From contig JAHFDN010000024.1 in the NCBI GenBank assembly GCA_023248995.1, positions 1 to 45,437 of the forward strand: a stretch of DNA of 45,437 bases, read 5' to 3'. Shown here one piece after another: positions 1 through 45,437 of the stretch (position 1 is its first letter; each line of letters starts with the position of its first letter). The notes under the pieces were generated by a model. It was given only the letters and a program-made list of their open reading frames with translations. It searched no databases and was not told the origin of the DNA. This stretch comes from Candidatus Rokuibacteriota bacterium (GTDB lineage: Bacteria; Methylomirabilota; Methylomirabilia; Rokubacteriales; CSP1-6). Made by a program: the position numbers and the translations under genes.

Positions 1-506
1 CCGGCCGGTGGCTCCCATCGTGTGGGCGACATACGTCTCCGTGTTAATGACTGTGATGTTATCGGAGCCCTGGTTTGTCACATAGACCGCTTTCCCGTCG
101 GGGAGACAGCGATCCCGTGGGGAAGCTTGCCGACCTTGACTTTCGCCAGAACCCTGCGGCTTGGCACGTCGATCACCCAGACATCCTCGGACTCTTCGTT
201 GACGACGTATGCCCTGGTGGCCGGTGTGGCCCCGGGCCCCTGGGCCTTGGCCAAGTACTCGAGGACCGCTTCCTGGTTCTTGCGGGAGGTCGAGATCGGG
301 CACCCGAACCCGATCATCCGGTTGATGATCTGCTGCCATTCGCCCCGGGTCAGGTGCTTTGCCCGCGCTCGCTCGGCGGTATGGCACAGGGTACAGTTCC
401 CCAGGAAGACTTGCTCTCCCTCATCGCCGGCCACGCTCCGCGAGGGTGACACCAGCGAGAGCGCAAAGAGCAGCAGCAACGCCACAGATACCGGGCGCCA
501 CGTCAT
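1..506 (-). pseudogene. Cytochrome c/YVTN beta-propeller protein, frameshifted and cut by the window edge
   Basis: The frame opens at ATG 506 with AGGAG seven bases upstream and a Sec signal peptide. It then has one haem c site (CTLCH) followed by a beta-propeller of YVTN type (AYVVNEESEDVWVIDVPSRR, then LPHGIAVSP). The original frame ends at a TGA at 78-80, but the family consensus continues at once in the next frame (DGKAVYVTNQGSDNITVIN) up to position 1. Restoring one C in the CCCC run near 108-111 would join the two halves. So this is either a real frameshift or a sequencing or assembly slip in a homopolymer. In the family such proteins are secreted and may bind substrates or pass electrons. 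It is the last gene of a leftward set with the haem-tagged barrel and the lipoprotein upstream. Its substrate cannot be told. Confidence 0.8.
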
Positions 507-580
507 GACGGTTCTCCTTGGTTGAGTCAGGTTGCGGGGAGGGCCGCCACTGACCCTCCCCGCCATCTTATGCCCGCCCG

Positions 581-2092
581 TTAGAATCCCAAGCTGGCGC
601 GGACCGTGAAGAAGTTCTCATTGATCTTCTGACTGGTGGGGGTGCTGAGGTTGTTCCGAAACTCGTGGCGACTATACTCGGTGAGGAGCTTGAAGTTCTC
701 GAGCACGTACCACTGAATCCCCCCGACCGCAGCCCACTCGCGGGGTCTGACTGGCCCGGTAACGCCGCCGTCGCCGGTGTCGTCGAATCGATTGCCGCGA
801 ATCCAGTCATAGCGGCCGTAGAGGATCACCGGCTTGACAATCTTCCAGTTGAGCTGGCTGAATCCTCCCCACCAGGAAAAGCTCTTCTTAAAGCCGGTGG
901 GATCGCTCTCCCGGTTGAAAAGCGCCTGCATCTCGAGCCACAGTGGGACGTCCCAGGGCTCCAGACTCAGCGTCAGATCGGGGCCGACACTGGAGAGACT
1001 ATTCCTGCGCTGAGCCCCCGCGAAGATTCCGCTAGCGTTGATGTTGATCCCGATAGACCCATCGTCGCGACTGGCATCATCGTACGTGTCCGGACTCTTG
1101 TAGCCGAACACCCCAAGCGTCTGCCCCCACCAGTGGATCGCCAGCCGACCAAAGAAGTCCTTCTCGGTGTTTGCATCGGCGTTAACGTTGCTCCCATTCG
1201 CGATCCCAAGATGGTACTCCAGAACGAACGCCTCCGGCTTCGCGAGATCGGTCAGAACCCCCAAGGGCACAAGGACGCCATTCAGGGCCACCTGGATCTG
1301 GGGCTCGCCGAAGCGAAAGAAGCGGTCCTCCTCGCCCGTGCCGGTAAGCAGGTTGTCGATCGTGGTCGGGCTCAAGAGGTCGAGCGCGCGCCGCCGATAG
1401 ATCAGGTACGGACGGGCCGAGAGTCGGCGCCCCTCGGGGGAAAAGCCGAAAGGCAGCTCATCCACACCGCCCAGGATGTTAAGGCTATCCACGGGGGCCA
1501 TCGTCTCGGGTAGCAGGCTATTCCAGAGAAGCTTTCCCTTCTCGAAAGTCGGACTCTCCGTCTCGAACTGGATGTCGCGCCGAAATTCTCGTTCAGTCGA
1601 GTTTGCGTCGCCCGGTCCTGTTGGGCGGTCGTTAGCGGGCGCTTTCGTCTCGAACATTGGGAACTCCAGGAAGGTCGAGAGATGCCTCCCAAAGGGGGCT
1701 GCGACAAACAGCTCGACCGCGTTCATATCCAGGCTGCTACCCGTCTGATTGGCTCTAGTCCCATCAGACGCTCTCCGCCGGATCTCTTGGGAGTCAAAGC
1801 CCGCAGACGCCGTGACGGCCAGCGGCGGGATCGCCGGGATGGAAAGAGCTTGCATTGCCAGCTCGATATCTTTCATCGTCGGCTCGAGGTCCCGCCCGTT
1901 TAGCCGGCGATAGCCGCTCATCTTGAAACTCCACCCGGTGGCGTTCAGTGCGGGCCACGCCGAGTGACAGGTAGAACAGGTCACGCCATACCGGCGCGCG
2001 AACGCCGGGATGGCCCACGCCGGCGGCGACCACAGGAGGATCGTTCCGCTCCACACGGCGAGGACCAACCACAACCATCCTACTCTTCGCAT
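581..2092 (-). CDS. Outer-membrane-type beta-barrel protein with N-terminal haem c motif
   Basis: The 503-residue protein starts at ATG 2092, chosen because AGGAG lies seven bases upstream and a clean signal peptide (MRRVGWLWLVLAVWSGTILL) follows. Just after the cleavage region is CSTCH, a single haem-binding CxxCH (about residues 38-42), then a GWSFKMSGYR segment. The remaining roughly 400 residues alternate polar and aromatic positions and end in Phe (VRASLGF), the usual signature of a transmembrane beta-barrel inserted by BAM. I read it as a porin-like outer-membrane protein carrying one haem, possibly an electron conduit or a cytochrome-tagged porin. No exact family is named. It lies 26 bp after the lipoprotein gene and 74 bp before the cytochrome/propeller gene, all leftward, so the three are probably one operon. 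Confidence 0.75.
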   Translation of the reverse strand: MRRVGWLWLVLAVWSGTILLWSPPAWAIPAFARRYGVTCSTCHSAWPALNATGWSFKMSGYRRLNGRDLEPTMKDIELAMQALSIPAIPPLAVTASAGFDSQEIRRRASDGTRANQTGSSLDMNAVELFVAAPFGRHLSTFLEFPMFETKAPANDRPTGPGDANSTEREFRRDIQFETESPTFEKGKLLWNSLLPETMAPVDSLNILGGVDELPFGFSPEGRRLSARPYLIYRRRALDLLSPTTIDNLLTGTGEEDRFFRFGEPQIQVALNGVLVPLGVLTDLAKPEAFVLEYHLGIANGSNVNADANTEKDFFGRLAIHWWGQTLGVFGYKSPDTYDDASRDDGSIGININASGIFAGAQRRNSLSSVGPDLTLSLEPWDVPLWLEMQALFNRESDPTGFKKSFSWWGGFSQLNWKIVKPVILYGRYDWIRGNRFDDTGDGGVTGPVRPREWAAVGGIQWYVLENFKLLTEYSRHEFRNNLSTPTSQKINENFFTVRASLGF

Positions 2093-2118
2093 GACGCGTC
2101 TCCTTTTGGGTGTCAGCG

Positions 2119-2634
2119 TTATCTGGGGCGAAGGTCGAACCACCCGTCCGAGACCGGGCCCTCGCAGTCCTTCCCGTGATAGGCCCCGACGAGCGTGGTC
2201 CCGCTGAACTCTGCCCAGCCCTCGAAAGTTCCGAGGCACTCGGCCGCGGTATTCTCCATCCGCACTTGCCACCGCCGCCCGATTGCTCCGACCACTCCGG
2301 TGAGTGCACCACCTCCCCCCGTTCTGAGCTTCCAGGTTCCCGACAGGTTTGATTCACCTCGCACGAGGGAAAACGTCACGTCCCCTTCTCCCCGGCTGTC
2401 GCGATACCGCCCGACCCACACGCTCGCGCCGGTCGGTGTCGGCGCCGCGAGCGGTGAAGCCTTCGCTTGGGGTAAGTCGGACGGGGTGGGTTCCGAGGCC
2501 GGCTTGGTCCCGATCTTCACGTACATGGGGTCCAGGGTCTTCCCGGGGAGCGGGCTACAGCCCGTGAGCGTCGCGATGGTGACCATGCTGGTTCCGAAGA
2601 TCCCGATCAGCACGCTCCGCTGTCGTTGACTCAC
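2119..2634 (-). CDS. Lipoprotein of unknown function
   Basis: I place the start at GTG 2634 (GGAGG four bases upstream), giving 171 residues; an in-frame ATG at 2700 would add 22 residues with no signal-like character. The N-terminus is a lipoprotein signal with lipobox LTGC. It is followed by a Pro/Ala/Ser-rich linker and a compact beta-rich domain of about 100 residues (WVGRYRDSRGEGDVTFSL ... GTWKLR ... GAYHGKDCEGPVSDGWFDL) with two Cys that could pair. The family is not recognised; the fold looks like a small beta-sandwich or lipocalin-like binding domain, which is a guess. It is the first gene of the leftward set that also holds the haem-tagged barrel and the cytochrome/propeller protein, so a role in that envelope redox complex is plausible. 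Confidence 0.65.
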   Translation of the reverse strand: MSQRQRSVLIGIFGTSMVTIATLTGCSPLPGKTLDPMYVKIGTKPASEPTPSDLPQAKASPLAAPTPTGASVWVGRYRDSRGEGDVTFSLVRGESNLSGTWKLRTGGGGALTGVVGAIGRRWQVRMENTAAECLGTFEGWAEFSGTTLVGAYHGKDCEGPVSDGWFDLRPR

Positions 2635-2785
2635 GATGCCTCCCTCAGTCGGCTTCGAGTCAAAACCAAAGTCCGTTGACGGAGCACCCGGAGGCTCCAT
2701 AGGAAGCTGAGCACCTCGATTGGCGGGTCGCCGAGCCCCCGGTTGCGAAACGGGTGGTCGGCCGAGTGGCCCCGACGCCGGTCTG

Positions 2786-3415
2786 TCACAGGAAGCCGTA
2801 GGTGGTGGCGTGCGCTACGGCCTCGAGCCGGCTGTGAACGCCGAGCTTGCCAAGGATGTTCTGGACGTGATTTCTGACCGTGGCCGAACTCACGTTCAGC
2901 TTGGCCGCCATGGCTTTCGTGCTCGCCCCGTTCCTCATGAACCGAAGAATTTCCACCTCCCGGCGCGTCAAGGGGGGCGAGCGGTCAGACAAGGTAGCCA
3001 CCGGGATGGGATTGGACTGGGTCAACCATTCACGTCGGAGGTCTATCTCGTGAGAGGCCGTGACGTCCCGGATGAAGTGGACGGTAGTCCGGAGCCCATT
3101 CCGGGCGTTGGGGACCACCAGGATGCTCACGTCGAGCCAGATGGGTTTGCCGGCCTTAGTGCGGGTCGCCATTTCGAAGTGCTGGACCGGCTCCCCCATC
3201 TTCACGAGCGTCTGGACGCGGCAGTCCCGGTAGCAAAGGCGGTTTCCCGCGGCATCCCGTCCGACGAAGACATCACAGCAGGGCCGGCCGACCACCTCCT
3301 GGGCCGAATAGCCGAGGATCTTTTCGGCGGATCGGTTCCATAGGGCGATCTGTCCTTCGGGAGTGATGGCGTAGACACCGTCAGCGGTGTTGCTAAGCAG
3401 CTCGTCTAGGTCCAT
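2786..3415 (-). CDS. PAS-LuxR transcriptional regulator with Cys-rich PAS domain (copy 1)
   Basis: The 209-residue protein has an N-terminal PAS domain (about 1-125; LWNRSAEKILGYSAQEVVG) and a C-terminal LuxR/GerE helix-turn-helix (about 145-209; LTRREVEILRFM, then SSATVRNHVQNILGKL). The start at ATG 3415 is taken because the second copy at 4267 begins with the same MDLDEL sequence; GAGGGG lies upstream. In the PAS domain Cys46, Cys47, Cys61 and Cys65 are conserved in both copies, which would suit a metal, haem or redox centre, though this is inference. It has no receiver domain, so it probably senses in the cytoplasm and binds DNA directly. Its twin lies 850 bp away on the other strand, making a back-to-back pair. 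Confidence 0.88.
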   Translation of the reverse strand: MDLDELLSNTADGVYAITPEGQIALWNRSAEKILGYSAQEVVGRPCCDVFVGRDAAGNRLCYRDCRVQTLVKMGEPVQHFEMATRTKAGKPIWLDVSILVVPNARNGLRTTVHFIRDVTASHEIDLRREWLTQSNPIPVATLSDRSPPLTRREVEILRFMRNGASTKAMAAKLNVSSATVRNHVQNILGKLGVHSRLEAVAHATTYGFL

Positions 3416-3532
3416 GGGGCCCCTCGCTGAGTCCCAACATCGCCTTCGCCTCTCCTCTTTTTGGTCGGTCCGTGCGATCCGCAGTGGAGATTGCAAAAGA
3501 AGGCCCAGCTCCCCCAACGGCTCCAGACAGGG

Positions 3533-3796
3533 TCAATCCCGGAGGCAACCCTCCTGGCAGCCGCTGCGGCCGGGCCAGAGCGAGCAGCGCTTTACTCGCA
3601 GGATCGGGTGGCGGAAGAGCGCAGTGACCGCTGCCCATCCGGCGGCCGCGCCCACCGTCGCCGCTGTCCCCGTCTCGGGGCACATGAGACGCTGTGGCGC
3701 GCGGAACCGGACAAAGACCGCACCGGCCACCGGCACTAGGACGTAAAGCACACCGATGCCCACGATCGCAGCCAGAACGATCCACGGAGCAGCCAT
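3533..3796 (-). CDS. Small one-span membrane protein with C-terminal Cys cluster
   Basis: The 87-residue protein begins at ATG 3796 behind GGAGGG. One strong transmembrane helix (WIVLAAIVGIGVLYVLVPVA) is followed by CPETG, a short helical stretch and a tail with three Cys (CSLWPGRSGCQEGC). The pattern CPE(T/N)G ... CSxWPxRxxCxxxC is one I associate with small membrane proteins of unknown function in related environmental genomes. The four Cys could bind a metal or form disulfides, depending on which side of the membrane the tail lies. It sits in the gap between the two PAS-LuxR copies and reads in the same direction as copy 1, so it may be regulated by one of them. Confidence 0.65.
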   Translation of the reverse strand: MAAPWIVLAAIVGIGVLYVLVPVAGAVFVRFRAPQRLMCPETGTAATVGAAAGWAAVTALFRHPILRVKRCSLWPGRSGCQEGCLRD

Positions 3797-4266
3797 GGCA
3801 CCCTCCCACACGAAGATTTAAGCTATTCTCCTGCGGCATTCGAAGCAGAAGCCATAGGGCGATCGTCTCAATTTAATAGAATCAATGACCTACCGAGGCT
3901 GGAGCACACCCTCCAAACTTGCTCGCCCGATTGTGGCGGCTGGTGGGCTGTCGGGGGGGAGGATCACGCATGCCAGGCCGCGAGGCGCTTACTCACAGGC
4001 ATCTTTGACTGATTTTGCTGGCCGCTTCCGGCTAATTCTTTAGGCTACTGGGGGACGTTCAGGGGGAAAGCCCGGCGGGCCGGCGATACGGACAGTTCGC
4101 GGACAGCGTCCGGAAAGCGATGCAGTGATAAGGGCTTAAAGCGGCCTCTTGGGTGGGGAACCCAACGCGACACACTGGACACAACATCCTGCACCAGGCC
4201 ACCAGCATCCCTCTTGCTAGTGCCTTTGACTCAGGATAACCTTGTCCGGGCTCCCGAGGGATGCTT
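3797..4266. other. Gene-free divergent control region between the two PAS-LuxR regulators
   Basis: No convincing coding frame is seen on either strand. The stretch near 3820-3900 is visibly richer in A and T than the neighbouring genes and probably holds the leftward promoter(s) for the small membrane protein and PAS-LuxR copy 1. The part from about 4000 to 4266 should hold the promoter of copy 2. I could not assign clear -35/-10 boxes or operators. Confidence 0.4.
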
Positions 4267-4902
4267 ATGGACCTGGACGAACTGATCAGCAATACCGCCG
4301 ACGGTGTCTGCGCAATCACCTCCGAAGGCAAGATTACGCTGTGGAACCGGTTCGCCGAGAAGATGATGGGCTACCCGGCCCGGGAGGCGCTCGGCCGGCC
4401 CTGCTGTGATGTCTTCGTCGGACGGGATGCGGCGAGAAACCGCCTTTGCTACCGGGGCTGCCACGTCCAGACGCTCGTGAAGATGGGGGAGCCGGTCCAG
4501 CACTTCGAAATGGCAACCCGCACCAAGGCCGGCAAGCCCATCTGGCTCGACGTGAGCATCCTGGTGATTCCGGGCTCGCGGAACGGGGTCCAGACGACCG
4601 TCCACCTCTTCCGCGACGTGACGGTCACTCACGAAATGGAAGCCGTGCTGCGGGAGCGGCTGGCTCAGGCTAGGCCGGTCCCGGCGGCCGTCCCGGGCGA
4701 ACCGTCCAGCACCCCGCTGACGCGCCGGGAGGTCGAGATTCTTCGGCTCATGACGAGCGGGGCGAACACCAAGACCATGGCCGCCCGGCTCCACGTCAGC
4801 CGGGCCACCGTCAGAAATCACGTCCAGAATATCTTCGGGAAGCTCGGCGTCCACAGCCGGCTCGAGGCCGTGGCCCACGTGACGACGCACGGCCTTCTCT
4901 AG
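4267..4902 (+). CDS. PAS-LuxR transcriptional regulator with Cys-rich PAS domain (copy 2)
   Basis: This 211-residue paralogue matches copy 1 along its whole length: MDLDELISNTADGV, the PAS core, the Cys46/47/61/65 set in RPCCDVF and LCYRGC, and the LuxR helix-turn-helix (LTRREVEILRLM, ATVRNHVQNIFGKL). ATG 4267 is preferred over ATG 4261 because the homologue starts there. The main differences are in the linker between PAS and the DNA-binding domain. The pair probably came from a local inverted duplication and may bind similar sites. The genes downstream are a decayed ABC-protein relic and repeats, so no local target is obvious on that side. Confidence 0.88.
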   Translation: MDLDELISNTADGVCAITSEGKITLWNRFAEKMMGYPAREALGRPCCDVFVGRDAARNRLCYRGCHVQTLVKMGEPVQHFEMATRTKAGKPIWLDVSILVIPGSRNGVQTTVHLFRDVTVTHEMEAVLRERLAQARPVPAAVPGEPSSTPLTRREVEILRLMTSGANTKTMAARLHVSRATVRNHVQNIFGKLGVHSRLEAVAHVTTHGLL

Positions 4903-4966
4903 CGCGCGTCGCGCTTCAGGATTTCTCAGTGCGGCAGGGCGACCCCCAAGTTCTCTGGGGGGACGC

Positions 4967-5216
4967 TTGCGGCATCGGGTGATCAGCCGCTCGAGGTCCG
5001 TCAGGGTAGGTGCCTCGGACGAGGGCGAGTATCTGATCCACGCCATCTTCGTCCTGCCCTCCGCGGTCCTGAACTACCGCAGAAAACGGCTGGTGGAGCT
5101 CACAGCAAGAGAACGGCTCCCCGCGACCTACCCGGCAAAGGAGGTCGTTGAAGAAGGCGCTCGGCTTGACGATTCCGCAGTCGGTGCTGATCCGGGCGGA
5201 TGAGGTGATCCAGTAG
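4967..5216 (+). pseudogene. Relic of an ABC-type substrate-binding protein gene (internal deletion)
   Basis: Two pieces of an ABC_sub_bind-type protein (PF04392-like, the family of solute-binding proteins often called tryptophan/tyrosine transport) lie in different frames. From about 5012 one reads FVLPSAVLNYRRKRLVELTA then RERLPATYPAKEVVEEG, the region that normally precedes the family's last third. At 5151 a second frame reads KKALGLTIPQSVLIRADEVI and stops at TAG 5214, the usual C-terminal end of the family. The segment between is missing and the join is out of frame, so the gene is dead. A second relic of the same family end lies at 6126-6256. Confidence 0.75.
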
Positions 5217-5450
5217 CCCAGGATGGTAGAGGGCACCCCCGATGGCAGGGCAAGGCGCGCAAGGTTCTAGGCGACGGGCTATGAAGGAACTATGCAGTAG
5301 CGGGACCGAAGCGGCCCAAAGGGGTCCTAAGCGGTAATCTCGTAAATCATCGTCGCCTTTGTCTCCGTTCGGATCGCTTCGGCTGGCTTCGCGGCTGGAC
5401 TTGCCCTCATAACCCAAAGGTCGTCGGTTCAAATCCGACCCCCGCAACCA
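5151..5450 (+). repeat. Direct repeat copy A (about 300 bp)
   Basis: This stretch is strongly similar along its length to 6196-6491 (copy B), and its last part to 10318-10472 (copy C). It contains, in order, the last codons of an ABC substrate-binding protein, about 180 bases of conserved non-coding DNA, and the 3' half of an initiator-type tRNA ending in CCA at 5450. Similarity to copy B ends exactly at that CCA. Antisense frames over the tRNA part are spurious. Confidence 0.85.
5396..5450 (+). pseudogene. 3' half of an initiator tRNA-Met-like sequence (copy A)
   Basis: Anticodon loop CTCATAA (5406-5412, anticodon CAT), variable-loop bases AGGTC, a perfect T arm (GTCGG/TTCAAAT/CCGAC, 5423-5439), acceptor 3' strand CCCCGCA, then ACCA ending at 5450. 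The A at position 72 is an initiator-tRNA hallmark. The two inner pairs of the anticodon stem are C-C mismatches, and I find no D arm or 5' acceptor strand (expected GCGGGG). It is therefore a fragment, not a working tRNA. It is probably a former integration site or a duplicated tRNA tail, and is followed at once by a terminator. Confidence 0.7.
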
Positions 5451-5461
5451 CTAGGTAGCGA

Positions 5462-5499
5462 AAACCAAATGGGGCGACTCGGTCGCCCCTTTGGTTTGT
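5462..5499 (+). terminator. Hairpin terminator after tRNA-like copy A
   Basis: A 16-bp stem (AAACCAAA, bulged T, GGGGCGAC pairing with GTCGCCCCTTTGGTTT) has a short loop and a T-rich 3' arm. It begins 12 bases after the CCA end of the tRNA remnant. Confidence 0.7.
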
Positions 5500-5552
5500 C
5501 TGCAGTGCAGTCAAATGGTGCAGTCCGGTGCACAATGGTGTACAATACGGGC

Positions 5553-5810
5553 ATGGCCGAAACCGAAAGATCTGTTCGTCAAAGCGTGTCAATTCCGACC
5601 GGTATCGCCAGGCGTGTGCGCGCGTTGGCCAAGACGAGGAAGACGAGCGCCAATCGCGTGCTCGTAGATTTGATCGAGGCCGGTCTTCAATCCAAAGAAG
5701 GCGAGAAGGAACGTTTCTTTTTGCTCGTGAATCGACTTACTGAATCTCGAGACGCTGCCGAGCGGCAGCGATTGAAAGAAGAACTTGCGCGGATGACATT
5801 CGGTGATTGA
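5553..5810 (+). CDS. Ribbon-helix-helix DNA-binding protein (antitoxin-like)
   Basis: The 85-residue protein (MAETERSVRQSVSIPTGIAR...) has the short beta-strand plus two-helix pattern of ribbon-helix-helix proteins near its N-terminus (VSIPTGIARRVRALAKTRKT, then ANRVLVDLIEAGLQ), followed by a charged helix rich in Glu and Arg. Such proteins bind operators as dimers and often act as antitoxins. ATG 5553 fits the domain start; ATG 5535 would add six residues. The stop overlaps the start of the next gene (TGATG), so the two are translated together. The pair sits between direct repeats A and B and is visibly less GC-rich than the flanking genes, which suggests recent transfer. Confidence 0.7.
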   Translation: MAETERSVRQSVSIPTGIARRVRALAKTRKTSANRVLVDLIEAGLQSKEGEKERFFLLVNRLTESRDAAERQRLKEELARMTFGD

Positions 5811-6052
5811 TGCCGAAGATTCGGTGGACCAATCTTCCACCGATTCTCCGTCAGCACCTCTTCGATCGGGTAGCGGATCGGAAAATACCGGCTGAAGACC
5901 TTTATACGCTGAAACTGTGGCGCGAATCTGAGCCGGAGGGGCCTGACGGTCCTTGGTACAAAGACTTCGGATCGTTCAAGATTTGTGGCGAAGGTGAGTT
6001 TCCAAAGACATTCCTGTTGAAGGGGCAAGCTGCAAAAGGAAGGTCACTGTAG
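5810..6052 (+). CDS. Small protein coupled to the ribbon-helix-helix gene; candidate partner or toxin
   Basis: The 80-residue protein starts at ATG 5810, overlapping the upstream stop by one base. It begins MPKIRWTNLPPILRQHLFDR and contains a Trp/Tyr/Gly-rich segment (EGPDGPWYKDFGSFKICGEG) before a short basic end. I do not recognise a known toxin fold: it lacks the core signatures of RelE, PIN or MazF toxins as far as I can see. The coupling to a ribbon-helix-helix regulator and the position between repeats suggest a toxin-antitoxin-like or other two-gene cassette. Function is unknown; partner status is inference from gene arrangement. Confidence 0.6.
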   Translation: MPKIRWTNLPPILRQHLFDRVADRKIPAEDLYTLKLWRESEPEGPDGPWYKDFGSFKICGEGEFPKTFLLKGQAAKGRSL

Positions 6053-6125
6053 ACGGATCGTTGTCCGGGTCAGAAACTTCGTCGACGCGGCCGAAACGTC
6101 GCCTCATCGCACTTGCGTGGAAGGG

Positions 6126-6256
6126 GCCAAGCGCGCGGACCTGCCCGTGGAGCAGCCGACGAAGTTCGAGCTAGTCATCAACCTCAAAACCGCAAGGCCC
6201 TCGGCCTGACGATCCCGCCGTCTGTCCTGATCGGGGCGGATGAGGTGATCCAATAG
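6126..6256 (+). pseudogene. Relic of an ABC-type substrate-binding protein 3' end (frameshifted)
   Basis: From 6126 the frame reads AKRADLPVEQPTKFELVINL then KTA. After that one base is missing (AAG has become AG near 6195) and the family end continues in the next frame as ALGLTIPPSVLIGADEVI, stopping at TAG 6254. These are the last roughly 45 residues of the ABC_sub_bind family, the same end found in the relic at 4967-5216. Nothing upstream in 6053-6125 looks like the rest of the gene. Confidence 0.75.
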
Positions 6257-6491
6257 CCCGGGATGGTAGAGGGCGCCCCGCGATGGCAGGGCAAGGCGCG
6301 CAAGGTTCTAGGAGCCGGCCTATGAAGGAACTATGAAGTAGCGGGACCGAAGCGGTGCGAAGGCGTCCTAGCGACCAATCTCGTAAGTCCTCGTCGCCTT
6401 TGTCTCCGTTCGGATCGCTTCGGCTGGCTTCGCGGCTGGACTTGCCCTCATAACCCAAAGGTCGTCGGTTCAAATCCGACCCCCGCAACCA
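6196..6491 (+). repeat. Direct repeat copy B (about 300 bp)
   Basis: This matches 5151-5450 (copy A) with scattered substitutions and a few small indels: ABC-protein 3' end, conserved non-coding spacer, tRNA 3' half, CCA end at 6491. Copies A and B flank the ribbon-helix-helix gene pair. After 6491 the two copies share no further sequence, though each is followed by its own hairpin. From 6538 to 6673 I see nothing further. Confidence 0.85.
6437..6491 (+). pseudogene. 3' half of an initiator tRNA-Met-like sequence (copy B)
   Basis: Identical to copy A over its tRNA part: loop CTCATAA at 6447-6453 with anticodon CAT, T arm from 6464, acceptor strand CCCCGCA and ACCA ending at 6491. The same two inner mismatches spoil the anticodon stem and no 5' half is present. 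That both copies share these defects means the damage came before the duplication. Confidence 0.7.
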
Positions 6492-6497
6492 GGGACG

Positions 6498-6537
6498 ACG
6501 AAGGGTTAGCGATCAGTTCGCTAACCCCTTCGTGTTT
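6498..6537 (+). terminator. Hairpin terminator after tRNA-like copy B
   Basis: ACGAAGGGTTAGCGA (6498-6512) pairs with TCGCTAACCCCTTCGT (6518-6533) with one bulge and a five-base loop, and GTTTT follows. The stem is different in sequence from the one after copy A, so it was not part of the duplicated unit. Confidence 0.75.
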
Positions 6538-6673
6538 TCTGCTCCCATTTTTGACCCGTGAGGCAGTGATTCAAAGGTCGTCTTTGGGTCACACCCAAAG
6601 GATTCCTCCTGGGGCCAGGGGGCGCCCACTCTGAGAAAAGGACAACCAGCAGGTAGGGGGAACTGTGCTAGAC

Positions 6674-7144
6674 CTACACCTGGCGAGACTTAGTGATGGC
6701 TGCGCGATGAAAGGGAGATCGGACGAGGAGGTCGCGGGATGGATGTTTCTCTGGTTCCCTGTCGAAGACCAGTGCGTCTTCCCGAGTTGGGAACACGGCC
6801 ATCACCCCACTCACGCGGATCATTGTGAGGACAGCGAGCAACTCTCCGGACATCGCGCAGGCCCGCAGCTCGCCTCTGGCCGCGCGAGCTCGTGCCGCGG
6901 CCACCGCCAATTCGCCCCAGACGACGCTGTCAATGTAGGCAACGCCCCCCATGTCCGCCACGAGCCGAGTATTCCCCTTGTCGAGGAGATCTTGGAGCGT
7001 TTGTTTCAACTCCATCCCCGACGCCGCGTTCAAGTCCCCATTGGGGACCACGACCGCGACCTGATTCACCTGCATAACTTCGATATTCGTTCCTGGCATA
7101 CCAGAAGGCGAGGAGCGCAGCGGCATCCCGACCAGTTGATTCAC
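6674..7144 (-). CDS. STAS-domain protein (anti-sigma factor antagonist type)
   Basis: The 156-residue protein carries a STAS domain at about 22-120: VAVVVPNGDLNAASGMELKQ, then LVADMGGVAYIDSVVWGELA, then an end typical of SpoIIAA/RsbV relatives. The serine in YIDS is at the position phosphorylated in that family. Such proteins work by partner switching with anti-sigma factors or kinases. The GTG start at 7144 overlaps the stop of the upstream gene (GTGA), so the two are coupled. The last 35 residues (RDLLVRSPFHRAAITKSRQV) are an extension I do not recognise. No anti-sigma kinase or phosphatase is in the window. Confidence 0.8.
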   Translation of the reverse strand: MNQLVGMPLRSSPSGMPGTNIEVMQVNQVAVVVPNGDLNAASGMELKQTLQDLLDKGNTRLVADMGGVAYIDSVVWGELAVAAARARAARGELRACAMSGELLAVLTMIRVSGVMAVFPTREDALVFDREPEKHPSRDLLVRSPFHRAAITKSRQV

Positions 7145-7359
7145 AGGTGTGCCTTTCTTGTCCTTTGCCTTCTGCGTTCTTGGGCTTCAAGCTGCATGAG
7201 GAACTCTCTCCATTGCCCAGCAAGCGTGCCATCACCGGGAAGCTGAAGAGCCTCGAATCCGAGTCGCTTCAGCAAAGCCTGCCAATGGGCATTTTCAGAA
7301 CCGTCCTCGCCAGAGGTTTCGGACGATTCTTCTGGCCTCGCTCGCCGATCGTCTCCCAT
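7141..7359 (-). CDS. Small protein with a W-LL-LP-DG-QW-FL motif, coupled to the STAS gene
   Basis: The start at ATG 7359 has AGGAAGGGG upstream and gives 72 residues. The first 20 are charged and probably disordered (MGDDRRARPEESSETSGEDG). The rest forms a compact motif: W..LLKRLGFEALQLPGDG, TLAGQWREFLMQLE, then a basic tail. The same motif ends the PilZ-like protein at 35282-36079 (W..LLGKVGLSTLNLPQDG, VLSRQWLDFLEQL), so it looks like a shared small domain. The overlap with the STAS gene suggests the two proteins act together. Function is unknown. Confidence 0.65.
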   Translation of the reverse strand: MGDDRRARPEESSETSGEDGSENAHWQALLKRLGFEALQLPGDGTLAGQWREFLMQLEAQERRRQRTRKAHL

Positions 7360-7571
7360 GACGACCCCTTCCTCTTCGATGGAGGGTCTTTTCGCTCGGT
7401 CGTTTCGCACTGTAATAAGGATCAAGCAATGCCGATGCCAGACGGATGCGATTGGGAAGTCCGCGCCTCATAAAGAGGTTCAGGCAGCCTGGCTGTAAGA
7501 CCTCCAAGGGCGGGAGTCAAAGCACGGCATCTTGTGACAAATTCTGTCAGCATCCAACACCTGTCTCCGCC

Positions 7572-7754
7572 ATGGCGAGCGAAGGATCACACCGATCTAG
7601 CCGGGCGAGCGGAATGTCGGGCGAAAATTTCCATACGCAGGAGAATGTCCAACGCTGGAAGAGCGCCAGACAACGCACGATATTTGATGATTTCGACGTG
7701 CGAATCGCTCAGACCGAAAAAGAGGTGGACGCGGCATTGTTCAAGAAGCCTTAG
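7572..7754 (+). CDS. Possible small protein (weak call)
   Basis: A 60-residue frame (MASEGSHRSSRASGMSGENF ... IFDDFDVRIAQTEKEVDAAL) looks protein-like in its second half but has no clear ribosome-binding site and no known motif. It is the only candidate in the stretch from 7360 to 7869, which otherwise holds nothing I can identify. Confidence 0.25.
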   Translation: MASEGSHRSSRASGMSGENFHTQENVQRWKSARQRTIFDDFDVRIAQTEKEVDAALFKKP

Positions 7755-7869
7755 ATGAAACACCGGATCGCCGGCCGTGGCCGCCCGCGCCGCGTCCGAG
7801 AACGGGCTTTATGTTTCCTTCGCTCAGAACGCAAACCCCGGCTGATCACGGAGCTGCTGTCGCTGACCC

Positions 7870-10068
7870 TCAGGCGGCAGCGCTCCTGACCCTCTGGTAC
7901 AGGAAGGACACGCCCAGCAGGACCACGCCAAGGATCAGGAAGGAGACGATCCGGTAGAGCGTGGAGACCGTCGCCAGGTCCACAAGGAACACCTTGAGGA
8001 TCACGAGGCCGAAGAGGCCGAGGGCGGCGTAACGGACGATCGGTAGAGCGCGGATGAACCCCCACGCCATCGCCGCCGCGGCGTAGAGCGTCCACAGGAC
8101 CGATAGCCCGATCTCTTTCCGCCATTCGGTCTGGCGAACGAGGTCCCCTTGGCCGGCGGTGCGGGCGGCGCTCGCCTCGACATCCTGGTACCGAATCCAG
8201 CCGATGCTGAGCACGTACAGGAGCACAACACCGGCGGTCGCCGACAGGGCTCGCCCCACGTTGGCCACAGAAGCCGTTCGGGTGGAATTGGTGAGCCACC
8301 TGGCCGCCAGGGCCAGCGTGCCGCCCGCGCCGATCCGCATGAGAAGCGGGCCATTCACCAGATTCACGGCGGCGCCCCGCGCCAGAGGGTCGTCGTACAC
8401 TAGAACTCTCCCCAGGAGGACCAGCGCTACAATCGGCGTGGCGATGAAGAACGCGGGGGCTCGCACAGCCTTGGCGAGCCCGCCGAGCGCCAGTAATTCG
8501 GCGGCCAGAAGTCCTGCCGGCCAGAGCCTCGGTGGCTCGCGCCACAGGAGCGCCGCGAGGACGAGAGCCGAGGCGACCCACAGGATAGTGCGCAACTCCT
8601 CGCCGGTCAGAAGCCTCAGTCGATCCGCTGGGGCCGAGGCCGCGAGCAGGCCTCCCCACGTGAGGGCGACGACAACCAGCAGGTGCACCAGGTAGGTGAG
8701 GTTCCAGACCGGAACGATGGTGGGATACCAGTAGGTGTCAAAGGCGACGACACGAAAGGTGGCAAGGAGCAGCGCGGCAAGACCACCCCAACCGGCGACG
8801 GACGTTCCGACCAGCGGGGCCAGCCACAGGAGCAGCACCCCTTGCGCTGCCCAGGCGAGGGTGATCCAGGGACCGTCGAGACCCAGCGGAATGGCAAGGG
8901 TCAGGAAGATGACGGCGACTCCCAAGAGAACGTCCGCGGTTGGGTCTTCCTCCCTGACACGCTGCTCATACGCTGCAGCAAGGACGGCGTACAGAACCGC
9001 AAGCGCCAGGGCGTAGGGCGCCTCGGCGGCGGGCCGCCAGAGCTCCAGCGTCACGTACACGGCCCAGAAGTAGCCGGCTGCATTGGCGACCACGAGGGCT
9101 AGATCGATCTGAACGGCGCGTCGGCGCTCCGTCCACTCGCGCACCAACGGCGCCGCCAGGAACAAGAGGAAGAGCCCCGACAGCAGCACAAGACGGGTCA
9201 GGGGATGAGGCGGCGCCGACCGGCCGAGCAACGTGGGAAGGAGAAGGATGGCGCTCCCGGCCCACGCCAGCTGGTTGAGAGACAGCCACGACCGGAAGCG
9301 GGCGATGGAGAGCACCAGAAGATCCAGAACGATGAGATAGCCGAGCAACACCCGCTCGTCAGGACGATCCGTCGCCAGCAGGACCGGGGTCAAGAGCCCG
9401 CCGACCACGGTCAACACCGCCGTGATCTGACGGCTACTGGCGACCGCGACGAACGCCCCCACCACGGTCACCCCGAACATGGAGGCAAAGGCAGCGCCAG
9501 CTCCGACGAAGCCGTAGAAGGCATAGGCGGCATAGAGCGAGAGATAGAGCACACCCAAGCCGCCCCCGGCGAGGCCCTCGCTGAGGTACGGGAGGTCCTG
9601 GTGGCGAGAGAGCAGGAGCCCCCCGGCCAGGAGCGCCACGCCGGAGAGCAGACCGAGGATCACCCGGACCTCGGGACCGATCAAGTTGTTCTCGAAGGAC
9701 CATTTCAGGAAAAAGCTGATGGCGAACAAGATGGCGACGATGCCGACCCACGTCGTCCAGCGCGCGCCGATCCGCTGCTCGAGATCGATCGTCCTGCCAG
9801 TCGGCACCGACGCCGAGTGGGGTGCCGTCTGCGGCACCGGGCTGGCGACGACCCCGGTGGGGGTGGCTGGAGTGTAGCGGGTAGCGGGAGGTTTGGCAAA
9901 GACCCCGACGGGTGGCGCAGTCGGCCTGATGGGAGGCGCTCCCGGAGCGTGCTCCGCGTCTCGATCGGTTGCCACGGTCTGCTCGAGCATCCACACCCGC
10001 TCGGTCAACCCCCGAACACGCAGCTCGAGCTCCGCGATCCGCTGCTCCTGATCTTCGGGCGAGGTCAT
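7870..10068 (-). CDS. DUF2339 multi-span membrane protein
   Basis: The 732-residue protein starts at ATG 10068 with AGGGGGG upstream. Residues 4-35 form a coiled coil (IAELELRVRGLTERVWMLEQ), then a Pro-rich linker, then LEQRIGARWTTWVGIVAILF, which is the entry to the DUF2339 (PF10101) membrane domain. About twenty hydrophobic helices follow to the C-terminus (LILGVVLLGVSFLYQRVRSA). The family is widespread in Gram-negatives, its biochemical role is not established, and it is thought to act in the inner membrane. The gene stands alone on its strand, with repeat C behind its start. Length and layout are normal for the family. Confidence 0.9.
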   Translation of the reverse strand: MTSPEDQEQRIAELELRVRGLTERVWMLEQTVATDRDAEHAPGAPPIRPTAPPVGVFAKPPATRYTPATPTGVVASPVPQTAPHSASVPTGRTIDLEQRIGARWTTWVGIVAILFAISFFLKWSFENNLIGPEVRVILGLLSGVALLAGGLLLSRHQDLPYLSEGLAGGGLGVLYLSLYAAYAFYGFVGAGAAFASMFGVTVVGAFVAVASSRQITAVLTVVGGLLTPVLLATDRPDERVLLGYLIVLDLLVLSIARFRSWLSLNQLAWAGSAILLLPTLLGRSAPPHPLTRLVLLSGLFLLFLAAPLVREWTERRRAVQIDLALVVANAAGYFWAVYVTLELWRPAAEAPYALALAVLYAVLAAAYEQRVREEDPTADVLLGVAVIFLTLAIPLGLDGPWITLAWAAQGVLLLWLAPLVGTSVAGWGGLAALLLATFRVVAFDTYWYPTIVPVWNLTYLVHLLVVVALTWGGLLAASAPADRLRLLTGEELRTILWVASALVLAALLWREPPRLWPAGLLAAELLALGGLAKAVRAPAFFIATPIVALVLLGRVLVYDDPLARGAAVNLVNGPLLMRIGAGGTLALAARWLTNSTRTASVANVGRALSATAGVVLLYVLSIGWIRYQDVEASAARTAGQGDLVRQTEWRKEIGLSVLWTLYAAAAMAWGFIRALPIVRYAALGLFGLVILKVFLVDLATVSTLYRIVSFLILGVVLLGVSFLYQRVRSAAA

Positions 10069-10317
10069 CCGGCCCCCCTGACTAGGTGACGGGCTCCGCG
10101 GCTTCCTTCCGGCTGGAACGGCAAGCCCCGGCGCCGGGCGCCACGCCCGAGAATGGCCTTTATGTTGGCCAGGCTCTCATCCTGGAGAGATTCACGAAGG
10201 TTCATGGCCCGTTCGAAGGTGCTTCGCCTCCGCCACCATCAAAACTAACATGAGGCCCCGGGACGGCCCTAGGAGTTCACGAGGCATGCACTTCAACTCA
10301 AGGGAGAGATGTCGGCG

Positions 10318-10472
10318 CGACCGACTATGAAAGAACTATGTAGTAGCCCGACCGAAGCGGGCCCAAGGCGTCCGAGACGGCAATCTCATAAGTCATCGTC
10401 GCCTTTGTCTGCGTTCGGATCGCTTCGGCTGGCTTCGCGGCTGGATTTCCCCTCATAACCCAAAGGTCGTCG
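10318..10472 (+). repeat. Truncated third copy of the tRNA-containing repeat (copy C)
   Basis: From about 10318 the sequence follows copies A and B (CTATGAA.GAACTATG, then CGTCGCCTTTGTCT and TCGGATCGCTTCGGCTGGCT) through the anticodon loop CTCATAA and AAAGGTCGTCG, then departs at 10473, just inside the T arm. Neither the acceptor end nor the ABC-protein part is kept. The surrounding gap 10069-10597 shows no gene. Confidence 0.8.
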
Positions 10473-10597
10473 TTTCTGCTAATGAACCGCCAATGCTGAG
10501 CCGCTCACTTGGCGGCGCTTGGATCGAACCGTGGTTGATCGCCTTGCCGTCAGGTCGCCGACGGCTCCGCGCTGATGTTCAGCCGCCAGGACCCCAG

Positions 10598-11551
10598 TTA
10601 CTTTTCTCCCGCTTGGATTTCCAGCAGGGTTGTTCTGGAGACATCCGCCAGGGGACCGCCTAACCCCACGGCCGTCCGGGCGGCCGCAAGTGCTTCCTCG
10701 TGACGACCCACCTCCGCCAGCACGTGAGCCAGATTGTTGAAGCCTGAGGCGGCAAGCGGATGGGCCCGGGTGGCGGCCCGAAAGGCCTGCTCGGCGCCTA
10801 GGAGATCTCCTAGGGCGTATCGACTGTTGCCCAGCCCAATTAACGCAGCTAGACTGGCTGGCCAACGCTCGCGTGCCGCGTCATATGCCTGCGCCGCTGC
10901 CTCCCACTGGTGGGACCGCTCCAGCCCTACGACGGATTCGAGAAAGGTTCGCTCTGTCGCCGTCGCCGGTAATCTTGACGGTGGCAGCACCACCAGTCCC
11001 CAGTTGCCGCTCCCCTTCCAGGTGTGCACGAACCGACTCCAGGAGAGGATGTGGCGTGCTTCGATCCCGGAATGGAGAATAACCTTCTCTTCGAGCAGGT
11101 CGTAGCCGATGGCTACTGCGAAATGCCACTGTGGATACCAGTCGACTCCCACGTTTTGCAAGACGACAACGGGGTTCCCGGCCGCCAGCTCTACCAGGAG
11201 GTCTGACGGGGTGGAGATCGGATAGGCGACGCGAGAGTATCGGCGCGTCGCACTGATCATTTCGGTCGGCAGGCTCCCCTGTCGAGAGGGTGAATATACC
11301 AGGGAGACGAGGTCCTCCGGACGGACAGAAACGCCGCTCCAAGCGAGCGCTGCCGCGAGGGAAGCTGGCCCGCACTGGTACTGCGCCTGGGGGAAGAACG
11401 GGACCTCCTTGAGTTCCGCACTTGTTGGCAGATTCTCGGACGGTCGCCATGTCGGCAAGGAGTGAGAAGTCGCGCAACCTCCGAGGAGCGCCCAAGCAAC
11501 AAAGCAAATGGGCCAGCCCCTAAAGAATCTCATTCCGCCAAGGAGGGACAT
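10598..11551 (-). CDS. PA2778-family lipoprotein: C39-like cysteine peptidase with TPR repeats
   Basis: The 317-residue protein has a lipoprotein signal ending in LLGGC (Cys26). A papain-like C39-type domain follows with catalytic Cys60 in QYQCGPASLA and His143 in WHFAVAIGYD. The C-terminal 110 residues are TPR-type helices (ALIGLGNSRYALGDLLGAEQ, FNNLAHVLAEVGRHEEAL). This layout is typical of the PA2778 family, normally encoded right beside PA2779, as here. Substrate and physiological role are not established. Start choice is uncertain: ATG 11551 or ATG 11533 both keep the lipobox and neither has a good ribosome-binding site. The reason is visible: a MITE ends five bases upstream of 11551 and has probably replaced the original leader. 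Confidence 0.88.
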   Translation of the reverse strand: MSLLGGMRFFRGWPICFVAWALLGGCATSHSLPTWRPSENLPTSAELKEVPFFPQAQYQCGPASLAAALAWSGVSVRPEDLVSLVYSPSRQGSLPTEMISATRRYSRVAYPISTPSDLLVELAAGNPVVVLQNVGVDWYPQWHFAVAIGYDLLEEKVILHSGIEARHILSWSRFVHTWKGSGNWGLVVLPPSRLPATATERTFLESVVGLERSHQWEAAAQAYDAARERWPASLAALIGLGNSRYALGDLLGAEQAFRAATRAHPLAASGFNNLAHVLAEVGRHEEALAAARTAVGLGGPLADVSRTTLLEIQAGEK

Positions 11552-11555
11552 GGGG

Positions 11556-11736
11556 CTAGTGTTCCGTATTGGAAGTCGCGTTCTGTTTGGGACGGCCAGC
11601 AGGGCCTGTCGCCGCGAGCAGCCCCACGGTGCTCACTCCCGCGGCGGTGCGCTCCGCGCCGCGGGGCACCCCGCTCGCCGCGCCACCCGCTGGCCGTCCC
11701 AGCCCCGTTAACATGACTTTCCGGACGGAATACTAG
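11556..11736. mobile_element. IS630-like MITE, copy 1 (181 bp)
   Basis: The element is bounded by CTAG on both sides and has terminal inverted repeats of about 45 bp. The left end is CTAGTGTTCCGTATTGGAAG and the right end, read inward, CTAGTATTCCGTCCGGAAAG; both later reach GGGACGGCCAGC. Ends starting with TA inside CTAG fit IS630/Tc1-type elements, which duplicate TA. There is no transposase. A related copy lies inverted at 15898-16133. It separates PA2779 from PA2778 and its right CTAG supplies the stop codon of PA2779. Confidence 0.8.
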
Positions 11737-12209
11737 TCAGCTTTCGGCTCGTCAGCCTTGTACTCTTCCACTTGCTGCTGCTTAGGACCGACGAGCCTGT
11801 CGAAGATCCACTTGGCCCCCTTGATTAATCCCACGACAATGAGGACGACCACGAGGATGGCCGCGGCGAGTAGGACAGCGGCGCCTTCGCCGCAACCATA
11901 ACATCCACCTGCGGGAAGCTGGTCCACTTTGCCGGCGATCAGGGCAATTTCGCGGTCCGTGAAGCTCTCCACCCTGGCACTGGCCTCTTCCGGGCTGATG
12001 CCGTAAGCCTCCAGCTGAGCCCGCACCTCAGCCCGATTGAGAAAGGCGCGCACCCGCTCGCGCTTCGCCTGACCCTCCCCGGGGAGGTCGACAAGAGATT
12101 CGGTCGTAACGATGGCCGCTTCCGCGCGATGTCTGGGAAGCGATAAACTCAAGACCGCGACGATCAGGACGTAGCCGAGGGGGCGCCAGTGCTGCAAGAT
12201 CGCTCGCAT
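11733..12209 (-). CDS. PA2779-family protein
   Basis: The start at ATG 12209 (GGAGG seven bases upstream) gives 158 residues. A signal peptide ends near AEA; then comes the family signature: a pair of helical motifs (RERVRAFLNRAEVRAQLEAY, GISPEEASARVESFTDREI), the LPAGG segment, and a C-terminal membrane helix (VLLAAAILVVVLIVVGLIKG) with a charged tail. The family is of unknown function and normally precedes PA2778. The TAG stop is part of the CTAG end of the MITE, so the last residues of the tail (EEYKADEPKAD) may differ from the ancestral end. Confidence 0.88.
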   Translation of the reverse strand: MRAILQHWRPLGYVLIVAVLSLSLPRHRAEAAIVTTESLVDLPGEGQAKRERVRAFLNRAEVRAQLEAYGISPEEASARVESFTDREIALIAGKVDQLPAGGCYGCGEGAAVLLAAAILVVVLIVVGLIKGAKWIFDRLVGPKQQQVEEYKADEPKAD

Positions 12210-12440
12210 TGCATTTCCTCCATTCGTAACCGGTGGATGCTGCGAATGGGGGGAGCAAGCCGGATGCCAGATGGAAACGCGTGAGAAATCAGCCAATTGG
12301 CGAGAATAGGGAGCCCGGCGGAGAGACGTGGTGGTAAGGAATTGAGCGGTAGATTGGTCACGCTGCCGGGTAGTGCTCGTGATGCCCCGGGTTCCACTTC
12401 CGCCGTTGCGAAGATGACTACTCTTGGCCGAAAATGGCTT

Positions 12441-13622
12441 ATGCGCTCCCGCCTTCAGAAAAAGGGAATGACCCGGCGGCAGTTCGTGGCGGCGGGCTCC
12501 CTCGCCCTGGGAACCGTCCTCTCAGGCTGCGCCGCCCGACTGCCGCGGTCGCTCGAAACAGGCCAGACTCCTAGAAAATCCTTCATAGACATGCACGTCC
12601 ACGTGGCAGGCATCGGTACGGGCGAGACCGGCTGCTTCGTTTCCGAGCGCTTCCGCAACTCCTTCTTCTTCCTCATCGACATGTGGGCAGCCGGGGTGCC
12701 TCACTGGCGCATCGAGGAGGCGGGTGATCAACTCTACGTGCAGAAGCTGCTGGAGACAGTGCGGGAGTCCAGGACGACGGCCCGGGCCGTGATCCTGGCG
12801 CTCGACGGCGTATACGACGCCCAGGGCCGACTCGACCGGGAGCAAACGACGCTCTATGTCCCTAACGACTACGTCCTCCGCCTCGCCCGGGAGCACGGGG
12901 AATTCCTCCCCGGCGTCTCTATTCACCCCGCGCGTCGCGACGCAATTGAAGAACTGGATCGCGTCGCTGAAGCCGGTGCCGTCCTGGTGAAGTGGCTTCC
13001 GAACACGCAACGGATCGATCCGGCTGAGCGGCGGTTCCTCCCCTTTTATCGCCGACTGGCCCATCATCGCATGCCGCTCCTCTGCCACACGGGGGAGGAA
13101 TACGCTTTGAGCGCTGGCGATCAGAGGGCCGGTGATCCCAAGAGGCTCCTGCTGGCCCTGGAGGAGGGAGTGACAGTCATCGCGGCCCACTGCGGCAGCC
13201 TGGGAGAGGAGGGAGGGCGCACGTATTTGGAGGACTTCTTTGGGCTCTTAGATCGATATTCCAACCTGTTCGGTGACATCTCGGCCTTGACGCAGATCAA
13301 CCGCCGGCACACCCTCTCTCGACTGCTGGACGAGGAAGTTATGGCCCGGCTCCTGCATGGCAGCGACTATCCCTTGCCATTCTTCCCCCTGGCCAGCCCG
13401 CTGTATTTCATGGGGCGCATCAGTTTTTCCCTGAGCCTTCGGATCCAGAGGATCGGAAACGTCCTGGACCGAGATGTGGCCACCAAGCGCGGACTGGGCG
13501 TTCCTGAATCCATCTTCACGAAGGCCGAGGAGGTCTTGAAGCCGAGGCTTGTTGCCTGGAGCTCTTCTCAAGGCCCGGGGCGCCGCGCGCTCTGCCAAGG
13601 AGTTGCTAACGTGTCAGGCTGA
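12441..13622 (+). CDS. Exported amidohydrolase-family lipoprotein (Tat/lipobox signal)
   Basis: The N-terminus has a twin-arginine motif (TRRQFVAAG) and a lipobox (VLSGC), so the enzyme is probably exported folded and lipid-anchored. The catalytic domain is an amidohydrolase_2-type TIM barrel: DMHVHV (metal HxH), LLCHTGEE and IAAHCGS (further His ligands), and LLHGSDYP with the catalytic Asp. Starts at 12441 or 12468 both keep the signal; 12441 gives 393 residues and a longer basic n-region. Family members hydrolyse or decarboxylate a wide range of small molecules, so the substrate cannot be read from sequence. It is transcribed away from the PA2779 gene. Confidence 0.8.
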   Translation: MRSRLQKKGMTRRQFVAAGSLALGTVLSGCAARLPRSLETGQTPRKSFIDMHVHVAGIGTGETGCFVSERFRNSFFFLIDMWAAGVPHWRIEEAGDQLYVQKLLETVRESRTTARAVILALDGVYDAQGRLDREQTTLYVPNDYVLRLAREHGEFLPGVSIHPARRDAIEELDRVAEAGAVLVKWLPNTQRIDPAERRFLPFYRRLAHHRMPLLCHTGEEYALSAGDQRAGDPKRLLLALEEGVTVIAAHCGSLGEEGGRTYLEDFFGLLDRYSNLFGDISALTQINRRHTLSRLLDEEVMARLLHGSDYPLPFFPLASPLYFMGRISFSLSLRIQRIGNVLDRDVATKRGLGVPESIFTKAEEVLKPRLVAWSSSQGPGRRALCQGVANVSG

Positions 13623-13762
13623 TCCAACACGAAAAGCCAGGGAGTAGCACGCGCCCGCCGACCTTCGCCAGCCGCTTTCCCAGACCTGGGGATCCGACGT
13701 CCGTGATTTCTTGACCGGGAAGGCCGATCGTGATAGAAACGCAAGCAGAAAGGAGGAAGCCC

Positions 13763-14422
13763 ATGAGATCAGAGGCGATCAGGAAGGTCATTACCCTCGT
13801 CACCCTCCTCGTCTTCGCCGTTGGAGGCTCCGGGTGCTACGGCGGGTTCCACCTCACAAAGGCCCTGTACAAGTTCAACGGAGAGATCAGGCTCAACGGC
13901 AACGAGCAGGCCAATCACGTGGCCCGGAGCGTGGTCATGGTCGTCCTCGTAATCGTCCCTGTTTACCAGCTTGCCGCGCTGGCGGATGCCTTGATCATCA
14001 ACAGCATCGAGTTCTGGACGGGAAAGAACCCCATGACGGCTGATGCTCAGCCTACCATGGAGACCATCCTCAGGGGAGACGAGCGGTACGTCCAAACCTT
14101 CATCCGCACCGCTTCGACGAAAGAGATGCAGATCGAGTACTACAAGAAGGGCCGGCACGTGAACACCCTCGTCGTCCGCCAGGAGGAGAACTCCCCAGCG
14201 ATGACGGCCGAGCTGCGTTGGAGTGACGGCCGGCGCGAGGCCTACCAGGTCACCGATACCGGAGCAGAGGCCTATCTCATCGGCCACACCAATGCCCTGG
14301 GAGCGCAACGGGAGTGGATGGCCGACGGGGTGCGAGTGGCCAACATCTCGAATCACGTTCGGACTCTCCTTGCGTCGCCCGTGGCGATGGCAACCGCATC
14401 CCCCGCCCTTCTCTTCCAGTAA
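13763..14422 (+). CDS. DUF3332 lipoprotein
   Basis: ATG 13763 follows a textbook AAAGGAGG site. The 219-residue product has a lipobox (GSGC), then the DUF3332 signature: GGFHLTKALYKFNGEIRL, a hydrophobic helix, VYQLAALADALIINSIEFWT and GKNPM. The rest is a soluble beta-rich part. DUF3332 proteins are small envelope lipoproteins of unknown function. The gene runs with the two Pro/Gly-rich envelope genes downstream, but a hairpin and a gap of 250 bp separate them. Confidence 0.87.
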   Translation: MRSEAIRKVITLVTLLVFAVGGSGCYGGFHLTKALYKFNGEIRLNGNEQANHVARSVVMVVLVIVPVYQLAALADALIINSIEFWTGKNPMTADAQPTMETILRGDERYVQTFIRTASTKEMQIEYYKKGRHVNTLVVRQEENSPAMTAELRWSDGRREAYQVTDTGAEAYLIGHTNALGAQREWMADGVRVANISNHVRTLLASPVAMATASPALLFQ

Positions 14423-14441
14423 CGCTCCTTCCAGATCGCGA

Positions 14442-14479
14442 GCGGCCGCCCCTCCCCCGTCGGGGAGGGGCCCGGCCGC
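14442..14479 (+). terminator. Strong hairpin after the DUF3332 gene
   Basis: GCGGCC, a one-base-pair step, then CCCCTCCCC pairs with GGGGAGGGG across a four-base loop, with GGCCGC closing the base. No T-run follows, so it may stabilise the 3' end rather than act alone as an intrinsic terminator. Confidence 0.5.
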
Positions 14480-14673
14480 AGCGCTTCAGCGTCCCTTTAC
14501 GCTGACACTCTTGATCAGCAAGTAACAGATTTCGACAGGCTGGTGGCTGCAATCAGGCCGGCGCTTGTTCTTAGAATCTGCGAGTTTTGAGCACATAGCT
14601 CGAAATTTGGCCTGGCACCCGTTTTGCACACCACTTATGTCAGGAGTGGACCGACTCCGGGGAGGGTCTTCAC

Positions 14674-15105
14674 ATGGCACATGCGATCGTCCTGGCAAGT
14701 ATTCTCCTAGCGGCTGGAGCGGGCCTGCTGGGAGCGCTTCCCGCGCAGGCACAAAACATCAGCGTCGGCATTAACATCGGATCGCCGCCCCCGCCCCCGC
14801 CGATCGTCGTGGCGGCGCCCCCGCAGCTCATCGCTGTACCAGGAACGCCTGTCTACTACGCGCCGGGGCTGAGTGTGAACTTCTTCTTCCACAAGGGGCA
14901 ATACTTCACCTTCCACGACAGCTCATGGTTCGTGGCCACGGCCTACAACGGCCCTTGGAGGTTCGTTGCGGTTGAGCACGTACCCCAGCCGATCCTCGCT
15001 GTGCCGGTGCAGTACTACAAGGTCCCGCCGGGGCAATTGAAGAAGGGTGGGCCGCCGCCGTGGGCTGGACACGGGAAGGGCCCGAAGAAGGGGAGGGATG
15101 ACTAG
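14674..15105 (+). CDS. Secreted Pro-rich protein with a Tyr/Pro/Gly-rich C-terminal domain
   Basis: The 143-residue protein has a signal peptide (cleavage near AQAQ) and a poly-Pro stretch. A domain of about 80 residues follows with paired aromatics: VPGTPVYYAPGLSVNFFFHK, then FTFHDSSWFVATAYNGPW and VAVEHVPQPILAVPVQYYKV. It ends in a basic Gly/Lys tail. The same domain makes up the second half of the next protein, so the two arose by duplication. The spaced aromatic/Gly pattern resembles small envelope proteins that line or bind the cell wall or outer membrane, which is inference. GGGGAGGG precedes the start with wide spacing. Its stop overlaps the next gene. Confidence 0.75.
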   Translation: MAHAIVLASILLAAGAGLLGALPAQAQNISVGINIGSPPPPPPIVVAAPPQLIAVPGTPVYYAPGLSVNFFFHKGQYFTFHDSSWFVATAYNGPWRFVAVEHVPQPILAVPVQYYKVPPGQLKKGGPPPWAGHGKGPKKGRDD

Positions 15106-15901
15106 GACCATGAAGCGACTGATCCGGAATTCCATTCTCTTGGTGCTCGGGAGCGCGATGACGGGATGCGCGACCTCGCCGCAGCCGTTCGTGTACGGCT
15201 ATCCGACACGAGGGCAGGGCGCGGAGCAGGTGAGCCGCGATCAGGCCGAGTGCCAGGCGTGGGCGAAGCAACAGACGGGTTTCGACCCTGCGATGGATAC
15301 GGCCAAAGGTGCCGGCGTCGGGGCGGCCGTCGGCGCCCTAGGCGGCGCGGCCGCAGGCGCGGCCATTGGTGCTGCAAGCGGGAGTCCCGGCAAGGGTGCA
15401 GCCATCGGGGCGGTGGCCGGCGGGCTTGGCGGCGCGGGGGTCGGTGCTGCCGTGGGATACGCAAGGAGCAAGGAGGGATACGACAAGGCCTATGCGGCGT
15501 GTTTGTCCGCACACGGCTACGCGGTGGCGAGCCGAGGGGTCGAGCAGCCCCAAGCCGCCGCGCCTCCCCCTCCTGTCGCGGTCGCACCGCCACCAGTCGT
15601 CATCCAGACCCCACCGCAGCTCGTGGTCGTCCCGGGAACGCCGGTCTATTACGCCCCCGGGGTCAACTTCAACTACTTCGTGTACGGTGGACGGAATTAC
15701 CTCTTTCACAATGGAGCGTGGTTTTACGCCGCGACCTATGGCGGTCCCTGGGCATACGTCGCTGTAGAGCACGTGCCCCAGCCGGTCCTTGCTGTGCCGG
15801 TGGAGTACTACAAGGTGCCGCCGGGCCACTGGAAGAGGCCTGGCCCACCGCCATGGGCCGGTCACGGGCGGGGAAAGAAGCACGACCGGGACGACGACTA
15901 G
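15098..15901 (+). CDS. Glycine-zipper lipoprotein with the same Tyr/Pro/Gly-rich C-terminal domain
   Basis: A lipobox (MTGC) is followed by a short N-terminal part with QAECQAWAKQ. A glycine-zipper membrane segment of about 55 residues follows (GAGVGAAVGALGGAAAGAAI and GAIGAVAGGL-type repeats), then a Pro-rich linker and the aromatic domain shared with the upstream protein (VPGTPVYYAPGVNFNYFVYG ... VEYYKVPPGHWKRPGPPPWA). ATG 15098 overlaps the upstream stop by eight bases; ATG 15110 is an alternative. Glycine zippers are typical of outer-membrane lipoproteins such as the Rcs-linked SlyB/OsmB group. Its TAG stop is formed by the CTAG end of MITE copy 2. Confidence 0.78.
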   Translation: MTRTMKRLIRNSILLVLGSAMTGCATSPQPFVYGYPTRGQGAEQVSRDQAECQAWAKQQTGFDPAMDTAKGAGVGAAVGALGGAAAGAAIGAASGSPGKGAAIGAVAGGLGGAGVGAAVGYARSKEGYDKAYAACLSAHGYAVASRGVEQPQAAAPPPPVAVAPPPVVIQTPPQLVVVPGTPVYYAPGVNFNYFVYGGRNYLFHNGAWFYAATYGGPWAYVAVEHVPQPVLAVPVEYYKVPPGHWKRPGPPPWAGHGRGKKHDRDDD

Positions 15902-16133
15902 TGTTGTGTCCGGAAAGTCATGTTAACGAGAGCTGAAGGGCCAGCGGGTGGCGCAGCGAGCGGGGGGCCCCGCGGCGCGGAGCGGACCGCCTCTGGGCTG
16001 TCGGCGTTCGGCATGAGCAGATGCGGCGGAGAAAAGACGCCGGCCACGCGGGAGCGAGCACCGTGGGGCTGCTCGCGGCGACAGGCCCTGCTGGCCATCC
16101 TAACAGAACGTGACTTACGGGACGGAACACTAG
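15898..16133. mobile_element. IS630-like MITE, copy 2 (236 bp, inverted relative to copy 1)
   Basis: Bounded by CTAG at 15898-15901 and 16130-16133. The ends, read inward, are CTAGTGTTGTGTCCGGAAAG and CTAGTGTTCCGTCCCGTAAG. The interior matches copy 1 in inverted orientation with about 50 extra bases near 15990-16045. There is no transposase. It lies exactly between two convergent genes, and its two CTAG ends supply both stop codons (TAG on each strand): that of the glycine-zipper lipoprotein and that of the HMG-CoA-reductase-like gene. Confidence 0.82.
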
Positions 16134-17425
16134 CACGGTCGCACCTGGGGTGACTTCCGTCTCCCGTATTTCACGTGGGCCTGGGTGAACTCGCCCGAGG
16201 CCAACGCCGCGATGAGCGAGATCTCTCCGGCGAGCACGGCGACCGCGCAAATTTCGGCGAACTTTTTCGACGTGCCGTCTCCCGTACATCCCAGCATGCG
16301 AAGGCACTCGCGCGCCGTGGGCAGGTCGGTCCCACCCCCAACGGTTCCGACGATGAGGTTTGGGAGCGAAACGGAGACGTACAGGTCACCGGTGTCAGCG
16401 AGGTCGACCCGCGTGAACCCCACGGAAGCCTCGGACACGCAGGCCACGTCCTGACCGCACGCAATGAAGGTGGCGGCGAGGGCGTTCGCGTACTGGCCCT
16501 GCGCGCCGATGGATCCACTCCACGCGCCGGCGACCATCGCGGTCTTCCAGTATTCCAGCATCATCTCGGGCGTGGTCCGGAACGTTCCGACCAAGAGCTC
16601 GCGTAGGACGACGACCTCGGCGGAGACGTTCTTGCCCCGAACCGATTGGAGCGACGCGGACGTGGCCTTTTTGTCGCCAGACAGGTTGCCTTCGACGAAC
16701 CAATAGCGGGGTAGAACGGGCGACTGGGCAGCGATGTACCGGCAGATCGCCTCGGAGGCGACGGTGACCGTATTCTGCCCCGCGGCATCCCCCGTCGTGT
16801 ATCCGAGATCGAGGTACACCTGATTGCCGAGCACGGTTGGGCGCACGTCTTCGAGCTGACCGTGGCGGGTGGTGGTGCGGACGATGGCTCTGAACGCCTC
16901 CAGCTGGCTCGTCGCCCAGGCCACGAAGCGCACAGCGTCGGCGAGGCTCTGGAACTGGAAGGCGGGAGCCCGGGAGACGCGATCGGCCAGGCAGAGCGCG
17001 GTCGCGCCGCCACTCAGCGTGATGATCTTCGCCCCGCGGTTATACGAGGCGATCAGGGCGCCTTCGGTCGTGGCGAAGGGCACGTAGAAGTCACCCTTCG
17101 CGTGGTCTCCGTGAATTCGGACAGGACCGATGACCCCCACGGGAACCTGCGCCACGCCGATGAAGTTTTCGATGCACTCCTGATAGACCTGCGGGTCCTC
17201 GACCCGCCTCAGCCCGGTCACGTAGTCGAGCGTGATGCCGTGCTGTGCCAGGAGCCTAACCCTCTCGGCCAGCCCGTCGTGACCCGAAGGCTCGTCGCGG
17301 GGGATGCCGCCTGGCCGGCAGCGCTCCGAAGGCCGATCAGGGTCGGGTCCCGAGGCCGTGTTGGCAGGAGGGGCACGGCGGGCGCTCGAGGTTGGGGAGC
17401 CGGTGCGGTCTATAGTCGGTGTCAT
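16130..17425 (-). CDS. HMG-CoA reductase-like enzyme
   Basis: The 431-residue protein has the full set of class I-type landmarks. ENFIGVAQVPVGVIGPV is at 86-102. Catalytic Glu121 lies in TTEGA, Lys252 in SGDKKA, Asp326 in CGQD, and His417 in QAHVKYGR. The nucleotide-site region reads GDAAGQNT, and the C-terminal LPNLIVGTVGGG is also typical. HMG-CoA reductases use NAD(P)H to reduce the thioester to mevalonate. The usual GQDxAQNVESS region reads GQDVACVSEAS here, so the acyl substrate may differ. The first 50 residues are a disordered extension. It is the last gene of the operon, overlaps the ligase gene by ATGA, and has GGGAGG upstream. Its TAG stop comes from MITE copy 2. Mevalonate synthesis or reduction of another acyl-CoA made by the neighbouring ligase are both possible. 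Confidence 0.85.
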   Translation of the reverse strand: MTPTIDRTGSPTSSARRAPPANTASGPDPDRPSERCRPGGIPRDEPSGHDGLAERVRLLAQHGITLDYVTGLRRVEDPQVYQECIENFIGVAQVPVGVIGPVRIHGDHAKGDFYVPFATTEGALIASYNRGAKIITLSGGATALCLADRVSRAPAFQFQSLADAVRFVAWATSQLEAFRAIVRTTTRHGQLEDVRPTVLGNQVYLDLGYTTGDAAGQNTVTVASEAICRYIAAQSPVLPRYWFVEGNLSGDKKATSASLQSVRGKNVSAEVVVLRELLVGTFRTTPEMMLEYWKTAMVAGAWSGSIGAQGQYANALAATFIACGQDVACVSEASVGFTRVDLADTGDLYVSVSLPNLIVGTVGGGTDLPTARECLRMLGCTGDGTSKKFAEICAVAVLAGEISLIAALASGEFTQAHVKYGRRKSPQVRPC

Positions 17426-19092
17426 GGGGTTCCTCCCGTCCCGGGGTGGGGGTCGGACGTCAAGGGGATGATGCGAAAGGGCGGGGGTTCGACGAAAGGC
17501 CAGAGCGCGCCGGCGGCGGCCGTGTCCAAGCGCTTCCGCAGGGCGGGGTAGTCGATCTTGGCGTTATGCCGCGAGTCGACCGGAATGCGCCGGTGCACCT
17601 GGACCTCGTCGATCCGAGCCCCGGCCGCGCGCTCCTTGACGAAGTCCAGGTCCGCGCCCGTCCAGCCGTCGTAGAACTCGACCGCGAGGATTCGGCGGCC
17701 GCGCTGCGCGACGACCGCCATACGCCGGATGGTCGGATTCGGGTACACGGCGCATTCCACCGCAAAGGGGTAGAGGGTGCCGTGCCGGTCCTCGATGCGC
17801 GCGGCACAGCGGCCGAGCAACCAGAGCCGACCTCGATCGTCCACGTAGCCGGCATCTCCCGTCCGGTGCCAGGTGGTCCCGTTCACGGTGAACTTGGTTT
17901 CTTCGTCGCCGCGTCCGCCCAGGTAGCCACGCAGGACGTGGTCGCCGCTGACCACGATTTCGCCGACCTCCTTGGCGGCGAGGCAGGTTGCCTCGAACTC
18001 CGCCTGCGTGTATGGCCCGAGGGGCGTGCCCCAGCGGTCGGGGAGGATCCTCAGGTGGGTGCCCGGCACCGGCGGGCCCGCCAGGAGGCCCGAGCCGGCC
18101 AGTATGGCCGCGCGATCCTCGGGGCCGATGGCGTGCTCGGCGACGTGCGCGATGGGCTCGGCTTCCGTGGAGCCGTAGATGGCCGTGATCTCCGCCTCCG
18201 GCGCCACGCGCTGGAGCCGATCGAGGAGGCCCGGGGAGACCGGCCCGCCGCCGGTGAATATTTTCCTGAGGCTGGGGAACGTCCGCCCGTGCCGGGCGCA
18301 ATGGGCCGCCAGGCGCTCGAGAAACGCGGGCGAGGCGATGGCGCGGGTCGGTCGGTGGGCATCGATCTGGGCCGCGACCGGCGCGGGATCGATCGCACCC
18401 GGCTGGCGGAGGTCGGCGTCAGGAATCAGGCTGGTGACGCCGGACGCCAGGTTGGCCAGGACGAAGATGGGTAGCGCGACCAGATCCACCTCCCCGGCGG
18501 CCAGGTGCAGGGTCCGTTCGATCACCCGGTGCTGGGCCAGGAGGAAACCATGCGTGCGAATCGCCGCCTTCGGGACGCCGGTGCTGCCGCTGGTGAAGGT
18601 GAGCAAGGCAGGGGCGTCGGGCGGGCGAGGCTCGGGAGACCCGTACGGCGAGAGAGCATGCGCCCGGCCTAGGGACACCGCGCCCACCATCGGCCAGCCG
18701 ACTGAAAACTTCTGAGGAATGTGGCGGAGGGTCGGAGAGAAAAGCCGCAGCAGATGTGCCCGGGGGCTCGCGATCAGTGCCCGGGGAGGCGTGAGGGCAC
18801 AGCAGCGCTCGATGTGCTCGCTGCCGGCCGAGGGATCGGCGAACATGGCCGTCAACCCGAGGCGGAAGACGGCAAGAAGGGCCACGTAGAGGTCGATCGA
18901 CATGGGGTGAAAGATCAGCGCGGCCTCTCCGGCGCGCAAGCCGGTCCGGTCCAGCAGATGGGCCACGCGGCCCGAGGCCGCCTCCAGGCCGGCGAAGGTG
19001 AGGGCGCGGCTCCTGCCGTGGCGCGTCTCGATAAGCGCCACCGCCTCGGGGCGCGTCTCAGCCTGGGCCCTCAGGACCTCCGCGATGTTCAT
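17422..19092 (-). CDS. AMP-forming acyl ligase, OleC-like
   Basis: The 556-residue adenylating enzyme has the P-loop-like motif LLTFTSGSTGVPKAAIRTH (about 163-181), YGSTEAEPI, RTGDAGYVDDRGRLWLLG and a C-terminal lysine in HNAKIDY (K512). These are the markers of the acyl-CoA synthetase/adenylation superfamily. The segment FRLGLTAMFADPSAG and the ALIASPRAHLLR motif resemble OleC, the beta-lactone synthetase of olefin synthesis, more than ordinary fatty acyl-CoA ligases. No OleA thiolase, OleB or OleD is in the window, so a role as an acid activator for this operon is more likely. It overlaps its neighbours by ATGA on both sides. Confidence 0.85.
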   Translation of the reverse strand: MNIAEVLRAQAETRPEAVALIETRHGRSRALTFAGLEAASGRVAHLLDRTGLRAGEAALIFHPMSIDLYVALLAVFRLGLTAMFADPSAGSEHIERCCALTPPRALIASPRAHLLRLFSPTLRHIPQKFSVGWPMVGAVSLGRAHALSPYGSPEPRPPDAPALLTFTSGSTGVPKAAIRTHGFLLAQHRVIERTLHLAAGEVDLVALPIFVLANLASGVTSLIPDADLRQPGAIDPAPVAAQIDAHRPTRAIASPAFLERLAAHCARHGRTFPSLRKIFTGGGPVSPGLLDRLQRVAPEAEITAIYGSTEAEPIAHVAEHAIGPEDRAAILAGSGLLAGPPVPGTHLRILPDRWGTPLGPYTQAEFEATCLAAKEVGEIVVSGDHVLRGYLGGRGDEETKFTVNGTTWHRTGDAGYVDDRGRLWLLGRCAARIEDRHGTLYPFAVECAVYPNPTIRRMAVVAQRGRRILAVEFYDGWTGADLDFVKERAAGARIDEVQVHRRIPVDSRHNAKIDYPALRKRLDTAAAGALWPFVEPPPFRIIPLTSDPHPGTGGTP

Positions 19093-20066
19093 GGAGCCAG
19101 GGTCCTGGCGAATACGGCGTACCGGCGGATCGGCCGGGTGGAGTGGCGGCTGATCCTGGCCGAGGCGTTGGCCTCGTGCATGAGGGCGTGGATCACCCGC
19201 GCGTAGCCCAGCTCCCGGGAGACCTCGTGGCAGCGGGCGATCAAGAGGCTACCGAGGCCGCCCCCCGCGCTCTCGGGCAGGACCGCCAGGCTCTTGATGA
19301 TCACCGTATCGACCAGCTGTCCCCTGGACTCCTGGAGCCGGTCGGGAATGGCGAAGAGGAAGCCGATGGCTCGACCGCGCTCCTCGGCGATGAGAACCAG
19401 CTCTGGCCGCACGCAAGGCAGCAGGGGCTTGTACTGGGCGAGGAATTCGGCTTCGGCGATCGGCGTGTAGAGCAGGTTGCCGCGAAAGGCAGCGCTCGAC
19501 ACCCCGTAGATGCGCCGCAGCTCCTCCTCGGGCCGCGCGGGATCGAAGGCGCGGATGCGGACACCCTTGGCGGCGAGACGCCCGCCGAGCTCGGCGGTGC
19601 GGGGATCCGATCGGCCCAGGTCCGTGGTCACAGTCGACAAGTATTGGGCCAGGGGCGTGAAGCCGATTGCGAGAAAGTGCGCTGGCCAGTCGTCGGGATT
19701 GTCAGGTTCCAGGAAGAAGACCGGCTCGTTCCCGCGCTCGACAATCAGCCGGTAGCGCCGCCAGGTGCTCCCGTCCACGGGGGCGACGGCCAGGGTAGAG
19801 CCTCCTCCGGCCAGTTCCCGGCACGCGTGCTCGAGGAGCCGCTGGGCGGCGGGCGCGTGGCGGGCGGCGTAATGGCCGATGAGTCCCACCCGGTGGCCGG
19901 GAAGGGACGGGGTGCGGCGCCACCAGAGGGAGCATTCGGCCAGGACCTGGCCGTTCTGGCCGACCAGGCTCCAGTGGGCGTCGGCGCCGTCTCGGCCCGG
20001 GTCCGGGTCAGAGACCAGCAGGTGCCGCTGCTGCTGGGAGGGGACCAGGTCGATCGCGTGCGCCAT
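19089..20066 (-). CDS. GNAT-family acyltransferase
   Basis: I choose ATG 20066 (GGAG six bases upstream; MAHAIDLVPS) over ATG 20102, giving 325 residues. The C-terminal 130 residues hold the GNAT acetyl-CoA site: IIKSLAVLPESAGGGLGSLL followed by HEVSRELGYARVIHALMHEA. The N-terminal half is less conserved and may be a degenerate second GNAT domain, a common arrangement. It would transfer an acyl group from CoA to an amine; in this operon the aminocarboxypropyl group added by the BtaA-like enzyme is an attractive but unproven target. It ends in an ATGA overlap with the ligase gene. Confidence 0.75.
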   Translation of the reverse strand: MAHAIDLVPSQQQRHLLVSDPDPGRDGADAHWSLVGQNGQVLAECSLWWRRTPSLPGHRVGLIGHYAARHAPAAQRLLEHACRELAGGGSTLAVAPVDGSTWRRYRLIVERGNEPVFFLEPDNPDDWPAHFLAIGFTPLAQYLSTVTTDLGRSDPRTAELGGRLAAKGVRIRAFDPARPEEELRRIYGVSSAAFRGNLLYTPIAEAEFLAQYKPLLPCVRPELVLIAEERGRAIGFLFAIPDRLQESRGQLVDTVIIKSLAVLPESAGGGLGSLLIARCHEVSRELGYARVIHALMHEANASARISRHSTRPIRRYAVFARTLAP

Positions 20067-20083
20067 GGTGCTCTCCACAAGCG

Positions 20084-20878
20084 TCAGAACCGAGAACTCC
20101 ACGCTCTGCCAGCGCCCACCTGCCGGACGGGACCAAGGAACAGCAGGGCCACCAGGAGGGTCCCGCCGGTGAGGCCCAGTCCGAGAGCCTGCCCGGCCAC
20201 ATCCAGCGCGAGCAGGGTTCGCAGGAGCGCGAAGGCTCCCAGGGGGACGAGCAGGTTGTCCAGGCCGCGTCGGGCAAGGGCTTCGATGAGCGTGGCGCCC
20301 AGGGCCACCGCGAGGGCGATCAGCAGGCTTTCGACGCGGCCGGTCTCAGAGAAGAGCAGCAGCGGCAGATGTGTGGAGAGAAACGCGGCGATAAGGAACG
20401 CCGCCGATCCTTCCACGCTCTTCCGGCCATCCGGGGGGCCGTACACCAGTAGGCCGTAGCGAGTGCCGATCAGGGCAGCCGCCGCATCGGCCAGGCTCAG
20501 GATGAGCACCGGGACGCAGAACAGGAGCGGATCGTTGGTTGAGAGCAGGAAGACCGCGCAGATCCCCAGGGGGAAGTAGATCTCGCCGTGGGAGGGGCGG
20601 CTCACGCCGTCGATGGCGCCGCCGAGGACGCGCTGCAGCGCCGGGGACCGGCGGAGCGCGAGGAGGCCCGGGACGAACAGGCCGGCCAGGACGATGACCG
20701 GCCACGGGGCCGAGAAGAGCCACGGGAAGGGGAGGGTCGCCATCCCCATCCCCACGTGGAGGAGCTTCCGCACCATCTCCGGCGGGGCGGAGCAGGCACG
20801 CCGGTACGTCCGCAAGCCTCCCATCAGCGCGACGAAGGCGGTGACGACCAACCCCACGCCGATCCACGCGCTCAGCAT
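20084..20878 (-). CDS. Polyprenol/phytol kinase-like CTP-dependent membrane enzyme
   Basis: The 264-residue protein starts at ATG 20878, overlapping the upstream stop by one base (TGATG). A longer open frame exists upstream but is out-of-frame DNA of the neighbouring gene. It has about seven membrane helices and the hallmarks of the dolichol kinase/DGK1/VTE5 group: RKLLHVGMG (37-45), ADAAAALIG (130-138) and GRKSVEGS (151-158). Family members phosphorylate lipid alcohols (dolichol, diacylglycerol, phytol) with CTP. Annotation as phosphatidate cytidylyltransferase is common for such sequences but less fitting. Beside a UbiA prenyltransferase it suggests activation or recycling of a prenyl alcohol. 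Confidence 0.83.
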   Translation of the reverse strand: MLSAWIGVGLVVTAFVALMGGLRTYRRACSAPPEMVRKLLHVGMGMATLPFPWLFSAPWPVIVLAGLFVPGLLALRRSPALQRVLGGAIDGVSRPSHGEIYFPLGICAVFLLSTNDPLLFCVPVLILSLADAAAALIGTRYGLLVYGPPDGRKSVEGSAAFLIAAFLSTHLPLLLFSETGRVESLLIALAVALGATLIEALARRGLDNLLVPLGAFALLRTLLALDVAGQALGLGLTGGTLLVALLFLGPVRQVGAGRAWSSRF

Positions 20879-21975
20879 CAGACGATCTCCTCCACGACGA
20901 AGGCGCCGTAGAAGAACGTCTTGTCCACCGCGTGAAGCCGGTCCGCTAGCGCCTTCAAGGGGCGCAACTGATCCGCCAGGTAGTCCGGTCTGTGCCGGTC
21001 GGCGAAGAGGTTCCAGTACGCCATGCGGCCGCCGGACCGGCCGGCTCGGGCCAGGCGCTCGAGGAGCCGGTGGTAGTGCTCCAGCGACACATACTCGAAG
21101 ACGTCGCTCAGGTTGTAGCGGTCGATCTCGCCCTCCTCCAGGCGGTCCGCGACCTCTTCGAGGGAGGCACAGCGCCACTCGAGGCGGTCGAGGTGGGCGC
21201 GAATCGCATCGAAATTCTCCATGCGGAGGGCAAAGGGCAACGCCACACCGTATGTCCCGGTCAGGATCCAGTGCACGTAGGCGTTCTGGGACGGATCCAG
21301 CTCGGTCAGCGCGTGGCGGCTCCGCGCCAGGAGCCGCCCGGCGACGCCTCCGTTCACATACAGAAAGAAGGAAGGGTCGCGCCCTGCCCGGCCCAGAACC
21401 AAGCGCGAGAAGAAGACGCGGAACAGGAGCCGCCAGCGCCAGGTGTCCCACTCCCCGGCGTAGAACGCTTCGCGCTGGCCGCTCGGCCCCCCTCGCAAGA
21501 GACGCTCGATGCGCGCCCGCGGATGGGCCAGGGGAAGGACGAGGCGCCGGAACAGGTCGAGGTAGTGCTCGAACTTTCCGCCGGTGCCGAGGCCGTGGGC
21601 GATGGTTGCGGGCTGGCCATCCCAGAACCTCCGCGCCTGAGGCGAGAGCAGGCTGCGGCAGCGCCCGTAGAGATCCGGCCGACGCCGGCTCGGACGGACG
21701 CCCATCAGCTCCAGCAGCTGCCCGTGCGCAAGCACGCGGTAGGCGGCGACGCGCAGTTCCAGGGAGGCGATCTGGGCCGGGCTCAGGTCCACGGCGAGGA
21801 CCTTCTCGGGGCCACGGCTAAGGAGCGCGAGGGTGTTGTCGCCGGCGGAGGCGACGGACAGGCAGCGGTCTCCGGGACGGACGTCCAGCGCCTCGAGCAG
21901 GATGTCGGCGTCTTCCCAGCACTGGGCGTAGCGGAGGCGTGAGAAGTCCGCGCGGCGGGGCAGGTCAGGCTGCAC
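20878..21975 (-). CDS. DUF3419/BtaA-like S-adenosylmethionine:lipid aminocarboxypropyl transferase
   Basis: GTG 21975 gives 365 residues and overlaps the end of the PEP-enzyme gene. The sequence shows LRYAQCWEDADILLEAL, a Rossmann-type SAM site (CLSVASAGDNTLALL, VLAVDLSPAQIASLELR), and the conserved SDVFEYVS segment near the C-terminus. These are features of DUF3419, whose best known member BtaA moves the 3-amino-3-carboxypropyl group of SAM to diacylglycerol in betaine-lipid synthesis. No BtaB methyltransferase follows, so a betaine lipid is not supported. A related ether-type head group on some lipid alcohol is the simplest reading; the acceptor is unknown. Confidence 0.83.
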   Translation of the reverse strand: MQPDLPRRADFSRLRYAQCWEDADILLEALDVRPGDRCLSVASAGDNTLALLSRGPEKVLAVDLSPAQIASLELRVAAYRVLAHGQLLELMGVRPSRRRPDLYGRCRSLLSPQARRFWDGQPATIAHGLGTGGKFEHYLDLFRRLVLPLAHPRARIERLLRGGPSGQREAFYAGEWDTWRWRLLFRVFFSRLVLGRAGRDPSFFLYVNGGVAGRLLARSRHALTELDPSQNAYVHWILTGTYGVALPFALRMENFDAIRAHLDRLEWRCASLEEVADRLEEGEIDRYNLSDVFEYVSLEHYHRLLERLARAGRSGGRMAYWNLFADRHRPDYLADQLRPLKALADRLHAVDKTFFYGAFVVEEIV

Positions 21976-24577
21976 GGGCGGTTCCCTCCGGCGGCGCTTC
22001 GATTCGTCGGACCACCCCGCTCCGTCCGTCCAGCTCTACCCAGTCGCCGTCCTTCAGCCAGTGCGTGGCGCCGTTCACGGCGAGGACGGTGGGGATCCCC
22101 AGCTCCCGGGCGACGATGGCGGAATGGGAGAGCAGGCTGCCGCGTTCCAGGACAAGCCCTGCCGCGCACGGGAAGAGCACGACCCAACCCGGGTCGGTCC
22201 GGTCGGCAACCAGGATCTCCCCGGGGCGGAGGACGGCGGTCCGCGGATCGGTGACCACGCGGACGGGTCCGCGGGCGACCCCCGGGCAGCCGCCCATCCC
22301 CGTGCGCTGGTCGGTCCGCGCCTCGCCGATGCTCCGGATGACCGGCTGAAATCGGTTTCCCTGATAGACGACTCCGCGGGTCACGAACCGATCGGCCGGC
22401 GGCTCCGATTCGCGATAGAGGGCGAACTCGGCCTTTCGGAGCGCGACCAGGCCGCGGAGGTCGGTGCAGGTCGCGGTGCCTTCGACGAAGCCCAAGAGCT
22501 CGTCCACCTCCAGGTAGAACACGTCTTCCGGGGACTGGAGGAGGTCGAGGGCGTAGAGGCGTCGGCCGAACTCGACGAACAGGCGGCGCGCCCTGCCGAA
22601 GACCCGCGTGCGCTCGAGGCGGAGGTTTTCGCGGTCTCGCGTCCGGGCCCGGGCGTTGCGGAGCGCCCAGCGGAAGATCCAGCGGCGGAGCGGCTGCCTC
22701 GCCAGCGCCCGGCGGACGCGGTCCTCGGCGGGCCGTCGCGGCTCCGCGTCGCCGCTGGGGGAACCCCCGGGCTCGGGGGAGGGCAGGCGGGAGGCGAGCT
22801 GCCCGACGGCGCGGAGAAGGACCAGCGGATCATCGTGGAGGGTGAGGCTCTCCAGCTTGAGCTCTTCCAGACACCGGTCCCCGAATTGATCCAGGTACTC
22901 TTCGAAGTGCGCCTTGAAGGGTGGCACCGCGTCCATGGCCTCGAGGATGGCGTCGCGCGAGCCGGAACAGAGGAGCGCGGCGAAGGCCGGGTGCCCAGCG
23001 GCGACCCGCGCCATCTCGCGAATCCGCCTGGCCGGCTCGGCGCTGATCATCCCGCCCTCGGCGCGCAGAAGGTCGTTCGCGAGGGAGCCTGTCTCGTCGC
23101 CACACCAGCGGGTGCCGAACCGCCGGAGCAGGCCCACGAAGATCATGGCGAAGAAGTCGTTGATCAGCGGGGCGTCCCACCGGGTTAGCAGCTGGCGCTC
23201 CAGGTCGCGGTAGTGGGCGACCAGCTCGTCCGGCCGCCGGTCCTCCAGGGGCGGGTGGAGGGGGCCCAGGGTGTCGTTCAGGCGCCGGTAAAAGTGCCTG
23301 ATGCGGAACGGCAGCAGGATATGGTTCAGGACGAGTCGGCAGAGGGAGCGGAGCAGAGAGGCGCCGTCTCCGAGCCGCTCGAGGAGGGTCGGGCGGGCGG
23401 GGTCCGGCAGGAGCCCCTCGGGCAGCGCTTCGCGGACCCCCATCATCTGCTCCATGAAGTGACGGTTGAACCGGAAGCCCGGGAGCATGGCGAGCAGGCG
23501 ATACCAGCTCAGGAGGTTGTAGTAGACGCGGCCGCGGATCAGGCCGAGCATCCGGCGGAAGAGGTCGTGCTGGGCCGCGATCGTGGCCTCGGGCACGCCC
23601 ATGAGCCGGCAGAACTGGCGGTACACCTCCTCGTAGGCCCGGCGGGCGAAGGAGAAGGTCAACGGCGTCGTTACGCCGCCGAAGCTCTCCGTGATGTTGC
23701 TGTTGTCCCAGAGGATCGGGGCGCCGCTCGGATCGGCCAGGCCGGACAGCGACGTGATGGGGCGGGACTGCAGGAGGTAGAGGCGACCGTCCGTGATGGC
23801 CCACTCGATGTCCTGGGGACGGGCGAAGTGTCGGCCCGCTCGGCGCGCGAGGCTGGCCACCGCCCGGATCTGTTCGTCGGAGAGGCCAGCTCTCCCCGCC
23901 TCGGGCTCGGGGACCTCCGCGCGGCGCACGCGATCGGGCGCGCCTGGGTCGTGGCGGTGCGCCCAGCGCTTGTGGGCCACCTGGCGGCCGAGGACGCTGC
24001 CGTCCCGGCCCACCTGGTAGGTGTCGGCGTCGCAATCGCCGGACACGAGACCCGTGCCCAGACCATAGACCGCCGCGACGACGGCCACATCGCCCCGGCC
24101 GGTCACGGGGTCAGCGCCGAAGGCCACCCCGGAGAGGGCCGGGGTAACCATCCGCTGGACCAGCACCGCCGCCGGCCGCGGGGCGCTGGTCAATCCGTGT
24201 TCGCGCCTGTAGGCAAGGGCCCGCTCCCCCAGGGCGGACCGCCAGACGCGGGCGACCCGTTCCCCCACCTCGGCGGGGTGGACGAAGAGAAAGCTGTCGA
24301 GTTGGCCGGCGAAGGAGTACCGATTGCCGTCTTCCTCTGCCGCCGACGAGCGGACCGCCACGAGCTCGCCACTCGGGCAGAGCTTCGCCAAGGCCTCCTG
24401 GAGCTCGGCGAGAACGTCGCGAGCGGGAGTGACCTGGTCCATGTTGAAGGCTTCAGGGAGAACCGCGAACCACGGCGGGACGGGGCATCCGATCCGCCCG
24501 AGGGCGGCAAGAGCGCCGGCCTTCCCGCCGACCCGCTCGGTCGCACAGGGCTCCTCAGGCCAGACGATGTATCGCAT
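21965..24577 (-). CDS. PEP/pyruvate-binding phosphotransferase with rifampin-phosphotransferase-like layout
   Basis: The 870-residue enzyme begins at ATG 24577 (GGGAGG four bases upstream), 12 bp after the UbiA gene. The N-terminal third is an ATP-grasp PPDK_N domain (VGGKAGALAAL, LVAVRSSAAEEDGNRYSFAG, DIEWAITDGRLYLLQSRPI). A long helical middle follows, and the protein ends in a swivelling phosphohistidine domain (LLSHSAIVARELGIPTV, His about 818). The TIM-barrel that PEP synthase carries after this domain is absent. This order and length match rifampin phosphotransferases, where the middle domain binds the acceptor. The acceptor here is unlikely to be rifampin given the neighbours; a lipid or prenyl alcohol is more plausible. 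Confidence 0.85.
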   Translation of the reverse strand: MRYIVWPEEPCATERVGGKAGALAALGRIGCPVPPWFAVLPEAFNMDQVTPARDVLAELQEALAKLCPSGELVAVRSSAAEEDGNRYSFAGQLDSFLFVHPAEVGERVARVWRSALGERALAYRREHGLTSAPRPAAVLVQRMVTPALSGVAFGADPVTGRGDVAVVAAVYGLGTGLVSGDCDADTYQVGRDGSVLGRQVAHKRWAHRHDPGAPDRVRRAEVPEPEAGRAGLSDEQIRAVASLARRAGRHFARPQDIEWAITDGRLYLLQSRPITSLSGLADPSGAPILWDNSNITESFGGVTTPLTFSFARRAYEEVYRQFCRLMGVPEATIAAQHDLFRRMLGLIRGRVYYNLLSWYRLLAMLPGFRFNRHFMEQMMGVREALPEGLLPDPARPTLLERLGDGASLLRSLCRLVLNHILLPFRIRHFYRRLNDTLGPLHPPLEDRRPDELVAHYRDLERQLLTRWDAPLINDFFAMIFVGLLRRFGTRWCGDETGSLANDLLRAEGGMISAEPARRIREMARVAAGHPAFAALLCSGSRDAILEAMDAVPPFKAHFEEYLDQFGDRCLEELKLESLTLHDDPLVLLRAVGQLASRLPSPEPGGSPSGDAEPRRPAEDRVRRALARQPLRRWIFRWALRNARARTRDRENLRLERTRVFGRARRLFVEFGRRLYALDLLQSPEDVFYLEVDELLGFVEGTATCTDLRGLVALRKAEFALYRESEPPADRFVTRGVVYQGNRFQPVIRSIGEARTDQRTGMGGCPGVARGPVRVVTDPRTAVLRPGEILVADRTDPGWVVLFPCAAGLVLERGSLLSHSAIVARELGIPTVLAVNGATHWLKDGDWVELDGRSGVVRRIEAPPEGTARAA

Positions 24578-24589
24578 TCGTCCTCCCTC

Positions 24590-25510
24590 TCACTGGCCAA
24601 GGGCGAGCGGGAGCCCGCCCAGGCCCACGTACATGAGCAGCGTCCACACGCCGGAGATGGCTTCAAAGCGCCTGGCGTGCTTCGTGGCCGGCCGGCGCAG
24701 GAACTGCCAAGCGTTGAGCGCTGCGGCGCTCAACGGCAGGGCCAGGAGCGCGGCGAGGGGCGCCAGGGAGCCGACTTGGGTGGCTGCCAAGAGACTCGTC
24801 GCCATCGCGAGGAGCAGGGCGCCGAGCCAGGCGAGCGCTGCGTTCCGGCGTCCCCAGAGGGCACTGTAGGTTTCGACCCCGTGCTCCTCGTCCTCCGGGG
24901 CGCGGATCTTGCGACCGATCTCGATGACCGTGCCGTTGCACAGGCTCGCTGCCAGAAACCAGGAGAGCCCGCGCGGCGGGGCGGCGCCCGCGACCAGCCA
25001 GTCGCATGCGGTGGCGTAGAAGTCGATGAGCGGCAGGATGAGCATGTGGGTCCACAGGTAGGTGAAGGGCCGGGCTTTGAGCCACTCCCGGGCGAAGAAC
25101 TCCTTGGTCATGAGGCCGAGGTAGAGCCACACGGGAAGGAGCGCCAGGAGCAGCCGGGGGTCCAGCCACAGGGCCAGCGCGAACTGGACGAGCGTTCCGG
25201 CGACGCCGACGAACCCGAGTTCCCCGAGCGTGACAAGCCCGCGCGGGACCGGGCGATAGGGGCGATATCGGGCGTCTTCCTCGTAGTCCTTGAACTCATC
25301 GGCGATGCGGAGTTGCAAGAAGAAGAGAAAGCTGGTGGCGAAGGCGATCACGGCGGTCCGGGGGTCGGGGAGGGCGACCCGGCCCCGAAGGAGCGAGGAA
25401 AAGCACAGGGCGGACGCGCTGAACGCCACGATCAGCGGACCGTGGCCGAGGATCGGGAAGCGTTCGCGCTGGTACACCCACCACCGATTCAGCATGGCCT
25501 CAAAGCGCAT
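24590..25510 (-). CDS. UbiA-family prenyltransferase
   Basis: The 306-residue membrane protein has the two Asp-rich prenyl-diphosphate sites of the UbiA superfamily: ADEFKDYEED (70-79) followed by YRPYRPVPRG, and EIGRKIRAPEDEEH (197-210). Eight or nine hydrophobic helices surround them. Such enzymes transfer a prenyl chain to an aromatic ring, a lipid or another acceptor in the membrane. The DEFKD form of the first motif is a recognisable subgroup rather than the UbiA/MenA type. The start is ATG 25510 or ATG 25495 (MLNRWWVYQRERF); neither has a strong ribosome-binding site. It is the first gene of the seven-gene leftward operon. Confidence 0.87.
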   Translation of the reverse strand: MRFEAMLNRWWVYQRERFPILGHGPLIVAFSASALCFSSLLRGRVALPDPRTAVIAFATSFLFFLQLRIADEFKDYEEDARYRPYRPVPRGLVTLGELGFVGVAGTLVQFALALWLDPRLLLALLPVWLYLGLMTKEFFAREWLKARPFTYLWTHMLILPLIDFYATACDWLVAGAAPPRGLSWFLAASLCNGTVIEIGRKIRAPEDEEHGVETYSALWGRRNAALAWLGALLLAMATSLLAATQVGSLAPLAALLALPLSAAALNAWQFLRRPATKHARRFEAISGVWTLLMYVGLGGLPLALGQ

Positions 25511-25625
25511 CGCCCGGAAAGAGGGAGCAATCCGGATGCCAAGGGGACCTTCAATTGTATTAGAGGGTTATGGCGTTGGAATGCTGTGGGAGGGGATCCG
25601 ACTGGTCAAGGATTGACCGGTGAAT

Positions 25626-25647
25626 TGGCCGGCTGAAGAGCCGGCCA
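25626..25647. repeat. Perfect inverted repeat upstream of the UbiA operon
   Basis: TGGCCGGCT and AGCCGGCCA, nine bases each, flank GAAG. It has no T-run on either strand. It lies in the 327-bp gap between the UbiA gene and the response-regulator gene and could be an operator or a stable RNA hairpin in the operon leader. Confidence 0.4.
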
Positions 25648-25731
25648 GAAAGCCTGCTCGCTGAAAACGGGCTGATCGAGCTTCTGCGCTGCGGTCTGGC
25701 GCAGCGGGGAAATCAGATGCCCGTGGCGAAC

Positions 25732-25845
25732 CTACGTCGTTTGAATCGAGGCGTGCCCGTGCTGGCCCTGGATGTACTTCGGGTGAGCACCGTCGGCAGT
25801 CAGATGACTCGCCTCGGTGTGACGCAGGTCATGTCCGTCACGGTT
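25732..25845 (-). pseudogene. Relic of a tyrosine recombinase (integrase) C-terminus
   Basis: The minus strand reads GHDLRHTEASHLTADGAHPK followed by YIQGQHGHASIQTT and a TAG stop at 25732-25734. HxLRHT and HGHASIQ are the box II signature of phage-type integrases (the Arg and His residues), but the catalytic Tyr that should follow is gone and nothing upstream is kept. Its upstream end overlaps the end of the response-regulator gene. Confidence 0.7.
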
Positions 25846-26215
25846 GGGCGCTCCGGTTGAGGACGGATCGGATTTTGTCGAGCAGTCCCTCGAAATTGAC
25901 TGGTTTCGATTCGAACTCGGCGCAGCCGGCGGCGAGCGCCTTCTCGCGGTGTCCCGCCATGGCGTGGGCGGAGAGGACGATGATCGGGATGTCTTTCGTT
26001 TCCGGCCGGCTCTTCAAACGACGCATCGCCTCCCAGCCGTCGAGGACCGGAAGATTCAGATCCATCATGATGAGGTCGGGCGGCGACGATATCGCCGCTG
26101 CGACGCCCTGCGCGCCGTCCGTTGCGATCGAGACCTCGAAGCCGGCACGGCTCAACCGCCGGTGCAGCATGAACAGGTTGTCGTCGTTGTCCTCGACGCA
26201 GAGAATCTTGATCAT
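25838..26215 (-). CDS. Single-domain response regulator (CheY-like)
   Basis: The start at ATG 26215 (AGGACAGG upstream) gives 125 residues that are all receiver domain. It has the acidic pocket EDNDD (8-12), phospho-acceptor Asp52 in DLIMMDLNLPVLDGW, Ser82 in VLSAHA and Lys104 in SKPVNF. There is no output domain. The sequence type (MIKILCVEDNDDNLFMLHRR) is common among regulators paired with hybrid histidine kinases; none is in the window. It is transcribed away from msrA. Confidence 0.9.
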   Translation of the reverse strand: MIKILCVEDNDDNLFMLHRRLSRAGFEVSIATDGAQGVAAAISSPPDLIMMDLNLPVLDGWEAMRRLKSRPETKDIPIIVLSAHAMAGHREKALAAGCAEFESKPVNFEGLLDKIRSVLNRSAQP

Positions 26216-26458
26216 CGCGGCCTGTCCTCTCCGGGCAGCGTTCCGCGCGCGACGGAGGCCCCGAACGACCGCGCGACTCCGCGCAGCAATTCCTCGCGAG
26301 GGCTTTGGCCGCTGCCGTCCGCTCCCTACGTCATGTGTGCGGTAGGATATGGGGCGGACAACGAGCCTGTCAAGGAGGAAAGCTGACGACGGCGGGTTCG
26401 CTCGCGCGCCGGCCAGCATCGGCCGGACCCTGGTATACTGCTGGATGAGGGGCCAACA

Positions 26459-27112
26459 ATGTGGCTCAGCTCGCGGAAGCTCCAGTTGCCGTCAAGCCGT
26501 GACGCGCTCCCTGGCCGGGCCGCGCGCATGGCGGTTTCTGCCGCGCACTTCGTCACCGGCGCCCGCCTGGAGCCACCGTTTCCGGCCAAGACGGACATGG
26601 CCATGTTCGCAATGGGCTGCTTCTGGGGCGCAGAGCGGAAGTTCTGGGAGATGCCCGGCGTCTGCTCGACGGCGGTCGGCTACGCGGGAGGGTTCACGCC
26701 CAACCCCGCCTACGAGGAGGTCTGCGGGGGCCGGACGGGGCACGCCGAGGTGGTGCGGGTCGTCTTCGACCCGGAGAAGGTCTCCTACGAGGACCTACTG
26801 CGCATGTTCTGGGAAAACCACGACCCGACGCAGGGCATGCGCCAGGGCAACGACGTCGGGACGCAGTATCGGTCGGCCATCTACTGTTACGGCGACGCTC
26901 AGCGGCTGGCCGCCGAAGCCTCGCGTCGTGCCTACCAGCAGGCGCTCACCGCGGCCGGCTTCGGCCCGATCACAACCGAGATCCGCGATGCGCCGGAGTT
27001 CTACTACGCCGAGGACTATCACCAGCAGTACCTCGCGAAGAATCCCTCGGGCTACTGCGGCATCGGCGGCACCGGCCTGCGCTGCCCTGAGGGTCTGACC
27101 CAGAATCTCTGA
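26459..27112 (+). CDS. msrA: Peptide-methionine (S)-S-oxide reductase MsrA
   Basis: The 217-residue enzyme repairs oxidised methionine. Catalytic Cys54 lies in [12 protein letters not shown], followed by the family motifs [40 protein letters not shown] and the [10 protein letters not shown] segment. C-terminal Cys200 and Cys209 ([12 protein letters not shown]) are the expected resolving cysteines. The first 45 residues are an extension before the usual domain start; it is not a clear signal peptide, so the enzyme is probably cytoplasmic. ATG 26459 has GAGGGG upstream, and a TATACT-like -10 box is visible at 26434-26439. It stands next to the copper/redox genes, which fits oxidative-damage repair. 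Confidence 0.95.
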
Positions 27113-27260
27113 GCGCGCGCCGCTGCACCTCATCGCGGTCACTTCTCCGAAGGGCGCCCCGTGCTCTTCTGCTCCCGTACGACTGGAGAGTGACAGAGGA
27201 GCGGCCTTCAAGCCAGGGACTTGCCCTTGACAGACGCTGCGTCGTCGGTATCCTGAGGTC

Positions 27261-27587
27261 ATGGTCGGCTTGACCCGGTTAACACGCCGGTTCGGTCCAA
27301 GGCTGGCGGCCTTCGTCTCGGCTGTCTTTGTCCTCTCCTGCCTCGCCACCACCGCCCATACGGCTATGCCTGGGAATGCGGACTGTCCCGCCGCCGAGTC
27401 TTCGGTCCGCATTTGCGGCCCGACGATCTCCGTGGAAATGGGGCCGGCCTTGCCGACGTTGTGGGTTGCTCTCGATCCGCCCCTTGCATCGGCTGCAGGG
27501 GTCGTAAAGCCGCTCCCGCTCATCGCTCTCTATCAGCATTTGGGCGGTCTGCCCGCGCCTCGTTCGCCTCCCTCGCTCGCCGCCTAG
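27261..27587 (+). CDS. Small exported protein at the head of the multicopper oxidase cluster
   Basis: The 108-residue protein has a signal-like N-terminus (RLAAFVSAVFVLSCLATTAH), two Cys in NADCPAAESSVRICG that could pair or bind metal, and a Pro/Leu-rich C-terminus (VVKPLPLIALYQHLGG). No family is recognised. Small secreted proteins of this kind often precede copper-tolerance genes. It lies 126 bp before the multicopper oxidase gene and reads in the same direction, so co-transcription is likely. Its function is unknown. Confidence 0.6.
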   Translation: MVGLTRLTRRFGPRLAAFVSAVFVLSCLATTAHTAMPGNADCPAAESSVRICGPTISVEMGPALPTLWVALDPPLASAAGVVKPLPLIALYQHLGGLPAPRSPPSLAA

Positions 27588-27645
27588 TCCTTCCGAAGCG
27601 TTCTGCTCCCATTCGTTTTTTTAACAAGGAGGAGTGTTTCTTGTG

Positions 27646-27720
27646 ATGCGCCAACTGATCGACCCGCATCCTTCGAGAAGAGACGTGGAGGGGCGACAAG
27701 GGGGCATCAGCCGTGAATAG
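27646..27720 (+). CDS. Possible 24-residue leader peptide before the multicopper oxidase
   Basis: AAGGAGGAG at 27626-27634 is one of the best ribosome-binding sites here, but it is far from the oxidase start at 27713. It fits a short frame from ATG 27646 (or GTG 27643), MRQLIDPHPSRRDVEGRQGG..., whose TAG stop overlaps the first codons of the oxidase. A translated leader that couples or regulates the oxidase would explain the layout. Confidence 0.35.
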   Translation: MRQLIDPHPSRRDVEGRQGGISRE

Positions 27721-29209
27721 ACATGTTCTCTCACGGCGGGAGTTCCTCGGCGTGACCAGACGGGCGGGGCTGGGGGCCTTGGCCCTGACGGCCGGGGGCG
27801 GAGCCTTCTTCGCCGGGCAGGCCGGCGCAGCGCAGCGCGAGGCCGTCGGCGGAGTCCGCGAGATTCACCTGGAGGCGCGCGAGATGATCTGGGAGATCGC
27901 GCCCGGCAAGCAGATCAAGGCCATGGCCTACAACGGCCAAGTGCCGGGTCCCGAGATCCGCCTCAAGGAAGGGGAGCGGGTGCGGATCATCCTCAAGAAT
28001 GCACTCTCGGAACCCACGACCATCCACTGGCACGGGGTGGATGTCCCGAATTCGATGGACGGCGTCCCGGGAATCACGCAGAAGGCGGTCCTGCCCGGCA
28101 AGACATTCACCTATGAGTTCGAGGCGACTCCCGCCGGCACGCGCTGGTACCACACCCATTTTCAGGAGCACAAGCAGCTCGACCTCGGCCTTTATGCCCC
28201 TTTGATCATCGAGCCGGCCCGGCCTGATCCGTTCCCATCCGACCGCGAGTACAGCCTGGTCCTCGACGACTGGGCCACTGGGACGGGGCGCCCCCTCCCG
28301 GGCACTGGCGAGGGGAGGGCGGGCGGCCGCGGGGGGATGGGCCGGATGATGGAGGGGATGATGGGCCGCGGGGGCATGGGCGGCATGATGGGCGCCGGCG
28401 GGGAACCCGTGTACGACACCATGACCATCAACGGCAAAGCGTATCCTGCCACCCAGCCCCTCAAGATCCGCAAGGGCGAGCGGGTCCGCCTGCGCCTGAT
28501 CAACGCCAGCGCCGACACCACCCACGTCATTCGCCTGGCCGGCCACCGCTTGAAAGTGACCCACACCGACGGCAATCCCCTCATGCAGCCTGTCGAGGTG
28601 GACGCCGTCCCTCTGGCTCCGGCCGAGCGCTGCGATGTCGCCTTCCTGGCAGACCGGCCGGGCGCCTGGTTCCTCTACTGCACGCAGCCTGGCCACACGG
28701 GAGCCGGTGAGCAGGTCCTCATCGTTTACGAAGGGCACGAGGGGGCCAGGCCGGAACCCGTCTCGGACGGCATCGACGGCCTGAGGCTCTGGCGGTACAA
28801 CCTGGGCCAGGGCCGGGAGATTCTTCCACCTCCGTCAGGGCCGGAGCGGTTCTTCGACCTTACTCTGAGCGGGGGGATGATGGGGTCCGATGTGTGGACC
28901 ATCAACGACAAGCGCTATCCGAACACTGACCCGTTGTCCCTCAGGAAGGGGGATCGGGCGCGGGTGAGGTTCCGCAACATGAGCATGGAGGCCCACCCGA
29001 TGCATCTCCACGGCCAGTCCTTCAAAGTGCTGGCGGTGAACGGCCAGCGGCTTCCCGCGGCGATCGTGAAGGACACTGTGGACGTCGAGGCCCACATGGG
29101 CTCTGTGGTGATCGAGTTCACCGCCCATAACCCCGGCGACTGGTTCTTCCACTGCCACAAGCCGATGCACATGGAAGGCGGCATGATCACCCTGGCGAAG
29201 ATCGGGTGA
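27713..29209 (+). CDS. Tat-exported multicopper oxidase (copper-tolerance type)
   Basis: The 498-residue enzyme has a Tat signal (LSRREFLG) and the four copper-binding motifs in order: TIHWHGVDVP (about 103-112), WYHTHF, HPMHLHGQSF and WFFHCHKPMHMEGGM. These form the type 1 and trinuclear copper sites of laccase-like oxidases that oxidise Cu(I) or phenols in the periplasm. A Met/Gly-rich loop (GRMMEGMMGRGGMGGMMGAG) is inserted between the first and second domains, as in CueO/CopA proteins that bind Cu(I). The GTG start has only a distant AAGGGGG. It overlaps the SCO gene downstream, which supports copper handling as the cluster's theme. Confidence 0.92.
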   Translation: MNRHVLSRREFLGVTRRAGLGALALTAGGGAFFAGQAGAAQREAVGGVREIHLEAREMIWEIAPGKQIKAMAYNGQVPGPEIRLKEGERVRIILKNALSEPTTIHWHGVDVPNSMDGVPGITQKAVLPGKTFTYEFEATPAGTRWYHTHFQEHKQLDLGLYAPLIIEPARPDPFPSDREYSLVLDDWATGTGRPLPGTGEGRAGGRGGMGRMMEGMMGRGGMGGMMGAGGEPVYDTMTINGKAYPATQPLKIRKGERVRLRLINASADTTHVIRLAGHRLKVTHTDGNPLMQPVEVDAVPLAPAERCDVAFLADRPGAWFLYCTQPGHTGAGEQVLIVYEGHEGARPEPVSDGIDGLRLWRYNLGQGREILPPPSGPERFFDLTLSGGMMGSDVWTINDKRYPNTDPLSLRKGDRARVRFRNMSMEAHPMHLHGQSFKVLAVNGQRLPAAIVKDTVDVEAHMGSVVIEFTAHNPGDWFFHCHKPMHMEGGMITLAKIG

Positions 29210-29943
29210 GGTCGATGCCGACGCTCTCACGTCCTCTCGTGCGCGGGCTCGCCCTCCTGCTGCTCTCAGGAGCCGGGGGTCTTGCCGTGTGGGTCTGGCT
29301 GGGGACTTCGGTCCATGGGATCTCCCTATGGCTGAGGTCTTCTGACAAGAGCCAGGGCTCGCTCGAGACGCTGGGCGTGTACGGTGAGGTCCCCGACTTT
29401 GCGCTCAGGGAAAGGAGTGGCCGGCGGGTCACCCGGGCAGATCTTCTGGGGAAGGTGTGGATCGCCAACTTCATTTACACTCGGTGCACGGAAACGTGTC
29501 CCCTCCAGAGCGCCCGGCTGGCCCGGCTTCAGGCCGAGTTCCCCGGCGGAGAGGCCCTTCGGTTCGTCTCGATTACCGTGGACCCGGAACGGGATACCCC
29601 GGCGGTCCTCGCCCGCTATGCCGAGCGGTACGCGGCGGATTCCGTCCGCTGGCTGTTCCTGACCGGAGAGAAGCAGGCGATCTACCACCTGGCCAAGGAG
29701 GGTTTCCGCCTGGGTGTCGTCGATCCCGACGACCAGGCACGGGCAGGAGGGCTTCTCGTCGCGCTTGGGCCTGCCCCTGCTGAAGCCACCCACGGGTCCA
29801 AAGGGCTGGTCATTCACAGCTCACGGTTCGTGCTCGTGGACCGCCAGGAAAGAATCCGCGCCTACCATCTTCCCGATGACCAAGCCTCCCTCGAGCGCCT
29901 CCGTCAGAACGTGAGGATACTTCTACGGGAGAGGGAGCGATAG
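29206..29943 (+). CDS. SCO1/SenC-family copper chaperone or thiol reductase
   Basis: The 245-residue protein has an N-terminal membrane anchor, then a thioredoxin fold with Cys94 and Cys98 (TRCTETCPLQ) and the conserved His in LVIHSSRFVLVDR. These three residues bind copper in SCO proteins, which deliver copper to cytochrome oxidase or reduce its cysteines. SITVDPERDTPAVL is a further family marker. GTG 29206 overlaps the oxidase stop (GTGA); ATG 29215 is an alternative start. The oxidase partner could be the multicopper enzyme upstream or a terminal oxidase elsewhere. Confidence 0.9.
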   Translation: MRSMPTLSRPLVRGLALLLLSGAGGLAVWVWLGTSVHGISLWLRSSDKSQGSLETLGVYGEVPDFALRERSGRRVTRADLLGKVWIANFIYTRCTETCPLQSARLARLQAEFPGGEALRFVSITVDPERDTPAVLARYAERYAADSVRWLFLTGEKQAIYHLAKEGFRLGVVDPDDQARAGGLLVALGPAPAEATHGSKGLVIHSSRFVLVDRQERIRAYHLPDDQASLERLRQNVRILLRERER

Positions 29944-29955
29944 GGTGGGTGCTGC

Positions 29956-30141
29956 ATGGAGAAGACGCTCATGTACGATGCGGTCGTCCGATGGCTCTGG
30001 CCGCCTCCAGGCGCCACGCCCGAAGACAGAGCCCTGGCAATCCTCCGTGCGCGATATGCTCGAGGCGAGACGGCGGGACCTTTCGCTTCGGTTACGCTTT
30101 GCCGGTACATGTCGGAGACAGGGGGAACAGATGGGTCATGA
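29956..30141 (+). CDS. Short SHOCT-like protein, apparently truncated
   Basis: The 61-residue frame begins MEKTLMYDAVVRWLWPPPGA and contains ALAILRARYARGE, the first half of the SHOCT motif (ALxILxxRYARGEI...). After RGE the expected helix is missing, and the typical end (RRRDL) appears in another frame, so a small deletion has probably broken the domain. The stop overlaps the start of the PCYCGC gene by 11 bases. Confidence 0.5.
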   Translation: MEKTLMYDAVVRWLWPPPGATPEDRALAILRARYARGETAGPFASVTLCRYMSETGGTDGS

Positions 30142-30634
30142 GCAGGCGCCAAATACGTCTTTCAGGCTTAGCCGTCGCGACGTGCTTCTCAGTGCGGTTG
30201 GGATGCTCGCGGCCGGCGTGGGACTATCAGTACGCGACTCCCTGGCCGGCCCCGTGACGACCGACGAGCACGGCGACAGAGTCCAAACCGTGCCCCGCGG
30301 CGAGCTGCCCGAGTTTGTCCGAGGGAAGCCTGACGCCGGCCGGTTGTATCGCTTCGCGACCGAGCACGCGGGAGACCTGGAGTACATCCCGTGCTTTTGC
30401 GGCTGCAAGGACATTGGCCATCGGAGCAATCGGGATTGTTATATCAAGAGCCTCAACCGAGACGGGTCGGTCACCTATACAAGTCATGCCTCTACCTGAA
30501 CGCTCTGCCTGGACATCACGCGTGACGTGATGGCGATGAGGGAGGAGGGGAAGGCCCTCCGGGAAATCCGGGCCGCGATCGACACCAAATACGGGAGGTC
30601 GGGGCCTGCGACTCCGACGCCGCTGCCCAAGTAA
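30131..30634 (+). CDS. PCYCGC-type exported protein with in-frame TGA: candidate selenoprotein
   Basis: ATG 30131 (AGGGGGA upstream) opens a 167-residue protein with a Tat-like signal (LSRRDVLLSAVG). The family core is LEYIPCFCGCKDIGHRSNRD then CYIKSLNRDGSVTYTSHAST. At codon 123 there is a TGA (30497-30499). The same frame then continues for 44 codons with the family's normal ending: TLCLDITRDVMAMREEGKAL, REIRAAIDTKYG and a TPTP tail before TAA 30632. In PCYCGC relatives the TGA position is the first Cys of CxxC (HGTRCGVC-like), so reading it as selenocysteine gives UTLC. A hairpin at 30514-30532 fits a bacterial SECIS. The alternative is a point nonsense mutation. The Cys-rich core suggests copper or thiol chemistry in the periplasm. 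Confidence 0.75.
30514..30532 (+). promoter_or_regulatory. Candidate bacterial SECIS hairpin
   Basis: CATCACG and CGTGATG form a perfect 7-bp stem with a five-base loop CGTGA. The loop begins 22 bases after the TGA and has G as its second base. Both the distance and the loop G fit the published bacterial SECIS rules as I know them. It lies inside coding sequence, as bacterial SECIS elements do. Confidence 0.5.
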
Positions 30635-30646
30635 CATCGAGGCGAA

Positions 30647-31189
30647 GTGAACGTGACGAAGTGGAACCCTCCTTCGGCGCTTCTGCTTACCTTCCTCCTG
30701 CTCTTCGTCCCCCGGGCGTCGGCTGCCCAAGATCCCTACAAGTTGCTTGACCTCATCAGGCCGAGCCCGCCCCAGGCGGCCAAGGACTTTACCGTTCCCA
30801 CACTCGATGGCAGGACGTTCCGGCTCGCCGACTACAAGGGCAAGGCAGTGTTGCTGAACTTCTGGGCCACGTGGTGCCCGCCGTGCCGCGAGGAGATGCC
30901 GAGCATGGAGCGCCTCTACCAGCGTTACAAGGACAAGGGGTTCGTAATCCTCGCGGTGTCCATAGATGCCCAGGGTGCCCCCGTCGTGATCCCCTTCGTC
31001 AAGGAATACAAGCTCACCTTCCTCATCGGGCTCGACCCCAAGATGGCAGTGGCCGACCGCTATGGACTACGAGCGCTTCCCACCAGCTTTCTCGTGGACA
31101 AGAAAGGCGCGCTCGTGGGGGTGGCCCTGGGTCCCCGGGAGTGGGATAACCAGGCCGCTCATGCCCTGGTAGAGTCCCTTCTGAAATAG
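30647..31189 (+). CDS. TlpA/ResA-type periplasmic thioredoxin
   Basis: The 180-residue protein has a signal peptide and a thioredoxin fold with WCPPC (Cys77, Cys80) in LNFWATWCPPCREEMPSM, SIDAQGAPVVIPF and the cis-Pro loop ALPTSFLVD. TlpA and ResA reduce cysteines for cytochrome c maturation or keep copper sites reduced. GTG 30647 starts 12 bases after the PCYCGC gene with GAGG upstream, so the two are probably co-transcribed, and the PCYCGC protein's cysteines (or selenocysteine) could be its partner. It is normal in length. Confidence 0.9.
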   Translation: MNVTKWNPPSALLLTFLLLFVPRASAAQDPYKLLDLIRPSPPQAAKDFTVPTLDGRTFRLADYKGKAVLLNFWATWCPPCREEMPSMERLYQRYKDKGFVILAVSIDAQGAPVVIPFVKEYKLTFLIGLDPKMAVADRYGLRALPTSFLVDKKGALVGVALGPREWDNQAAHALVESLLK

Positions 31190-31628
31190 GGGATGAGCGT
31201 CTTGTAGCCCGACGGCTCGTTGGGAATGTCGAAGTGCCCATTTCAAGAATGTCTGACGTGGGTGATTCCTGGCCCTCTGTTGCCTGCTAGAAAAGATCGA
31301 CCAACAAGCCGAACATTTCCCCGCTCTGGAGGAGGCCTTCCGGGCCCGCCTGCTCGCGTTCGTTTTGCCGGGGAGGACCTGACACTGTCCGGTGGACGTC
31401 TCGCCTCGCTGGAAGTTGACGCTGTCGGGATCGTCGAGTATTGACGTCGGGCTGTTCGAGTTTCCACTCCCCGCGGTCGCCGGTTTACTTATCCCTCAGG
31501 CTAACCCCCGATTCCGTCGCTCCGTCGCCTCTGGCATCCGGATTGCTCTAGAAACACACTGCCGGCAAAGTCCGGAGGCCGACGGTAATGTCCGACGAGT
31601 GTCGAAGGGCGAACACGGAGCACTGTCA
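31190..31628 (+). other. 439-bp gap, one unrecognised decayed-looking frame
   Basis: A frame from about 31280 reads LEKIDQQAEHFPALEEAFRA then RLLAFVLPGRT before TGA, which looks like a genuine protein tail but has no start or known family; it may be a relic. From 31383 to 31628 nothing is recognised except the leader of the di-haem oxidoreductase gene. Confidence 0.3.
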
Positions 31629-32798
31629 ATGAGAGACAAGATGCGGTGGGTGTGGATCGCGGGGGTGCTCCTCGCAGGCGTTCTCGCGTTGGGGAGACTC
31701 ACTGCGATGCAGCGGCTGTCCCAGTCCGAACTCGGTGATCCACTGCCGGGGCTCACGGACGAGCAGCTGCAACGCTTCATGGCCGGCAAGCAAGTGTTCG
31801 AGCGGGTGTTCACCCCAGAGACCGGCTTGGGCCCGCTCTTCAACTCGTCAAGCTGTGCGGAATGTCATGAGAACCCGGTGAGCGGCGGGACTGGCGACGA
31901 GAGCGAAACTCACGCAACTCACTTTACGCCACCAGCCACGTGCGATCTCCTTGAAGCTCAGGGTGGGCCGGTCTTCCAGCAACACGCGACCCCATCGCTC
32001 GAAGCTGCCGGGATTTTCAAGGAACAAGTGCCCCCGCATGCGCAGGTCGGGGGACGGTCGACCCCCCCGATTTTTGGGTTTGGTCTCCTCGACACGATTC
32101 CAGATGAGACGATCCTGGAGCATCAGCACCGATCGGGCGGCCGCGCTCATCGGCTCGAGGACGGCCGGGTGGGCAGGTTCGGGCGTAAGGCCCGTGTCGC
32201 GAGCCTCCTTGAATTCAATGCGGGGGCTTTTCTACAAGAGCAGGGAGTCACGAATGCCCTCAATCCCAACGAGTTGCTTCCAAACGGGCACCCGCTCCCC
32301 GCTGGGACCGATCCCGCCGCCGATCCCGAGCTCTCCCTTGAGGATCTGCTCCTCGCCAATGACTTCGTCCGGTTCCTGGCCCCGCCCCCGCGGAAACCAC
32401 CGGAGACCCGGCACGAAGCCCGCACCATCCTGCGTGGGCAAGGGATCTTCTTCCGGATTGGGTGCGCCACATGTCACACGCCGGCGATGCGGACCGGTCC
32501 GAACCCGATTGCGGCGTTGGATCGGCAAGTCATTCACCTCTATTCCGACCTGCTGCTCCACGATATGGGGCCAGATCTCGCCGACATCTGCCTTGGCGAT
32601 GCGCGGCCGGACGAGTTCCGAACGGCCCCGCTCATGGGCTTGCGATTTCTGACGCAGTTCTTGCACGATGGCCGGGCGACCACGGTGCTCGGGGCGATCC
32701 AACTGCACGGCGGACAAGCGGCTGCTGCTCGGGCAGCGTTCGAGAAGCTGCGCCGGAACGATCAGGAAGCCTTGCTGACATTTCTGGGAAGTCTCTAG
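31629..32798 (+). CDS. Di-haem oxidoreductase-family protein
   Basis: ATG 31629 (GGAG eight bases upstream) gives 389 residues with an N-terminal membrane anchor or signal (WVWIAGVLLAGVLALG). Two haem c sites are present: CAECH (76-80) and CATCH (about 280). The family segments PIFGFGLLDTIPDETILEHQ, GRFGRKA, and LMGLRFLTQFLHDGRA identify the di-haem oxidoreductase (DUF1111) group, related to MauG and cytochrome c peroxidases. It would work in the periplasm in electron transfer or peroxide chemistry. It closes the redox cluster but is separated from tlpA by about 440 bp, so it probably has its own promoter. Confidence 0.88.
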   Translation: MRDKMRWVWIAGVLLAGVLALGRLTAMQRLSQSELGDPLPGLTDEQLQRFMAGKQVFERVFTPETGLGPLFNSSSCAECHENPVSGGTGDESETHATHFTPPATCDLLEAQGGPVFQQHATPSLEAAGIFKEQVPPHAQVGGRSTPPIFGFGLLDTIPDETILEHQHRSGGRAHRLEDGRVGRFGRKARVASLLEFNAGAFLQEQGVTNALNPNELLPNGHPLPAGTDPAADPELSLEDLLLANDFVRFLAPPPRKPPETRHEARTILRGQGIFFRIGCATCHTPAMRTGPNPIAALDRQVIHLYSDLLLHDMGPDLADICLGDARPDEFRTAPLMGLRFLTQFLHDGRATTVLGAIQLHGGQAAAARAAFEKLRRNDQEALLTFLGSL

Positions 32799-33009
32799 CT
32801 CAAAGAGGGCGGGCGGCGCCGAAAGGCGCTTCTGGACTAATCGCGAACAGTTCTGTCACCCACCGACGTCAAGGACAAACCGAGAGTAACCCCGGCGGGC
32901 CAGGATTCCTGAAGTCTTGTAGGCAGTTACCTTCCGGTGCCGAGGTGGCAATGTGGATCGCTAAGGCTGGCATCCAACCTGCAACCACCTTGTCAAGGAG
33001 GCCCTTGTC

Positions 33010-33108
33010 ATGAGGCCGGGCGAGATCCTGCTGTTGCTTCTATCTGGGTCGGGTTCCGGTAGAGGGCCTTCCGGTCCGAGCGGACACGGTGGAGGCGGCG
33101 GCTACTAG
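33010..33108 (+). CDS. 32-residue Gly-rich small protein
   Basis: AAGGAGG eight bases before ATG 33010 is an excellent ribosome-binding site. The peptide starts MRPGEILLLLLSGSGSGRGP and ends in a run of Gly before a C-terminal Tyr. The Leu run could be a short membrane or signal segment. No family is known to me. The site strength and clean frame argue that it is made; it lies 35 bp before another small gene on the same strand. Confidence 0.5.
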   Translation: MRPGEILLLLLSGSGSGRGPSGPSGHGGGGGY

Positions 33109-33143
33109 CAACGATCTTCCGGGAGAAGGAGGGTTCTTCTGCC

Positions 33144-33464
33144 ATGGCGACCGACCCCGTTCATGCCTATCTCCAAGTCAAACGGGCTTTGCAGGCGGCC
33201 ACCGATCGTGTGGTGAAGATGGTGCGTACGATTCAGGAGGCCGACGGGAAATTAAGAGCCTGGGACACGCTTTGCATCACGAACTGCGGAGTCGAATTCC
33301 CCGGAGACATGACGAACGGCCGGAAATTCGACGCGAGGGAGTGGCCAACCGCGCAGGAGCTTGCGAAAGCTCTGGTTGCCTGGCACGACGCACGTCGGGA
33401 CGCCGAAAACGCATGGCGTGCAGTGCAGGCTGGGGACCGTATCGGCCTTCAACCGCCCGCCTGA
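33144..33464 (+). CDS. Small cytoplasmic protein of unknown function
   Basis: The 106-residue protein (MATDPVHAYLQVKRALQAAT...) has AAGGAGGG upstream at wide spacing. It is helical at both ends with a central segment WDTLCITNCGVEFPGDMTNG containing two Cys, and a WPTAQELAKALVAWHDARRD helix. No signal peptide, membrane segment or known domain is seen. It may be co-transcribed with the 32-residue gene before it. Confidence 0.65.
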   Translation: MATDPVHAYLQVKRALQAATDRVVKMVRTIQEADGKLRAWDTLCITNCGVEFPGDMTNGRKFDAREWPTAQELAKALVAWHDARRDAENAWRAVQAGDRIGLQPPA

Positions 33465-33565
33465 GCGCATACTCCCTCCGAACGTCGGCCCCGCGTCGTG
33501 GATTCAAGAGGCCTCCATCCTCGTGCTTGTGAGTGCTCTTCAAGCGTGGCATCTCTGATAAACCT

Positions 33566-35227
33566 ATGAAACGCCGTCGCACAGAAAGTCAGGCAGGCCT
33601 GAGCCTCGGGGCACAGGCTCGCCGCCGATCGTCCCCCGCCAAGGTAGCCGTGCGCATTGGTCGAGCTTCCGAACAGCGAGTCGAATGGGAGGGGGAAGTG
33701 GCGGCTCTCGACCGGTTCCAGGTGAAAGTGAGGTTGGACACAAAGAAACCGGGTCCACCCCAGGGGGCTAATATTTGGCTTCAGTTCGGTCCCCACCAGA
33801 GGGGAACTCCCGTGGTCTTTGGGGGAATGGTGTGGCGAGTGGATGCCGGCGGTTTGATCACGGTTCTTCTCAGCCTGACCACACGCGAATTTTCTAGCCT
33901 CAACGACCTCGTGAACACGTTGTTACGGGGAGAAACCGCGCCGGCGCCGTCGCGCCCCATGCCCTCAGAGTCGAGCCCGGCCCCGGCGGCGGAGGCGCCA
34001 ATCATGGCGGTCCTCGAGCTTTCTGAGTCCTCGGACGTGAGCCCGGCCCCGGCGGCGGAGGCGCCAATCATGGCGGTCCTCGAGCTTTCTGAGTCCTCGG
34101 ACGTGAGCCCGGCCCCGGTGGCGGAGGCGCCAGTCATGGCGGTCCTCGAGCTTTCTGAGTCCTCGGACGTGAGCCCGGCCCCGGTGGCGGAGGCGCCAGT
34201 CATGGCGGTCCCGGGGCCCTCTGAGTCCTCGGACATGAACCCGGCCCAGCAGGCGGAGGCGCTTGCGGTCCGGGGTGACCACGAGGGGGCGTGGAGATTC
34301 TATTATCAGGCGCTCCAAGCGACGCCGGAAGACGTCTCGCTGTGGTACGGCCTGGGGGTGACCCTGAGCCACCTGAACGAGCGGAAAGGAGTCGAGGAGG
34401 CGTTCCAGTACGTGGTGCGCCGTGGCCGGCCCGACTCCGAGGAGGTCAGGTTGGCTCGGCGGTGGCTCGTCGACGCTGGAGTGCTGGTTGAACCGACAGC
34501 CCTCACCCACGTCGCGGACCCTGTCAGAGTGGTACGGCGACACGACGCAGCGGTGAAAAGGAAGGTGACGCGGGCCGCGTCCGAACCGGGCCGGGCGCCG
34601 GTCCAGCAGCAGCGGCCTATGCCCTCAAAGTCGAACCCGGCCCGGCAGGCTGAGGCGCTTGTCGCCCGGGGTGACTACGAGGGGGCGTGGAGACTTTACC
34701 ATCAAGCTCTCCAGGCCGCGCCGGAGGACGTTTCACTCTGGTACGCCCTTGGGCTGACTGTGAGCCGTTTCAACCAGCAAAAAGAGACGGTGGAGGCGTT
34801 CGAGCCCGCGGCGCGCCCCGACCGGCCGGATTCCAAGGAGGTCAGGGTGACCCAACGGGCACTCGTCAGCGCTGGAGCGCTGGCCGAATTGGCGGCACTC
34901 GCCACCGCGTCGCACCCCGTCGGCGATGTACGGCGAGATAAGGCGGCGGTGAAGGGGAAGGCGACACGGCCTGCGGCCGAAGCGGGCCGGGCGCCGCTCC
35001 AGACGGCGCGGTCGAAGCCCTCGAAGCCGAGCCCGGCCCAGCTAGCGGAGGCACGGGTCGTTGATGGATCAATGACCAGGGATGAACGAGAACGGGCCTT
35101 GCTCGCCTTGATTGAGGAGGGCCATAAGATGCCGCCCAGCAGAACTGCAGTGATGGCGAAGGTCATGGAGATGAGATACAGGGGAGACAAGGAAAGGAGT
35201 AAGGCGTCAAAGAAGACACGGAGGTGA
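33566..35227 (+). CDS. PilZ-like/TPR-like repeat protein
   Basis: The 553-residue protein starts at ATG 33566 (MKRRRTESQAG). Residues about 20-125 form a PilZ-like beta-barrel domain (RVEWEGEVAALDRFQVKVRL ... GGMVWRVDAGGLITVLLSL), similar in layout to the domain in the convergent gene at 35282-36079. Four 22-residue repeats (PAPAAEAPIMAVLELSESSD) follow. Then come two long repeats of about 130 residues with a TPR-like helix pair (AEALAVRGDHEGAWRFYYQA / ALVARGDYEGAWRLYHQALQ), the start of a third, and a basic C-terminus (MRYRGDKERSKASKKTRR). PilZ domains often bind cyclic di-GMP, but the RxxxR and DxSxxG motifs are not clear here, so binding is uncertain. Confidence 0.7.
   Translation: MKRRRTESQAGLSLGAQARRRSSPAKVAVRIGRASEQRVEWEGEVAALDRFQVKVRLDTKKPGPPQGANIWLQFGPHQRGTPVVFGGMVWRVDAGGLITVLLSLTTREFSSLNDLVNTLLRGETAPAPSRPMPSESSPAPAAEAPIMAVLELSESSDVSPAPAAEAPIMAVLELSESSDVSPAPVAEAPVMAVLELSESSDVSPAPVAEAPVMAVPGPSESSDMNPAQQAEALAVRGDHEGAWRFYYQALQATPEDVSLWYGLGVTLSHLNERKGVEEAFQYVVRRGRPDSEEVRLARRWLVDAGVLVEPTALTHVADPVRVVRRHDAAVKRKVTRAASEPGRAPVQQQRPMPSKSNPARQAEALVARGDYEGAWRLYHQALQAAPEDVSLWYALGLTVSRFNQQKETVEAFEPAARPDRPDSKEVRVTQRALVSAGALAELAALATASHPVGDVRRDKAAVKGKATRPAAEAGRAPLQTARSKPSKPSPAQLAEARVVDGSMTRDERERALLALIEEGHKMPPSRTAVMAKVMEMRYRGDKERSKASKKTRR
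33973..34236 (+). repeat. Four in-frame 66-bp tandem repeats
   Basis: Four consecutive 66-bp units begin at 33973, 34039, 34105 and 34171, each starting GAGCCCGGCCCCGG and encoding 22 residues. Units 1-3 are nearly identical; unit 4 is diverged at its end and a partial fifth begins at 34237. The length is a multiple of three, so copy changes keep the frame. Confidence 0.9.
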
Positions 35228-35281
35228 ACCGGACACGTCCGCCTCGCCTTGGCGGGCGCGATCTGTCAGGCGGCTAAGACG

Positions 35282-36079
35282 TCACTTGTCCTTCCTTAGA
35301 CCTCGCCGTGGCCGTTCGTGATTGGGGCGCACGGGTTTCCCGCTGTTCGCCTTCCCCGTCCCGCCGTTTGTGGCCGCCAGCTGTTCCAAGAAGTCCAGCC
35401 ATTGCCGGGAGAGGACGCCGTCCTGGGGAAGGTTAAGAGTGCTGAGGCCGACCTTGCCAAGAAGCTCTTCCCACTTGGCCTCGTCAGGCCGGGCATCCTT
35501 CAAGGGAACGGGCTGCTCTTTTGGTTTCGCCAGCTCCAACTCCTCCGCTGCCTCGGGTTTCCTCTCCGCAGCTCGGTACAGTTCGGCCTCTTGTTCGGCC
35601 GGTCGGGCGTCTTCGACAACCTCCGGCAGCACCTCTTCGACAACCTCGGCCAGCACCTCTTCGACGACGTCGGGCGGCACCGAGGCCTGTGGAGGAGCCT
35701 CTGCCTTGGCATTCAGTGATCGGTCCGCCCCGAGCTCGTGCAGCAACCCCTGCGATTCTTGCACGAAGAGAGAGAGCAGATGATCCTTGAGACGCTGGAC
35801 CTGCTGATCTCTGAGATTGAAGAAAGACAAGCTCACACCATCGGGGTCCGCTTCCATCACGCGTGCCGGAAGAGATAGAGGGGGGTTCCCATCTGGCAGG
35901 GAAATTCGAAGCTGAACGATTGTTCTCGACGGCGGCGGGGCGGAATTTCCCGCCACCGCCACCTTTGCCCGGGAAGGGGTCAGGTCAATAGTCTTCCCGG
36001 ACCAGTGCCCTCGCGGACTCTCGAGGGTTATATCAAGGGCGTTGGGTGCTAGAGGATGTTCTTGCTGGTCTCGCTTCAT
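35282..36079 (-). CDS. PilZ-like protein with Glu/Val repeats and a C-terminal W-LL-LP-DG-QW-FL domain
   Basis: ATG 36079 (GAGGGG six bases upstream) gives 265 residues. The N-terminal 110 residues look PilZ-like (LDITLESPRGHWSGKTIDLT, LPARVMEADPDGVSLSFFNL). A low-complexity acidic part with short VVEEVL repeats follows, and the last 60 residues hold the motif W..LLGKVGLSTLNLPQDG, VLSRQWLDFLEQL plus a basic tail. That motif is shared with the small STAS-coupled protein at 7141-7359. It converges on the other PilZ-like gene with a 54-bp gap. No function can be assigned; a role in c-di-GMP or partner-switch signalling is a guess. Confidence 0.65.
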   Translation of the reverse strand: MKRDQQEHPLAPNALDITLESPRGHWSGKTIDLTPSRAKVAVAGNSAPPPSRTIVQLRISLPDGNPPLSLPARVMEADPDGVSLSFFNLRDQQVQRLKDHLLSLFVQESQGLLHELGADRSLNAKAEAPPQASVPPDVVEEVLAEVVEEVLPEVVEDARPAEQEAELYRAAERKPEAAEELELAKPKEQPVPLKDARPDEAKWEELLGKVGLSTLNLPQDGVLSRQWLDFLEQLAATNGGTGKANSGKPVRPNHERPRRGLRKDK

Positions 36080-36447
36080 GCTGTTCCCCTCTCGAACTGG
36101 GGATTCTGAATGGTGTCTCCACGCCTTGGGAGATGGAGCAAGGGGGGTGCCAAGGCTCGTGCCCTGTAAATACAGGGGCTTAGAGCGCGACCGGGATCGG
36201 GGTGACACTTTCTGCATGCCGAACCGTCAAATCTGGTCAACCGTCGAATCCCATGAGGACTGACGGGGCGCGCTTAGAGGATCCCGGCCAAAGTCCTGAG
36301 CAAATCCTGGACAAGGAGGGGCTTCGCCTCCTGGAAGTCCAGACGATTGGGACAGGAACTTCATGGTCGGGGATCACTTCTGGGACCGGTGCCTGGGAAC
36401 CTATCTTTCTCCGCCGCGCGGGCTGGCGGACGCGGCGGGGGGAGAGA
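36080..36447. other. Gap between the PilZ-like gene and the sigma-54 fusion gene
   Basis: No gene is seen. It holds the leader of the PilZ-like gene (36080 upward) and, near 36310-36340, an imperfect hairpin with an AGGAGG/CCTCCT core that could mark the 3' end of the leftward sigma-54 fusion transcript. No T-run follows it. Confidence 0.4.
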
Positions 36448-39400
36448 TTACGGGGTTTCCCCCCCCGTGACGGTAGCTCCGAACTCCCTGGCGAGCTGCT
36501 CGCTCCGCTCCACATACTTCGGGACCCGCAGGGCCATGAACAGGTGGTGGGCCTTCCCCAGATGCCTCGTGACCGCGTCCTTGTCTGCCTGGGCGTGGGC
36601 GAGTGTCGCCAAGTCCAGGTGCGTCCGTGCCGCGTCGTGTCGAGCTTCGATGGAGTCAAAGGTGCCGAGGGCGCCCTTGAGATGGCTCTCGGCCTCCGAC
36701 AGCGCCCGCGACGCCAGGGCGATACGGCCCAGAGCCCGCTGGGCCCAGCCGACGCCGTAGAGGTACTTCGACTTTTCGGTGAGGAGGAGCCCCCGGAGGG
36801 CCAAGTGTCGCGCCTTGGCGACGTCGCCGCTCCTGCAGTAGGCCTCGGCGAGGAACACCGTGAACCAGCCCTGAAGCGGCCCAAACTCGAACTGAGCGAA
36901 TTGCTGCACCGCCGGCTCCAGCAGCGAAATGGCGCGGGCGGGCTCTCCCTTCTCCAGATACGCGTAGCCGAGCCAGCCCGACGCGGTGGCCGTGTTGAGG
37001 GGATCCGGTGAGCATTCGAGGCTTCGGCGGCAGGCCTCGATGCCGGCCTCGCATTCTCCCATCGCCGTGTGGATGGCGCCGGTTGCCCACCCCGCCAGGG
37101 TCTGAAGGCGAGGGTCGCCAATCTCTTCTCCAATGGCGAGGGCGCGGGCCTCGGCCTCCAGGGCCGGCTCAAACTCTCCCAGCTGGGCATGGTTGATCCC
37201 CACCACCCAATGGGCCGGTCCGAGCCACCAGCGCTCCATGGTCCGCTCCAGGAGCGCTACCGCACGCTGGCCGTGCTCGACTCCCTGACGGGCGCGGCCC
37301 GACAGGGGTTCGTCCACCGCGAGCAGGAAGTAGGCCTTGCCCATCGTCGCTTCGTCGCCACAGCGCGTGGCCTCTTCCATCGCCTGCCGCGCGCACTGGG
37401 CCGCCCGCTCGTGATCGCCGAGGAAGCTGTACGTGCGGCCGAGCAGGAAGTAATACCGGCTGATCCGCGAGGGATCCTCGAGGCGCTCGAGGCCCTCTCG
37501 CTTGCTGAGGAGGACGGCCAGGATCTCCTGGATCCGGCCCAGGGGAATGAGGGAGGGGCCCTGGCGAAGGATCAGGTTGAGCAGCTGGGACTCCCGCTGC
37601 TCCGCCGGCAGGCGCTCGACGTGCGCGAGCGCCTCCTGCACGGCCTGGACGACTTCGGTGTGGGCATGCGCGCGCGCGGCTTTGGCGGCAACGTGGGTCA
37701 GGTACTCGACGGCCTTCGCGGCATCGTCGGTCTTCGAGTAGTGGTGCGCCAGGTGGTCGTAGACCTCTTCGAGCCGAACCGCATAGAGCTGCTCCAGGGC
37801 CCGCCCGGCTGCGGCATGGAGGGCTTGGCGGCGGGCGGGCAAGAGACTCTCGTACGCCACCTCTTGGGTGAGGGCGTGCTTGAACACGTACACTGGCTCG
37901 GCGGCCCTGGTCTTTTCGTAGAGGAACTCGAGCCGCATGAGTTCCCTGAGATGCGGCTCCGCGCTCCCCGGCCCCTCCCAGATGGCTCCCAGCAGGCGCA
38001 ACGAAACCTCCCGTCCCAGGATGGAGGCGGTCTGAAGGAGCCGCTTGGGCTCGTCGGCGAGCCGGTGAAGGCGCGCGAGGAGCACTTCCTGGATGGTCCC
38101 GGGCACGGCCTCGGTCTGACGAAGGTCTCCCTGCTCCCTCATGACCCGCGTGAGCTCCTCCAGGAAGAAGGGATTCCCCTCGGCCTTGGCGAGGATGAGC
38201 CGCGCGAGGGGCTCGGGGACCTGCTCCGTTTGGAGAACCGATTGGACCACGCTCAGGCTTTCCCCGGGGGAAAGGGGCTGGAGAGCCACCTGGGCGGCAT
38301 AGGACTTTTCCATCCAGGGAGGTCGATAGCCCGGCCGGTAGGTGCAGAGGAAGAGAATGGGGGTGCCCGCCAGGCTTTCCACCAGAAAGGCCACGCACTC
38401 CTCCGACGTCTTATCGATCCAGTGGAGGTCCTCGAGCGCCAGGATCATCGGCGCCAGCCGACTGCCGTGCAGGCACACCTGTCTGAGGATTTCGAACGTC
38501 CGACCCTTGATCACCTCGGGGGGGAGCGCGGCCAGCCGGTCCGTGCCTTCCTTCACGCCGAGCAGCTGGAGGATGTAGGGTACCCCCTCTTCCGGGTCCA
38601 TCTCCACCTGCCGGAAACCCGCCTGGACCTTTTCGATGAGCGCGTCGGTGTGATCGGTTTCGGTGATCCCGAAGTTCCGCCGGAGAATCTCCAGGATCGG
38701 CAGATAGGGGATGGCGATGCCGTACGAGAGGCAGCGCCCCTCCAGGTAGATGCCCTCCTTTCCTCGGAGGGTCTGCCGGAACTCGAACAGGAGCCTGGAC
38801 TTGCCGATGCCGGCCTCCCCGGCGATCCCCACCACCTGGCCGTGTCCCGCCACAGCCGAGGCCCAGCGGCTCTCGAGGAATTCCAGGTCGTCACGCCGCC
38901 CGACGAACCTGACCATCCGCCGGGCGATACCAAGGCCGACGCGTTCGCGTCTGCCGAGCCGGTAGGCCTGCCCGGGTGCTCGTTCGAGGGCCCCCACCGG
39001 GACCAGGTCAAAGCGCCGATCGAGGAACGGCGTCGTGGCGTCGCTGACGACGGTGGTGTCCAGCTCGCCGCCCGCCGCGAGAGCCTCGAGCACTGTCCAC
39101 GCCTGGCGCTTGGCATCCATGTCGATCTCGAGGCCGCTGCCGCCCTGTCCCACGAGAAACTGACCGACGTGGATTCCGATCTTGACCCTCAACGGTTCGG
39201 CTTGGCCCTGCCGGCCGCGCTCCACGGCCTTGTGGATCGCCATCGCGGCGTGCGCCGCCCGCCTTGGGGCGTCCTCGACCGGCTCAAGGCCGAACGCCCC
39301 GACAACGCTGGTCGGCCCCAGCTCCTCGACTCGCCCGCCGAAGCTCTGCACCTTCTCCACGAGCACCTCGAGCGCCCGGCTCAGAGAGAGGGGCGAGCCC

Positions 39401-40539
39401 GCCGCTTCTGGGGTGACCAGGGCCGCGCGTAGCAGCGTCAGGCGTCGCGGTTCCCACCGGACCCCTGGGGGCGCCCGCGTCGCTCCCGGCGCGGGCGCCC
39501 TCGGCCCGGCCGCCGTCCCGAGAGGTCGTGCGGCCCGACGATGAGGCAGCGGCGGTGAGACGCCGGGGCGCAGCCCGTATTTTTCGATCCGTGAGCGGAG
39601 CGTGTTGCGGGAGATCCCCAGGAGGGCGGCCCCGCGGGAGATGTTCCAGTTCGTCTGACCGAGCACCTCGAGAAGATGGTCCCGCATGGCGTCGTCGAGG
39701 GAGACCGCTTCTTCCCGTCGTCTGGCAGCGGGTCCCGGCTCGGTGGAGGCGCTCTCGGGCAGCCCGAGCATCGGCGCGCTGACCAGCGGATCCTCTGAGA
39801 GGAGGGCCACGCGCTCCATGACGTTGGCGAGTTCGCGAACATTGCCGGGCCACCGGTAGGCGAGGAGGGCGGCCCGCGCGCCGGACTCGAGCTGCTTCGG
39901 CGGGAGCTGATAGTCCGCGCAGGCGCGGGCCAGGAAATGCTCGGCCAGGAGGAGGATGTCCTGGCCGCGCTCTCGGAGGGGCGGGAGCGCGACCGTCAGC
40001 ACCGCGAGTCGATGGTAGAGGTCCTCGCGGAAGCGCCGGTCCCGGATCGCCGTCGCGAGGTCTTCGCTCGTGGCGGCGACGATCCAGACGTCCACGGGCT
40101 CGCTTCGGGTGCTGCCGAGGCGGCGCACGAGCTGCTCCTCGATCACCTTGAGGAGCTTGGCCTGGAGGGGCTCGGGGAGGAGCCCCACTTCGTCGAGGAA
40201 GATCGTCCCCCGGTGGGCGGCTTGAAAGAGCCCGACTTTGGCCTGCCGGGCGTCGGTGAAAGCGCCGCGCTCGAACCCGAACATTTCGGCTTCGAGCAAT
40301 GTTTCGGGGATGGCCGCGCAGTTGACGTCCACCAGGGGGCCATCCCGGCGGGGGCCGACGCGGTGGATGGCCCGTGCGAGGAGCCCCTTGCCCGTGCCGG
40401 TCTCCCCCTGGATCAGGATGGGCGGCGGGCGGCGGACGTCAGGCTGCCGCTGGAGCAGCCGCTCAATCTTCTCCCGGAGGGAGGTGATCGCCGGGCTTTC
40501 ACCAAGTAGGTCAGCGAGAGCCGGCACCTTGCTTGGCAT
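36448..40539 (-). CDS. Sigma-54 activator fused to cyclase-like, AAA and TPR modules
   Basis: One 1363-residue frame starts at ATG 40539 (GAGGGG upstream). Domains in order: a sigma-54 AAA+ domain (about 10-235; Walker A GETGTGKG 45-52, GAFTDA 92-97 in place of GAFTGA, Walker B GTIFLDEVG); a Fis-type helix-turn-helix (about 285-325; NWNISRGAALLGISRNTLRS); a class III cyclase-like domain (about 365-530; RVKIGIHVGQFLVG) that seems degenerate; a second ATPase (FVGRRDDLEFLE, GEAGIGKSRLLFEF); and about 450 residues of TPR helices. It has no N-terminal receiver or GAF domain, so the C-terminal cyclase-AAA-TPR part, itself like known LuxR- or adenylate cyclase-linked ATPases, is probably the signal input. 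The target genes are unknown. Confidence 0.88.
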   Translation of the reverse strand: MPSKVPALADLLGESPAITSLREKIERLLQRQPDVRRPPPILIQGETGTGKGLLARAIHRVGPRRDGPLVDVNCAAIPETLLEAEMFGFERGAFTDARQAKVGLFQAAHRGTIFLDEVGLLPEPLQAKLLKVIEEQLVRRLGSTRSEPVDVWIVAATSEDLATAIRDRRFREDLYHRLAVLTVALPPLRERGQDILLLAEHFLARACADYQLPPKQLESGARAALLAYRWPGNVRELANVMERVALLSEDPLVSAPMLGLPESASTEPGPAARRREEAVSLDDAMRDHLLEVLGQTNWNISRGAALLGISRNTLRSRIEKYGLRPGVSPPLPHRRAARPLGTAAGPRAPAPGATRAPPGVRWEPRRLTLLRAALVTPEAAGSPLSLSRALEVLVEKVQSFGGRVEELGPTSVVGAFGLEPVEDAPRRAAHAAMAIHKAVERGRQGQAEPLRVKIGIHVGQFLVGQGGSGLEIDMDAKRQAWTVLEALAAGGELDTTVVSDATTPFLDRRFDLVPVGALERAPGQAYRLGRRERVGLGIARRMVRFVGRRDDLEFLESRWASAVAGHGQVVGIAGEAGIGKSRLLFEFRQTLRGKEGIYLEGRCLSYGIAIPYLPILEILRRNFGITETDHTDALIEKVQAGFRQVEMDPEEGVPYILQLLGVKEGTDRLAALPPEVIKGRTFEILRQVCLHGSRLAPMILALEDLHWIDKTSEECVAFLVESLAGTPILFLCTYRPGYRPPWMEKSYAAQVALQPLSPGESLSVVQSVLQTEQVPEPLARLILAKAEGNPFFLEELTRVMREQGDLRQTEAVPGTIQEVLLARLHRLADEPKRLLQTASILGREVSLRLLGAIWEGPGSAEPHLRELMRLEFLYEKTRAAEPVYVFKHALTQEVAYESLLPARRQALHAAAGRALEQLYAVRLEEVYDHLAHHYSKTDDAAKAVEYLTHVAAKAARAHAHTEVVQAVQEALAHVERLPAEQRESQLLNLILRQGPSLIPLGRIQEILAVLLSKREGLERLEDPSRISRYYFLLGRTYSFLGDHERAAQCARQAMEEATRCGDEATMGKAYFLLAVDEPLSGRARQGVEHGQRAVALLERTMERWWLGPAHWVVGINHAQLGEFEPALEAEARALAIGEEIGDPRLQTLAGWATGAIHTAMGECEAGIEACRRSLECSPDPLNTATASGWLGYAYLEKGEPARAISLLEPAVQQFAQFEFGPLQGWFTVFLAEAYCRSGDVAKARHLALRGLLLTEKSKYLYGVGWAQRALGRIALASRALSEAESHLKGALGTFDSIEARHDAARTHLDLATLAHAQADKDAVTRHLGKAHHLFMALRVPKYVERSEQLAREFGATVTGGETP

Positions 40540-40691
40540 CTTATGCCCCTCGTGAATCTACTGCTCAAGGTTGTACCAGCAATTCAACCAAAGAGCCAGT
40601 GCCACATTGATCTGACGCATGGTAGAGGGCGCGATCATTTCGCGGAATCCTTTCCCCCCGTTGCCCATCAAAAAGAGCGAAGGAGAACACG

Positions 40692-41126
40692 ATGGCTAAG
40701 CGGATCTTGGTGCCGGTCAATCCCACGTCTGCCGTCGAGTCGGTGGCGCCTCTGATCGCGGACCTGGCTCGGGGGAGCGGGGCGACGGTGCGGCTGCTCC
40801 GTGTGGCCCCGCTGCCGAAGAACGTGGTGAACGGGAACGGCCGCGTGGTCGCCTACGCGGACCAGGAGATGTCGCGCCTGGAAGCGGAGGGATTGAATGA
40901 TCTCCGGGCGGTTGAGGCGAATCTGGAGGGACTCCCCGTCGAGCGCGTCGTGCGCTTCGGAGACCCTGACGAGGAGATTCTCCGGGAGGCCGACGCCTTT
41001 GGGGCCGATCTCATCGCGGTCACGACGGCAAACCGGAGCTGGCTCTCGCGTGCGGTCCTTCCGGGTGTGGCGGAGCGCGTGTTCAGGAAGGCTGAGGTCC
41101 CGGTGATGCTCGTGAGGCGGCGCTGA
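40692..41126 (+). CDS. Universal stress protein (UspA family)
   Basis: The 144-residue protein is a single Usp domain: MAKRILVPVNPTSAVESVAP at the start, then a central FGDPDEEILREADAFGADLI segment, TTANRSWLSRAVLPGVAERV and VPVMLVRRR at the end. The G-2x-G-9x-G(S/T) ATP motif seen in nucleotide-binding members is not intact, so it may not bind ATP. AGGAG lies five bases upstream of ATG 40692. It reads away from the sigma-54 fusion gene, so the 152-bp gap between them holds both promoters. Confidence 0.85.
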   Translation: MAKRILVPVNPTSAVESVAPLIADLARGSGATVRLLRVAPLPKNVVNGNGRVVAYADQEMSRLEAEGLNDLRAVEANLEGLPVERVVRFGDPDEEILREADAFGADLIAVTTANRSWLSRAVLPGVAERVFRKAEVPVMLVRRR

Positions 41127-41136
41127 GGTGAGGCAG

Positions 41137-41499
41137 ATGGTCGAGGTGCTCGTGGTGCTGACCACACTCGGTGGGGTCCTGCTGGGCCCGCTCGGGTGGG
41201 TCTTCTGGAGAGACCGCCGCGAGGCGCGGGCGCTGGCGGTGCGCGCTGACATCCAACACGCCGTGCGCCGTGCGCTGAAGGGCGACTCGCTCGTCTCGGT
41301 GGAGGTCACGTCGAAGACTCCGTGGCGCGCCGGTCGAGTGCTGCTCTCCGCCCCGGCCGACTGGGAGTGGCTCCTGGCGCCGCTCCTGGATACCGTCCTC
41401 GGACGGGTGCCGCCCGGCTACGAGGTGGTCCTGAGGCCGAGTCAGCGGTCCGCCTTCGGGCCGGGTCCTCGGGCCCGCGCGTTCAGCCGCGCCGCCTAG
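41137..41499 (+). CDS. Small membrane-anchored protein of unknown function
   Basis: The 120-residue frame from ATG 41137 (or GTG 41128, two bases after the Usp stop) has one N-terminal membrane helix (VEVLVVLTTLGGVLLGPLGW) and a cytoplasmic-type helical or mixed domain (AVRADIQHAVRRALKGDSLV ... RVLLSAPADWEWLLAPLLDT). No family is recognised. Its close spacing after the universal stress gene suggests they are co-expressed. Confidence 0.6.
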   Translation: MVEVLVVLTTLGGVLLGPLGWVFWRDRREARALAVRADIQHAVRRALKGDSLVSVEVTSKTPWRAGRVLLSAPADWEWLLAPLLDTVLGRVPPGYEVVLRPSQRSAFGPGPRARAFSRAA

Positions 41500-41575
41500 C
41501 TCATAATTGACATCGCCCGGACCCGTCTATATCCTCCACGGGCGTGGGAACCAGCCTCGGACTTGAAAGAGCGCC

Positions 41576-42640
41576 GTGACAGACGCGGAGCGGGTCACCG
41601 TGGTCGGGCCCGAGCCGCTCCGGCGGTTCGTCGCCCGCGTCTTGACGACGCTCGGCGTGCCGGAGAGCGATGCCGAGACCGTGGCCGAGATCCTCGTCGA
41701 AGCGGATCTGAGAGGGGTCGAGTCCCACGGGACGACGCGCGTGGCGGGCTATGTCTCCATGCTTCGTCTCGGGCTCCTGAATCCCCGGCCCAAGGTGGTG
41801 GTCCTGAAGGACGCCCCGTCCGTAGCGATGCTCGATGGGGATAACGGCTTCGGCATGGTGGTCGCCAAGCACGCCATGCAGGTGGCCATGGCGAAGGCGA
41901 GGGCGGCGGGGATCGCCTGCGTCACCGCGCGGAATCTGACGCACACGGGGATGGTCGGGTTCTATCCCATGATGGCCGCGCGGGAGGGATTGATCGGGCT
42001 CGCCATGAACAACGGCCCCGCCATCGTGCCGCCGTTCGGGGGACGGACGCCGACGTTCGCGACCAACCCCATCGCCGCCGCGTTTCCCGCGGGCGCGGAG
42101 CCGCCCATCGTCCTGGACATGGCCACGGCGATGGTCGCCAACGGCAAGCTCCGTCTGGCGGCCAAGAAAGGCCTTCCCATCCCGCCGGCGTGGGCGCTGG
42201 ACCGGGCAGGGAGGCCCACGACCGACCCCGAGGAGGCGCTCCTCCACGGTTTTCTCCAGTGGGCGGGAGGCTACAAAGGGTTCGGGATCGCGACGGTCGT
42301 GGAGGTGCTGGGCGGCGTCCTCTCCGGGGGGCTCTTCGGGACGGATGTCCCCCCGCTCAAGGTCTTCGGCAAGGATCCCCTCGTCAGCAGCGCCTTTTAC
42401 CTGGCGATCAATCCCGAGCAGTTCATGCCGCTCGACGAGTTCACGGCACGGGTGGACCGCCTCCGCCGGCAGATCAAGTCATCCACCCCCGCCGAGGGCG
42501 CGGAGGAGGTCTTCGTGGCAGGGGAGCTCGAGTTCAGGCGTCATACCGAGCGCTCCCGGCACGGCATCCCCCTGAGCCAGGTGGTGCATCGGGAGCTCAG
42601 GGGGCTTGCCGAAGACCTCCACCTGCCCTTCGAGCTCTGA
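41576..42640 (+). CDS. Ldh2-family (malate/L-lactate/ureidoglycolate-type) dehydrogenase
   Basis: GTG 41576 opens a 354-residue NAD(P)-dependent enzyme of the Ldh2/MDH2 fold (not classical LDH). Markers are ADLRGVESHGTTRVAGYVSM, AKARAAGIACVTARNLTHTG, PIAAAFPAGAEPPIVLDMAT and GGYKGFGIATVVEVLGGVLS. Family members oxidise a 2-hydroxy acid to the 2-oxo acid. The substrate cannot be told from sequence. It stands between the universal stress pair and the NAD biosynthesis operon; no functional tie to either is clear. AAAGAG upstream is a weak ribosome site. Confidence 0.9.
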   Translation: MTDAERVTVVGPEPLRRFVARVLTTLGVPESDAETVAEILVEADLRGVESHGTTRVAGYVSMLRLGLLNPRPKVVVLKDAPSVAMLDGDNGFGMVVAKHAMQVAMAKARAAGIACVTARNLTHTGMVGFYPMMAAREGLIGLAMNNGPAIVPPFGGRTPTFATNPIAAAFPAGAEPPIVLDMATAMVANGKLRLAAKKGLPIPPAWALDRAGRPTTDPEEALLHGFLQWAGGYKGFGIATVVEVLGGVLSGGLFGTDVPPLKVFGKDPLVSSAFYLAINPEQFMPLDEFTARVDRLRRQIKSSTPAEGAEEVFVAGELEFRRHTERSRHGIPLSQVVHRELRGLAEDLHLPFEL

Positions 42641-42674
42641 GCGGCTTCTTTCTCGCGCCGTTTTTACCCTGGAC

Positions 42675-42696
42675 TAGACAGGGCTTTAAATGTCTA
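42675..42696 (+). promoter_or_regulatory. Candidate NiaR operator
   Basis: TAGACA and TGTCTA form a perfect inverted repeat separated by ten bases (GGGCTTTAAA), ending 13 bases before the niaR start. Its place just ahead of the repressor gene and the NAD operon suggests autoregulation. I cannot confirm that it matches the known NiaR consensus. Confidence 0.5.
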
Positions 42697-42709
42697 CTAA
42701 CATGGGTCT

Positions 42710-43258
42710 ATGGAAGTCAAAACGGCGGGGGTGCTGAGCGGACGGGGGCGGCGGGAGGCGATCCTCGCTCTGCTCAGGACCCAGGTCGGACCGATCAAGG
42801 GCGCCGAGCTTGCCCGCCATTTTCAGGTCAGTCGCCAGTCCATCATCCAGGACGTGCTCATCCTCCGCGCGAGCGGCCACGAAATTCTTTCGACCCCGCA
42901 GGGCTATCTCCTGCCGAAGACGGGCGGGCCCAGACGTCACCGGGCGGTCCTGGCCTGCCGTCATCGGCCTGAGGAGACGGAGGAGGAGCTCCAGATCCTG
43001 GTGGACTTGGGTGTCAAGGTCCTTGATGTCATCGTCGAGCACCCTCTCTACGGCGAGCTCAAGGGGCACCTGATGCTCGAGTCTCGGGCTGACGTCCAGG
43101 CCTTCCTCCACCAGGTGGAGGTGACGGGAGCCAAGCTTCTCTCCTCGCTCACGGACGGCGTCCACCTTCACACCGTGGAGGCTTCCAGGCCGGAGTTGCT
43201 CGCCGAGGCCCGGACACGGCTCCGGGCGCGAGGCTTCCTCCTCGAGCCGGAGGCGTGA
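42710..43258 (+). CDS. niaR: NiaR-type transcriptional repressor of NAD synthesis (HTH + 3H domain)
   Basis: The 182-residue protein has an N-terminal HTH_11-type helix-turn-helix (ELARHFQVSRQSIIQDVLIL, about 32-51) and a C-terminal 3H domain with its conserved His set (RRHRAVLACRH, VEHPLYGELKGHL, GVHLHTVE). NiaR proteins bind niacin as co-repressor and shut down NAD biosynthesis or niacin-uptake genes. The gene overlaps nadC by GTGA and heads the nadC-nadA operon, which settles the assignment. A TAGACA/TGTCTA inverted repeat lies just upstream. Confidence 0.9.
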   Translation: MEVKTAGVLSGRGRREAILALLRTQVGPIKGAELARHFQVSRQSIIQDVLILRASGHEILSTPQGYLLPKTGGPRRHRAVLACRHRPEETEEELQILVDLGVKVLDVIVEHPLYGELKGHLMLESRADVQAFLHQVEVTGAKLLSSLTDGVHLHTVEASRPELLAEARTRLRARGFLLEPEA

Positions 43259-44223
43259 CGGCCTTGGGTCGGAGCCGGCAGGACCGGGTGAGACAGGCCT
43301 TCTTCCGGGGCGAAGCCCTGACGCTGGAGAACCCTCGCTACCTCCCCTGGGTCCACGTCTTCACGGAGGATCTGCTGGGGGCCGATGTTGGGCCGGGGGA
43401 CCTGACGCTCAGGGCTGTTCTGCCGGGCGGCGGGCGCGGCACCGCCCGGGTCATGGCCCGGGAGCCGGGCGTCCTGGCCGGGCTCGAGGAGGTCTCCTGG
43501 TTCTACACCCGGCACGGTCTCCGCACCGAGCGGCTCAAGGCCGACGGCCAGAGGCTCGAGCCTGGGGACGCGATCCTCCGAGCGGAAGGGAGCCTCCAGG
43601 CGCTCCTGATTGTCGAGCGCGTGGGGCTGAACCTCCTCCAGCGGATGAGCGGCATCGCCACGAGGACGCGCGAGCTTCAGGAGCTCGCCCACCGTCACTC
43701 TCCGGCGACCTTCGTCGTCGCCACGCGGAAGACCCCCTGGGGGCCTGTCGACAAGCGGGCGGTCCACCTCGGGGGCGGTGGGACGCATCGCCTGGGGCTC
43801 GGGGATGCGATCCTGGTCAAGACGAATCATCTCCGCCTCCTTGCCGCCTCGGAAGAGGAGGCCATCCCCCTGGCGCTCAAGCGGGCCTGGTCGCTTCGCG
43901 CCGAGGCGGTCTTCATCGAGGTGGAGGTCACGGCCCTCAAGGGGGCGCTGGCCGCGGCGCGGGTGTTCGAGGAGCTCCGGCGGGAGGAGGCCGACCCGCC
44001 TCCCTCCGTCGTGATGCTGGACAACGTCCCGCCCACCGAGGTGTCCCGGATCGTCGGGGCGCTCAAGGAGGAGGGGCTCCACGACGGCGTGCTCATCGAG
44101 GCCAGCGGGAAGATCTCGGAGGCCACCATCGCCGAGTACGCCTCCGCGGGGGTGGACGCCATTTCGGTCGGCGCCCTCACGCACTCCCCGCGGGCGTTGG
44201 ATCTCAGTCAGGCCATCGAATGA
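43255..44223 (+). CDS. nadC: Nicotinate-nucleotide diphosphorylase (carboxylating), quinolinate phosphoribosyltransferase
   Basis: The 322-residue enzyme converts quinolinate and PRPP to nicotinate mononucleotide. Markers: DVGPGDLT near the N-terminus, ERVGLNLLQRMSGIATRTRE, ATRKTPWGPVDKRAVHLGGG then THRLGLGDAILVKTNH with the substrate-binding Arg, Lys and His residues, VMLDNVPP, and IEASGKISEATIAEYASAGV with DAISVGALTHS at the end. It is GTG-initiated and overlaps niaR (GTGA) and nadA (ATGA). It is a little longer than typical NadC (about 290) because of its N-terminus. Confidence 0.95.
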   Translation: MTALGRSRQDRVRQAFFRGEALTLENPRYLPWVHVFTEDLLGADVGPGDLTLRAVLPGGGRGTARVMAREPGVLAGLEEVSWFYTRHGLRTERLKADGQRLEPGDAILRAEGSLQALLIVERVGLNLLQRMSGIATRTRELQELAHRHSPATFVVATRKTPWGPVDKRAVHLGGGGTHRLGLGDAILVKTNHLRLLAASEEEAIPLALKRAWSLRAEAVFIEVEVTALKGALAAARVFEELRREEADPPPSVVMLDNVPPTEVSRIVGALKEEGLHDGVLIEASGKISEATIAEYASAGVDAISVGALTHSPRALDLSQAIE

Positions 44224-45236
44224 GCAGCAAGATTCCCTTCGAGGCGCGCTACACCCTGCCGCCGATCGAGCGGGTGCCGGACACGCCCGAAGAGATCCGG
44301 CACAAGCAGGAACGGATCCGGCGGCTCAAGGCGGAGCGCAAGGCCGTGATCCTGGCCCACAACTACCAGCGGGACGAGGTGCAGGAGGTCGGCGACTTCG
44401 TCGGGGACTCCCTCGGCCTGTCCCAGGAGGCCGCGCGGACGGACGCCCAGGTGATCGTCTTCTGCGGCGTGCACTTCATGGCCGAGACCGCGGCGATCCT
44501 CTGCCCGGAGAAGACGGTGCTCCTTCCCGATCTCAAGGCGGGGTGCTCCCTGGCAGCCTCCATCACCCCCGAGGAGCTCCGGGCCTACAAGGCCCGGTAC
44601 CCGGACGCGGTCGTGGTCTCCTACATCAATACGTCGGCCGCGGTGAAGGCCCTAAGCGATTACTGCTGCACCTCGGCGAACGCCAAGAAGGTGATCGACG
44701 CCATCCCCGCGGACCGCGAGATCCTCTTCCTGCCCGACAAGTTCCTCACCGCCGTCGTGGCCCAGCAGACGAAGCGCGCGAACATCATCGCCTACCCCGG
44801 CTACTGCCACGTCCACCAGTCCATCCAGCCGGCCGACGTGGCGCGGATCCTGGAGGAGCATCCCGACATCGAGCTTCTCCTCCACCCGGAGTGCGGCTGC
44901 GTCAGCTCCTGCATGGCGAAGGTGTTCGACGGCACGCTGCCGCAGGAGCGCACCGCCTTCCTCTCGACGGAGGGGATGATCCGCCACGTGGAGGAGTCGT
45001 CCGCGAAGGAATTCGCGGTGGGGACGGAGGTCGGCATTCTCCACCGCCTGGAGAAGAAGTACCCGGACCGGAGGTTCTACCCGGTCAACCCCAACGCCGT
45101 CTGCGCGTTCATGAAGACCATCACGCTGGACAAGGTCATCCGCTCCCTCGAGACCCTGACCCCCGAGGTGCGCGTCCCCGAGGAGATCGCCCGGAAGGCC
45201 AGGCGCGCGATCGACCGGATGCTGGAGCTCGTCTGA
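44220..45236 (+). CDS. nadA: Quinolinate synthase
   Basis: The 338-residue enzyme condenses iminoaspartate with dihydroxyacetone phosphate to quinolinate and carries a [4Fe-4S] cluster. The three likely cluster ligands are Cys109 in PDLKAGCSLA, the Cys of LHPECGC and the Cys of PVNPNAVCAFMK. AVILAHNYQRDEVQEVGDFV and FCGVHFMAETA are further family segments. ATG 44220 overlaps the nadC stop. nadB (L-aspartate oxidase) is not in the window; the flavoenzyme at the right edge is of another family. A gene elsewhere, or an aspartate dehydrogenase, must supply iminoaspartate. Confidence 0.95.
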   Translation: MSSKIPFEARYTLPPIERVPDTPEEIRHKQERIRRLKAERKAVILAHNYQRDEVQEVGDFVGDSLGLSQEAARTDAQVIVFCGVHFMAETAAILCPEKTVLLPDLKAGCSLAASITPEELRAYKARYPDAVVVSYINTSAAVKALSDYCCTSANAKKVIDAIPADREILFLPDKFLTAVVAQQTKRANIIAYPGYCHVHQSIQPADVARILEEHPDIELLLHPECGCVSSCMAKVFDGTLPQERTAFLSTEGMIRHVEESSAKEFAVGTEVGILHRLEKKYPDRRFYPVNPNAVCAFMKTITLDKVIRSLETLTPEVRVPEEIARKARRAIDRMLELV

Positions 45237-45263
45237 GGGCCGGCGGGGGGACGGGCCCCGCGC

Positions 45264-45437
45264 TCAGCGCGAGATCGTGAGGCGTTCCGCCCCGTAGTGA
45301 TCCTCGTCGTGCCATAGCAGGCCTTCCGCGAAGCGGGTTGACCTGAAGGGTGTCAGGTCCAGCGTCCGGGGCTTGCCGTGGACGATCCACTCGGCCAGGC
45401 ACTTGCCGATCGCCGGCGAGGTCTTGAACGAGGTGCC
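45264..45437 (-). CDS. C-terminal end of a DAO-family FAD-dependent oxidoreductase (partial)
   Basis: The leftward frame enters from the right edge and gives the last 57 residues: GTSFKTSPAIGKCLAEWIVH, then GKPRTLDLTPFRSTRFAEGL and a short tail before TGA 45264. FKTSPAIGKCLAE and DLTPFRxxRF are the typical end of glycine/D-amino-acid oxidase and sarcosine oxidase relatives, where the first part closes the FAD site. It converges on nadA with a gap of 27 bp. It is not L-aspartate oxidase, which belongs to the fumarate reductase flavoprotein family. Confidence 0.75.
   Translation of the reverse strand, partial: GTSFKTSPAIGKCLAEWIVHGKPRTLDLTPFRSTRFAEGLLWHDEDHYGAERLTISR

Follow-up and report, generated by a model that had tools for sequence, protein, structure and literature searches.

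Seven co-oriented genes in the window, the whole 45,437-nucleotide stretch of DNA analysed in this study, form one operon that, on balance, appears to encode an undescribed, horizontally spread membrane-lipid pathway, probably of prenyl- or alkyl-ether type. The enzyme families are all known; their combination, as well as the branch of HMG-CoA reductase (HMGR) found among them, appears to be undescribed. The initial annotation had held that no known pathway uses this set, and we found no description of the cluster or of its gene sets in open-licence papers, one in a subscription journal being possible. Going further, we tentatively suggest that the product could be a new lipid class, ether- or prenyl-linked and N-acylated of homoserine type, that is present in at least a dozen phyla and for which HMGR was recruited outside the mevalonate pathway to act on a lipid acyl thioester; this fuller picture is held with somewhat more doubt than confidence.

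Organization of the operon

The operon is read from the minus strand between positions 25510 and 16130, with all seven frames open and active-site motifs intact (Table 1). The stop codon of the UbiA gene lies 12 bp before the start of the dikinase (PPS) gene, which in turn overlaps the DUF3419 gene by 11 bp. The DUF3419 and kinase genes meet in TGATG, and both the GNAT/ligase and the ligase/HMGR junctions are ATGA. The gap from the kinase to the GNAT gene is 17 bp, assuming that the latter starts at the ATG at 20066 and not at the alternative GTG at 20102. Overall, overlaps between operon genes amount to 4–11 bases and gaps to 12–17 bases. Strand, frames, and spacing are all as the initial annotation had described for seven tightly coupled leftward genes, and its family names proved right, based on Pfam and NCBIfam for six genes and on motifs and profile comparison for the kinase.

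Table 1. Genes of the operon in order of transcription, with Pfam matches of their products.
Product	Coordinates	Strand	Length	Pfam match (bits)	Remarks
UbiA-superfamily membrane transferase	24590..25510	(-)	306 aa	UbiA (64)	
PEP-synthase-like / rifampin-phosphotransferase-like dikinase (PPS)	21965..24577	(-)	870 aa	PPDK_N (203), PEP-utilizers (84)	
DUF3419 / BtaA-like putative SAM-dependent 3-amino-3-carboxypropyl transferase	20878..21975	(-)	365 aa	DUF3419 (226)	GTG start
VTE5/dolichol-kinase-like membrane kinase	20084..20878	(-)	264 aa	no match	short form
Tandem GNAT N-acyltransferase	19089..20066	(-)	325 aa	GNAT (30)	length from ATG 20066
OleC/PRK09274-like AMP-forming acid ligase	17422..19092	(-)	556 aa	AMP-binding (180)	
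Class I HMG-CoA reductase (HMGR) paralogue	16130..17425	(-)	431 aa	HMG-CoA_red (367)	

The region upstream of the operon (26459–29943) encodes, on the opposite strand, MsrA, a multicopper oxidase with a Met/Gly-rich insert, and an SCO1-like protein, which look like ordinary copper/oxidative-stress genes. On the other side, two adjoining secreted/lipoprotein-like genes (14674–15105 and 15047–15901) share the near-repeated C-terminal stretch VAVEHVPQP(I/V)LAVPV(Q/E)YYKVPPG. We do not favour a foreign origin for the contig within its bin, as its tetranucleotide profile agrees with that of two other contigs (r 0.97–0.98).

Distribution and conservation of the gene set

Two DUF3419 proteins, used as queries against 84,980 species, yielded 241 relatives, of which the best 80 loci were taken for neighbourhood comparison, a sample biased toward the closest DUF3419 relatives. 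After a duplicate of G094 was dropped, 79 distinct loci remained, with the window's own genome outside the count. Most loci are metagenome bins, so absences in single genomes may come from incompleteness. Within this sample, all seven genes lie on one strand at 28 of the 79 distinct loci, in the order HMGR-UbiA-PPS-BtaA-kinase-GNAT-ligase at 18 and GNAT-ligase-HMGR-UbiA-PPS-BtaA-kinase at 10; because so many loci hold the full set in two orders, the grouping is not due to chance. The order in the window, with HMGR last, is unlike either arrangement. These 28 loci span at least 11 phyla (Pseudomonadota, Chloroflexota, Planctomycetota, Thermodesulfobacteriota, Deinococcota, Acidobacteriota, Rhodothermota, Verrucomicrobiota, Bacteroidota, Gemmatimonadota, and Bacillota), and their cultured hosts include Desulfobulbus, Brevibacillus, Methylomonas, and Alkalilimnicola. 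At the 36 loci flanked by 7 kb or more on each side, the UbiA-dikinase-DUF3419 core is best kept, followed by GNAT, then by the kinase and the ligase, and then by HMGR (PPS 34, UbiA 33, GNAT 31, kinase 28, ligase 28, HMGR 24). Apparent ORF fusions in the high-GC loci L060 and L068 were discarded, as the two homologies lie in different frames.

The notion that relatives keep this neighbourhood therefore holds across phyla but not close to the window, where no DUF3419 gene was found in 56 other genomes of its own family. The gene set is also rare in the window's phylum, with HMGR in 3 of 95 genomes; in one of these three, G094, all seven genes occur in a different order, with an ABC ATPase and a MacB/FtsX permease inserted. 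In the DUF3419 tree, relatives come from 15 NCBI phyla, and members of one phylum do not group in one clade, a scatter that is suggestive of horizontal transfer and, given long branches and bin errors, not proof of it. A plasmid search with the dikinase yielded one true cluster, on a 137-kb plasmid of Roseinatronobacter sp. S2, where six of the seven genes are present and annotated merely as generic or hypothetical. A search of viral contigs for DUF3419 relatives found none.

Divergence of the HMG-CoA reductase paralogue

The cluster HMGRs were compared in an alignment of 37 rows, including a mis-grouped ORF (L058), with positions in human HMGCR numbering. The catalytic residues E559, K691, and H866 are kept in 36 of the 37 rows and D767 in 35, and the window copy has all four. 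In contrast, residues that contact HMG are replaced. S684 is Glu in 35 rows (S684E in the window copy), and K735 is Met in 28 rows and Lys in none (K735T in the window copy), the placement of this position following a one-residue gap directly before it, with the register fixed by a flanking Gly and the GSIG/GTI motif. Additionally, L862 is Phe in 36 rows. Lys735 forms a salt bridge with the HMG carboxylate, and Ser684 is one of the conserved polar contacts to the HMG moiety (PMC9500038). The simplest reading is that the cluster HMGRs are active thioester reductases that do not bind HMG-CoA. With Ser684 and Lys735 replaced and the catalytic E/K/D/H kept, the substrate is probably a different and less polar acyl thioester.

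The genomic context points the same way. The initial annotation had raised the question of a separate isoprenoid pathway, and the MEP pathway is present, with DXR in 47 of the 50 cluster genomes. The mevalonate pathway is absent apart from one genome: HMG-CoA synthase exceeded the cut-off in 1 of the 50 (G122) and was not found in the window's genome. In G122, the synthase gene adjoins a class II HMGR-GHMP-kinase fusion, its class read from sequence, and a second GHMP-type kinase, which together constitute a normal mevalonate set. Besides this set, G122 encodes a variant HMGR in the cluster and a second one that neighbours genes for a kinase, a dikinase, and a CarS-like protein.

These data bear on a conventional explanation, in which HMGR would form mevalonate in the ordinary way and so raise the supply of isoprenoids, and in which the other genes would lead to a known prenyl-quinone or carotenoid-type product. 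The full-length HMG-CoA_red match (367 bits) and the intact catalytic residues agree with this explanation. However, it is largely refuted, and in our view very improbable, given that 49 of the 50 genomes have no HMG-CoA synthase over the cut-off, that S684 and K735 are replaced in nearly all rows, that a separate class II HMGR serves the mevalonate pathway in the sole genome that has one, and that the window HMGR scores 332 bits against an NCBIfam equivalog cut-off of 442.

Kinase and UbiA transferase

The kinase family carries the conserved motifs aDa.AAl.G..yG, Ks.EGS.AFf, and E...GlDNl.iPl. Its profile matches a VTE5-DUF92 fusion co-linearly (hhalign 98.4%, E 6e-15), with the GxDN and KSxEGS motifs present, and on this evidence the fourth gene was placed with the VTE5/dolichol kinases. 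The fold is unconfirmed by structure search because a long kinase model (pLDDT 92) had no match in the PDB at E < 0.001. Most kinase relatives are approximately 450 aa long, and their C-terminal half is a diverged DUF92-like domain, to which 12 of the 32 kinase proteins show weak, sub-threshold DUF92 matches (best 2.4e-4). The window kinase, like those of L008, L026, L027, and L043, does not have this half. Furthermore, the DTWATE-type stretch seen in L107 is absent from the aligned DUF92-like half of the long kinases, which makes the formation of a prenyl diphosphate by the kinase doubtful.

For UbiA, the Pfam match is over the cut-off, accompanied by weak matches to GGGP transferases. Of the two Asp-rich motifs typical of the superfamily, motif 1 is kept (DEFKDYEED), and motif 2 is an atypical variant rich in E/R/K (IEIGRKIRAPEDEEHGVETY) that is conserved across the cluster. 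In G122 (contig C48; L110, 2554–4245), a VTE5-like kinase and UbiA are fused in one protein of 563 aa, which directly links the two predicted activities. Most likely, UbiA receives a lipid alcohol that HMGR has made and the kinase has phosphorylated. The L110 locus also encodes a PS decarboxylase and an MMPL exporter.

In plants, VTE5 and VTE6 salvage phytol. A comparable role for the operon, in which prenyl or fatty acids from lipid breakdown would undergo reduction and phosphorylation before UbiA builds them into an existing lipid again, would fit the co-linearity with the VTE5-DUF92 fusion and the logic of the kinase-UbiA fusion, and the acid ligase and reductase could feed such a route. 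We nevertheless regard salvage as improbable: it leaves the DUF3419 enzyme, the dikinase, and GNAT unexplained, although these are among the best-kept members, and the ligase stays where HMGR and the kinase are absent.

Dikinase, DUF3419 enzyme, and acylation genes

The dikinase consists of an ATP-grasp domain, a long middle domain, and a C-terminal phosphohistidine domain with a catalytic-type His (RGSLLSHSAIVARELGIP). The ATP-grasp domain and the C-terminal swivelling His domain, with SHxAIVAREL, are those of the rifampin-phosphotransferase type. The DUF3419 match is full-length (226 bits, residues 9–361). BtaA transfers an aminocarboxypropyl group from SAM; the cluster enzymes may add a group other than this one. 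No BtaB-type N-methyltransferase was found in the conserved gene set at the clusters.

In the fold search, GNAT resembled tandem GNATs of a generic kind, among them mycothiol synthase and glucosamine N-acetyltransferase, which do not fix the acceptor. Assignment of the ligase as an OleC β-lactone synthetase failed, as it scores 224 and 215 bits where NCBIfam assignment to OleC calls for an equivalog score of 850–900 bits, and no OleA/B/D neighbours occur in the operon. The ligase and GNAT genes move as a block, and the pair persists in clusters whose genomes are without any HMGR; the two would thus most likely serve to activate an acid and to transfer its acyl group to an amine. We accordingly abandoned the view that ligase and HMGR carry out a single step, given that the ligase stays with GNAT where HMGR is absent. 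The initial annotation had proposed that ligase and reductase together make an alcohol. The pocket changes and the missing HMG-CoA synthase strengthen the part of this proposal that concerns HMGR as the alcohol maker, while the ligase is better placed with GNAT.

Variant and related clusters

HMGR is present in 35 of the 50 cluster genomes; in the other 15, no HMGR accompanies the cluster, and some cyanobacterial clusters are without both HMGR and the kinase, so these steps are replaceable. In the cyanobacterial clusters L035 (3257–5550) and L086 (3545–5744), which have no HMGR, a radical SAM gene (AhbD/NirJ-like) precedes, and a membrane protein weakly similar to lycopene-cyclase domains is encoded upstream of UbiA. 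The loci L009 (938–11438; G082) and L017 (3–9088) keep the dikinase, DUF3419, and GNAT genes, again with no HMGR, and could support the synthesis of a long-chain amine. In the position that HMGR would occupy, L009 has a class III aminotransferase fused to an acyl-ACP-reductase-like domain, with PigE-like parts in reversed order; L017 also has a class III aminotransferase, its second domain being judged from length and context only. This replacement favours a reductase role for HMGR in the pathway. L009 additionally encodes a CarS-like protein, a CDP-alcohol phosphotransferase, a PLP decarboxylase, and a desaturase.

A DUF3419-free cluster was observed in G122 (contig C75; L109, 162–5412), with a variant HMGR, a VTE5-like kinase, a dikinase (35% to the window dikinase), and a CarS-like CDP-archaeol-synthase homologue. 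It may represent an archaeal-like lipid branch in a bacterium. Lipid enzymes thus recur around the clusters, namely CarS beside HMGR-kinase-PPS (L109), CarS with a CDP-alcohol transferase (L009), and PS decarboxylase (L110). Exporters also adjoin clusters, either ABC systems (LolD/MacB-like), including those at L008 and L050, or MMPL proteins at six loci, and cytochrome P450 genes adjoin some.

On a Streptomyces clavuligerus plasmid (L098, 8024–14702), a dikinase relative (35%) is flanked by an AfsA-like hotdog protein, an isoprenylcysteine methyltransferase-like gene, and an NADP oxidoreductase, a gene group that is a possible signal pathway. As candidate cluster members, the dikinases of this plasmid, beside the AfsA-like gene, were rejected as unrelated.

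Several of these observations would also suit an operon product that is not a bulk membrane lipid but a specialised metabolite, small and diffusible or secreted, namely a signal or antibiotic of the N-acylated, prenylated homoserine type. The distribution is patchy, down to single genomes of a family, with a copy on a plasmid; exporters and P450 genes stand at some clusters; the PPS relatives RedH and PigC are prodiginine antibiotic ligases, and the PigE-like fusion in L009/L017 is reminiscent of the prodiginine route; and the Streptomyces clavuligerus PPS relative adjoins an AfsA-like signal synthase. We judge such a product rather unlikely, though the strongest competitor, since the conserved core has no NRPS/PKS or resistance gene and contains three membrane-lipid enzyme families (UbiA, VTE5-like kinase, and DUF3419), and since related clusters encode phospholipid enzymes (CarS, CDP-alcohol transferase, and PS decarboxylase).

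Proposed pathway

In the membrane-lipid pathway that we favour, the HMGR paralogue would use NAD(P)H to reduce a less polar acyl thioester, yielding an alcohol, and the VTE5-like kinase would phosphorylate this alcohol with CTP. UbiA would attach the chain to an acceptor, drawing on either the activated lipid or an ordinary prenyl diphosphate. The Rph-like dikinase might transfer the β-phosphate of ATP onto another hydroxyl of the same lipid, or drive a condensation; the former would resemble hydroxyl phosphorylation by rifampin phosphotransferase and the latter ligation by RedH/PigC. The DUF3419 enzyme would add a 3-amino-3-carboxypropyl group from SAM. Moreover, the OleC-like ligase would activate an acid, and GNAT would place the acyl group on an amine, which could be that of the aminocarboxypropyl group set by DUF3419. 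Where ABC or MMPL exporters stand beside the cluster, the product may be moved outward.

If this is true, a complete but unnamed multi-enzyme pathway in at least 11 phyla, including cultured hosts, would mark a real gap in bacterial lipid biochemistry. HMG-CoA reductase is a much-studied drug target, and our analysis predicts a bacterial branch of it with a different substrate. An unexplained class I HMGR in a genome without HMG-CoA synthase would then mark the operon pathway and not the mevalonate route.

Comparison with known systems

The cluster HMGR shares its sequence family and catalytic tetrad with the class I HMGRs of the mevalonate pathway (human HMGCR and Methanothermococcus 6hr7) but differs from them in the contacts to the HMG carboxylate, the missing HMG-CoA synthase, and the operon context. 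Similarly, the profile match and the common GxDN and KSxEGS motifs connect the kinase to phytol/farnesol salvage by VTE5 and VTE6/DUF92, whereas the window kinase is without the DUF92 half and its partners are a reductase, a dikinase, and a DUF3419 enzyme. The dikinase has the same three-part architecture as rifampin phosphotransferase and the RedH-PigC dikinase-ligases, with 5fbs as the best solved relative; however, it falls below every equivalog cut-off and has its own conserved middle domain. With BtaA/BtaB betaine-lipid (DGTS) synthesis, the operon has a full-length DUF3419 family enzyme in common, but GNAT, ligase, UbiA, kinase, dikinase, and reductase take the place of the N-methyltransferase. 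Finally, compared with archaeal ether-lipid synthesis, no GGGP synthase or G1P dehydrogenase was seen in the cluster, the hosts are bacteria, and the head-group enzyme is of the DUF3419 family; the likeness lies in the weak GGGP-transferase matches of UbiA and in the CarS and CDP-alcohol transferase genes of the variant clusters.

Follow-up and report, generated by a model that had tools for sequence, protein, structure and literature searches.

A PCYCGC-family gene with an in-frame TGA, probably decoded as selenocysteine, in a copper-associated operon of a Methylomirabilota genome

The type examples of bacterial SECIS (selenocysteine insertion element) hairpins are those of E. coli formate dehydrogenase. 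According to published criteria, a bacterial SECIS (bSECIS) element has a loop of 3-9 nt with a G in the first two positions and a stem of 4-16 bp, is located 16-37 nt from the UGA, and has an energy of -7.5 or lower (PMC13188914). The PCYCGC family (PF13798) is listed as the known selenoprotein OS_HP4/CYCXC in a 2026 review citing Zhang and Gladyshev 2007 (PMC13188914), and the NCBIfam model NF041379 carries the name 'CYCXC family (seleno)protein'; the family was therefore already known to contain selenocysteine (Sec). The review also reports 63 predicted selenoprotein genes in a single MAG of Methylomirabilota (PMC13188914). A first-pass annotation of the DNA studied here had proposed Sec decoding of a PCYCGC gene and had regarded the family as not described among selenoproteins. 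The latter statement is wrong in view of these two entries, while the proposed decoding is well supported.

The window, i.e., the whole stretch of 45,437 nt that was analysed, is contig C4 of a draft genome of 2.34 Mb (57 contigs, 97% complete). The PCYCGC gene is part of an operon together with genes for a multicopper oxidase, SCO1, and a TlpA-like protein, and the features of this region are the following:

27713-29209, + strand: multicopper oxidase (copper_res_A-like; Pfam and NCBIfam matches)
29206-29943, + strand: SCO1/SenC copper chaperone-like protein, upstream in the operon (PF02630, E 3e-26)
29956-30141, + strand: small ORF (61 aa) overlapping the start of the selenoprotein gene; no Pfam match
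30131-30634, + strand: PCYCGC-family selenoprotein gene (Pfam PF13798), 167 residues with the TGA read as Sec at 123
30170-30187, + strand: putative twin-arginine (Tat-like) export motif SRRDVL in the N-terminal signal, read directly from the translation
30389-30406, + strand: PCFCGC motif (C88, C90, C92), invariant columns in 35 homologues
30497-30499, + strand: TGA at codon 123, predicted to encode the Sec of UxxC; shared by 81/81 homologues of the phylum
30514-30532, + strand: bacterial SECIS hairpin with a 7-bp stem and the loop CGTGA at 30521-30525, 21 nt from TGA to loop
30647-31189, + strand: TlpA/ResA-like thioredoxin, directly downstream (AhpC-TSA/Redoxin, E 1e-32, ResA-like)

The frame of the PCYCGC gene opens with ATG at 30131 and closes with TAA at 30632, and the TGA at codon 123 is its sole internal stop. 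The read-through protein matches PF13798 at residues 52-166, a stretch that extends to either side of the TGA, with an E-value of 7e-29 (Pfam) and a score of 101 bits (gathering score 25 bits), which places it in the family. As the first-pass annotation had noted, the TGA occupies the position of the first Cys of a CxxC motif, yielding UTLC (UxxC). In an alignment of 35 Sec and Cys homologues, the only invariant columns are C88, C90, C92, H97, C103, position 123, and C126. The structure of the protein was predicted with a mean pLDDT of 88, and searches of the PDB with its sequence and its predicted fold found no relative. A rough scan for additional genes with an in-frame TGA in the window gave no convincing candidate, with a filter that missed the known site as well.

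Several lines of evidence strongly support Sec decoding of the TGA: the genome encodes the Sec machinery, TGA and Cys codons alternate among homologues, TGA is uniformly present in the phylum, the SECIS element is conserved, and a paralogue has a TGA at the same codon. We consider it highly probable (roughly 0.93), on the basis of sequence comparison, that the TGA at 30497 specifies Sec. The hairpin at 30514-30532 would recruit SelB with Sec-tRNA(Sec), upon which Sec would be inserted at the TGA. The product would be a Tat-exported protein of the PCYCGC family with a UTLC (UxxC) site.

Our best guess for the mature protein, from the genomic context and the conserved Cys and His residues, is a role as a copper-linked redox protein or chaperone. 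TlpA-type and SCO-type proteins act in CuA assembly. Outside the cytoplasm, the CxCxC/His/Cys cluster and the selenol/thiol pair might be used in copper-site maturation or thiol redox; the TlpA-like thioredoxin encoded next to it might recycle the protein, and multicopper or cupredoxin/CuA proteins might be the substrates on which it acts jointly with the SCO1-like protein. We give this role somewhat less than an even chance, and the partnership with TlpA and copper proteins, already proposed in the first-pass annotation, is plausible from the operon. A point against it is that the SCO1, TlpA, and copper oxidase neighbours are found in only 6-11 of 45 related loci of the long form (type A), many of these loci being cut by contig ends. 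In Chloroflexota, Gemmatimonadales, and two Methylomirabilota, the PCYCGC gene heads a cluster with genes for a cupredoxin, a NapH-like polyferredoxin, and a cupredoxin-cytochrome c, in an order that is the same for Sec and Cys forms. The arrangement PCYCGC, cupredoxin/COX2, NapH/NosR-like polyferredoxin, and cupredoxin:cytochrome c fusion was observed with Sec forms at L198, L168, L186, L191, and L059, and with Cys forms at L166, L162, L167, and L201. Such a swap of Sec and Cys within a single conserved cupredoxin operon provides naturally paired forms in which the contribution of selenium could be tested. Furthermore, Cys homologues on plasmids are located near cueR, copper oxidases, and metal ATPases, and a heavy-metal (CopA-like) P-type ATPase adjoins the short form in genomes of family f10.

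The selenoprotein might instead serve in general extracytoplasmic thiol redox or in metal or oxidant resistance rather than in the assembly of copper sites. The variety of neighbours, which include heavy-metal P-type ATPases, DsbA or DsbD, cytochromes c, and MacB/FtsX, is in line with such a role, whereas the recurrence of copper-linked ones (SCO1 and the multicopper oxidase in the window, the CopA-like ATPase beside the f10 short form, and the cupredoxin clusters in Chloroflexota) argues for copper-site assembly. A general role is a serious possibility, at odds a shade under even.

Regarding the decoding itself, the UGA could be a true stop that truncates the protein at residue 122, with the downstream codons forming an unrelated conserved element. 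The RefSeq CDS WP_012642643.1 of Thermomicrobium roseum indeed ends at the TGA. Such a truncation is very improbable given that the 44 codons past the TGA lie within the Pfam domain, where they align without interruption to Cys homologues that read straight through; they are the C-terminus of the family, as was proposed from the sequence at first reading.

Sec decoding is also what the codon comparison points to. A PCYCGC match is present in 70 of 95 Methylomirabilota genomes, and among the matches listed none is without a TGA. All 81 aligned sequences of the phylum (79 from relatives and the two genes of the window genome) have TGA in the column of codon 123. Outside Methylomirabilota, the same column holds TGA at 25 and TGC/TGT at 40 of 65 loci, and no other codon was seen in the 81 phylum and 65 outside sequences. 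The TGA forms belong to Chloroflexota, Thermomicrobium, Tectomicrobia, a Myxococcota/Deltaproteobacteria MAG, and Gemmatimonadales, and the TGC/TGT forms to Bacilli, Anaerolineae, Acidimicrobiia, Acidobacteria, and plasmids. The window gene thus has an in-frame TGA aligned with Cys in homologues, and the alternation of the two that the first-pass annotation had suggested looking for exists. Six changes between Sec and Cys are needed on a 116-column tree, at least three of them forced by supported branches; these counts are rough because the tree is short and poorly resolved. One Methylomirabilota homologue (L084, G009:C48), in which the SECIS stem is broken and another in-frame TGA is present, may be decaying.

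The genome encodes the complete set of selA, selB, selC, and selD. The genes for tRNA-Sec (selC, anticodon TCA), selA, and selB are all located on contig C51, and selD on contig C22. SelA is encoded by 83 of 95 Methylomirabilota genomes. Each of the 24 other genomes with a Sec form that were tested (23 of them outside the phylum) has selA or a strong tRNA-Sec match, and both are missing from 5 of the 25 genomes with a Cys form. An in-frame TGA also occurs in the selD gene itself (G000:C22:271492-272433, L022), as would be expected if SelD were a selenoprotein in this genome. A second, partial match to the SelB C-terminus (39.5 bits) is found at a contig start (G000:C32:275-880, L015); it may come from a second SelB or be a piece of a different translation factor.

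The hairpin CATCACG-CGTGA-CGTGATG at 30514-30532 begins 15 nt past the TGA, with its loop at nt 22, and G is the second loop base, as first described. It falls within the published bSECIS criteria (7 bp, loop CGUGA, 21 nt, -7.7 kcal/mol), although the energy is borderline with respect to the threshold of -7.5. Folded alone, it is only modestly better than shuffled sequences (z -1.1 for 37 nt and -2.1 for 64 nt), and a search of Rfam for SECIS families with the hairpin gave no match. Its significance comes from the same hairpin being present in Sec forms of several phyla and absent from Cys forms. The complete 7-bp stem is found in 65 of 67 type-A Sec forms, and the loop is invariably CGTGA or CGGGA. 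The peptide ITRDVM is encoded as ATC ACG CGK GAC GTG ATG (K = T/G) in 53/53 Sec forms and in none of the 6 Cys forms that share it; local codon usage would predict this spelling in about 1.7 of the 53, which are not independent sequences. The two stem pairs that lie at silent sites on both strands of the stem are both formed in all 53 Sec forms and in 0/16 Cys forms with ITxDVM. Moreover, compensatory two-sided changes occur at stem pairs 1, 2, 5, and 7, as in L088, where a D to E replacement is accompanied by a change from G-C to C-G in the stem. Over all sequences, the median energy of the best qualifying hairpin is -7.7 kcal/mol for Sec forms, compared with 0 for Cys forms. With the Cys homologues serving as the control, such constraint at silent sites cleanly demonstrates that selection acts to preserve a SECIS element.

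The UGA could also be read as another amino acid (e.g., Trp or Cys, by near-cognate suppression), the Sec at this position being a prediction from the sequence. This is even less probable than truncation, considering the complete selABCD set, a SECIS-like hairpin under codon-level constraint in TGA forms only, and the alternation of TGA with Cys codons exclusively. A nonsense mutation or a sequencing or assembly error in a Cys gene, with the downstream part as a relic, is conceivable in a draft of 57 contigs since single-base errors occur, and is refuted by the identical TGA in independent assemblies throughout the phylum and at the 25 loci of other phyla, together with the conserved downstream frame and SECIS codons.

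A second PCYCGC gene of the genome, on contig C44, has a TGA at the homologous codon. Its hairpin, shared with relatives, is different (GAGGCGC-TGGAC-GCGTCTC) and lies in nearly the same place. This paralogue (L020:6029-6463, G000) is of the CYCXC/OS_HP4 type and adjoins a multi-domain cytochrome c and a membrane protein with Fer4_5/ethylbenzene-dehydrogenase-like similarity. On NF041379 it scores 132 bits, above the curated cutoff of 90, and together with two short-form Methylomirabilota members spans 121-132 bits. The window protein scores 57 bits, below the cutoff, and the long-form members tested, Sec or Cys and including other lineages, score 52-73 bits; the window branch is therefore a distinct subfamily that NF041379 does not recognise. 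Misannotation follows the branch: the NCBI selenoprotein model misses the tested members, and the T. roseum record is cut at the Sec codon. That T. roseum homologue (L136:4875-5321, NC_011961.1) and the window gene have SECIS hairpins of identical sequence. A broader proposal, that the long form is a separate, undescribed selenoprotein subfamily of Sec-dependent extracytoplasmic factors for CuA/cupredoxin assembly with SCO1 and TlpA, spanning at least Methylomirabilota, Chloroflexota/Thermomicrobiota, Tectomicrobia, Myxococcota, and Gemmatimonadota, appears doubtful as a whole.

Compared with known systems, the window gene is an unannotated subfamily of a known kind of selenoprotein. It shares with OS_HP4/CYCXC (NF041379) the Pfam family, the CxCxC...H...C...UxxC layout, and the position of Sec, but differs from it by a long form, in which an additional insert containing DG precedes the Sec site, and by the SECIS loop, which is CGKGA instead of TGGAY. 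The PCYCGC motif-containing (lipo)proteins of Bacilli (PF13798) have about 31-44% identity in the domain and the same Cys and His positions, but carry a Cys codon in place of the TGA and no SECIS-like hairpin. The hairpin of the window resembles the general bSECIS model (PMC13188914) in its 5-nt loop, where G is the second base and G/U the third, its 7-bp stem, and its distance of 21 nt, whereas its sequence is its own and is undetected by Rfam models.
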